From the NCBI GenBank assembly GCA_018970215.1, contig JAGWWX010000005.1:1-45533 (forward strand): a DNA stretch of 45,533 bases, written 5' to 3'. Every line of letters begins with the position of its first letter. The stretch's first letter is position 1. Made by a program: the position numbers and the translations under genes. Of the stretch, positions 1 to 45,533 are shown piece by piece. The notes below the pieces were generated by a model, which was given only the letters and a program-made list of their open reading frames with translations, made no database searches and had not been told where the DNA came from. This DNA is from Acidobacteriota bacterium. GTDB taxonomy: Bacteria; Actinomycetota; Acidimicrobiia; Acidimicrobiales; RAAP-2.

Positions 1-479
1 GCCTCTGTTCTCCAGTACTGCGGGACCGAACGGAGTTGCATCACAATCAGTACGAGAGATGTCACCGTGAGCAGTAGCGCACCGGACGTTCCCACCCGGA
101 GGGACATACGTTCTCCGCGAGAGTGGTACGTGCGCTCACCCCACCACAAGGTGATGGCACTCGCGACCACGACGGCAGCAATCGACCAGGCGAGTCCGCG
201 GGATAGTGGACTTTCGTGGTTCACGACCATCGATCCACCGTCTTCGAGAAATGCCTGGATCTGTTCCATCGTTCGCCCACGAGCAGGCACGCCTTCGATG
301 CTCATCCAATGTCCACCGGTGTTCGTCCCCCGCAGATAGAGGTACGTGAAGAGCAGGGCGCACATTGACACCACGTCACCCGCAATGAATATCCAGATGC
401 CGAGGCGCTGACGGTGATGAACGACTTCCGGTGCCTCGTGATGCGATATGCCGTCATAGTGCTGTTCGGTAGTGGTCAT
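1..479 (-). CDS. ctaE: cytochrome c oxidase subunit III (partial, runs off left edge)
   Basis: Open minus-strand frame with no stop before the edge, so absent from the ORF track: MTTTEQHYDGISHHEAPEVVHHRQRLGIWIFIAGDVVSMCALLFTYLYLRGTN... Overlaps the ctaD stop as ATGA. COX3-like TM pattern and position after ctaD. Confidence 0.8.
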   Translation of the reverse strand, partial: MTTTEQHYDGISHHEAPEVVHHRQRLGIWIFIAGDVVSMCALLFTYLYLRGTNTGGHWMSIEGVPARGRTMEQIQAFLEDGGSMVVNHESPLSRGLAWSIAAVVVASAITLWWGERTYHSRGERMSLRVGTSGALLLTVTSLVLIVMQLRSVPQYWRTE

Positions 480-2341
480 GAGCGCACCAACTCCTCTCCG
501 TAGGTATAGGGATCTGCAGTGACAACCGGCAGTACTTCAAAATTCTCGAGCGGCACGGGCGTCGGTACCATCCACTCCAGGGACTTCGCCGCCCACGGAT
601 TTGGCCCGGACGGCTCACCTTTTTTCCACGAGTGAATAACTGCGCCAAGGAGTGTCAGCATGCCCGCCATGATCATGTACGCACCAACACTGGAGATCAG
701 ATTGGTGTGTTCGAAAATCAAGGCGTAGCTGGCGTAGCGCCGAGGCATACCACGCATACCCGACATAAACATTGACAAGAAGGTGACCTGGGTGCCGATG
801 AACACGAGCCAAAACGAAATTCGACCCATTGTCTCATCTAAGAATCTGCCCGTGACTTTGGGGAACCAGTAGGCCAAGGCGCCGAGGGCGCCAAAGAGCA
901 CCGAGCCGACGAACACGTAGTGAAAGTGCGCCACCACGAACATCGTTCCGTGTAGCTCATTATCCAACGGGATGTCCGAGAGGTAGATACCCGTGATGCC
1001 CCCCACGATGAAGTTCGCGACAAACCCCAGTAACCACAGCATGGGCAGACGCATCCAGAGGTTTCCTTTCCAAATGGTGCCCATAATGACCAAGAAGATG
1101 ACACCGGTCGGTATCGAGATCAACTCGGTGGTCAGCATGAAGGGTCCGCCCAGAGCGGGGGCCCAGCCCGTCGTAAACATATGGTGAGCCCAGACCAGGG
1201 CGGAGAGTCCGCAGAGTCCCGCCATCGCACCAATGGCCGTGCGGTACGAAAACAGCGGCTTGCGAGCGAATACCGACGCAATCTCCAGCAGCGCACCGAC
1301 CGCGGGGAGCAATATCACGTAGACCTCCGGGTGCCCCATCAGCCAAAAGAGGTTCTCTTGGAGCCATCCGGTACCGCCACCACTCGCAGTAAAGAAGCTG
1401 GTGCCCACGGTTCGGTCGGCGAGATTCAGCCCCATGACGACGAAGAAGAATGGGAACGCGTAGAGACCGAGGCCAGCGGCGAACATTGACGCCCAGGTAA
1501 AGATGGGCAAGCGGTTCAGAGTCATGCCCTCCGTACGCATGGTGAGCGCGGTACAGATTGTGTTAACGCCCGCCACCGTGGTCGAAATCGTGAACGTGAT
1601 GATCGAAAGCGCGAAGAGATCAAAACCGGGCCCTGACTGATTCGAAATCGGCGCCTGAGTGACCCAGCCCATATCCATGGCACCGACGAACAGCGAGCCC
1701 AGCAGCAGTGGAATGGCCGCCACGAGGGTCCACAGGCTGAGTGCGTTCAGTCGAGGGAAAGCCATATCACGAGCGCCAACTTGGATCGGCAAAACGAAGT
1801 TGGCCCACGGTCCCGCAACGGCCACGATGAGACCGAGGATCATCAACATCCCGTGCACACCAAGAAACGCGTTATAGACCTGCTGTGGAACGAAGTGGTT
1901 GCCCGGAGTGATCAAATTTGTCCGGATTCCCATCGCCAGCAGGCCACCCGCACCCAGCAAAATCATCGTCACGATGATGTACTGCACCCCCACAACCTTG
2001 TGGTCAGTGGTAAAGCGCCAGTAGCGAAATGTGCCCATGCCCTTTCCGGCGAGGTACATCTCATCGTCGTGGGATTGATCTCTGCCCGACGCCCACTTTC
2101 CCGGTGCCGTCAATGCGCCGATGCCGAGTAAGAATCCAACGACCCAGCCACAGCCCATCAGCGTTGTTACCTGATCATCAAACAACTGACCATCGGCGTT
2201 AAGTAAGTGGCGGGCAGCAAACCACGCAATGAGAGCCCCCGCAATTCCTGCTATCGCTCCCGTTGCGAAGTTGAGCCGGCGCATAACGCCCCCACCGACA
2301 GGAGTGTGCACAGCATTGTCTACATTCGTCGACATTTTCAT
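476..2341 (-). CDS. ctaD: cytochrome c oxidase subunit I with about 100-aa N-terminal membrane extension
   Basis: 621 aa; motifs GARDMAFPRLNALSLW, WLMGHPEVYVILLP, MFVVAHFHYVFVG. Extra N-terminal hydrophobic segments precede the COX1 core (FRYWRFTTDHKVVG). Confidence 0.97.
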   Translation of the reverse strand: MKMSTNVDNAVHTPVGGGVMRRLNFATGAIAGIAGALIAWFAARHLLNADGQLFDDQVTTLMGCGWVVGFLLGIGALTAPGKWASGRDQSHDDEMYLAGKGMGTFRYWRFTTDHKVVGVQYIIVTMILLGAGGLLAMGIRTNLITPGNHFVPQQVYNAFLGVHGMLMILGLIVAVAGPWANFVLPIQVGARDMAFPRLNALSLWTLVAAIPLLLGSLFVGAMDMGWVTQAPISNQSGPGFDLFALSIITFTISTTVAGVNTICTALTMRTEGMTLNRLPIFTWASMFAAGLGLYAFPFFFVVMGLNLADRTVGTSFFTASGGGTGWLQENLFWLMGHPEVYVILLPAVGALLEIASVFARKPLFSYRTAIGAMAGLCGLSALVWAHHMFTTGWAPALGGPFMLTTELISIPTGVIFLVIMGTIWKGNLWMRLPMLWLLGFVANFIVGGITGIYLSDIPLDNELHGTMFVVAHFHYVFVGSVLFGALGALAYWFPKVTGRFLDETMGRISFWLVFIGTQVTFLSMFMSGMRGMPRRYASYALIFEHTNLISSVGAYMIMAGMLTLLGAVIHSWKKGEPSGPNPWAAKSLEWMVPTPVPLENFEVLPVVTADPYTYGEELVRS

Positions 2342-2345
2342 TCTC

Positions 2346-3080
2346 CTAAATCGAAGCCGGCTGTTGGTTGAGCCACTGTTGATAATCAGACTTCGTCAGC
2401 ACGTGCACTCGCGTCACCATGACCGCGTGGTTCAGCCCACAGATCTCAGTGCAGCGAACGTCGTACGTTCCCACTTTGTTCGGCATGACGGCCACTGAGG
2501 TGAACACACCAGGGTTGGCGTTCACTTTGATGCCCATCTGCGGAATCCAGAATCCGTGCACAACATCCTCTGACGTCACGCGGAAAGAGATCTCGGTATC
2601 GACGGGTACGTAGAGCTCGTGAGACTTCACCTGCGTTCCGGGGTACGCAAAACTCCAGACCCACTGTTGACCCGTGACATCGACAGTCATCTCGGCTGAC
2701 GCTTCAGAACCTTGGTCATTAGCGAGCAGTGCTAAACCCCATACCAAGAGGAAAATAGTGAGGACCGTCGAGCCCACGAGCCAAAGAGACGTCACGGGAC
2801 CGTTGGCGCGAATCGCTGGGCCGTCCGGGGGTACGCCCTGCCCGCGATATCGCCATCGAACAATGCCGTACACCAGCACGGCGTAGACCACACCCGCCAC
2901 TGGCGCGGCCGCGACGGAAAAGATGACCATAGTGAGCACGCCCAAATGCATCGTGTTGCTCGCCACATCGGGCATCAACCACGGCACCACGTAGAGAGAA
3001 CCGACAACTCCGAGTGTCGTGATCGCCAACCACAAAACAATCATGAGAGGCGGAATGTTGCGAGATTTTTGTTCTGACAT
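2346..3080 (-). CDS. ctaC: cytochrome c oxidase subunit II (CuA)
   Basis: CuA motif DVRCTEICGLNHAVM; two N-terminal TM segments; start placed at MSEQKSRN (ORF extends to 3125). Confidence 0.94.
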   Translation of the reverse strand: MSEQKSRNIPPLMIVLWLAITTLGVVGSLYVVPWLMPDVASNTMHLGVLTMVIFSVAAAPVAGVVYAVLVYGIVRWRYRGQGVPPDGPAIRANGPVTSLWLVGSTVLTIFLLVWGLALLANDQGSEASAEMTVDVTGQQWVWSFAYPGTQVKSHELYVPVDTEISFRVTSEDVVHGFWIPQMGIKVNANPGVFTSVAVMPNKVGTYDVRCTEICGLNHAVMVTRVHVLTKSDYQQWLNQQPASI

Positions 3081-3088
3081 ACGCTCCC

Positions 3089-3832
3089 CTACTTCACCGT
3101 CAACGTGCCGGACATGTAGCCCCACGTCGACATCGCATTTCCGAACTGCCCAATTCGCGTACCACCGCAGGGGTACTCACAGTTCCACTGATACACCCCT
3201 GGTCCACCAACGTAGAAACTGAAAGTCACTTCCACGGCTTTTTTGGGGTAGTACCCCGCACCCTGTGGCGCACAGATCTCAGAGTTCGGCTCGGCGGGAT
3301 CACACAGGTCGACTTCATCGTTCGCGGGGATTGGCACAGAAACAAAGATGTCTCGTCCCGACCCAGGAATTCCGCGCAAGGTGAACGTGTGGCCGACGTG
3401 TTCGGGACTCCACTGCGTAATCGTCCGGCCGTCGACCTTGGCGGTGCCGTCGATAGTTCCCACCACGTTCCCAAAGTACGAGTTGTTGAGCACCTCACCA
3501 CCGTCGTACTGCTGAACCGTGATGGTGACGAGTGAGTTGCGATGAACGACCAAATTGTTATTGGAGTACGCCACCCAGTCAGGATGAGCCCCCTTCTCGC
3601 CACCCAAGACATCCCCAAAGAGGGCGTCGGGATAGGCGGAGATGGTGAGCTTCTCGTGATCAACCGTGGTCATCGTTCCATCGACCACCACCGTCGATGT
3701 CCCCACCTTCTGGGCCACAAGTGCTTCTTGCGGTCCCGATGCGGTGGCAAGAACGAATCCAGCGACAGCAATAACCGCTCCACCGACAACGATAGAAACG
3801 AGCGAGGCGAGCACGGCTCGAGTTCGCGTCAT
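3089..3832 (-). CDS. cupredoxin / COX2-like periplasmic protein with divergent copper site
   Basis: 247 aa, N-terminal signal/TM segment, C-terminal VYQWNCEYPCGGTRIGQFGNAMSTWGYMSGTLTV; immediately upstream of ctaC on the same strand. Confidence 0.75.
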   Translation of the reverse strand: MTRTRAVLASLVSIVVGGAVIAVAGFVLATASGPQEALVAQKVGTSTVVVDGTMTTVDHEKLTISAYPDALFGDVLGGEKGAHPDWVAYSNNNLVVHRNSLVTITVQQYDGGEVLNNSYFGNVVGTIDGTAKVDGRTITQWSPEHVGHTFTLRGIPGSGRDIFVSVPIPANDEVDLCDPAEPNSEICAPQGAGYYPKKAVEVTFSFYVGGPGVYQWNCEYPCGGTRIGQFGNAMSTWGYMSGTLTVK

Positions 3833-3907
3833 ACGCCACTTCCCCCCTGTACGTCGGGCAACGGTGCCCTGAGCGAATGTTACGTCATCGCCAGTTCGCG
3901 GGTGGTT

Positions 3908-3913
3908 TATCGT
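3908..3913 (+). promoter_or_regulatory. -10-like TATCGT, N6 before ATG 3920
   Basis: TATCGT-GACTTC-ATG. Confidence 0.5.
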
Positions 3914-3919
3914 GACTTC

Positions 3920-4234
3920 ATGGTTTCACCCACTCGACGCGAAATGTGGCGTATTCACGCAGGACTCGTCGTGGCGCAGTTGATCTGTATTCCGGCCTTC
4001 GTTATCGAAATTTCACGGGCGCTCGGTGGCAATACGTTGAGCTGGGTTTACGTTGTCGAGTGGCCCATACTGGGCGGTTACGCGGTCTATATGTGGCGCC
4101 GACTATTACGAGATGCGCGAGGTGAGGCGAGGACTCGCACCCCCCGTACCCCTCCTGCGGTCGACGAAGAAAAGCTCGCCGAATGGAATCGGTATCTCGA
4201 AACAGTTCATCGGCGCGATTCCGGTGTCGAGTAA
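3920..4234 (+). CDS. small membrane protein of unknown function
   Basis: MVSPTRREMWRIHAGLVVAQLICIPAFVIEISRALGG...; two hydrophobic segments; in-frame ATG at 3920 preceded by TATCGT-N6. Confidence 0.6.
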   Translation: MVSPTRREMWRIHAGLVVAQLICIPAFVIEISRALGGNTLSWVYVVEWPILGGYAVYMWRRLLRDARGEARTRTPRTPPAVDEEKLAEWNRYLETVHRRDSGVE

Positions 4235-4899
4235 CGGTCCAGCAGAGCGAGGAGTGAACCTTCACGGGCGATGCGGACCCGAAGGAGCCAGACGAGTACG
4301 GGTACCGCCCAGAGATCGCCGCATATCCACAAGATTGCGGCAGCCAGTTGCTGGGCCGCAAAGTCACTCGGCATCACCATTCCGGGCATGGAGCCCACGC
4401 TCGTGTACCACGCGGTCGAGGTAAAAATCGACAGTGACATGGCCAGAGCCAGCATCACGAACATGGTGAGAATTACGCCACCGGCACTCCAACGCAGTGG
4501 AGTGGACGAACGAAACACCACGGAGAAAAAGAGAGTTCCCGTCGCGAAAAAGAGAACGTTCTGCGCCTCGGTCGCCATTGCTCCCGCTTCCATGACGGCA
4601 TCGAAGACGCGCGGAACGTGACTAAGAACCATGGTGACATTCACGAGACCAATCGCGATCCATGGCGGTCCGAGGCGAGTCACCCGATGGGCGACGATCC
4701 ACCCCAGTGGCATCGGCAATAGAAACATTGTGACGACGTGACCCACCATGTGCCACGGGAGCGACTGTTCAAAGAGGAGCCGGAGCGGTGGAGCGCCCGC
4801 ACTCAGGGCACCGATGGTGGTCACACCACACCACAGTCGTTCACGTGCCGATACGAATCTCACGCCGACGAGCGCCACCACGGCGGCGACAAGAATCAT
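4207..4899 (-). CDS. ctaG: cytochrome c oxidase assembly factor, caa3-type CtaG-like membrane protein
   Basis: 230 aa polytopic protein; LPWHMVGHVVTMFLLPMPLGW, MPSDFAAQQLAAAILWICGD; oxidase gene context. Confidence 0.75.
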   Translation of the reverse strand: MILVAAVVALVGVRFVSARERLWCGVTTIGALSAGAPPLRLLFEQSLPWHMVGHVVTMFLLPMPLGWIVAHRVTRLGPPWIAIGLVNVTMVLSHVPRVFDAVMEAGAMATEAQNVLFFATGTLFFSVVFRSSTPLRWSAGGVILTMFVMLALAMSLSIFTSTAWYTSVGSMPGMVMPSDFAAQQLAAAILWICGDLWAVPVLVWLLRVRIAREGSLLALLDRYSTPESRR

Positions 4900-6605
4900 C
4901 GTTCACTGAAGAGGCGCAGGACTTGCTCGCGCAACACCGTGACGGCCGATGAAACGCCCGCCCGACCCGGCGCAGGAGTATCGGTCATGATGTACCGCAA
5001 CTGACCACGGCCATCGATGAGATAGACCACATTGGTGTGAATACTCATGCCATCTTCGCCGCCTCCATGTACGGTGACGCCGTAGTTGGCGTACGTGGCC
5101 TCCAGTGCAGCCGTCGAGCCGTTCACGAAGTAAAAACGAGGAACCGTATCGAAGTGATTGCGTCGTAGGAAGTTCTTCACTTCCCGTGGTGAGTGGTCGT
5201 CAGAGTTGGCGGCCACTGCAATGACATCTACGGGTCGGTCATCGGGAAAGGAGCGAAGAAGTTCCACCAGTTGATGACCGATCAGTGAGCACTCTTCGAA
5301 GCAGACGGGGTCAAGAAAGGTCAGAGCGACGACGTGACCAGGGGTATAGGGAATACCGACTCGCCGGCCGGTGGGGTCTGTTAAGTGAAACGGTGGCGCC
5401 GGTGTCACGACGTCGGTACCTTCGCCGTTGGCAGCTACGTGGAACGTTGATTCCGTTGTGCCGCAGACGGTAAGAAAGAGCGACCAACTCGCAACGAGAA
5501 ACATTGCAGCACCAATAGCCGCCACGCCACGAGAGGCATTGCGCGTCACCGTTCCCGCAACCGTGGGGCCGATAGCAGTTCGCTCCGCTGCCGCCTGTCC
5601 CCGATACAGCCCAATCGCGAGGATGATCAGTGGGGGCAGTGAGTTCGGATCAGTGGACAGACCTCCGAACAGACCGGTGTCTTGCACGACAACCCAGAAC
5701 GCGACGAGCACAATCGTGATGAGAACAATGGCGACGCGAGTGATCCGCCGCACGCGCCAGACCAGCGCACCAATGGCGACCACCGCAACGGAGACCCCGA
5801 TGTTCCACAGAGGCCCGAGATGCACGGCCGCGTCCCCCGCGAATCGCACGAGGCGTTGGAGTAACTCCGGTTGCGACATCGACGCCATATCCCGCGACAT
5901 GCGCCACCACTCGTTTGTGTCGCCCCTCCCCCAAAACCCTGTACCCGGGCGCAACTGCCATAGTCCGCCCCCGATGAGCAGCGTGGCGATACTCCATCGC
6001 AATGTCCATACCGCACGTGCATCAAAAAACGTATAGCGGCGGGAGATAATCACGCCCGCAAGTACATAGAGAACGACACCACCGGGCCACCCAAAGAAGA
6101 AGGACGAGCCGGAAGCGAACAGACCGCCATATCCCGCAGCAAACCAGATCGCCCCCGACCACCCCACAGACAGCAGCGCGCCTATGCGACTCGTTCGTTG
6201 GGCGAGCAGCATGAGACCGATACCCAACTGCAGCAGTACGACGAGTGACGCCATTCCCACGGGGTGCTCATTCCATACGGTGATGGCCACGTTGATGGGT
6301 CCTTGCGCCCACGTCGGAGTGTCATCTCGGGCGTCGGTGAATATCGAGGTGGCGAGGCCGAGGGGCATCGCCGACTGCAGCTGGAGGGCGCCGTTGAGTA
6401 CCCATAAGGCACCGAATCCATAGCGCAGAGTTCGTCGGACGACCGGCTCCGCGTCGACCGGCCACAGTGGCTGACGCCACGCCCACCACGCACCGATGAG
6501 CGCGGCCAAGAGAAGGCCAACAAGGACGTGCTGCCCGAGGGTGCGATAGAACGCATCGGCAACAAAGGGGTTGTGGATGTTGATGCCATCGCCCATGCCC
6601 GGCAT
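4896..6605 (-). CDS. polytopic membrane (DoxX-like) domain fused to SCO1/SenC thioredoxin-fold copper chaperone domain
   Basis: 569 aa; N-terminal multi-TM region; C-terminal VVALTFLDPVCFEECSLIGHQLVELL (CxxxC) and distal His in MSIHTNVVYLIDGRGQLR. Confidence 0.75.
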   Translation of the reverse strand: MPGMGDGINIHNPFVADAFYRTLGQHVLVGLLLAALIGAWWAWRQPLWPVDAEPVVRRTLRYGFGALWVLNGALQLQSAMPLGLATSIFTDARDDTPTWAQGPINVAITVWNEHPVGMASLVVLLQLGIGLMLLAQRTSRIGALLSVGWSGAIWFAAGYGGLFASGSSFFFGWPGGVVLYVLAGVIISRRYTFFDARAVWTLRWSIATLLIGGGLWQLRPGTGFWGRGDTNEWWRMSRDMASMSQPELLQRLVRFAGDAAVHLGPLWNIGVSVAVVAIGALVWRVRRITRVAIVLITIVLVAFWVVVQDTGLFGGLSTDPNSLPPLIILAIGLYRGQAAAERTAIGPTVAGTVTRNASRGVAAIGAAMFLVASWSLFLTVCGTTESTFHVAANGEGTDVVTPAPPFHLTDPTGRRVGIPYTPGHVVALTFLDPVCFEECSLIGHQLVELLRSFPDDRPVDVIAVAANSDDHSPREVKNFLRRNHFDTVPRFYFVNGSTAALEATYANYGVTVHGGGEDGMSIHTNVVYLIDGRGQLRYIMTDTPAPGRAGVSSAVTVLREQVLRLFSER

Positions 6606-6610
6606 GCGTG

Positions 6611-7015
6611 TTACCCCCGGTCCGCGTCGTCGAGACAGGCAACGAGCACGCCATTGACAAATCCACTTGACGCGTCGGTCGAAAACGTCTTGGCGAGTTC
6701 AACTGCTTCGTCGAGTATGACGGCCCGGGGAGGGGCATCGTCAAGTGATGACTCGCTGAGTGCCAGCAACATAATTAAGCGGTCAATGAGCGGCATCCGG
6801 TCGTACTGCCAGCCCAATGCGTAGCGCTCCACGAGAGCGCGCGCCTGTTCGTGGTATCCCTCAAAGGCGGTGAGGAGAGTAACCGTGTAGCCATCGGGTG
6901 GGAGTGGGAGTGCGGCGACAATGTCGAGGGGCGAACGACTCTTCTGCGTGGCCTCGTACGCCAGCTCCAGGGCTCGCTCTCGCGCTCGGTGACGCTGAGC
7001 GCCAGAATCACTCAC
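6611..7015 (-). CDS. nusB: transcription antitermination factor NusB
   Basis: 134 aa; ARERALELAYEATQK..., PLIDRLIMLLALSE, ILDEAVELAKTFSTDASSGFVNGVL; adjacent to efp. Confidence 0.92.
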   Translation of the reverse strand: MSDSGAQRHRARERALELAYEATQKSRSPLDIVAALPLPPDGYTVTLLTAFEGYHEQARALVERYALGWQYDRMPLIDRLIMLLALSESSLDDAPPRAVILDEAVELAKTFSTDASSGFVNGVLVACLDDADRG

Positions 7016-7575
7016 GCGCGCGTGATGTATTCGCCCGAACGAGTATCGACTTTGATCGTCTCTCCGGGTCCCACAAAGAGCGGCACTTGAACTACCAGCC
7101 CCGTCTCGAGAGTCGCCGGCTTACGGGCGCCAGAAACACGGTCGCCCTGAATACCTGGCTCCGTCTCGGCAATCACAAGTTCCACCGACGCCGGCATTTC
7201 TACGCCAATAATTTCATCGTCGTGCTGGATGACTAATGCGACGCCCGACTCCTTGAGATAGTTGGCCGCGTCACCCAAATTCTTCGCAGGCACCGTGATC
7301 TGGTCGTAGTTCCCTTGATCCATGAAGACGTAATCGCTGCCGTCGCGGTAGAGAAACTGCATATCCCGCTTATCGATAATTGCCTGCTCGAGACGTTCGT
7401 CAGCACGGTAGGTCCTTTCGATGACCGAACCGGATCGCAAGTTACGGAGTTTGGTCCGAACGAACGCACCGCCCTTACCGGGCTTCACGTGCTGAAACTC
7501 GATGATGGTAAACAGTCCGTCTTCCACCTTGAGAGTGACACCGTTCTTTATATCGTTACTCGAAATTGCGGGCAT
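7012..7575 (-). CDS. efp: elongation factor P
   Basis: 187 aa; MPAISSNDIKNGVTLKVEDGLFTIIEFQHVKPGKGGAFVRTKLRN. Confidence 0.97.
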   Translation of the reverse strand: MPAISSNDIKNGVTLKVEDGLFTIIEFQHVKPGKGGAFVRTKLRNLRSGSVIERTYRADERLEQAIIDKRDMQFLYRDGSDYVFMDQGNYDQITVPAKNLGDAANYLKESGVALVIQHDDEIIGVEMPASVELVIAETEPGIQGDRVSGARKPATLETGLVVQVPLFVGPGETIKVDTRSGEYITRA

Positions 7576-7632
7576 TTAATTCAGTCTCCTCGCGCGAAAC
7601 GCGACTGCATTCTACGACAGAGTTACGACGCT

Positions 7633-8070
7633 CTACGACACATGGCGTAAAACGCTGTACGCGGCGAGTTCGTATCCGAACCCCCCGAAGCCAGCAATGG
7701 AGCCATCGACGACCGACGCGATTGTCGAAAGATGCCGAAAGGGTTCGCGAGCTGCTGGATTCGACAGATGGACTTCTACTACGAATCCACCGAAGATATC
7801 CAATGCGTCGCGGAGAGCCCAGGAGCTATGGGTCAGTGCGCCGAGATTGACGATGAGGGCCTCCGCCGTCCCCCGCGCGGCATGAATCGTCTCAATCAGT
7901 ACCGACTCCTCGTTGGACTGAACGTGCACGACGTCGATGCCGGCCGGCTCCAAGATGTCACGAACGGTCGCTTCGTGCATCGCCAACGTCGCCGTTCCGT
8001 ATATCTCAGGAGCGCGCTCACCTAGCAGGTTCAAATTTGGTCCCGACACCATCACAACTCGACGACTCAT
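7633..8070 (-). CDS. aroQ: 3-dehydroquinate dehydratase, type II
   Basis: 145 aa; VSGPNLNLLGERAPEIYG, HVQSNEES, NLGALTHSSWALRDAL, EVHLSNPAAREPFR. Confidence 0.96.
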   Translation of the reverse strand: MSRRVVMVSGPNLNLLGERAPEIYGTATLAMHEATVRDILEPAGIDVVHVQSNEESVLIETIHAARGTAEALIVNLGALTHSSWALRDALDIFGGFVVEVHLSNPAAREPFRHLSTIASVVDGSIAGFGGFGYELAAYSVLRHVS

Positions 8071-9116
8071 CTCACACCTCCCGCGGCAACCAACAGTTCA
8101 ATGATGACATCACGGGGTACCCCCGCAACGACTTCTGGGCCCACGGGTCCATCGAGGACAAAGGTGAAGTCGTGGTGAGCTTTCTTGTCGCGAGCCATCG
8201 CACCTACTAACTCGTCAACCAGTAGCCCCGAGGGAAGGTCGCCACGGAGCCCAAAATGTTGAAGGGTGGCTCGATGATTCTCCACTCCTCGGCTATCAAT
8301 CCGTCCGAGCGCCTCAGCGAGATGGGCCGCGAACATCAGACCCACCGCCACGGCCTCGCCGTGGCGAATATCGAGGTCGATCCCATCGATAACCAGCGCC
8401 TCAATGGCGTGCGCCAAGGTGTGTCCGTAGTTCAACAGCGCGCGACTCCCCCCTTCGCGTTCATCGGCCGAGACAATTTCGGCTTTGAGCGCAATGGCGT
8501 CCCGCACGAGATCCGAGATGGGAAGAGTGGCAAGCGTCTCGGCGGAACGCCGACGCAGCAAACTGCATTTCGCGACCTCGCCGTACCCGTTGGCAATCTC
8601 TCGTGGTGGAAGTGTCGCGAGGAAATCGTCATCACACAGGACGGCCAGTGGCTGATGGAATGCTCCGAAAAGATTCTTTCCCGTGGGGAGATTGACACCC
8701 GTTTTGCCACCAATTGCGGCGTCGACTTGCCCGACGAGGGTGGTGGGCAGGTGAATCACTGAGATACCCCGAAGGTACGCGGCCGCGACGAAGCCACCGA
8801 GATCGCTCACGGCGCCACCACCAACGGTCACGATGACGTCGTGTCGTGACAGGGAGTGACGGGAAAGTTCGGTGGCGACCCTCTCTGCTTGAGACAGGGT
8901 CTTCGCGACATCCCCATCGGGAACCACGACTGTCACCCGAGCGAGGCCCGTGTCCACGTCATCCCAGCCCAGTGCGTGAACAGCCTCGCTGGTAATGACA
9001 CCGACGAGGGAAGCACGGGGTGCCACCGAGGCGATTGTGGTCGCGAGCGAATGGCGTGCGCCAGCTCCCGTCACAACGTCGTAGGAGCGATCACCGAGTT
9101 GTACGCGGATTGTCAT
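8067..9116 (-). CDS. aroB: 3-dehydroquinate synthase
   Basis: 349 aa; GGGAVSDLGGFVAAAYLRGI, PTTLVGQVDAAIGGKTGVN, NYGHTLAHAIE. Confidence 0.97.
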   Translation of the reverse strand: MTIRVQLGDRSYDVVTGAGARHSLATTIASVAPRASLVGVITSEAVHALGWDDVDTGLARVTVVVPDGDVAKTLSQAERVATELSRHSLSRHDVIVTVGGGAVSDLGGFVAAAYLRGISVIHLPTTLVGQVDAAIGGKTGVNLPTGKNLFGAFHQPLAVLCDDDFLATLPPREIANGYGEVAKCSLLRRRSAETLATLPISDLVRDAIALKAEIVSADEREGGSRALLNYGHTLAHAIEALVIDGIDLDIRHGEAVAVGLMFAAHLAEALGRIDSRGVENHRATLQHFGLRGDLPSGLLVDELVGAMARDKKAHHDFTFVLDGPVGPEVVAGVPRDVIIELLVAAGGVR

Positions 9117-9616
9117 TTCGTCGATTTTCTCACGTGCGCGATAATCTCGTCGACCACGTCACGCAACGGACGATCGGCGTTTACGAAATGTGACGCCACG
9201 GCCTCGTACGACGGCGCACGCTCGGTCATCAGTTCTTTGAGATGCGCATCGACGTCGTCACCGAGAAGAGGGCGATCACCATTCCTGACGCGTTCACTGA
9301 GTGTTGACAGCGGCGCCGTCAACCACACAACCAGGTCGGCGTCACGGAGCAGATAACGTGACTCTTCGTCCGTCACCACCCCGCCACCGCAACTCACGAC
9401 GGCATCGGTCAGCAGTGCGACACGGAGAGCGGCGGCTTCTGCTCGGCGAAAGGGCGCCTCGCCGTTTTCGCGAATAAAGTCCGCCGCCGATTCTCCAACC
9501 GCATCACTCACGAGGTCGTCGAGGTCGATGGCGTCACATCCCAGCTCCGCGGCTAGGGCTCGACCAACTGTTGTCTTTCCCACGCCCGGCATCCCTACGA
9601 GAACGAGGCGCGCCAT
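9113..9616 (-). CDS. aroK: shikimate kinase
   Basis: 167 aa; Walker A GMPGVGKTTVGRALA; EAPFRRAEAAAL; aro operon context. Confidence 0.96.
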   Translation of the reverse strand: MARLVLVGMPGVGKTTVGRALAAELGCDAIDLDDLVSDAVGESAADFIRENGEAPFRRAEAAALRVALLTDAVVSCGGGVVTDEESRYLLRDADLVVWLTAPLSTLSERVRNGDRPLLGDDVDAHLKELMTERAPSYEAVASHFVNADRPLRDVVDEIIAHVRKSTK

Positions 9617-10803
9617 TAGGAGCGCGCGCGGCTGGGGGTTTCCCCGAGATGTTCGAGGTACGCGGTGGCGTTGCGCCGAAATTCGGCGACCGAGTCACCA
9701 CCAAACTTTCTCAGGGCTTCACTCGCCAGAACGATTGCCGTCATCGCCTCCGCGATCACACCGAGCGCCGGTACCGCCGTCACGTCTGTCCGTTCTTTAA
9801 AAGAGACCGTGGACTCGCCGGTCGCCACATCAACGGTCTCGAGAACGGGACGGTTCAAGGTGGCGAGTGGCTTCATGGATACCCGGGCAATCAGGGGGGC
9901 GCCGCTCGTCATTCCTCCCTCGAGGCCTCCGGCGTGGTCGGTTCGACGCACGTAGCCACCGCTTCCTTGAGCGGCGGCGTCTCGGGCGATGGCGTCGTGT
10001 GCAACGGAACCTCTCTGTGCTGCCTGGGCGACACCGTCACCAATCTCAACAGCCTTCACAGCCTGAATGCTCATCAGAGCACCCGCGAGCAGACCATCCA
10101 TTTTGCGATCCCAGTGCACGTGGCTCCCGAGCCCTGCGGGTACGCCGTAGGCAATCACTTCTGCGACTCCGCCGAGAGAGTCACCGTCTTTCGCGGCCGA
10201 CTTAATTTCGGCAATCATGTCGGCTTCGCTGGCGGAATCAAAGCAACGCACATCGCTCGCGTCCACCGTGTCGCGGTCGTCGGGTCCCGGCTTCACCTCC
10301 GTCGGCGCCGTGGCCGCACCGATGCGCACGACGTGGCTCACAATGGCAATCCCCAACTCGCTGAGAAGTGCTTTCGCGAGTGCACCCGCGGCGACGCGCG
10401 CCGTGGTTTCGCGGGCACTCGCCCGCTCCAACACGTCACGTGCGTCGTCGAAACCGTACTTTTGCATGCCCACGAGATCGGCGTGACCTGGGCGTGGAGC
10501 CGTGAGCTTTTCGCTGGGCTCGCCGGGAGCGGCACTCATCTCCTTCTCCCACTTCGGCCATTCCGTGTTCAAAATCTCAATTGACACCGGTGAACCGAGG
10601 GTTCGGCCGTGTCGTACGCCGCCCGTGATTCGCACTTCGTCGCGTTCAAATCGCATCCGGGGCCCGCGGCCGTATCCCAGGCGTCGACGGGCGAGTTCGT
10701 CGGCAATTTCTTCCACGGTGATCGGCAGACCAGCCGGAAGACCCTCAACGATGACAGTCAGTGACGGCCCGTGACTCTCACCGGCGGTCAAGAAGCGCAA
10801 CAT
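9616..10803 (-). CDS. aroC: chorismate synthase
   Basis: 395 aa; MLRFLTAGESHGPSLTVIVEGLPAGLPI; RRLGYGRGPRM; GLEGGMTSGAPLIARV. Confidence 0.98.
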   Translation of the reverse strand: MLRFLTAGESHGPSLTVIVEGLPAGLPITVEEIADELARRRLGYGRGPRMRFERDEVRITGGVRHGRTLGSPVSIEILNTEWPKWEKEMSAAPGEPSEKLTAPRPGHADLVGMQKYGFDDARDVLERASARETTARVAAGALAKALLSELGIAIVSHVVRIGAATAPTEVKPGPDDRDTVDASDVRCFDSASEADMIAEIKSAAKDGDSLGGVAEVIAYGVPAGLGSHVHWDRKMDGLLAGALMSIQAVKAVEIGDGVAQAAQRGSVAHDAIARDAAAQGSGGYVRRTDHAGGLEGGMTSGAPLIARVSMKPLATLNRPVLETVDVATGESTVSFKERTDVTAVPALGVIAEAMTAIVLASEALRKFGGDSVAEFRRNATAYLEHLGETPSRARS

Positions 10804-10809
10804 AGGGGA

Positions 10810-10815
10810 ATTCTA
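10810..10815 (-). promoter_or_regulatory. -10-like TAGAAT, N6 before aroC ATG
   Basis: TAGAAT-TCCCCT-ATG. Confidence 0.6.
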
Positions 10816-10844
10816 GTTTGTGAGAACCAAACCGTTCGTCGAAA

Positions 10845-11486
10845 CTATTTTTCGTAGAACGGGTTCGCACCGGAGGCGTGATCGGTCACGTCGACAACAC
10901 CCACCAGTACGGGAATCTCTTCGCGCAAGGTGGTCTCAATTCCCTGCGAGAGAGTCATACGACTCATGGCGCACCCTTGACATCCACCCGAGAGTCGAAC
11001 GTAGGCCACCTTCTCATCATCGTCCAAGGCCACGAGGTCGGCTCGACCACCGTGTGACGCTATCGATGGGTTGATCTGTTGGTCCAACACCACAATGGCT
11101 CGTTGAGCGAGTTCGCCCGATAATCCCTTCTCCAGAATGTGAGGAGGAACACCAGGATTCAACTCTTCGGGCGACGGTGAGTTTGGATTCACCAGGACCA
11201 GCCCACCACCGTTTTCCTCGGAAAACTCCAGGCGCGCGCCACGAAGGCGCTCCACGCTGCTCGAAGGAATCACAATCGTTAGGTCACCGTCAACTTCGAC
11301 GGTTACCTCTTCGTCGTGCCCCTCGCGGTCCTGAAAGAAAAGGTCGTAGGAGTATCCCGTACCGCGCACTCCCGTCACTTCGACCCACAAGGCCAACGTG
11401 TCGTGTTGCTCTTCGTTGCGCCACGCGTCTTCGATAATGGTCTTGGCTTCAGGGGTCAATGTCAGCACGGGCGTCGATGCACTCAT
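10845..11486 (-). CDS. nfuA: Fe-S biogenesis protein, HesB-like plus NifU C-terminal domain (NfuA-like)
   Basis: 213 aa; C-terminal INPSIASHGGRADLVALDDDEKVAYVRLSGGCQGCAMSRMTL (CxxC NifU domain). Confidence 0.85.
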   Translation of the reverse strand: MSASTPVLTLTPEAKTIIEDAWRNEEQHDTLALWVEVTGVRGTGYSYDLFFQDREGHDEEVTVEVDGDLTIVIPSSSVERLRGARLEFSEENGGGLVLVNPNSPSPEELNPGVPPHILEKGLSGELAQRAIVVLDQQINPSIASHGGRADLVALDDDEKVAYVRLSGGCQGCAMSRMTLSQGIETTLREEIPVLVGVVDVTDHASGANPFYEK

Positions 11487-11492
11487 ACCGAC

Positions 11493-11498
11493 AGTGTA
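11493..11498 (-). promoter_or_regulatory. -10-like TACACT, N6 before nfuA-like ATG
   Basis: TACACT-GTCGGT-ATG. Confidence 0.55.
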
Positions 11499-11541
11499 AG
11501 GGTCACCAACAACACGACACTCCCCTACTAACTTGCTTCAC

Positions 11542-12267
11542 GTGAGTGAAGCTCCTCTCAAAGCCCACGAATGGATAAGTTTCGAGGCTGACCACGAATA
11601 CCGGACCTTCGTCTTTGACGTCACCTTCCTAGAAAGTAACTGGACCTGCATCTTCAACAACGGTTGCCAAGGGGTTCTCGATGGCGACGCCACCGATCTC
11701 GCTCAAGGTTGTTGCAGCTACGGTGCGCACTTCGTTGACGAAAAGGATGTCAAGCGAGTCGTGAAGGCGGCCAAGCGTCTCACCGACGACCAGTGGCAGT
11801 TCAAGGCCAAGGGGAAAAACGGCGTCATTAAAACTGACAAAAATGGAGAATCCACGACTCGGCTCGTAAAAGACGCGTGCATCTTCCTGAACCGCCCTGA
11901 TTTTCATCGGGGACCGGGCTGCGCCCTCCACCTCCTCGCGATGGACAATGACGAGAGCTATATCCCCCTCAAGCCCGAAGTCTGCTGGCAGCTCCCGTTG
12001 CGTCGCGAAGACGAAGTTGACGCACTCGGACACATTCGGACCACCATCCGACAGTGGGACCGTGCTGATTGGAGTAAGGGTGGCGAGACTTTCCACTGGT
12101 GGTGCACCGAATCGCCGGAAGCGTTTTGTGGCTCAGAGCGAGTCGTTGACTCGCTCCGGGAAGAATTGATCGCGCTCGTGGGCCAGGCGGCCTACGACAC
12201 CCTGCTGGCCTATCTCAATACGCGGCGCTCCACGCCCGTAGCGCACCCTGCGGTGCGTCGGCGTTAA
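11542..12267 (+). CDS. conserved Cys-rich hypothetical protein
   Basis: CIFNNGCQGV...GCCSYGAHFVDEKD, CIFLN..GPGCALH; ORF called from TTG 11533 but GTG 11542 is the better start (TAACTT-N7-GTG). Confidence 0.7.
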   Translation: MSEAPLKAHEWISFEADHEYRTFVFDVTFLESNWTCIFNNGCQGVLDGDATDLAQGCCSYGAHFVDEKDVKRVVKAAKRLTDDQWQFKAKGKNGVIKTDKNGESTTRLVKDACIFLNRPDFHRGPGCALHLLAMDNDESYIPLKPEVCWQLPLRREDEVDALGHIRTTIRQWDRADWSKGGETFHWWCTESPEAFCGSERVVDSLREELIALVGQAAYDTLLAYLNTRRSTPVAHPAVRRR

Positions 12268-12479
12268 CTGTCGGCGCGTAAGGGATCGTCTTCGTCGACA
12301 ATTGAGGTGCGCGGCAGGCTACCGAGAATCTCGTCAAAGCGATCTTCTTCCGCGAGACACCACTCGGCGTGGACGTCGTCCGGTTCCGCACCACATTCGT
12401 CGCACGACGTTGCGCGAGGGCCGGTCGTTCGCTTGAGCTCACGCGCTTCGACAAATCTCCGGTGGCGTCCCTTTTTCAC
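12264..12479 (-). CDS. small zinc-ribbon-like hypothetical protein
   Basis: 71 aa with CDECG...EWC; SD-like GAGGAG 7 nt upstream of GTG. Confidence 0.55.
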   Translation of the reverse strand: MKKGRHRRFVEARELKRTTGPRATSCDECGAEPDDVHAEWCLAEEDRFDEILGSLPRTSIVDEDDPLRADS

Positions 12480-12508
12480 GACAACTCCTCACTGGTCCGC
12501 ACGGAAAC

Positions 12509-12538
12509 GAACCCGTGGTCTCGCTAGTTCACGGGTTC
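12509..12538. repeat. perfect 9-bp inverted repeat in divergent intergenic region
   Basis: GAACCCGTG-N12-CACGGGTTC between divergent starts 12479(-) and 12584(+). Confidence 0.6.
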
Positions 12539-12571
12539 TATCTTACTCTCGGCCGCCCGAACGTTGTCCCA

Positions 12572-12577
12572 TAGCAT
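12572..12577 (+). promoter_or_regulatory. -10-like TAGCAT, N6 before GTG 12584
   Basis: TAGCAT-GAAACC-GTG. Confidence 0.55.
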
Positions 12578-12583
12578 GAAACC

Positions 12584-12808
12584 GTGAGCACCCCATTTGA
12601 TCCCAACGACATGATTCGGCGCTTTCGAGAGCGTGCGGACGCCGTCCAGAAGCGGGGACTCCCGCCCATCGAAGGTCCGGAACGTCAACGGTTTATTGAA
12701 GCGGCGCGGTTAGATTTTCAAGACTTTGCCATGCTGGGCGACGCCACGGCGGAACTGCGTGACGGTATCTTGCACCTCTCGATCGACCTGCGACCACCGA
12801 CTCCCTAG
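12584..12808 (+). CDS. conserved small hypothetical protein
   Basis: 74 aa MSTPFDPNDMIRRFRERADAVQKRGLPPIEG...; preceded by TAGCAT-N6-GTG. Confidence 0.6.
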   Translation: MSTPFDPNDMIRRFRERADAVQKRGLPPIEGPERQRFIEAARLDFQDFAMLGDATAELRDGILHLSIDLRPPTP

Positions 12809-13248
12809 CGGGTCGGATCGGGAAGCCCGGCGACCGACCAGAGTCGGAGCGCTCCGAAGTAAATTCCGCCGTAGGCCGCGCGAAAGTCACGCAGAAGTGG
12901 CGTGGGCGACGTATCACCCGTTGCCGCCGAGCACCGTGCCGTGCCTCGGGATAAGCGGTCAAGTCCCTGCGCCAAGAGATCGTTGGCCTGCGTGTCGGGT
13001 GACGGCAGAGTGTCGTTGAGTTTGTGAAGATCGAGACTCACGATTCGACACAAGGTGCGAAGCTCACGGGTGTCACGGTTTTGGTGACGCAGATACATCA
13101 CCGTGCGATCGACGTCGTCGTGGATGTTATGAAAGGCGGCCGTAAAACCCGTCTTCGTTACCCACTGACGCGTTGCGGTGGACGGCGAGATGGTGCCGCA
13201 CCCCGCGAGGGCGCAGCTCGCCAGGACGAGCGCCAGCACGCGCTTCAT
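12805..13248 (-). CDS. putative lipoprotein
   Basis: 147 aa; signal peptide with lipobox MKRVLALVLASCALAGC. Confidence 0.65.
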   Translation of the reverse strand: MKRVLALVLASCALAGCGTISPSTATRQWVTKTGFTAAFHNIHDDVDRTVMYLRHQNRDTRELRTLCRIVSLDLHKLNDTLPSPDTQANDLLAQGLDRLSRGTARCSAATGDTSPTPLLRDFRAAYGGIYFGALRLWSVAGLPDPTR

Positions 13249-14522
13249 TAAACGACTCGTACGAGGTGGGTTTGTCGGCGGCCGCGGCGGACCACGATGT
13301 AGCGATCATGCAAGAGGTGCTCAGACGTCACGGTCGAACCATCGAACTTTCGATTATTGACATAGACCCCGCCCTGATCGACAAAGCGACGTCCTTCACC
13401 ACGCGACGAGGCCAGCTGCGTCAGAACTAAGAGATCGACAATATCGATACCGTCGAGTACCTGAGCCCGCGGTACGTGGCTCGTGGGAGCGTCGCTCAAC
13501 ACATCGACAAGAGTGTTCTCGTCGAGTGTCGCGATCTCCTCGGAGAAGAGCGCGCGGCCCGCGGCCTCTGCGGCCTGGGCGGCACTGTCGGAGTGCACGA
13601 AGGATACGACCGCACGGGCGAGTGAGCGTTGCGACGTTCGCTCCTGCGGCGCCGCCTCCCGTTGATGGTCTAAGTCGAGAATCTCATCGTGCGACAAAAA
13701 CGTGAAGTAGCGCAAGAGCGTGCCGACATCGGCGTCATCGCTATTGAGGAGAAATTGAAACATCGTGAACGGCGAGGTCAGCTCGGCGTCGAGGTAGATC
13801 GCTCCCGACTCCGACTTACCAAATTTCGTACCGTCGGACTTAATGAGTAACGGTGATGTCAATCCGTAGGCCTGAGCGCCCGCCACCTTGCGGACCAACT
13901 CAACGCCCATGGTGATATTGCCCCACTGATCTGATCCGCCAATTTGCAGGGTGCACCCGTGGTGTTGAAAGAGGTGCAAAAAGTCGTACGCCTGCAGCAG
14001 CATGTAGGTGAACTCGGTGTAAGAAATTCCCACGTCGGGCCGCTCTAGTCGACTCTTCACCGACTCTTTCGCCACCATCTGATTCACCGTGAAATGTTTT
14101 CCGGTGTCACGGAGAAAATCGGTCAACGAAATACTCGTCAACCAGTCCGCGTTGTTCACAAGTAGGGCCTGGGCCGATCCCGCAGAGGCGGAGAAATCGA
14201 GATACCTTGCGAGCTGTTCTTTAATGCCACGAAGATTTTCATGGAGCTGGTCGATATCCAGAAGGCGCCGCTCGTCGGCCTTATGACTCGGGTCTCCGAT
14301 CAGCCCCGTCCCCCCGCCGGCAACAGCAATGGGTCGGTTACCTCGCTCTTGGAGTCGTCGAAGGTTCACAATCTGCAAGAGATTGCCCATATGGAGTGAC
14401 GTGGCGGTGGGATCGAAGCCGGCGTAGGTCGTCACCGTTCCAGCGTCAAGCTGGGCGAACAGCGACTCATCCGTGACTTGATGAAAGATGCGTCGAAACT
14501 CCCAGTCGTCGCGCACCGTCAT
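13248..14522 (-). CDS. tyrS: tyrosyl-tRNA synthetase
   Basis: 424 aa; TYAGFDPTATSLHMGNLL, GGSDQWGNITMG, KFGKSESGAIYL. Confidence 0.98.
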   Translation of the reverse strand: MTVRDDWEFRRIFHQVTDESLFAQLDAGTVTTYAGFDPTATSLHMGNLLQIVNLRRLQERGNRPIAVAGGGTGLIGDPSHKADERRLLDIDQLHENLRGIKEQLARYLDFSASAGSAQALLVNNADWLTSISLTDFLRDTGKHFTVNQMVAKESVKSRLERPDVGISYTEFTYMLLQAYDFLHLFQHHGCTLQIGGSDQWGNITMGVELVRKVAGAQAYGLTSPLLIKSDGTKFGKSESGAIYLDAELTSPFTMFQFLLNSDDADVGTLLRYFTFLSHDEILDLDHQREAAPQERTSQRSLARAVVSFVHSDSAAQAAEAAGRALFSEEIATLDENTLVDVLSDAPTSHVPRAQVLDGIDIVDLLVLTQLASSRGEGRRFVDQGGVYVNNRKFDGSTVTSEHLLHDRYIVVRRGRRQTHLVRVV

Positions 14523-14528
14523 AACGAA

Positions 14529-14534
14529 ATCTTA
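14529..14534 (-). promoter_or_regulatory. -10-like TAAGAT, N6 before tyrS ATG
   Basis: TAAGAT-TTCGTT-ATG. Confidence 0.55.
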
Positions 14535-14544
14535 CGAGGTGGAC

Positions 14545-15279
14545 CTAGAGAGGAAGGTCCACAGTGGGCACGACACTCTGGAGCCACACGGTGAACTGAT
14601 GCCACCAACCCGTCACTTCGGCGAAACCGACTGCCACGAGCATGAGCCCACCCACCAGGGCGACGTGGCGACTGTGCCGCCGTAACCACATCGACACGTC
14701 CGAGGCCCACTCACCCGTCATCGCCACGATCACGAAGGGGATTCCTAGACCAAGGCAGTAGATGAAGGCGAGGCCGGTTCCCCGCCACGCCGTGGCGACA
14801 TCCGACGCTGCGGCCATTCCCAAAATCGCGCCGAGCGTGGGTCCAATACAGGGCGTCCACCCGAGAGCAAAGAGAAATCCCAGTACGAAAGCCCCCGCCA
14901 GGGTTGCCCGGGGCAGGTAGTGACTCCGACGCTCACGCTGCAGGGCACGAAGTGGAGCGGCTCCCGCAAAGGTCAACCCGAGGAGAACAGTGATGACACC
15001 AAAGACGATCTCCACCGTCCGTCGATGTTCGCGCAGAGATTGACCCAACCCCCCAAACACGTAGCCGGCGGTGACGAATACCGAGGTAAAGCCCATCACA
15101 AACGCGAGCGATCCCGTTACCGCTCGACCACGCGACGCCCGACCAACGTCACGTCCAATCACGCCCCCCAAGAACGCCACGTAACCAGGCAGGAGGGGCA
15201 GGACACACGGTGACAGAAAAGAGATCAGTCCGGCCACGAAGGCGATCGGTGCCGCGACGGCGAAGGACCCGTGGATCAC
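14545..15279 (-). CDS. ccdA: cytochrome c biogenesis protein CcdA (DsbD TM family)
   Basis: 244 aa; FLSPCVLPLLPGYVAFLGG and ALGWTPCIGPTLGAIL. Confidence 0.92.
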   Translation of the reverse strand: MIHGSFAVAAPIAFVAGLISFLSPCVLPLLPGYVAFLGGVIGRDVGRASRGRAVTGSLAFVMGFTSVFVTAGYVFGGLGQSLREHRRTVEIVFGVITVLLGLTFAGAAPLRALQRERRSHYLPRATLAGAFVLGFLFALGWTPCIGPTLGAILGMAAASDVATAWRGTGLAFIYCLGLGIPFVIVAMTGEWASDVSMWLRRHSRHVALVGGLMLVAVGFAEVTGWWHQFTVWLQSVVPTVDLPL

Positions 15280-16925
15280 GTGGCAAGCACTTCGTCGGCG
15301 ACTCGCCCGAGGGACTTCTCCATCCAGGCGTGGAATTCAACGTTGGTCACGGGGGCGCTCGGCCGAGCTTCAATGACGGTCACCGTGGATCGTTGGGCCG
15401 CGTCGTGAAGTGCGTGACGTAACTCTCCCACCGTTGTCACCACGGCCGTCGCCAACCCAAATCCCTCGGCCACTCGCGCCGGTGACTGCGGTCGTGGGGT
15501 CGTAAAGAGCTGTCGGAAGGTCTCGCTGGCCACCGTGGTGCGCTGAGGTAGAAAATCGAAAATATGTCCGCCATCATTAGCAACGACCACAATGGCGGTG
15601 GCCACTTCTGGAGCGTCCACGAGTGCCGACACGTCGTGCAGAAACGTGAGATCGCCCACGAGTGCGACGCCACCTTCCTGCGACGTCACGCCGAACGCCG
15701 TCGATACCACGCCATCAATACCATTCACGCCTCGATTCGCGAACACGCGACCTCGTCGAGGTGGTCCGAACCATTCGACTTCGCGAATCGGCATCGACGA
15801 TCCGATGGTGAGTGAACGCTGCGTGTCGTTGCAGTGGGTCACGACTTCGCGAGCGATCGCGGCTTCCGTTAAGAGCCCCTCGGCAAACCCGAGACCTCGG
15901 AAGTTCTCCTCCGCACGAGCCGCCGCTCTCACCCACAAGTCTGCGTACCGTGTGTCGCCGCAACAGTCACCGGCAGTATCGAGTTTCTCCCCGACGAACA
16001 CGTCGGTGACAATTTGATCGGGATCCGCGACGGGGTGACCCAAGTCGACACCCCAGACGGGAACCTGCCACTCGCGAAGTCTCTGCGCCACGACCTTCGA
16101 CGCGGGAATACCGCCGATTCTGATGACAACGTCGGGTCGCACTGCTTCAGCGAACCGGTCGTGTCGCAGCAATCCGTCCGCGTACGACACGACGCCCGGT
16201 GAAGTTGCGTCGCCGATCAGGACCCAGCCGAGGGCGTGTGCCTGCTCGAGCGTGCCGGGAGGTAGCCCCGCGCCGACGACGCACAGCGCACGCCGTCCCT
16301 GTACGGGAAGGGTGATGGCGCGTGACAGGGACGGTGCGATTGGGGGCGACAGTGGCTCGGGCAGATCAGTGGCGACACCGACGAGTGGCTCCGCAAAGGC
16401 CGCATTGAGTTGTACCGGCCCGCGACGCCCCTCCCGGCCCATCGCGCGGTCAAAAAGTTCGCGAGCCATCGGGCGCCACGCGCTCTTTTCGTGCCACTGA
16501 GGTACACCCGGGTCGCCGGCGTGTCGCACCATGGGTCCGTAGAGATCTGTTTGCGGCATTGTCTGCGGAGCTCCAATGCCGTGAAGTTCTGGTGGGCGAT
16601 CGGCGGTCAGCACGATGAGTGGTACGTACGCTTGATCGGCTTCGGCCACGGCCGCGTGGAGCTCGGCAGCCGCCGTGCCGCTCGTCACGACCACTAACGA
16701 TGGTCGACCCGTGACCAGACTTCGGCCCAGCGCGAAGAATCCCGCACTTCGTTCGTCGAGACGAATCGCAACGTTCAACTCTTTTCGTTCCAGAACGGCT
16801 AAGGCGAGTGGCGTGGAACGCGAACCTGGACAGACCACGGCGTCGCGGACGCCCAGGCGAATCCACTCGTCAATGAGTGTGGCGGCGTAGGTCGCCTGGA
16901 CATCGGCTGGACTCGGTACGCTCAT
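15276..16925 (-). CDS. menD: SEPHCHC synthase (MenD)
   Basis: Start placed at MSVPSPADVQ (ORF to 17000); WIRLGVRDAVVCPGSRSTPLALAV, TVVTSGTAAAELHAAVAEA, GDLTFLHDVSAL. Confidence 0.95.
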   Translation of the reverse strand: MSVPSPADVQATYAATLIDEWIRLGVRDAVVCPGSRSTPLALAVLERKELNVAIRLDERSAGFFALGRSLVTGRPSLVVVTSGTAAAELHAAVAEADQAYVPLIVLTADRPPELHGIGAPQTMPQTDLYGPMVRHAGDPGVPQWHEKSAWRPMARELFDRAMGREGRRGPVQLNAAFAEPLVGVATDLPEPLSPPIAPSLSRAITLPVQGRRALCVVGAGLPPGTLEQAHALGWVLIGDATSPGVVSYADGLLRHDRFAEAVRPDVVIRIGGIPASKVVAQRLREWQVPVWGVDLGHPVADPDQIVTDVFVGEKLDTAGDCCGDTRYADLWVRAAARAEENFRGLGFAEGLLTEAAIAREVVTHCNDTQRSLTIGSSMPIREVEWFGPPRRGRVFANRGVNGIDGVVSTAFGVTSQEGGVALVGDLTFLHDVSALVDAPEVATAIVVVANDGGHIFDFLPQRTTVASETFRQLFTTPRPQSPARVAEGFGLATAVVTTVGELRHALHDAAQRSTVTVIEARPSAPVTNVEFHAWMEKSLGRVADEVLAT

Positions 16926-16929
16926 CGCC

Positions 16930-17721
16930 GTGACACTCCTCGAACTCAACACCTGTGAGGGCGATCCACCGTTTGTCTGGCTCCACGGATTCACCCACAC
17001 CGCACAGTCAGGCTATGAGTTCCAGAGTTCTCTGCGCACCACGCGGACTGTGTGTCCCCTCGACCTACCGGGACATGGGAGTCGTGCCGACCACACCTCC
17101 ACCTTGGCGAACTTTGCGGACGAAATTGCACTCAGCGCCGGCCAGCGGCGGATTGATCTCGGGGGTTACTCGCTGGGTGGTCGCGTGGCCTTGCACGTCG
17201 CGGCCCGACACCCCTCACGTCTTCGTCGCCTCGTCGTCGTGAGTGCGACCGCGGGCATCGTGAACGCAGATGATCGACAGCGGCGCCGTGACGACGACGA
17301 ACGACTCGCTCAGCGGTGTGAGAGCGAACCGATCGAGGCGTTTCTACGTGATTGGCTCGCTCACCCTCTCTTTCAGTCTCTACCCCATGACGAAGCTGAG
17401 ATTGCCACCCGAAGTCGCAACTCCCAGGGTCTCGCCCACTCCCTTCGCACCATGGGCACCGGAACACAAGAACCTCTCGATGACGCCCTGCGGCGCTGTA
17501 CCGCTCCGGCGCTCATTGTGGTGGGTGAGCGTGACGAGAAGTTTCGACGCGAGGCGCAACGACTTCTCACGTCACTACCGAACTCGCGACTCGCCGTCGT
17601 TGCGGGCGCCGGCCACGCCGTTCATCTCGAGCAACCCGAGCGCACGGCGTCGCTCATTCGCGACTTCTTAGCGGAGGGTGACCAGAATGACGAGGATCGC
17701 CCCGATACTCCACTGCAGTAG
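16930..17721 (+). CDS. menH: alpha/beta hydrolase, MenH-like (SHCHC synthase candidate)
   Basis: 263 aa; WLHGFTHTAQSG, GGYSLGGRVALHVA (nucleophile elbow), GAGHAVHLEQP; divergent from menD. Confidence 0.75.
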   Translation: MTLLELNTCEGDPPFVWLHGFTHTAQSGYEFQSSLRTTRTVCPLDLPGHGSRADHTSTLANFADEIALSAGQRRIDLGGYSLGGRVALHVAARHPSRLRRLVVVSATAGIVNADDRQRRRDDDERLAQRCESEPIEAFLRDWLAHPLFQSLPHDEAEIATRSRNSQGLAHSLRTMGTGTQEPLDDALRRCTAPALIVVGERDEKFRREAQRLLTSLPNSRLAVVAGAGHAVHLEQPERTASLIRDFLAEGDQNDEDRPDTPLQ

Positions 17722-18525
17722 CGCGGACTCTTGGAGCAGTGGTAGCAGCTCGCGTCCCCGTCGCTCCGTAAAGACGTAACGGCGCAACGGCACGAGGTAC
17801 AGGGTCGCCAGCAGCGCACCCCACGACACGGTCATGCCGGCGCCCACTCCAACGCCGGCCACACAGGCAACGTAGAGCCACGATCCTCTCTCTCGCCCGA
17901 GGCGTGCCGCCAGCGTCTTTTTCCCACTAGCGCGATCGGCGTCGACGTCCCGCAGATTGTTGGCTTCGAGTAGAGCACACGCCATAGAGCCCGCGGTGAG
18001 ACCGAGCCACCACGACGTCGCGGGTATGGTGCCGTGCTGAACATAACTGGTTCCGACGGTCGCTACGAAACCGAAGTAGATGAGAACGAACAGTTCACCG
18101 AACCCGTAGTACCCGTAGGGCCGAGGACCACCCGTGTAGAACCATCCTGCAGCGATGGCCGTCGCACCGATGAGGATGAGCCACCACGAGGTTGACCACG
18201 CGAGGGCGAACCCCACGATGGCCGCCACGCCAAAAAAGCCCCACGCGACGCGACGCACCTGCGCAGGCGCCACGAGGCCCGAAGCGGTGAGGCGAAACGG
18301 TCCAACGCGATCACGGTCAGTGCCCTTCACGCCATCGGAGTAGTCGTTTGCGAAGTTGGTTGCGATCTGTAACGCCACGGCCACCGTGGACGCGAGAAGT
18401 GTCCTTGCGACATGAAGTGAGTGAGTGCTGGCTGCACCCAACGCAACGGGAACAATGGCGGCGGGCAGCGTCCGCGGGCGCGCCGCGAGAATCCAACGTG
18501 ACCAACGTCCAGGGGTTGAGGTCAC
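17668..18525 (-). CDS. menA: 1,4-dihydroxy-2-naphthoate polyprenyltransferase
   Basis: 285 aa; [49 protein letters not shown]. Confidence 0.95.
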
Positions 18526-19424
18526 GGACGCTTGGGGTATTTCGAAAAGTCCGGGCGACGTCTCTCCACGTACGCGTTACGACCTTCTTGACCTTCCTCG
18601 GACATGTAAAAGAGCATCGTCGCGTCGCCAGCTAGCTGCTGGACCCCCGCGAGTCCATCGTCGGCCGCGTTGAATCCGGCCTTCAGCATGCGTAGAGCAA
18701 TGGGACTCAACTCCAAAATTCTCCGACACCACGCCACGGTTTCTCGTTCGAGATCCGCCAGGGGTACCACGGTGTTCACCAGCCCCCACTCGAGGGCCGT
18801 CGCCGCGTCGTACTGGCGACAGAGGAACCACACTTCCTTCGCCCGCTTGAGCCCGATGGTGCGAGCGAGAAGCGAACTTCCGTAGCCTCCGTCAAACGAT
18901 CCCACCATCGGCCCGGTCTGACCGAAGCGGGCGTTCTCCGCCGCAATCGACAGATCGCACACCAAGTGCAGGATGTGACCACCACCGATTGCGTAGCCAG
19001 CGATTGAAGCAATAACCGGCTTCGGCAGGCGGCGAATCTGAATCTGCAGGTCAAGGACGTTGAGCCGCCCGACACCCTGACGGGCCACGTCGTCATCGCC
19101 AATGTATCCATCGTTGCCACGAATCTTTTGGTCGCCGCCCGAGCAAAACGCATCAGGACCTTCGCCCGTGAGGATGATGGCGCCGACCGAAATGTCGTCG
19201 CGCGCCCTCTCGAATGCGTCCGACAACTCGAACAACGTCTGCGGACGAAACGCGTTGCGTCGCTCCGGTCGGTTGATGGTGATCTTCGCGATGCCCTCGG
19301 CAACGTCATAGAAGATGTCGTCGTACTCCCCCTGGCGTTCCCACGTGGGAAGTGGGAGTGCGCGCAATGGATCGACGGGGTCGAGCGGAGAGCCAGTAAT
19401 TACGGTGTCAGCCATATCGTCCAC
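18522..19424 (-). CDS. menB: 1,4-dihydroxy-2-naphthoyl-CoA synthase
   Basis: 300 aa; crotonase fold; [30 protein letters not shown]. Confidence 0.96.
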
Positions 19425-19436
19425 GCTACCGGCGTA

Positions 19437-21011
19437 TCACACTGGAGCAACGAGAACGCCCGGAGTCGAGCGTTCGATGTCTCGATTCTCGTGCTGCTCC
19501 AGCAGAGTCTCTAAGTTCTTTCGAATGCTCGTGTACCCGGGGTCCGAATAAAGATTGACCCGTTGCAGAGGATCGCCCTCAAGGTCGTAGAGCTCACCTT
19601 CTGTTCCGTCGTGGACGTAGCCCGCCTGATACCTCGTCAACAACCACTGACGAGTGACCACGGTACGCACGTGCACATCAACACCAAAGAGTGCCGAATC
19701 CCATTCGGTAATGGTGCTCGCATCCGAACCACCTACCACCTCACTCGATGTGGTGGGCAGGGCGGGTGCCTCGACCCACTCAGGCGCGGGGAGCCCCGCC
19801 GCCGCGAGAAACGTCGCGGCGAGTGAGACCAGACTCACCGGTTCGTTAATGACGGCGGGGGCCACCTGTGCGGACGGGGCCGGCCGCCAGATCAACGGAA
19901 GGCGCAAGAGCCCATCGACGTGGTAGGGGCCCTTGAAGAGTAGACCGAAGTCACCTTGCAACTCACCGTGATCCGTAGTGAAAACGATGTCAACGTCATG
20001 TGACCAACCGCGAGATTCAATCGCTGACAACACTCGGCCAATCGCCTCGTCAATCAACTCGACCTCAATGGCATTCAGTGCATTCACTTCACGCACCTGA
20101 TCCGGCGTCAAGGTTGCCGGAACCCACTTCGCGGGCGCCTCGTAGTTACTCACGAGCGACCCGTCGTACCACATTCGCCAGTGGCGAGCTTTGCTATCGA
20201 GCACAGCCTCTCGTTGGGCGGCGTCAGCGATATAGCCGGCGGGCAGATCAACATCGCGCCAGTTCACTCGTCCGAGCTCTGACTGCGGAGGATCCCACGG
20301 GTGATGGGGGTCAGGGAAACTCATCCAACAGAACCAGTCGCGGTCGGCGTCCAGGGTGTTGAGCCAGGCAATCGTTCGATCCGCAACCCAATCGGTGTGA
20401 TACCACTCACGAGGTATGACGTTGTACTTGACTTGAGGAGCCCCAGTCTCGCCACCACCTTCGGCGTTGACGTTGAGCTCTCCATCAAGAACGTTGTAAA
20501 AGGCACCGAACATCTCCGGGTGCTCGTCGCGTATGAATTTGGCGTAGTGCAACATTCCCGCAGCGCCATGAGTCGCCATCTCGAGGTGATCAAAACCACG
20601 ATGGACTCCACGACGTCCGTCGTACCACGGTTGTTCGACGGTCGGTATTCCGAGTTGCGCAAGCGAGTTCTCGGTAAATCGACCAAAGATATCCATGAAT
20701 GGTTCGAAGTGCGCCTTACCAATGAGGCTCGTTGCGTACCCCTGGTCATGGAGTGACTCCGCGAACGATGGTGCGTCAACGGCAAGTGGTACGCCGTTCA
20801 TCCAGGCACCGTGCGTGGTGGGGAACTGCCCCGTGAGCATCGACGATCGCGACGGCATACACACGACCGACGACGGCTGAGCGCGGGTGTAGCGGATTCC
20901 CTCCGCAGCGAGGCGGTCAATCACCGGCGTTCTCGACAGAATTCCTCCATTGCATCCCAAAGTGTCAAATCGCTGTTGATCGGTCGTGATGAAGAGAATT
21001 TTTCTACCCAT
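19437..21011 (-). CDS. type I (formylglycine) sulfatase
   Basis: MGRKILFITTDQQRFDTLGCNG; catalytic CMPSRSSMLTGQ (CxPSR); FTTDHGELQGDFGL; ORF to 21077, start placed at MGRK. Confidence 0.9.
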   Translation of the reverse strand: MGRKILFITTDQQRFDTLGCNGGILSRTPVIDRLAAEGIRYTRAQPSSVVCMPSRSSMLTGQFPTTHGAWMNGVPLAVDAPSFAESLHDQGYATSLIGKAHFEPFMDIFGRFTENSLAQLGIPTVEQPWYDGRRGVHRGFDHLEMATHGAAGMLHYAKFIRDEHPEMFGAFYNVLDGELNVNAEGGGETGAPQVKYNVIPREWYHTDWVADRTIAWLNTLDADRDWFCWMSFPDPHHPWDPPQSELGRVNWRDVDLPAGYIADAAQREAVLDSKARHWRMWYDGSLVSNYEAPAKWVPATLTPDQVREVNALNAIEVELIDEAIGRVLSAIESRGWSHDVDIVFTTDHGELQGDFGLLFKGPYHVDGLLRLPLIWRPAPSAQVAPAVINEPVSLVSLAATFLAAAGLPAPEWVEAPALPTTSSEVVGGSDASTITEWDSALFGVDVHVRTVVTRQWLLTRYQAGYVHDGTEGELYDLEGDPLQRVNLYSDPGYTSIRKNLETLLEQHENRDIERSTPGVLVAPV

Positions 21012-21012
21012 G

Positions 21013-21408
21013 TCAGTCCTTTCCCGTGAGTGCGAGACGCTCGATCTCGGCCAATGCTCCGTAGCTGCCGCCCCCAATCACGAGCGCTAAGACATCGGGT
21101 TCCGCGGTGGTGGAGTACACGCAGAGTGAATCCCGCTCCCCAATCTCAATGACGTCAATGGTGCCGAGATGGGAGCTGTAAAGCGGGGAGGTGATGCGGT
21201 ACGCAAAGCGCCGCAGAATGGAATCTGACGCAATAATCTCCTCCGGCATTGAAATACCGTTCGCGAGATGAATCGTCCGAATGTTCCCCTCGACGTCACA
21301 TCCGACGATTCCGGGAAACCACTGTGGGATTGACGCTGGATCCTTCACCACGTTCCACACGGTGTCAGCAGGCGCCGCAATTCGGCGCTCGTATCGCACA
21401 GTTGCCAT
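21013..21408 (-). CDS. SRPBCC/polyketide-cyclase-like ligand-binding protein
   Basis: 131 aa; MATVRYERRIAAPADTVWNVVKDPASIPQWFPGI typical of START/SRPBCC proteins. Confidence 0.75.
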   Translation of the reverse strand: MATVRYERRIAAPADTVWNVVKDPASIPQWFPGIVGCDVEGNIRTIHLANGISMPEEIIASDSILRRFAYRITSPLYSSHLGTIDVIEIGERDSLCVYSTTAEPDVLALVIGGGSYGALAEIERLALTGKD

Positions 21409-21439
21409 GTTGTCCTTTCAAGCGTTGGGGTGGCGCTCG

Positions 21440-21445
21440 TAGTCT
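21440..21445 (+). promoter_or_regulatory. -10-like TAGTCT, N6 before menE ATG
   Basis: TAGTCT-CAGAGT-ATG. Confidence 0.5.
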
Positions 21446-21451
21446 CAGAGT

Positions 21452-22549
21452 ATGCCGAAAGTTGTTGCGCTTGAGTTGACCGACGGTCAACGACTATTCG
21501 ACGCCCTTCGTCAGTGCTACAACGAGGGCAGCACGGCGTGCATTCTCGACCCACGCGATAGCGCCCACCGGCGTTCTGTGGTCATGGCCTCCCTGCGCCC
21601 GACACATCATCTCACGGAGTCGGGAATGACTCACTGCGACGGAGGACTTCCTAGCCAGGAGGGCGACGGCGTCATCGTTCTCACGTCCGGCACGAGTGGA
21701 CCGCCGAAAGCCGCAGTGCTTACCTGGGATGCATTACGGGCTTCGGCCGAACTGTCGTCGCACGCCCTCCAGCGAGGTCCGTTAATGCGATGGTGGGCCC
21801 ATCTCACGCCGGTACACATCGGCGGGCTGGCCGTGTATCTGCGAAGCCTCTTCCTCGATCAGAATCCCGTTTTCGCGACGACGACGCACGACGCCCTTGA
21901 GCAGGGGGCGACGCATGTTGCCCTCGTTCGCACCCAACTTCATCGCGGTGATTACCGCGATTTCCAGTTGGTGTTACTCGGTGGTGGCCCTCCACCTCCC
22001 GATATTCCCGCCAACGTCGTGACGACGTGGGGAATGACGGAGACGGGATCCGGCGTTGTCTATGACGGTGTTCCCCTCCCCTCGGTGTCTCTGCGTGTCG
22101 TGGACAGCGAAATTCATGTGGCGGCGCCCACCTTGCTTCGTATCTATCGAGATGGATTCGATCCCACCTATCGCGACGAACAGGGCGTGAGATGGTTACC
22201 AACGGGGGACGAAGGTGAGTTCTCTGACGGCCGATTGCAAATACGAGGCCGCCGCGACTACGTCATCAACACCGGCGGTGAAAAAGTGTGGCCGGACGAC
22301 GTAGAGCGAGTTCTGAGTGACTGTCGCGGCATTGACGATGTCGTTGTCTTTGGCCGTGAGGATCCAGAATGGGGTCAACGGGTTGTCGCATGGTGTGTCA
22401 GCAACCGGTCGGCCGAAGACCTCGCAGGAGAGTTTCGCGAACGAGTAACCGAAGCTCTCGGTCGGTGGGCCGTTCCAAAAGACATCCACATCGTCACGGA
22501 GATTCCGCGGACACCCAACGGGAAGATTCGCCGCAGCGAACTGCGTTAA
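21452..22549 (+). CDS. menE: o-succinylbenzoate-CoA ligase (AMP-forming)
   Basis: 365 aa; VLTSGTSGPPKAAVLTW, TWGMTETGSGVVYDG, PTGDEGEF, PRTPNGKIRRSELR; men context. Confidence 0.9.
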   Translation: MPKVVALELTDGQRLFDALRQCYNEGSTACILDPRDSAHRRSVVMASLRPTHHLTESGMTHCDGGLPSQEGDGVIVLTSGTSGPPKAAVLTWDALRASAELSSHALQRGPLMRWWAHLTPVHIGGLAVYLRSLFLDQNPVFATTTHDALEQGATHVALVRTQLHRGDYRDFQLVLLGGGPPPPDIPANVVTTWGMTETGSGVVYDGVPLPSVSLRVVDSEIHVAAPTLLRIYRDGFDPTYRDEQGVRWLPTGDEGEFSDGRLQIRGRRDYVINTGGEKVWPDDVERVLSDCRGIDDVVVFGREDPEWGQRVVAWCVSNRSAEDLAGEFRERVTEALGRWAVPKDIHIVTEIPRTPNGKIRRSELR

Positions 22550-23313
22550 CCAACACCACCCGTCGGCTGATTGATCGTGCCACCGTCAACCACGAGGGTC
22601 TGACCCGTCATCCACGAGCTCGCATCGGAGGCAAGGGTGAGAATGATGGAGGCGATGTCGTCAGGTTCGCCGAGGCGTTTCATCGGAATGTGACGCACAA
22701 TCTCTGACTCTCGCGTCTCCCACAGTCCCCGGGCAAGTTCTGTTCGAACGAGACCTGGTGCAATAGCGTTCACGCGCACCGATGGCGCAAGTTCATACGC
22801 CAACTGTTTCGTCGTATGGATAACGGCTGCCTTAGTCACGTTGTACCAACCAATTCCAGGCTCAGGTCCCAGTCCACCGATTGACGCGACATTAACGATG
22901 ACGCCACCGTGTTCTTTCATCCACTGATGCCACGCCGAACGAACGTGATAGAGAACGCTGGCCTGGTTAATTTCATACGTTTTCTGCATGCGGACATCAT
23001 CAATATCAACGAGGGGTCCAAAATACGGATTTGTCGCAGCGTTATTCACCAAAATATCGAGTCGGCCAAAAGTCTGAATGGTCGATGCAACAACCCGCTC
23101 GGCGTCTTCGCTTCGACCGACATGACCCGTAGTCGTAGCGACGCGATCGTGGTCATCTCGAAACGTTGCTCGTGCTTCGTCAAGATTCGATTGCTTGCGG
23201 GACGTCAACATCACCGAGGCCCCCGCTGACACCAATCGATGTGCGGCGGCGAGCCCGATACCTCGGCTCGCGCCAGTAATGAGGGCGACTTTACCTTCGA
23301 GAGAAATCTTCAC
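22546..23313 (-). CDS. SDR family oxidoreductase
   Basis: 255 aa; GKVALITGASRGIGLAAA, VNNAATN, GWYNVTKAA. Confidence 0.93.
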   Translation of the reverse strand: MKISLEGKVALITGASRGIGLAAAHRLVSAGASVMLTSRKQSNLDEARATFRDDHDRVATTTGHVGRSEDAERVVASTIQTFGRLDILVNNAATNPYFGPLVDIDDVRMQKTYEINQASVLYHVRSAWHQWMKEHGGVIVNVASIGGLGPEPGIGWYNVTKAAVIHTTKQLAYELAPSVRVNAIAPGLVRTELARGLWETRESEIVRHIPMKRLGEPDDIASIILTLASDASSWMTGQTLVVDGGTINQPTGGVG

Positions 23314-23319
23314 AGCTCC

Positions 23320-23325
23320 ACGTTA
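23320..23325 (-). promoter_or_regulatory. -10-like TAACGT, N6 before SDR GTG
   Basis: TAACGT-GGAGCT-GTG. Confidence 0.5.
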
Positions 23326-23415
23326 GAAGAGCCACTCCCCCATAACTCGTGTTATAGGGCTTTGGCACAGTGGGGAGGCTGACAAGGTGTCAGACGTCTC
23401 AACCAAGGAGAAGAA

Positions 23416-23898
23416 GTGCAAGTAATTCCCACCGTATCGTTAATTGACCACGAAAACCTGGCGTGCGGGCTCACCCGTTCCCTCGAACCGAATAATCAGC
23501 AGCGATTGGATCGTAAGCAACAGGTCTTCCACGCGTTGAATGCCGTGACTGGAAATCAGTTGGGGCACATCGTCGTCGGATCCAGCTACGCCGGTTTAAC
23601 GCTGATGGAAAATTCACTGTGCTGCCCGACCGCTCGGCAGGTCTACGAGATTGGCAAAGATGGAGCGGAGCGGGCACTCTTGAAGTATCTCGACGAACAC
23701 TTCGAGGGCTTTTCGATTGGAACGTTGATTATCGGCTCTGGTGACCGCGCGTTCGCCGAAGTTGCGGCGAAGTGGCGCGCTCGAGGTACCCACGTTCTCG
23801 TCATTAGCCAACCCGGCTCACTTTCGAGCGAGCTCTATGCGGCCGCATCACAGGTCATCGTCATTCCGACACAGTGGCAGTTCGATTTCGCCGCTTAG
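23416..23898 (+). CDS. NYN/LabA-like (PIN-fold) domain protein
   Basis: 160 aa; N-term SLIDHENL, C-term TLIIGSGDRAFAEVAAKWRARGTHVLVISQPGSLSSELYAAASQVIVI; strong SD AAGGAGAAG. Confidence 0.65.
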   Translation: MQVIPTVSLIDHENLACGLTRSLEPNNQQRLDRKQQVFHALNAVTGNQLGHIVVGSSYAGLTLMENSLCCPTARQVYEIGKDGAERALLKYLDEHFEGFSIGTLIIGSGDRAFAEVAAKWRARGTHVLVISQPGSLSSELYAAASQVIVIPTQWQFDFAA

Positions 23899-23904
23899 TC
23901 CCTC

Positions 23905-23934
23905 GGCCCGGAGTGGCGAGAGCCACTCCGGGCC
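23905..23934. terminator. perfect 13-bp GC-rich hairpin with GAGA loop
   Basis: GGCCCGGAGTGGC-GAGA-GCCACTCCGGGCC directly after the 23898 stop; no U-tract follows. Confidence 0.7.
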
Positions 23935-23943
23935 CCTGGTCGG

Positions 23944-23949
23944 TACGCT
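23944..23949 (+). promoter_or_regulatory. -10-like TACGCT, N6 before yyaL-like ATG
   Basis: TACGCT-TCAGTA-ATG. Confidence 0.5.
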
Positions 23950-23955
23950 TCAGTA

Positions 23956-25959
23956 ATGCCCCGACGCCTTGCGACTTCGTCGAGCGCATACCTCCGTCAG
24001 CACGCCGACAATCCCGTCGACTGGTGGGAGTGGTCCACCGAGGCGTTCGAGGAAGCTGCACGTCGTAACGTTCCGGTTTTTCTCAGCATTGGCTACGCCG
24101 CGTGCCACTGGTGCCATGTCATGGCTCACGAGTCGTTCGAAGATCCCGTCATCGCCGACTTTCTAAATCAACACTTCGTCAGTATCAAGGTTGATCGAGA
24201 GGAACGTCCCGACGTAGATGCCGTTTACATGACGGCCACACAAGCAGTCAGTGGTCATGGAGGTTGGCCGATGTCGGTATTTCTCTTTCCCGACGGTCGA
24301 CCGTTCATGGCCGGCACCTACTTCCCACCGGTGGATCGTCACGGAACTCCGGGCTTCCCCCGCCTTCTTCACGCCCTGCACGACGCCTGGAACTCTCAGC
24401 AGACTCTCCTCGTCGAACAGGCGGAGGAGATTGAACGAGCAATCGCTCACGAGATAACAGTGATCGATCGCGTGGCGCCATACGTGCCGTCGCTGCAAGA
24501 GACCGCGGAACAGCTCGTTGCTGACCTACTTCGGCGCGTTGAACGTCACGGAGGATTTTCACCCGCACCGAAGTTTCCGCGACCGGCGTACATCGAAGGG
24601 CTGCTCACCTCGCTCGAGGTCCCGGGTGTGCGAGAGGCAATCGCCGTCACTCTCAATTCAATGAGTCGTCGAGGGATGTACGACCACATGGGTGGTGGAT
24701 TTGCCCGCTACAGCGTTGACGCTGAGTGGCACGTACCGCACTTTGAACAGATGTTGAGCGATCAGGCCCTCTTAGCGACCACGTATCTCCGCGCGCACCG
24801 CGCCTTCGGAGGCACGACGGAGTGGGCCGACGTTGCTCAGCGCACCCTCGACGCCATGATTGACCGCTTCTGGCTTGGTGGTGGGTTCGCCTCGTCGCTC
24901 GACGCCGACGCCGAGGGACACGAGGGACGTCATGTCACGTGGACATTGGAAGAAGTTCGCGAGACGCTTGTGAGTGCAGGTCTCGGCAACCTCTACCTCC
25001 CCATTGTCACGAGATACTCATTCGATCGTTCCCCGGCCTTTGAAGGTCGCCTCATTCCCACACTGTTGGATGGCGAACCATTCACACCTCCGCCACACCT
25101 CGCACAGGCTGTTGACGTACTCCTTCGCGCGAGAAGCGAGCGCATTCAACCGGGGCGAGACGAAAAGATTGTTCTCGAGTGGAACGCGATGGCCATCGTG
25201 GCTCTTGTTGAATCGGGTGATCCTCGACACGCTCAGTTCGCTGCGTCGACTTGGGACGCCGTGAGTGTGACGCACTACGACGGTCGCCAGTGGTGGCGGA
25301 CCGACGCTCGAACGGCAAGTGCCACGAGCACCGATCTCGCTTGGATGATGAGAGCCGGTCTCGCTCTCTATCAAGCAACTGGTAGTGACCACTATCTTCA
25401 ACAGGTCCTCAGCCTCAGCAACGAACTGCTCTCGCACTATTGGGACGGTCCCACTCCTCAGAGTCCCTTGGTAGTCGACGGACGTGGGTTCTTCACCACC
25501 CGTGACAACGTTGCAGACCTCGCGTGGCGACCGAAGGAGATCTTCGACGGTTCGGTACCGTCATCCCATTCGGTCGCTACTCACGCCTTTGCGGAGCTCA
25601 GTGCCGTCACCTCTGACCCTCTGCACCGCGCCGTCACCGATCACCTGGTGCGGTTGGTAGGCAGCGTTGCCCGAGACCATCCCAGTGCCGTTCCCGACTT
25701 CATTAATGCTCTCGGCTTGGCTCTACGGCCTCGGCAGATCGTCATTCCTGGCCAACAACCAGAGTGGGCCGGCGTCTTGAGGAACTGCTTTATCCCCCAC
25801 TCCGTCACCGTGAGAGGTAGCGGATCAACGCCCCTCCTTGACGGACGCACCGAAGGCGCTGTGTATCTCTGCGAAGGTGGTACCTGCCAGCTTCCCGCAC
25901 GAACTCTTGACGAGCTCGTCGCCCAGCTCGCCGCATTCGGTACCGTGGTGAAACCATGA
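23956..25959 (+). CDS. thioredoxin-like DUF255 / YyaL (SSP411) family protein
   Basis: 667 aa; GYAACHWCHVMAHESFEDPVIADFLN, GGWPMSVFLFPDGRPFMAGTYFP. Confidence 0.93.
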   Translation: MPRRLATSSSAYLRQHADNPVDWWEWSTEAFEEAARRNVPVFLSIGYAACHWCHVMAHESFEDPVIADFLNQHFVSIKVDREERPDVDAVYMTATQAVSGHGGWPMSVFLFPDGRPFMAGTYFPPVDRHGTPGFPRLLHALHDAWNSQQTLLVEQAEEIERAIAHEITVIDRVAPYVPSLQETAEQLVADLLRRVERHGGFSPAPKFPRPAYIEGLLTSLEVPGVREAIAVTLNSMSRRGMYDHMGGGFARYSVDAEWHVPHFEQMLSDQALLATTYLRAHRAFGGTTEWADVAQRTLDAMIDRFWLGGGFASSLDADAEGHEGRHVTWTLEEVRETLVSAGLGNLYLPIVTRYSFDRSPAFEGRLIPTLLDGEPFTPPPHLAQAVDVLLRARSERIQPGRDEKIVLEWNAMAIVALVESGDPRHAQFAASTWDAVSVTHYDGRQWWRTDARTASATSTDLAWMMRAGLALYQATGSDHYLQQVLSLSNELLSHYWDGPTPQSPLVVDGRGFFTTRDNVADLAWRPKEIFDGSVPSSHSVATHAFAELSAVTSDPLHRAVTDHLVRLVGSVARDHPSAVPDFINALGLALRPRQIVIPGQQPEWAGVLRNCFIPHSVTVRGSGSTPLLDGRTEGAVYLCEGGTCQLPARTLDELVAQLAAFGTVVKP

Positions 25960-26672
25960 AGTGGCGCCGTGATAGTGAACGAATTGAAACTCGACGCTTT
26001 GTCAAGTCAATTCCCCAACGATCGCTCGCTGCCGTCACCCCCGGGGCGAACGTCTACGGCCTCGTCATCGGATCGACGTCCGAAGACACCACGGTCATTG
26101 ATTTGGCGTCGGGGGCACTCATGCGATGGCGAGTGCCGTGGCCCGTCGGCATGGAGAGCGATCTGCAGATGTTCAGCGTGGTCGAAGCGGTGATTGCCGA
26201 CGATCCCGCCGATGACGATCTCGCGCAACCCGAGGCAATTACGGTGGCCGACCTCCCGCGCCAGATTGGCATTCTTCGAGGGCGAAGTGTGAAGAAACTT
26301 CTCGCGAACATCGTCGCACCGACCGACGGACCGCTGTTTGGGTTCCGTGGTCCCTCGGCGCCGTACTGGGAGTTTCGTGGCGAACGACCGAGTGTGGCCG
26401 TTCTAGTCGTCGACCGCGGTCCGCAACTACTGCGTCGACCGGAAGATGGCTCCACGTGGGTTCGATTTGGATTTGAGCTGGACGATGTATGGCTTCTCTG
26501 CGAGGACCAGAGCGCCGTGCGCGCCATCGATGCGACCCGTCGACTCTCCCTCTCGGGTAAAGATCTCGCAATTGCGCTCGGATTCAAGCCGGCGTACGTA
26601 CTCGCCAGTCTTTCGCAGCCCGTCGATGGGCACTGCTACAAAACCTGTACGGGGCTCATACCCCGTTCGTAA
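25956..26672 (+). CDS. hypothetical protein coupled to YyaL-like gene
   Basis: 238 aa; overlaps the upstream stop by 4 nt (ATGA); no family recognised. Confidence 0.6.
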   Translation: MKWRRDSERIETRRFVKSIPQRSLAAVTPGANVYGLVIGSTSEDTTVIDLASGALMRWRVPWPVGMESDLQMFSVVEAVIADDPADDDLAQPEAITVADLPRQIGILRGRSVKKLLANIVAPTDGPLFGFRGPSAPYWEFRGERPSVAVLVVDRGPQLLRRPEDGSTWVRFGFELDDVWLLCEDQSAVRAIDATRRLSLSGKDLAIALGFKPAYVLASLSQPVDGHCYKTCTGLIPRS

Positions 26673-26686
26673 CTACTTCGGTAGTT
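26671..26686. terminator. UUCG-tetraloop hairpin spanning two convergent stop codons
   Basis: AACTAC-TTCG-GTAGTT, preceded by ACGGGG-CTCATA-CCCCGT at 26649..26666. Confidence 0.55.
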
Positions 26687-27344
26687 TGCCGGAGGCGAGG
26701 TCCTCGGCCATAGCCCAGCCAAAAACAATCAGACGCTGTCCTTTTGCGGCCTTCACACCTTTGAAGAACGATGCGACGCCGTCCGGCAGGGCGGCCTTCG
26801 CGGCCACATAGTCCAATCCACCGACGGGAAGTTCGGTGAGCGAATGAACGAAAGTCTGGTCATCGAAGTCGCGTTCTCCACCAAACCGCTTGGCGAGTCG
26901 ACGCCCCCAGGCGCGATCTTCACCCGTCGGTTTGTACCCCTGTCGAGGAACAATGTCCGTCAATCCCGTAAAAGCTCGAAATCCGTCGGCGGAGAGTAGA
27001 CGGGTTCCCAGCAGGACGTCTTCATCGGGGAACGCCAGTAGTGCGCGCCGGTACTGATCGTGCAATAGAGCCTTCAGCGTTTGATCGCTCTTGGTATTGC
27101 GGTCAACGAGAGCGACACCAACGAGAAGTGCCGGCGTGCCGCCGATTCGCTCGAGCGTACAAAAGCTGTAGCCGCGAAGTTTGTTGCCTTCACGTGCGTG
27201 AGTGACGAGGACCCAGTCTTCGCGCTGCTTGGAGAGAAACCCAATGTCGAAGTGGGGGTCTCGGTTGGCGCAGAGGTCGGCCATCTCGGCGAGATCGCTG
27301 TCCGTAAGAGCCGTCGTATCTTTTGTCGTCACCGTCATCGCCAT
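26673..27344 (-). CDS. hypothetical protein, possibly GNAT-like
   Basis: 223 aa; RGYSFCTLERIGGTPALLVGVALVDRNTKSDQTLKALL resembles acetyltransferase beta-strand/loop order; weak. Confidence 0.6.
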   Translation of the reverse strand: MAMTVTTKDTTALTDSDLAEMADLCANRDPHFDIGFLSKQREDWVLVTHAREGNKLRGYSFCTLERIGGTPALLVGVALVDRNTKSDQTLKALLHDQYRRALLAFPDEDVLLGTRLLSADGFRAFTGLTDIVPRQGYKPTGEDRAWGRRLAKRFGGERDFDDQTFVHSLTELPVGGLDYVAAKAALPDGVASFFKGVKAAKGQRLIVFGWAMAEDLASGKLPK

Positions 27345-27356
27345 AGGACCACCATT

Positions 27357-30300
27357 CTACGGCGAAGCGGGACCCCCCTTTGAAGGGACTTCTGTACGGA
27401 AAATATTCCCGCCAAAGACCGTTAAGAGTTCGCCCGCAGCACTTTCAATATCAACACGAATGTCACTGCCTAACCGAAACTGTTTTGCCGATTGCGGTGC
27501 GGCCAAATACACCTCCGAGCGACCGGGGTGACGATCCAGAATTTCGCGGAGTTTCTGCAGTCCTTCAGGGGTAGCTACAGGACCGTCGAAATTAAAGACC
27601 ACGAAGTCCTGACTCATCGCCCGAATTCGAGGGGCTTTGATCTCCATCGCCGACGCCCGAATGCGCTCATCGCGAGACTCCACCCGCACTTTGACGCTCA
27701 CGACCGCATCCTTGACCAAGTGCAGTGACGATTCTGTGTACACCTTGCCAAAGATGCCCACCTCAATTGACGAGGACAGATCTTCAATCACGATTTGGGC
27801 GAATGGCTTATTCGCCTTCGAAACCTTCGTCGTCACTTCGGTAATTATCCCGGCGATTCGCGTGATGGTCTGGGAGCCACTTTCCGATACGGCGTCGTGC
27901 AGGTCTGCCACACTCATATCGGAGTGCAGCGCGAGGGCGCGTTCAATTCCCAGCAGGGGGTGATCCGACACATACAGTCCGAGCATTTCGCGCTCGAAAT
28001 TCAGTTTTTCTTCCTTGGAGAACTCTCGATCGGGAATGACGACATCAGTACCGCTCCAGTCGCCGGCGTCGTCGAGTGCGGCAAACAACGTCGAAATACC
28101 GTGGGTGAGGTCCTTGCGACGATCCATCGTACGTTCGACGAGTTCGTCGAGTACCAGGGTGAGGCCTTGTCGTGGCACATTGAGGCTGTCGAAGGCCCCG
28201 CCTTTCGCGAGAGACTCCATCGTCCGCTTGTTCAACACTGCGGGATCGACTCGTCGGACAAAGTCGTACACATCGACGAAGGGTCCGTTCGTCTCTCTTT
28301 CCGACACAATTTTTTCGACGAGAGCGACACCAACGTTGCGCACCGCTGAAAGCCCAAAGTTAATGGTTCTCTCACGTGTGGTACTGGGGGCAAAGTCAAC
28401 GAGAGACTCGTTCACGTCAGGTACGCGAATGCGAATTCCCATTGATCGACACTCTGACAGATACTGTGCGACCTTCGTCTGGTCATCTTTAGATGACGTG
28501 AGGACAGCCGACATGTACTCCAACGGGTAGTGCACTTTGAGCCAACCGTTTTGATAGGCCAATAAGGCGTATCCGTAGGCGTGCGATTTGTTGAAGGCGT
28601 AGTCCGCGAATGGTTCGATCTTGTCAAATAGCAACGTGCCCAGCTCACCGCCGTACCCGTTATTTTCCGCACCGCGTACGAATCGCTCGCGCTCAGCGGC
28701 AATCATCTCGCGAATCTTTTTGCCACATGCCTTACGGAGATTGTCGGCCTCGGTCATGGAGTAGCCGGCAATGCGCGTCGCAACCTTCATGATGTCTTCT
28801 TGGTAGATCATCAGTCCGTACGTCTCGTCCAGCACATCCGCGAGATCTGGGTGGTCGAACTGAACTGACTTGCGTCCGTTCTTACGGTCGGCGTACTCGT
28901 GGTGAGTCTTCTCCCCCATCGGACCAGGTCGATACAGAGCCACGAGCGCGGCGATGTCATCGAAGGACGTCGGAGCGAGACGTCGCATGAGGTCGCGCAT
29001 ATTGGGACTCTCCAGCTGAAAGAGCCCCATGGACGCGCCGCGTTGCAACATAGCGAAGACGTCCTTGTCGTCCAGTGGAACGTGGTCGATGTCGGGACGC
29101 ACACCGGTGCGATGTTCCACGAGGTCCAGACATCGCTCAATAATGGCCAGATTCTTCAAGCCCAAGAAGTCCATCTTCAGAAGGCCGAGGTCCTCGATTC
29201 CGTGCATCTCGTACTGCGTCACCACTGGGGCTTCGTCGCCCGCACCACCGGTGGGCTTGCGCTGAATAGGGACGTATTCCGTCACCGGGTCTTTCGTAAT
29301 CACCACGGCCGCCGCGTGAATACCGTCTTGGCGCCTCTTACCCTCGAGACCCAGAGCTACGTCGATCGTCCTTTTGACGTCACCATCTGTCTCGTACATG
29401 TCGCGTAGACCCTGCGCTTCCATGTAGCGGTCCTCAAACCCCGGAGAACGTTCGAGGCAGGCCGCGAGTGGCACGTCTTTGCCCATTAAGAGTGGTGGCA
29501 TGGCCCGGGCGATTCGATCACCGGTGCCCGGTGGAAAGCCCAACACGCGAGCCGCATCGCGTACGGCGGCACGGGCCTTGATCGTCGAGAACGTCACGAT
29601 CTGGGCGACATGATCAGAGCCGTAGCGATCAGCGGCGTACTTGATCATCTCACCACGAAAACGCTCGTCAAAGTCCATATCAATGTCGGGCATCTGCTTG
29701 CGACCAGGGTTCAAGAACCGTTCAAAAATCAAGCCGTACTTGATGGGATCGATATCGACAATCTCGAGGCAGTACGCGACGCAACAGCCCGCGGCCGATC
29801 CGCGGCCCGGACCGACGCGAATCTTTTGCTCACGAGCAAAGCGAATCAAGTCCCACACCACCAAGAAGTAGTCCGAGAACCCCATATCAGCGATGACTTC
29901 GAGCTCGTAATTTATGCGGTCGGCCACTTCATCGGGCAGAGATTCCCCATACCGATTGCGTGCACCGCGCAGGGTGAGTGAGCGCAGGTATTCGTTGGCC
30001 GACTCGGCCGGTGTCGCGCGATGAAACTCTTCCGGCACGGGAAACTGCGGAAGCGCATCGTTGTCCTTCGAGATTGTGACGTTGGCCCGCTCCGCAATCC
30101 ACAGAGTGTTGTCACATGACTCAGGGAGGTCGCGGAAGAGATACCGCATCTCCGCAGCGCTCTTGAGGTAGTTCTCGTGTGAGTCGAAGTGGAACCGCGT
30201 CGGATCGCTCATGAGAGAACCGGTCTGTACACACAAGAGTGCATCATGGGCGTCTGCATCATCACGATGGACATAGTGAATATCGTTGGTCGCGAGCAAC

Positions 30301-30944
30301 GGCGCGTTTAACTTGCGTGAAATCTCGATCAGCTGCGGGTTAGTCCGGACCTGCTTTTCAATCCCGTGATCTTGAATTTCGATGAAGAAATTGTCGCGAC
30401 CAAAAATGTCTTGTAGCCGACCCGCGAGCTCCAGGGCAAGGTCGTTTTGCTCATGGAGCAGTGCGTCCAGCACGACACCGGACAGGCAGCTACTCGTTGC
30501 AATCAAGCCTTCGTGATACCGCTCCAACAGCTCCCAGTCCAGACGAGGTTTGTAGTAGTAGCCCTCGAGGTAGGCCAGCGATGACAACTGAATGAGATTG
30601 CGATAACCGGTCGTGCTCTCGGCGAGCAGTGTGAGGTGGTTGTAGAGCTTTGAACCGGCGTCCGAGTCACCACCGCCATCATCAATGCGACCACGACGAG
30701 CGGGGCGGTCAAATCGTGAGGTGGCCGACATGTACGCCTCGAGTCCGATCACGGGCGTGATGTCGTTCTTTCGACATGTGTCGTAAAAATCAAGGATGCC
30801 GTACATATTCCCGTGATCGGTAATACCGATAGCGGGCTGGCCGTCCGCGACGGCCGCAGCGACCATGTCACTCACCCGGGCCGCACCGTCCAGCATCGAA
30901 TACTCCGTGTGATTGTGGAGGTGTACGAAGCTGTCGGTACTCAT
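27357..30944 (-). CDS. dnaE: DNA polymerase III alpha subunit
   Basis: 1195 aa; PHP motif HLHNHTEYSMLDG, VGPGRGSAAGCCVAYCLEI, MPDIDMDFDERFRGEMI, OB-fold C-terminus. Confidence 0.98.
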   Translation of the reverse strand: MSTDSFVHLHNHTEYSMLDGAARVSDMVAAAVADGQPAIGITDHGNMYGILDFYDTCRKNDITPVIGLEAYMSATSRFDRPARRGRIDDGGGDSDAGSKLYNHLTLLAESTTGYRNLIQLSSLAYLEGYYYKPRLDWELLERYHEGLIATSSCLSGVVLDALLHEQNDLALELAGRLQDIFGRDNFFIEIQDHGIEKQVRTNPQLIEISRKLNAPLLATNDIHYVHRDDADAHDALLCVQTGSLMSDPTRFHFDSHENYLKSAAEMRYLFRDLPESCDNTLWIAERANVTISKDNDALPQFPVPEEFHRATPAESANEYLRSLTLRGARNRYGESLPDEVADRINYELEVIADMGFSDYFLVVWDLIRFAREQKIRVGPGRGSAAGCCVAYCLEIVDIDPIKYGLIFERFLNPGRKQMPDIDMDFDERFRGEMIKYAADRYGSDHVAQIVTFSTIKARAAVRDAARVLGFPPGTGDRIARAMPPLLMGKDVPLAACLERSPGFEDRYMEAQGLRDMYETDGDVKRTIDVALGLEGKRRQDGIHAAAVVITKDPVTEYVPIQRKPTGGAGDEAPVVTQYEMHGIEDLGLLKMDFLGLKNLAIIERCLDLVEHRTGVRPDIDHVPLDDKDVFAMLQRGASMGLFQLESPNMRDLMRRLAPTSFDDIAALVALYRPGPMGEKTHHEYADRKNGRKSVQFDHPDLADVLDETYGLMIYQEDIMKVATRIAGYSMTEADNLRKACGKKIREMIAAERERFVRGAENNGYGGELGTLLFDKIEPFADYAFNKSHAYGYALLAYQNGWLKVHYPLEYMSAVLTSSKDDQTKVAQYLSECRSMGIRIRVPDVNESLVDFAPSTTRERTINFGLSAVRNVGVALVEKIVSERETNGPFVDVYDFVRRVDPAVLNKRTMESLAKGGAFDSLNVPRQGLTLVLDELVERTMDRRKDLTHGISTLFAALDDAGDWSGTDVVIPDREFSKEEKLNFEREMLGLYVSDHPLLGIERALALHSDMSVADLHDAVSESGSQTITRIAGIITEVTTKVSKANKPFAQIVIEDLSSSIEVGIFGKVYTESSLHLVKDAVVSVKVRVESRDERIRASAMEIKAPRIRAMSQDFVVFNFDGPVATPEGLQKLREILDRHPGRSEVYLAAPQSAKQFRLGSDIRVDIESAAGELLTVFGGNIFRTEVPSKGGPASP

Positions 30945-31023
30945 ACTTTGCTATCTCGGTCGGCCGCAGGACGGGACTGCGACGCTATCGCTCGATGCGG
31001 GGTCGATCGCGTCATTTGCGAAA

Positions 31024-31506
31024 CTACAGATACGTTCCGGGCGTCGCCACGGAGTTCCCGGAGGCGGTGAGTTCCCGTTGGCGCATCTGCTCCAACTGAG
31101 CGGCTGCGGCAGCCTGCTGGGCGAACAGAGACGCCTGGATTCCGTGAAACAGTCCCTCCAGCCATCCAACGAGCTGAGCTTGAGCGACGCGCAACTCCGA
31201 CTCGCTCGGTACGGCATCGGTGAATGGCAGAACCATCCGCGAGAGCTCCGCCGAGAGGTCGGCAGACAGCGCGTCCGACAGTTCACGAACCGACTGCTCA
31301 TAGATCTCTTTCAATCGACGACGCCCTCCTTCGTCCAGCGGTGCGCTACGTGCCTCGTCGAGAAGGTTTTTCACCATGGAACCGATCCGCATGACTTTCG
31401 CTGGCTGCGAAATGAAATCGGGGGTTTCGTCACCCGCAGACTCGTCGGTGGCCTGGGGCGGGAGAACTTCGTCGGGGGATATGGACTCGGAGGGCTGAGA
31501 AGTCAT
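31024..31506 (-). CDS. bpa: bacterial proteasome activator (Bpa/PafE, DUF2587)
   Basis: 160 aa from MTSQPSES (ORF to 31797); VMRIGSMVKNLLDEARSAPLDEGGRRRLKEIYEQSVRELSDALS, C-terminus ATPGTYL resembling the PafE GQYL motif. Confidence 0.85.
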   Translation of the reverse strand: MTSQPSESISPDEVLPPQATDESAGDETPDFISQPAKVMRIGSMVKNLLDEARSAPLDEGGRRRLKEIYEQSVRELSDALSADLSAELSRMVLPFTDAVPSESELRVAQAQLVGWLEGLFHGIQASLFAQQAAAAAQLEQMRQRELTASGNSVATPGTYL

Positions 31507-31571
31507 AGGTGAAGTGTGCCACCTCACCGCAACATCCCGTGCAACCATCGGGTAAATCGTGACCAAATTGG

Positions 31572-31577
31572 TAGGAT
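31572..31577 (+). promoter_or_regulatory. -10-like TAGGAT, N6 before Rrf2 GTG
   Basis: TAGGAT-TTTGGG-GTG. Confidence 0.6.
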
Positions 31578-31583
31578 TTTGGG

Positions 31584-32024
31584 GTGAGAGTGTCAACCCG
31601 TGGCGACTACGCAAGCCGGGCACTCTTGAGCTTGGCCCTCCACGTCGAAAGCGACGGACCAACTTCCGTTCGTGACATAGCGGAGCGAACGGGACTGCCC
31701 CAGCCCTACCTTGAACAGATTCTCCTCTCGTTGAAGGGTGCGGGGATTGTGATCTCAAAACGGGGCGTCGGTGGGGGCTATCTCCTGGCTCGCTCACCCG
31801 ACACTTTGACCTTGGCGGAGATCGTCGCAGCGGTTGACGGCCCCATTGTGGCGGGCGACTTCGGCGAGCCTCACACCGATGGGGCCTGCGACCACGAGGG
31901 CCAATGCGCCCTTCTCGCTGTCTGGGCCGAGGTAGGCACCCATATGGCGGAGCATCTGAGCTCTTACACCCTCGCCGATATGGTCCACCGCGCCCGCGGG
32001 ACGCTGGGGTCCGAAGCCCAATAA
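31584..32024 (+). CDS. Rrf2 family transcriptional regulator
   Basis: 146 aa; VSTRGDYASRALLSLALH, RTGLPQPYLEQILLSLKGAGIVISKRGVGGGYLLAR; Cys pair CDHEGQC. Confidence 0.93.
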   Translation: MRVSTRGDYASRALLSLALHVESDGPTSVRDIAERTGLPQPYLEQILLSLKGAGIVISKRGVGGGYLLARSPDTLTLAEIVAAVDGPIVAGDFGEPHTDGACDHEGQCALLAVWAEVGTHMAEHLSSYTLADMVHRARGTLGSEAQ

Positions 32025-32030
32025 ATAAGA

Positions 32031-32129
32031 GTTTCGAAAGAAACCCTGAGATGTCACCTGGGGGTGGTTACCGAGTGGTAACTTCTCACCATACCGATAG
32101 TGAATTATCGGAGGTGGTCGTGAGGCCAC
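32031..32129 (+). promoter_or_regulatory. structured leader (four hairpins) upstream of sigma factor gene
   Basis: GTTTC-GAAA-GAAAC (32031-32044); GTTACC-GAGT-GGTAAC (32067-32082); CCGATA-GTGAAT-TATCGG (32094-32111); GTGGTC-GTGA-GGCCAC (32114-32129, one G-U pair). Confidence 0.5.
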
Positions 32130-32162
32130 GAAGTGCAGTAACGAGATTCGAAGGAGAAGTCT

Positions 32163-33014
32163 GTGAGCAATTCCCCCCGCCGCTCAGGCAGTTCATCGAA
32201 CGACATGCTCGCGCTATTCATGCGCGATCTCGATCGTTACCCGATGCCGAACTACGACGAGCAGGTCGAACTAGCGAAGCGCGTCCAAAACGGCGACGCC
32301 GAGGCCAAGAAGCAGATGATTGCGGGAAACCTTCGCTTGGTCATTCACTGGGCTCGTCGCTATCAAGATCGCGGCGTTGACATGGCCGACCTGTTACAGG
32401 AAGGCACCTTCGGTCTCATGCGCGCCGTCGAGAAGTTTGAACCGGAACGCGGCTTCAAATTCTCGACCTACGCCACGTGGTGGATTCGCCAGTCGCTCCA
32501 GCGTGCCGTCCAGCAGCACGGTCGCACCATTCGCATTCCACTGGAAGTGGGCGAACAGTTGCAGCGTCTCGAAGCAGCAACGTCCGAGTTGACGTCGAAC
32601 CTCGGACGTCGTCCCACGGACGAAGAGATTTACGAGGCGACCGGCATCACCGCCGCGCAACGACTGCACCTCGAAAATCTGCCGTTCGTTACCGCGAGTT
32701 TGGACCAGCCAGCGAGTTCTGACTCCACGACCACCCTTGGCGAACTGGTAGGCGGCGATGACGACGGTTGGGTCGACAACATCGAGGGTTCGATGGTGCG
32801 CGATCAGCTCCAAGGAGCTCTCCAAAACTTGACCGATCTGCAACGCGACGTTTTAACCTTGCGCTACGGCCTCAACGGCGCTACCCCACTCTCCCTCCAG
32901 GCGACGGCCCAGAAGCTCGACATCGGTGTGCGGCGGGTGCGGCGCGCCGAAGAAGAGGCGTTGGAGGCGTTGCGCGACAATCAGGGTGTGATCGCCCTTC
33001 ACGAAAACGTCTAG
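32163..33014 (+). CDS. RNA polymerase sigma-70 family factor (primary-like, lacks region 1.1)
   Basis: 283 aa; NLRLVIHWARRYQDRGVDMADLLQEGTFGLMRAVEKFEPERGFKFSTYATWWIRQSLQRAV; region 4 DVLTLRYGLNG; SD AAGGAG. Confidence 0.95.
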   Translation: MSNSPRRSGSSSNDMLALFMRDLDRYPMPNYDEQVELAKRVQNGDAEAKKQMIAGNLRLVIHWARRYQDRGVDMADLLQEGTFGLMRAVEKFEPERGFKFSTYATWWIRQSLQRAVQQHGRTIRIPLEVGEQLQRLEAATSELTSNLGRRPTDEEIYEATGITAAQRLHLENLPFVTASLDQPASSDSTTTLGELVGGDDDGWVDNIEGSMVRDQLQGALQNLTDLQRDVLTLRYGLNGATPLSLQATAQKLDIGVRRVRRAEEEALEALRDNQGVIALHENV

Positions 33015-33985
33015 CTGACGGACGGCACCAACGCGGAAAGATCAGCGGGGAGTGGTGCCGTCGCGCTGACACGTTCTCCGGTGAGGGGATGCTCGAACGT
33101 CAACGTCGCCGAGTGAAGAAAAAACCGTTCTTCGGGGAGTCGTTTATCGCGGCGTTGACCGTACCTGGTGTCGTTGACCACGGGGTGACCGATGGCAGAG
33201 AGGTGTACACGTATCTGATGCGTTCGGCCGGTCTCAAGGCGTAGTTGTAAAAGGGTGAGTGGCCGAGGTGCCGAGAATCGCTCTAGGACTTCGTAGCCGG
33301 TTCGCGCGGGTCGGCCGTCCGACTTCACCGCCATCATGGTGGGCACCCGCAGGCTCCGCCCAATGGGCGCATCCACCACCCCCCTTTCCTCCGTCACGTG
33401 ACCTTCGACCAGTCCGAGATAGGTACGCCCCATGGAACGCTCGGCCAGCTGGTCAGACAGCGATGTAAAACCGTCGGACGTTCGAGCAAAAACTAAGAGA
33501 CCCGAAGTACCACGATCGAGGCGATGCACGACGCCGGGGCGGAGTGGCTCACACAGCGCTTCGTCCACAAGGTTGAGGATCTCGGGATATCGAGCCACGA
33601 CACCGGCGACCAGTGTGCCCTCAGACCGACCCGCACCCGGATGGACAACTTGTTCCGGTCGCTTATTCACCACCACAAAGTGAGGGTCTTCGAGAACGAC
33701 GTCGACGGGAACAGACTCGTCGGCGCGCACTACCCCATCGTCATCTTCCGGTAGAACGGCAACCAAGTGCTGGGCTTCGTGGAGCACGGATGAAGATTTC
33801 ACGACGACGCGTCCATCAACGGTGATGCGACCGGCGTCCACCAGAGCGCTGACGTCGCTTCGCGACAGCCCCGTCAGAAGCGATACCGCACGATCGACGC
33901 GAACACCTGCGAGAGAACTCGGGACGATGACGTCAAGACTGTTTGCCGTCGAAAACTCGACAACTTCTTCGTCGCTCATCGCCAC
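33011..33985 (-). CDS. rluD: RluA/RluD family pseudouridine synthase
   Basis: 324 aa; S4 domain then PGVVHRLDRGTSGLLVFART; adjacent to lspA. Confidence 0.94.
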   Translation of the reverse strand: MAMSDEEVVEFSTANSLDVIVPSSLAGVRVDRAVSLLTGLSRSDVSALVDAGRITVDGRVVVKSSSVLHEAQHLVAVLPEDDDGVVRADESVPVDVVLEDPHFVVVNKRPEQVVHPGAGRSEGTLVAGVVARYPEILNLVDEALCEPLRPGVVHRLDRGTSGLLVFARTSDGFTSLSDQLAERSMGRTYLGLVEGHVTEERGVVDAPIGRSLRVPTMMAVKSDGRPARTGYEVLERFSAPRPLTLLQLRLETGRTHQIRVHLSAIGHPVVNDTRYGQRRDKRLPEERFFLHSATLTFEHPLTGERVSATAPLPADLSALVPSVS

Positions 33986-34458
33986 ACGGCCTGACGACGT
34001 AGCGCTCTCACGCCGAGAACACTAACGCCAAGCGCAATGGCGATATCCGCGACGTTCCCCACGAAGAGGTTGCCGTAGCCAATGAAATCGACCACGTGAT
34101 GTGTCGACAAGCCCACCCGATCTGCGATATTCCCCACCGCTCCACCGACGAGGAGCCCCCACCCCAGTGACGGGGCACCGGACGCGACGAAAAAGCCGAG
34201 AACGACCACAACGGCCACAACGACAACGGCGAGCGTTCCGAGAAGTACCGGTGGCGCACCCGACAGCCAGGAAAATGAGACGCCGCGGTTCTCGACCAGC
34301 TCAAATCGAAAGGGCCCCCACGAAGTTCTCGACAGCGACCACACATCTTGGGCCACGCGTTTGGTCACGGCATCGGTGAGCAAAGTAGCGATGGCAACGC
34401 CCCAGGGTGTCGACGGAGTCGTCAATCCCAGGGTCGTTGACGACGACAGTCCACGCAC
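33976..34458 (-). CDS. lspA: lipoprotein signal peptidase
   Basis: 160 aa; ENRGVSFSW, GAVGNIADRVGLSTHHVVDFIGYGNLFVGNVADIAI. Exact start uncertain because it overlaps 34422..35552. Confidence 0.92.
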   Translation of the reverse strand: MRGLSSSTTLGLTTPSTPWGVAIATLLTDAVTKRVAQDVWSLSRTSWGPFRFELVENRGVSFSWLSGAPPVLLGTLAVVVVAVVVVLGFFVASGAPSLGWGLLVGGAVGNIADRVGLSTHHVVDFIGYGNLFVGNVADIAIALGVSVLGVRALRRQAVWR

Positions 34459-35552
34459 AAGAACACCGGGAGTTGCGAACGAAGCCGTTCCTTCGGGATT
34501 GGTCCATAGCAGTCATCACAGCGTCCATACGTACCATCCGTGACGCGCGCAAGTGCAACATCAATCTCACGAATAGTTTCTGCGGACCGCTCGGCCTGCT
34601 CCTTCCACTGTTCGCGTTCGAAGTCCGATCCCACGTCCATGTTGGAGTCTCCGTCGTACTCCACGTGTTGGCGGTCGACCAACAGTTCCTCGGCTCGTGA
34701 GTTCAATGAATCGACCGTCAGTTGAGTCTCGTCACGAGCTTGGAGCAATAGGCCCCGCACCTCACTGAGGAACGCCTGGTCGGTGCCGTACGGTTTTGAC
34801 GTTCTCTTTCGGGCGAGCTCCTCGGCGGCCTTGGCTCGGGCGAGCTCCTCAGCTTCGCGGCGTTGACGCTCGGCCTCCGCCTGACGTTGCTCTTCCTCGA
34901 GACGCCGTAGCCGCTCAAGCTCATTAGCCCGATCGCGCTCTTCAATTTCACGGCGCTTCGCCAGCTCGGCTGCTTCCTTTTCGCGTTGTTTCTTGGCGAT
35001 CTCAGCGGCCTTTTCACGCTGCTTGCGAAGTTGTTCCGCCTCTCGCGCCTTGCGGGCCGCTTCCTTCTCGCGCAGTTTCTCCTTGGCGGCGCGCTCGCGT
35101 TCCTTCTTTAGCGCCGCGAGTGCTCGGTCACGCTCTTTCTTCGCGGCGGCGGCTGCCCGTTCTTTGGCCTTCTTAGCTGCCGCGCGCTCCTTGGCGAGTG
35201 CGGCAGCTTGACGCGCTTTTTCACGAGCACGAGCTTCGGCCTCACGCTTTTTTTGCGCTGCGGCGGCTATTCGCAACTTTTCGCGGGCGGCCGGAGTCAG
35301 CGGCTTAGGTTGCGGCTTGGACTTGGTGGGAGATGCCTTCTTCGTAGATACCGTCTTCTTGGCGGATGGCTTACTGGCAGTCTTCTTCTTTACGGGCGAT
35401 TTACTTGCCGGCTTCTTCTTCGCCACCGTCTTTTTCACGGGAGCCTTGCTGACCGGCTTCTTAGCCGCAGATTTCTTCACTACCTTCTTGGCGACCGGCT
35501 TTGCGGTCGCCTTCTTCGTGGCCTTCTTTGCAGCAGGCTTCTTACTCGGCAC
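34422..35552 (-). CDS. TraR/DksA C4 zinc-finger protein with Lys/Ala-rich histone-like tail and long charged helix
   Basis: 376 aa; KPAAKKATKKATAKPVAKK... tail; E/K/R/A-rich segment; C-terminal YGRCDDCYGPIPKERLRSQLPVFLCVDC. Confidence 0.9.
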   Translation of the reverse strand: MPSKKPAAKKATKKATAKPVAKKVVKKSAAKKPVSKAPVKKTVAKKKPASKSPVKKKTASKPSAKKTVSTKKASPTKSKPQPKPLTPAAREKLRIAAAAQKKREAEARAREKARQAAALAKERAAAKKAKERAAAAAKKERDRALAALKKERERAAKEKLREKEAARKAREAEQLRKQREKAAEIAKKQREKEAAELAKRREIEERDRANELERLRRLEEEQRQAEAERQRREAEELARAKAAEELARKRTSKPYGTDQAFLSEVRGLLLQARDETQLTVDSLNSRAEELLVDRQHVEYDGDSNMDVGSDFEREQWKEQAERSAETIREIDVALARVTDGTYGRCDDCYGPIPKERLRSQLPVFLCVDCRRQRPWD

Positions 35553-35617
35553 AGTCTCTCCTCAGCGCTCGTACGTCTCTTTGTCGTCGGGGCAAATTAC
35601 CAGCCCCCCATAACGAA

Positions 35618-36376
35618 CTATTCGTTTTCGTCACCGAAGTTCAGGGCCTGACCAATCGTCGTCACTCCCCCCGTTGGTGGCACCGGCGGTGTCGGAGTCG
35701 ATGCGGCGGGTGTCGACGGGTTCGAGGGAGCCGTCGTCGCGGCGGGTGGCGTGGGTGGGGTGGGTGTCGGAGCCGGAGCGGAAGTTTGACGAAGACTGAA
35801 ACTTGAGTCAAACCACTCCACCAGCGTTCCCGCCATTGAGCGGAATCGCTCACGTTCAGCCGTCAAGTATCGGTCGAGTTGGGTGATCTCTTCTTCGAGG
35901 CGCTTGCGGCGACCCTCAAGCTGGGTCACTTCGTCGAGAGCGCGGCTCTTTGCTTCCTCCAACAGGCGACGCGACTCTTCCTTCGCCTTGGTGAGCAGTT
36001 GCTGACTCTCCGCGATCGCCGATGCTTTGGTCTTCTCGACAAACTCTTGCGCCATAGCGATCAAGCTCGTCGCACCGTCGACACCATCGCCCGTCGGTGG
36101 CGTCGAGGCCACCGCAGGGGCCGGGGTACTTGGTGCCGGGGCGCTCGGTGCGGGGGCGGCGCCCGACTCCAGCTGCTTGATGCGGGCCGCGGCCCGCTGG
36201 AGCTGCTGGGTCAGTTGAGCCAATTGGTCGCTGTGACCCTTGCGAAGGGCATCGACGTCGTGGGCCACTTCATCGAGGTAGGTATCGACGTCCGAAACGT
36301 TAAATCCTCGTAGACCAATCTTGAATTCGATGGTCGACAACTGATCAATGGCCGGTGTAGGCACGGTGGAATCCAT
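35618..36376 (-). CDS. divIVA: DivIVA/Wag31-like protein
   Basis: 252 aa; IEFKIGLRGFNVSDVDTYLDEVAHDVDAL, coiled coil, Pro/Thr/Ala-rich linkers; division cluster context. Confidence 0.85.
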   Translation of the reverse strand: MDSTVPTPAIDQLSTIEFKIGLRGFNVSDVDTYLDEVAHDVDALRKGHSDQLAQLTQQLQRAAARIKQLESGAAPAPSAPAPSTPAPAVASTPPTGDGVDGATSLIAMAQEFVEKTKASAIAESQQLLTKAKEESRRLLEEAKSRALDEVTQLEGRRKRLEEEITQLDRYLTAERERFRSMAGTLVEWFDSSFSLRQTSAPAPTPTPPTPPAATTAPSNPSTPAASTPTPPVPPTGGVTTIGQALNFGDENE

Positions 36377-36382
36377 GCCGAC

Positions 36383-36388
36383 ACGATA
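36383..36388 (-). promoter_or_regulatory. -10-like TATCGT, N6 before divIVA ATG
   Basis: TATCGT-GTCGGC-ATG. Confidence 0.5.
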
Positions 36389-36416
36389 CCCCTCGACGGA
36401 GCCATATTCGGGGTTT

Positions 36417-36680
36417 CTAGAGGCTTCTTAAGAAGCCCATCAAGAAGTCGGCGATGATAATGACCACCAGCGGACTGAAATCAAATCCGACACCACCGAC
36501 TCGCAACATGGGGAGTAACCGCCGAATGGGTCCAAGGACGGGCTCGGTAACCCGCGTGAGGAAAAAGCGAACCTGTTCGACCGGCAATCGGGTTGACGGC
36601 GGGATGAAACTGACGATCATGAGCAAGAACAAGGCCCATACCAAGAGTTGCAGGCCCAGGAGTAAGAGAAAGACGATCAA
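36417..36680 (-). CDS. YggT family membrane protein
   Basis: 87 aa; VSFIPPSTRLPVEQVRFFLTRVTEPVLGPIRRLLP; between sepF and divIVA. Confidence 0.88.
   Translation of the reverse strand: MIVFLLLLGLQLLVWALFLLMIVSFIPPSTRLPVEQVRFFLTRVTEPVLGPIRRLLPMLRVGGVGFDFSPLVVIIIADFLMGFLRSL
36422..36437. repeat. 16-bp perfect palindrome next to the yggT stop
   Basis: GGCTTCTTAAGAAGCC; could fold as GGCTTC-TTAA-GAAGCC. Confidence 0.5.
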
Positions 36681-37241
36681 CTAGCGCTCAAATCCCGTCA
36701 GGCGGAACCGCTCAATGGCGGCCGGCGAGACCGTAATCGAGCGAATGGGCTCCGCAAGAATCACTGAACCCTTCACCAGGGGCTGGATACGTCCATTCAT
36801 CATGTAGATAAAGCCGCAGATAAATGCCACAATTCGTCGGCTGGTGTCACGGTCGCAGTGCGAGGTGTTCACGATTACGGGTCGACGAGCCTTCAAGATG
36901 TCGCAGATCTCCTGGCACTGGCCGTACGAGGTGGCCACGTAGAGCTCCAACTCGGCAGTCTCGGCGGTCGACGTGAAGCCCGGCACCCCGTGAGGTGGCG
37001 TCGGGTCGCGGTAGATGGCATCGGTCGACGGAGAGTTAAAAGTGGCGCGGGGCGCCGTGCCGCCGAGGACGGTGACGCCCGATGAGTAGGTGGGTGGCGT
37101 CGGTGGGGTGACGACGGGCTCGTCGACACCGACGACGTAGTCGTCATAGTCAACAGAAGGGTACGCCTCTTCCTTCAACCCAAAAAACTCCAGGCCGCGG
37201 TCTAGGTTTCTCCGCCAATTAGAAACTCGTGCCATCGTCAA
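36681..37241 (-). CDS. sepF: cell division protein SepF (probable start ATG 37235)
   Basis: 186 aa; RPVIVNTSHCDRDTSRRIVAFICGFIYMMNGRIQPLVKGSVILAE. Confidence 0.92.
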   Translation of the reverse strand: MTMARVSNWRRNLDRGLEFFGLKEEAYPSVDYDDYVVGVDEPVVTPPTPPTYSSGVTVLGGTAPRATFNSPSTDAIYRDPTPPHGVPGFTSTAETAELELYVATSYGQCQEICDILKARRPVIVNTSHCDRDTSRRIVAFICGFIYMMNGRIQPLVKGSVILAEPIRSITVSPAAIERFRLTGFER

Positions 37242-37261
37242 CTCCCGTGTGTTCTCGTAGT

Positions 37262-37951
37262 TTAGATGAGCCCTGGGACGGGGGCTCTGGGGCCAAACAG
37301 CGTTCGGCCCAACCGAATTTGGGTACTTCCGTACGCCACCGCTAACTCGTAGTCGTCACTCATTCCCATCGAGAGTTCCCTGACGCCTTCTCTGGCAGCC
37401 AGTTCGGACAGACGGCGAAATGCGACCTCGGCTGCATCGGGGTTCGGCGGCGCCACGGTCATGAGCCCACGCACCTCAAGTCCCCGTCGGCGGCACGATT
37501 CGATGAGTACTGGTGCCTCTGCTGGGCCGACGCCATTGCGACCCGCCGTGGCCGCGTAGTCGACCTGGATATAAACGGGCCGTGGTGTGCTGCCATCCGC
37601 CACGGCCGCGACTTCCTTTTCCCGCGATACCGTCAACACTTCGTCGGCCCACTGCGTCACGGTGTCAATCTTGCGACTCTGAAGGGCTCCGAGAAACTGC
37701 CAACGAATGTCGGAGAGATCTCGCGTGGTCGACGCCTTGTCGACGAGTTCGTTGACGTAATTCTCCCCAAAGACACGGAGCCCCGCGGCGTAGCCCGCGC
37801 GCACGACCTCGACGGACTGCGACTTTGTCACGGCCACAACCGTGACGGAGTCGAGCGAGCGACCGAGACGAACGATGTTCGCCTGTACCGCCGCAAGATT
37901 CGCGGCGACGTCCGGCGTGAGAGGACTACTTGAGGAAGTCGGGAATGTCAT
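37262..37951 (-). CDS. YggS family pyridoxal-phosphate homeostasis protein
   Basis: [49 protein letters not shown] to 37978, likely start MTFPTSS. Confidence 0.9.
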
Positions 37952-39017
37952 CCTCGCCCAGCGGTAAGAAATCGTCACCCGCCGAGGGGAAGATGTCCGC
38001 CGTGGTCGTCACCGACGTGGCGGGACGGCTCGTCGTTGGTGGCCGCGTGGGAGCGGGACGGTCCGAGTCCCACCGGTCGAATCCCGCAGCGATGACCGTC
38101 ACGCGCACCGCTTCACCCATACTGGCGTCGATTGCTGATCCCCAAATGATGTTGGCGTCTTCGTGAGCGACATCGTGAATGATGCTCATCGCTTCGTTGA
38201 CTTCGTGGATACCAATGTTTTCCGAGCCCACGACGTTCACCAGAATGCCGCGCGCGCCACGAATCTCGGCCTCGAGAAGTTGACTCGTAATAGCGTTACG
38301 CGCCGCCGTCAAAGCACGACCCTCGCCCGTTGACTCGCCCACGCCCATGATGGCCGTTCCGGCGTTACTCATAATCGTCTTCACGTCGGCAAAGTCAGTG
38401 TTGATTGTTCCGGGATTCGTGATGAGGTCGGTGATGCCGCGCACACCTTGTAGCAGCACGTCATCGGCCATACGAAAAGCGTCCAACATCGTTGTCTGAT
38501 TCGTCGCGTTCGCAATGAGGCGATCGTTTGGGATCACGATCAGGGTGTCAACTTTTTCGCGAAGAGATTCAATTCCCTTTTCGGCCTGTGCCGCCCGGCG
38601 CTTCCCCTCAAAGGTGAACGGACGCGTCACGACGCCGATGGTGAGTGCACCCTTCGCACGCGCCACGGCCGCGACCACGGGTGCCGCCCCCGTTCCGGTG
38701 CCACCGCCCTCGCCCGCGGTAATAAAAACCATGTCGGCGTCGCCGATGGCTTCTTCAATGTCGGACTTGCAGTCTTCGGCCGCTTGTCGACCGACTTCTG
38801 GATCGGCGCCGGCACCGAGACCACGGGTGAGGTCGCGACCTAACTCCAGTTTCTTCTCGGCCGGACACGGCAGGAGAGCTTGCGCGTCAGTGTTCATCGC
38901 GATGAACTCGACGTTGCGAAGTCCCGCTTCAATCATTCGATTGACAGCGTTCACTCCACCGCCACCGACGCCGATGACTTTGATGTTCGCCATGTAGTTG
39001 CTCTGCTGCAGATTCAT
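37926..39017 (-). CDS. ftsZ: cell division protein FtsZ
   Basis: [20 protein letters not shown], tubulin signature [14 protein letters not shown]-terminal peptide [11 protein letters not shown] to 39074, start at [16 protein letters not shown]. Confidence 0.98.
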
Positions 39018-39101
39018 GAAAACCCCTTCAACCGACCCAGTCTCCCAGACTCCGTGGGGGCTGTCGCCCGACACCGCCTACTGGGTGGAATGTAGCCCTG
39101 A

Positions 39102-39130
39102 ACCCTAGTAGCGGTAGGAAAACTGGTCAA
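39102..39130 (-). promoter_or_regulatory. candidate sigma-70 promoter for ftsZ
   Basis: Minus strand TTGACC-N17-TAGGGT just downstream of the ftsQ stop, upstream of the ftsZ start 39017. Confidence 0.5.
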
Positions 39131-39134
39131 ACGG

Positions 39135-39854
39135 CTACCGAATCTCGACCGTGACGGCCGACGGGACTGACACATCAACGTAGGAGTTGGGCGCGAGGGT
39201 TCGTTCGGCCAAGACGGACGCAATTGCCACAAATTTCGCATGGAGGCGGTCAATTCGTCCGACGTAAAAGGTCACTGGTGTGGTGAAGTGCAGGGTGACC
39301 CGACCTTTCGTATCGACCGACACGGTGCGCACATGTCCGGCAAAGGCCGTAGGGAGACGACGAGCGACCGTCGCCGCGGGACGCGCCCAACGGTCAAACG
39401 GCCATTCGTCGTTGCCTCCGACCGCGGCGAGATGCGGAAGATCGACGCCGACCGTGGCCGGGTCTAACTGGTGGCCGGAGCCATCAACAAGGTGCAGAAC
39501 CCCCACGCCATCGGGAGCGACAGCTATCGGCGAACGCTCGTGGACCGTAAGGGTCACACGATGGGGCCAGTGCCGTGCCACCGTGACACTCGACACCCAC
39601 CGCAACTCCGCAATGGCGCGACTGATCGCCTCACTGTTCAGCGTCAACATTGGCGGGTGGTCATCGAGTCCCGACATGGCAATGACTTGACCCGCCGTTT
39701 CGTGGGTGTTACCGACGACTTCAACGCTTTGTACCCGAAAGTACGAGAGACGACTCACTGCAAGCAGGCCGACATACAGGAGTGACAGCACGATGGTCGC
39801 GGCGAGAAAGCGACGAAACGCGAGGGGCCGTGTGGGGCGACGATTCACCATCAC
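39135..39854 (-). CDS. ftsQ: cell division protein FtsQ/DivIB
   Basis: 239 aa; single TM, POTRA-like RVQSVEVVGNTHETAGQVIAMSGL; between murB and ftsZ. Confidence 0.85.
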   Translation of the reverse strand: MMVNRRPTRPLAFRRFLAATIVLSLLYVGLLAVSRLSYFRVQSVEVVGNTHETAGQVIAMSGLDDHPPMLTLNSEAISRAIAELRWVSSVTVARHWPHRVTLTVHERSPIAVAPDGVGVLHLVDGSGHQLDPATVGVDLPHLAAVGGNDEWPFDRWARPAATVARRLPTAFAGHVRTVSVDTKGRVTLHFTTPVTFYVGRIDRLHAKFVAIASVLAERTLAPNSYVDVSVPSAVTVEIR

Positions 39855-40747
39855 GAAAATCCCACGAGTCGAATTTCGCTATGCAGATCGATACCCCGTT
39901 CGGCCAGCACCGTGTCGTGCACACGGCGCATCACAGACCGGACGTCTTCGGAGCGTCCACCGGCGTCCACCTGGATGAAGTTCGCGTGCTTCTCGCTCAC
40001 GTAAGCCGAACCCACTCGCACACCCTTGCACCCACAGTCATCGATGAGAGCTCCCGCCGTCGCCCCGGGCGGGTTCTGGAAGACACTGCCCGCGTTCGCC
40101 CCACCGGGTTGATGGTCGCGACGCCAACGAACTATCTCGCGCAGAATGTCGCGACCTTCGTCAGCGTCACCTTCTCGCAGCTGCAACGTGGCGTCAAGTA
40201 CTACGTGGCGCGACGTGATCGCACTCGAGCGATATCCGAAGTGCAGATCCCGAGCGGGAACGTCGCGCACCGTCGCCGCGTCGATATCCCACAGCCGTAC
40301 ACTCACGACCGAGGCCGCCATGTCACTGCCGTGACCACCGGCGTTCATTGCAATCGCACCGCCTACGGTGCCCGGTACGCCCACGGCCCACTCGAAGTCG
40401 CGATAGTTGCGGTCCACGAGACGACGAGCAGCCACCGGTAGGTCGACGGCGGCACCCAGGGTGACTTTCGCGTTGTCGTGGAACTCGATTGATCCAAAGC
40501 CGTCACCGAGCACAATGACGAGCCCGTCGAAGCCTTCGTCGGCGACCAACGTATTTGATCCGTTACCCAGAACGTAGATCGGGCTGATGTCACGAAGCCA
40601 CTCACCGAGGACCTGCAGGGCGTCGATGGATTCAATCGTCACGAGTCCGCGGGCTCGACCGCCCACACGGTACGTTGTCTTTTGGCCGAACGGCGCCTCC
40701 GACTCCCCCGCCGAACCCGCGTGGTCGAGTAACTGTTCAATCGACAC
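39851..40747 (-). CDS. murB: UDP-N-acetylenolpyruvoylglucosamine reductase
   Basis: TTYRVGGRARGLV, VLGNGSNTLVADEGFDG, GVPGTVGGAIAMNAGGHG; likely GTG start overlapping the preceding stop. Confidence 0.95.
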   Translation of the reverse strand: MSIEQLLDHAGSAGESEAPFGQKTTYRVGGRARGLVTIESIDALQVLGEWLRDISPIYVLGNGSNTLVADEGFDGLVIVLGDGFGSIEFHDNAKVTLGAAVDLPVAARRLVDRNYRDFEWAVGVPGTVGGAIAMNAGGHGSDMAASVVSVRLWDIDAATVRDVPARDLHFGYRSSAITSRHVVLDATLQLREGDADEGRDILREIVRWRRDHQPGGANAGSVFQNPPGATAGALIDDCGCKGVRVGSAYVSEKHANFIQVDAGGRSEDVRSVMRRVHDTVLAERGIDLHSEIRLVGFS

Positions 40748-43190
40748 GATTTTCTCCCAGTGCGTCGACGGTACGCGAGATATCACCCGCGCCTAGAAAG
40801 ATAATTGTGTCGTAGCGAGAGGCCACCTCACGGACATGACGTTCCACGTCGTCGAGAGTTCGACAGTACGTAACGGGCGTCCCACGGTGCAAGGAAATGG
40901 CCTCAGCAACGAGTTGACCCGAGCTCCCGTCGTCATTCACCTCGCCCGCTCCGTAAATGTCAGTGACGACAACGTCGGTCGCGTCGCCGAACGAACGACC
41001 AAACTCTTCAAGAAGTCGAGTCGTTCGAGAAAAGCGATGGGGTTGAAACACCGCGAGAAGACTGGTCGAGCCTCCCTCACGTGCGGTCCTCAGGGTTGCG
41101 GCAATCTCACCCGGGAGGTGCGCAAAGTCGTCAATTATCTCCGCCGTCCCCAGCCGACCCCGTCGCTCGTACCGACGAGGTGATCCGACAAAGGACGCGA
41201 GGCCCGCGGCGATGGCGTCGGGCGCGGCCCCGAGGAGATGAGCCAGCACGGCAACGGTCGCGGCGTTCGCCACGTTGTGATGTCCCACAACGGGAACGGT
41301 GAGATCGAGCGACAGGAGTGGACCACGAATGCGAAACGACATCTCTCCAGAACCTCGCACGATGTCACTCACGACATACGTGGCGCGATCCGACGTGCCG
41401 ACTGTCAACGCCGCCGTTCCTTCATAACTACGCTCGGGCACATCGTCCATCCAGACAACCACGGGACCGTGAGTGCGCTGGATGACGCCGCGGAACGATT
41501 CGATGAGTGACGCGAGCGTGCCGTAGTGATCGAGATGGTCGGCCTCGATATTGAGAACAGCGAGCCCCTGGGGGGCGACGTGCTCAAAGGTGCCGTAACT
41601 CTCGTCGAGCTCGAGAATCAGTCGATCCCCGTCGTGGCGGCCATTAGGACCGGCTCCTCGGATCTCAGCACCAACGAGCCACGACGGTGACCAGTGTGCC
41701 GCACGGGCGATATGTACCAGCATGGACGAGGCCGACGTCTTTCCGTGCGTCCCGGTAACTGCCACTGTCGAATGATGACGCGCCACCGTGGCGAGCAGAT
41801 GCGAACGATTCATGAGCTCTCCGCTCGCAGCGACGAGGTCGGGATCGAACTCTCGCGGCACGGCGGGCGACCACGTCACGAGTGTCGCGCGAGCGGCATC
41901 GCGAGTATTGCTCCCGACCACGAAGTGCCCGAGGGAGTGCAGAGACGTCAACGTCGCCGAATCGTGTTGATCGCTTCCCGACACGCGAGACCCTAAATCA
42001 GAAAAGTAACGGACGACTCCGCTCATCCCCGTACCGCCCGCCCCCACCACGTGGACGTGAGTAGGAGGCCACTCACGGTCAACGATGTCCGCAATACGCT
42101 GGGCGGCATCGCGACGTCCCGCAGCGAGAGCTCGACGTCCCATGTCGTCACGAAGCGTCGAAGATGACACGAGTGGTTCCAAGACCTCCGTCAGCCGCAC
42201 TGAGGTGCACTCATCGTCTCGCAGAACAATCGCTCCGCCACGTGACGCAAGCGACTGAGCATTCTTTGTCTGGTGATCGCTCGGAGCATGTGGCAGAGGA
42301 ATGAGCACGCTGGGAACTCCCAAGGCCGACAGCTCCGCCACGGTGGCGGCACCGGCACGGCAGACGGCGATGTCGGTGGCGGCCCAGAGTGAGGGCATGT
42401 CGTTCACAAATTCGTACAGGTGATAGAGCGATGTATCGAGATCGCTCGTCACTCGTGTCATTTCCGCAAAGTCTCGGCGACCTGACACGTGCGAAATGAC
42501 AATGTCGCTGCGTTCACGCCAGAGATGCGCGACGTCGGCGATGGCACGGTTGACCCGTCGCGCACCCAGTGAACCCGTCATCACCGTTATGCACAATGAC
42601 TGTGGATCGATGCCACGCGCAATTTTTGCGTGCCGTCGCGACTCGTCATCAATCGTCAGCGAGACGATGGAATCGCGGAGTGGTACCCCTACGACCTCCG
42701 AAGGTCCCGAATGCTGGCCGGGATCAATTCCCCACAGCGTGATGCGCGCCCGTCGGCTCGCGATTCGATGCACCAAACCCGTCGCGGCATCGAGTTCAAC
42801 GAGATAGAGGGTGCGCCGCGACTGACGAAGTGCGAGGGACGCCGCCACCATGGGGAACGCGGCGTAGCCACCCACCGACACCACGGCGCGCGGACGTAAC
42901 ACCAGCGTCGAAATGACCGCACGCCCGAACGCCACAAGCAGACGCATCAGCGAAAGAGCATTTTGTGCGACGGCGGTGGGATGAATCGAACGCCGTAGCC
43001 CGCGACCCGGTAACAAGACGAGTCGTTCGTCTCTATCGCGAAGCAGCACCGACTCTTGACCTCGACGAGAGCCGACAAAAATAATTTCATCGGGTGAGAC
43101 CCCGCGTTCCCGAAGAGCGTCGGCGATAGCCACCATGGGCATGATGTGTCCGCCGGTGCCGCCACCCGTGATCACTATGGGGCGTGGCAC
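40737..43190 (-). CDS. murG-murC: bifunctional MurG-MurC fusion (GlcNAc transferase + UDP-MurNAc:L-Ala ligase)
   Basis: Single open frame; MurG IVITGGGTGGHIMPMVAIADAL and RAGAATVAELSALGVPSVLIPLPHAPSDHQTKNAQ, running without stop into MurC HVVGAGGTGMSGV, VAVTGTHGKTSASSML, IEADHLDHYG. ORF track extends to 43673; GTG 43190 follows the ftsW stop by 2 nt. Confidence 0.92.
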   Translation of the reverse strand: MPRPIVITGGGTGGHIMPMVAIADALRERGVSPDEIIFVGSRRGQESVLLRDRDERLVLLPGRGLRRSIHPTAVAQNALSLMRLLVAFGRAVISTLVLRPRAVVSVGGYAAFPMVAASLALRQSRRTLYLVELDAATGLVHRIASRRARITLWGIDPGQHSGPSEVVGVPLRDSIVSLTIDDESRRHAKIARGIDPQSLCITVMTGSLGARRVNRAIADVAHLWRERSDIVISHVSGRRDFAEMTRVTSDLDTSLYHLYEFVNDMPSLWAATDIAVCRAGAATVAELSALGVPSVLIPLPHAPSDHQTKNAQSLASRGGAIVLRDDECTSVRLTEVLEPLVSSSTLRDDMGRRALAAGRRDAAQRIADIVDREWPPTHVHVVGAGGTGMSGVVRYFSDLGSRVSGSDQHDSATLTSLHSLGHFVVGSNTRDAARATLVTWSPAVPREFDPDLVAASGELMNRSHLLATVARHHSTVAVTGTHGKTSASSMLVHIARAAHWSPSWLVGAEIRGAGPNGRHDGDRLILELDESYGTFEHVAPQGLAVLNIEADHLDHYGTLASLIESFRGVIQRTHGPVVVWMDDVPERSYEGTAALTVGTSDRATYVVSDIVRGSGEMSFRIRGPLLSLDLTVPVVGHHNVANAATVAVLAHLLGAAPDAIAAGLASFVGSPRRYERRGRLGTAEIIDDFAHLPGEIAATLRTAREGGSTSLLAVFQPHRFSRTTRLLEEFGRSFGDATDVVVTDIYGAGEVNDDGSSGQLVAEAISLHRGTPVTYCRTLDDVERHVREVASRYDTIIFLGAGDISRTVDALGENRVD

Positions 43191-43192
43191 GA

Positions 43193-44347
43193 CTACGACC
43201 GCCGCACGATGTTTTTCATCACGGACCGGAACGCGACTCCCCCTGACCGGCGTACGCCTTGATGGGCCGCAATATTCACGAGGAGACCCACGAGACTCAT
43301 GTTCATCACCATTGCCGTGCCGCCGTACGAGACGAATGGGAGTGGGATACCGGTCACGGGGAAGATTCCCACCGCCTGGGCGATGTTGATGAGAGCTTCG
43401 GCACCCAACCAGACGGTGCCGCCCACTGCAATCAGACGTGACGTCATGTCGCGCGTCTGCATCGCCGACTGACCACAGAAGTAAATGAGGTAACAGAAAA
43501 GACCGACGATGACGGTAACGCCAATAAATCCAAACATCTCGCCAATCACGCTGATGATGAAGTCCGTGTGCGCATTCGGCAAGAATCCCCACAGTGATCG
43601 GGCCCGGGCGGGCCCCGTACCAACGAGGCCGCCGGAGCCCATTCCGATGCGCGCTTGATTGACTTGATAGCACGCAACCTGTGGATCGCAGTAGGACGAG
43701 ACGTAGAGGTTCATCAGTCGTGATCGTTGGTAGGGCTGCACGATGAGTGACGCGACACCTCCTACCACCGCAATCAGTAGTGCGCGCTGGAGGTAGTAGC
43801 CCTCAAGACCCCACGTCCACATAATCGCGAACGAAATGAGCCCCACCACAATGGACGTCCCCAAGTCAGGTTGGAGCACGATAAAACCCAAGCCAACGAG
43901 TGAGGCGAGCCACACCACGAGGGGGTGGTACCGCGACGAGTAGCGAGCGAGCGCATACGGCAGGCCCACGCACACGGCAAACTTATAGATCTCCGAGGGT
44001 TGCACAGTAATACTCCCCAGGCGAATCCATCGCGTTGAACCATTGGCCTCGGCCCCAATGAGAGCCACGGCAAAGAGCGCGAAGAGCGCGCCACCAAAGA
44101 TGATCGGCGTAATTATCGCAAGCTGTCGTTGCGTCACGAGGAAAAAGAATGCGAAGCCCATGACGCCAAACATCACGTAGACCGTCTCTCGAAGAAGGAA
44201 ACCGAGCATCGATTGGCCCGTGGAACCGAGCGATGGTCCGATGGTCATCGAGACCACGGAAATGCCAATGGCGAGCAAGAGAGCCGCGGCCACGAGGAGA
44301 TTACGAGCGACCCGCTCGGGATTCATGGTCGTTGACACGTCACTCAC
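43193..44347 (-). CDS. ftsW: FtsW/RodA/SpoVE (SEDS) peptidoglycan polymerase
   Basis: GSTRWIRLGSITVQPSEIYKFAVCVGL, NAHTDFIISVIGEMFGFIGV, PLPFVSYGGTAMVMNM; GTGA overlap with the mraY stop. Confidence 0.95.
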   Translation of the reverse strand: MSDVSTTMNPERVARNLLVAAALLLAIGISVVSMTIGPSLGSTGQSMLGFLLRETVYVMFGVMGFAFFFLVTQRQLAIITPIIFGGALFALFAVALIGAEANGSTRWIRLGSITVQPSEIYKFAVCVGLPYALARYSSRYHPLVVWLASLVGLGFIVLQPDLGTSIVVGLISFAIMWTWGLEGYYLQRALLIAVVGGVASLIVQPYQRSRLMNLYVSSYCDPQVACYQVNQARIGMGSGGLVGTGPARARSLWGFLPNAHTDFIISVIGEMFGFIGVTVIVGLFCYLIYFCGQSAMQTRDMTSRLIAVGGTVWLGAEALINIAQAVGIFPVTGIPLPFVSYGGTAMVMNMSLVGLLVNIAAHQGVRRSGGVAFRSVMKNIVRRS

Positions 44348-45390
44348 TGGATTACCTGCGCAATCTTGACGAAGTCGCCGTAGAACAGCCCTAGGCCGAG
44401 CGCGGCGAGTAATCCCGCCAAAATCCAGAATCGAATCAAGATCGTCGTTTCGGGCCACCCCAACATCTCAAAGTGGTGATGAATGGGGGCAATCTTGAAG
44501 ATGCGACGACCAAAGAGACGAAAGCTCAGCACCTGCAGCATGACCGAAACTGTCTCAACGACAAACAGTCCACCAATAATGATGAGCAACAGGTCGAGAT
44601 TCATCAAGGCGCACAGTGCTGCTAAAGATGCTCCGATCGAGAGTGAACCGGTATCCCCCATGATGATGCGTGCCGGTGCGGCATTCCACCAGAGAAAGCC
44701 GAGGCAACCGCCGACGAGAGCCACTGCCACGAGGGCGAGGTCGAGGGCTGCCGGAAGGTTGTAGAGGTTTTGACTGAAACTATGACGAAACTGCCAGTAC
44801 CCAATGATGGAGAGCACGCCGAAACAAAAGGTGCTCGACCCTGCCGCCAATCCATCCAGGCCGTCCGTCAAGTTCACGGCGTTCGACGTCGCGGTCAACA
44901 TAAACACCGCCAGTAGCGACCAGCCAACGGCACCCAGTTCCCAGCCCGGGAAATCTAAACGCGTGAAGGACAACGTCGTGCTCGTATGCGCCCACGCAAC
45001 GGCACCGTAGGCAAACGCTCCGCCGATTGCTAATTGGCCGATGAACTTTGCGCGCTTGTTCAGTCCACGATTGCGACCACGTCGAATAGAGATGATGTCG
45101 TCAAGAAATCCAAGTAGCGCGGCGGAGATCATTACCGCCACGACCAAGAGACCAGAGCGAGAAAAAGCCACGGATGTCCCGAGGTGTCCGGCGACGTAAC
45201 CCACGGCGGCGGCGGCCACGATGGCGATACCGCCCATTGTGGGGGTCCCATCTTTGGCTAAATGATTCTGAGGTAAGTCATCGCGTACTTTTTGTCCGTA
45301 TCTCCGGGCTCGAAGAAACTTCAAAAGTAGGGGCGTTCCGAAGAGCGACAGAAGAAATGCGACGCCTCCCGCTTCCATCAGACTTAACAC
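44344..45390 (-). CDS. mraY: phospho-N-acetylmuramoyl-pentapeptide-transferase
   Basis: 348 aa; KDGTPTMGGIAIV, SNAVNLTDGLDGLAAG, APIHHHFEMLGWPE; GTG start. Confidence 0.97.
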   Translation of the reverse strand: MLSLMEAGGVAFLLSLFGTPLLLKFLRARRYGQKVRDDLPQNHLAKDGTPTMGGIAIVAAAAVGYVAGHLGTSVAFSRSGLLVVAVMISAALLGFLDDIISIRRGRNRGLNKRAKFIGQLAIGGAFAYGAVAWAHTSTTLSFTRLDFPGWELGAVGWSLLAVFMLTATSNAVNLTDGLDGLAAGSSTFCFGVLSIIGYWQFRHSFSQNLYNLPAALDLALVAVALVGGCLGFLWWNAAPARIIMGDTGSLSIGASLAALCALMNLDLLLIIIGGLFVVETVSVMLQVLSFRLFGRRIFKIAPIHHHFEMLGWPETTILIRFWILAGLLAALGLGLFYGDFVKIAQVIQ

Positions 45391-45399
45391 ACTGTCTCC

Positions 45400-45533
45400 T
45401 TACCGACGACCAAAGAGCTCTTGAGCAACAACAACATCATCAAAGTCGACCACACTCCCCTTGGTTTCCTGCGTCTTTTCGTGACCCTTTCCCGCGATGA
45501 CCACGGCATCGTGAGAAGTTGCCAGATCTCGCG
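45400..45533 (-). CDS. murE: MurE C-terminus (partial, runs off right edge)
   Basis: Minus-strand frame open to the edge: RDLATSHDAVVIAGKGHEKTQETKGSVVDFDDVVVAQELFGRR-stop; IAGKGHE motif typical of MurE. Confidence 0.85.
   Translation of the reverse strand, partial: RDLATSHDAVVIAGKGHEKTQETKGSVVDFDDVVVAQELFGRR

Follow-up and report, generated by a model that had tools for sequence, protein, structure and literature searches.

The window (the whole 45,533-nucleotide stretch of DNA analysed here) contains on its minus strand a single reading frame of 817 codons (40737..43190; GTG start at 43190, TGA stop at 40737), in which murG is followed by murC without an intervening stop. This frame very probably encodes a genuine bifunctional MurG-MurC protein which, judging by sequence comparison, would have been produced by a 7-nt deletion in overlapping, coupled genes. 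The uninterrupted frame had been reported in a preliminary description of this DNA and was confirmed by ORF analysis and with Pfam and NCBIfam models; a frame that holds two essential enzymes, both intact and almost complete, is no chance ORF.

The MurG part (residues 1-371; 42078..43190, minus strand) was delimited by Pfam, motif positions and the structural model. It is a full MurG, as described earlier, with a length of ~371 instead of ~375 residues. The GT28 N and C domains (PF03033, PF04101) were located at residues 5-149 and 201-366, above the curated Pfam cut-offs, and the motifs GGGTGGH, VGGYAAFP, RAGAATVAEL and DHQTKNA were found at residues 9, 106, 278 and 305, respectively. The MurC part (residues 378-817; 40740..42059, minus strand) was assigned with Pfam, NCBIfam and motifs: the three Mur-ligase domains (N, middle and C) lie at residues 378-471, 478-649 and 672-802, each above its curated cut-off, and the motifs GAGGTGMSG, GTHGKT, NIEADHLDHYG, GHHNVANA, FQPHRFSRT and DIYGAGE are present. 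The two parts are joined by the linker REWPPT (residues 372-377; 42060..42077, minus strand), defined by alignment with the sister species and by DSSP of the model. The predicted tryptic junction peptide of the fused protein is EWPPTHVHVVGAGGTGMSGVVR.

The best NCBIfam models were murG for residues 3-369 and murC for residues 378-809, both nearly full length. The MurG half scored below the TIGR01133 equivalog cut-off (212.8 vs 250.25 bits); since the free-standing MurG proteins of the genus also fall under it (229-238 bits), the shortfall is lineage-wide, and the MurG call for residues 1-371 rests on domains, motifs, fold and its standing as the sole GT28 protein, not on that cut-off. The MurC half was narrowly under the TIGR01082 equivalog cut-off (322.1 vs 335.1 bits), which the MurC of sister species G063 passes (362.1 bits); MurC was by far the top NCBIfam model for this half (Mpl 92 bits, MurD 80 bits). 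A MurC-Ddl identity (NF011171) was rejected, since the alignment to this 809-position model is confined to its MurC half (positions 6-444).

The full fusion was modelled with AlphaFold2 from an input alignment of 77 rows, giving a mean pLDDT of 94.9, a pTM of 0.87 and a well-ordered junction. In the model, the last MurG helix ends at residue 371, the linker spans residues 372-377 and MurC beta-1 occupies residues 378-382. The MurG half matched the PDB MurG structures 3s2u (TMt 0.88) and 1nlm (0.84), and also 1f0k; the MurC half matched MurC 1p3d (TMt 0.91). The modelled orientation of MurG relative to MurC should be treated with caution, as provisional, because the alignment wrongly set the N-terminal 10-15 residues of most MurC-only rows against the MurG N-terminus.

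The source genome (one MAG, one strain; 1.54 Mb, 119 contigs, 97.8% complete) was searched with Pfam and by homology for an extra murG or murC copy, and none was found. The fusion is its only protein with a GT28 C-domain (PF04101), and the homology search with the fusion returned a single additional, weak match, while a second MurC-like protein was not among its results. To all appearances, then, this genome has no other source of MurG or MurC. Seven Mur-ligase-fold matches were counted, the others among those read being MurE-, MurD- or MurT-like.

For the origin of the fusion, 99 genomes of the genus were searched, and the murG-murC junction was readable in 89 other species. None of the 89 carries the fused state, so that a genus-wide trait was ruled out; in most of them the junction is a classic 4-nt overlap (GTGA/ATGA), and in the sole in-frame species (G054) the two genes are separated by a TGA. 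In a MurG+MurC tree, the window was placed on a long branch as sister to G114, G063 and G015 (SH-aLRT 99). These nearest species have two genes with an 8-nt overlap (GTGAGTAA): murG ends with GAG TAA and murC begins with GTG AGT AA(C) GCC TGG CC (ATG in G015). The junction reads GTGAGTAACGCCTGGCC in G114 and G063, ATGAGTAATGCCTGGCC in G015 and GTGAGTGGCC in the window, where the codons are GAC CGT GAG TGG CCT CCT.

Relative to the sisters (GTGAG-TAACGCC-TGGCC), the window (GTGAG-TGGCC) lacks seven nucleotides at 42071..42072 (minus strand), as set out in ALTERNATIVES. An independent alignment placed a 7-nt gap exactly at TAACGCC, with exactly matching flanks, and a single-base frameshift error was thereby ruled out. 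Loss of TAACGCC deletes the murG stop and, given that murC had been offset by one base, merges the two frames; the fusion was thus shown, at the level of aligned sequence, to have arisen by a 7-nt deletion across the overlapping genes. The WPP of the linker corresponds to the N-terminal AWPP of the sisters' separate MurC, and a further 12 nt were lost in the last MurG helix in the window lineage. The preliminary description had treated two ORFs in all close relatives as evidence against a fusion; two ORFs are indeed what the relatives carry, but the clean-flanked deletion explains how the fusion came from that state.

The finding of the fusion in one genome, with two ORFs in all relatives within the genus, would also fit an assembly or sequencing error, in which the true genome has two overlapping genes and the consensus dropped seven bases. 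We consider this improbable: a clean 7-nt loss at a site with no repeat or homopolymer is atypical of short-read errors, the flanks are exact, the adjoining genes are intact, and the same architecture recurs in lineages far apart from one another, ten related species among them. Still less probable is that MurC is also, or mainly, made as a separate protein, by internal initiation or by proteolysis of the fusion. Translational coupling was the ancestral state, and an in-frame GTG GTG (Val381-Val382; 42045..42050, minus strand) is present exactly as described earlier, together with the junction sequence, when internal initiation there had been left open. However, this pair, the sole in-frame option, is a poor start candidate: it lies inside MurC beta-1, no Shine-Dalgarno sequence precedes it (TGAGTGGCCTCCTACTCACGTCCAC) and its product would lack His378-His380 of that strand, and separate initiation at GTGGTG is for these reasons unlikely. 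What is left of the ancestral GTG start of murC (42074..42076, minus strand) is now out of frame with murC and meets a stop within ~20 codons, and no sigma-70-like promoter site was found near the junction.

MurG and MurC are both essential in walled bacteria. A decaying locus, with one half on its way out and the fusion as a step to pseudogenisation, is the least credible of these explanations and hardly to be expected. The long branch of the window lineage and the slight shortfall of MurC from its NCBIfam cut-off would be in its favour, but the genome encodes no MurG, and apparently no MurC, outside this frame, each half is complete and retains its conserved motifs, and other proteins of the cluster are equally diverged from the sisters (FtsW 42%, SepF 47-48%).

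The earlier statement that MurG-MurC is not a standard architecture held for the 89 congeners, and also for ~396-397 genomes drawn from the phylum, among which no other MurG-MurC fusion was found at E <= 1e-84; the remaining full-span in-frame phylum matches each hold a stop. Among 397 genomes drawn from the order, two were fused (G442 and G237), and the family of the former (f7) was followed up with 151 genomes. One f7 clade (genus g420) carries MurG and MurC in a single frame in each of its ten sampled species (G881, G852, G962, G981, G929, G906, G918, G972, G951 and G940). MurG-MurC fusions of the order were located at L237-L245 and L260 (f7) and at L253 (G237, family f21). To account for the MurG-MurC state, the MurC tree requires at least five changes, all forced by well-supported branches, which points to at least five independent fusions in the order, that of the window among them. 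The linker of the window (6-8 residues in this comparison) is the shortest, vs ~20-30 residues in the other fusions. Several fusion carriers have small genomes (1.2-2.3 Mb).

Longer and different combinations were also found. A single frame encodes MurG, MurC and MurB in three genomes of genus g193 (G442, G893 and G928) and in one of g165 (G916), with the triple architecture confirmed by Pfam for G442 and G916; these loci (L185:149-3703, L235, L236 and L234:1987-5622, respectively) have uninterrupted frames of 1164-1212 codons. A literature search, with most subscription journals outside its scope, returned no report of MurG-MurC-MurB. MurC and MurB are in one frame with MurG separate in G961, G939, G905 and G851, and MurC-MurB is also in one frame in G867, where the contig ends inside MurC (L251); the MurC-MurB loci (L246, L247, L248, L250 and L251) belong to genomes of the clade that is sister to the MurG-MurC-MurB species. 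A MurB-FtsQ fusion was identified with Pfam in G881 (L237:1273-3369, minus strand; POTRA and FtsQ_DivIB_C domains), and MurB frames of ~700-770 codons at L238, L239, L243, L244 and L245 suggest, from ORF length, the same fusion; the MurB-FtsQ genomes also carry the MurG-MurC fusion. At L252 (g420 genome G894, otherwise MurG-MurC-fused), MurC is in two frames, probably through an assembly break or frameshift.

Several in-frame pairs of the order and phylum (G353, G402, G268, G118 and the G768-type matches) were rejected as fusions because each has an internal stop. In a scan of genome contigs, the many full-span matches were adjoining separate genes, the five in-frame ones checked (L107, L112, L126, L127 and L154) have stops between the genes, and no sequence from the window's species was recovered; viral contigs scanned for the exact junction gave no match.

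The architecture itself is rare but already reported, contrary to the earlier impression that it was unknown. PMC4929429 describes MurG-MurC gene fusions and, in its Fig. 3 legend, gives murG/murC of the actinomycete C. gilvus as a case; PMC6420597 lists MurG/MurC with other known Mur fusions, remarking that the two steps do not follow one another. The C. gilvus case resembles that of the window in enzymes, order and dcw context, and is also from Actinobacteria; it belongs to another lineage, and the available portion of the source gives no sequence-level origin or characterisation (PMC4929429). At least four more independent cases occur in the order; the f7 and f21 fusions share the architecture of the window and differ in their independent origins and longer linkers. 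The MurB/MurC fusion of Verrucomicrobium spinosum, which rescues both murB and murC mutants of E. coli, likewise joins adjacent mur genes and involves MurC (PMC4803751), but links consecutive enzymes (MurB then MurC), without MurG. In Chlamydia MurC-Ddl and Bordetella MurE-MurF, too, fused adjacent genes encode bifunctional Mur enzymes of the cytoplasm (PMC4803751, PMC6420597), but the pairs are different; the MurE and MurF steps are consecutive, whereas those of MurG and MurC are not (PMC6420597). New here are the base-level origin, the at least five independent fusions in the order, the clade-wide retention and MurG-MurC-MurB in four genomes.

The following course of events is proposed. The ancestral murG and murC would have been translationally coupled genes with an 8-nt overlap; the 7-nt deletion in this overlap would have removed the murG stop and put murC in frame, and ribosomes would then read on from MurG into MurC, yielding one 88-kDa protein. 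From homology and the intact motifs, both activities are expected in the single chain: the MurC half would ligate L-Ala to UDP-MurNAc and the MurG half would add GlcNAc to lipid I. Likely consequences would be a fixed 1:1 dosage and the placement of MurC at the membrane/divisome site of MurG. With MurD, MurE, MurF and MraY catalysing the intervening steps, direct channelling from MurC to MurG would not be expected. Tethering of MurC to MurG is plausible; since MurG interacts with other Mur ligases and may act as their scaffold (PMC6420597), it would strengthen an association that already exists. In a dcw cluster this compact, with its short gene overlaps, the change may also have had no selective effect, and neutral fixation is as serious a candidate cause as tethering.

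A broader reading, offered tentatively and with some doubt, is that small-genome lineages of the order repeatedly merge dcw genes, step by step, into polypeptides with several enzymes, under selection for a MurG-centred assembly. MurG-MurC (at least five origins), MurC-MurB, MurG-MurC-MurB (four genomes) and MurB-FtsQ would be its steps, gene overlaps its raw material, and physical assembly of precursor synthesis the selected property. The question whether the cytoplasmic Mur enzymes assemble around MurG is not settled (PMC6420597), and the repeated joining of MurG to the first ligase, retained in one clade by every sampled species, provides independent evolutionary evidence for Mur enzyme proximity. 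Natural MurG-MurC fusions are also ready-made stable constructs for structural work, and the window is an unusually clear record of overlapping, coupled essential genes becoming one gene via a single small deletion.

The fusion lies among other dcw genes on the minus strand. As described earlier, ftsW (43193..44458) is directly upstream, with a 2-nt gap; ftsZ, also placed next to the fusion in that description, is separated from it by murB and ftsQ. The separate murB ORF (39851..40786) overlaps the end of murC, by 11 nt if translated from its likely GTG start at 40747, and ftsQ and ftsZ follow farther downstream in the same cluster (37926..39854). The cluster (37926-45390) is unevenly diverged from the sisters (MraY and FtsZ ~74-79% identity, FtsW ~42%, SepF ~47-48%). 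In sister G063 (L193:4451-6912), the order is murE-mraY-ftsW-murG and the usual murF and murD places are empty; a MurD-like gene of the window's genome is on another contig (C73).
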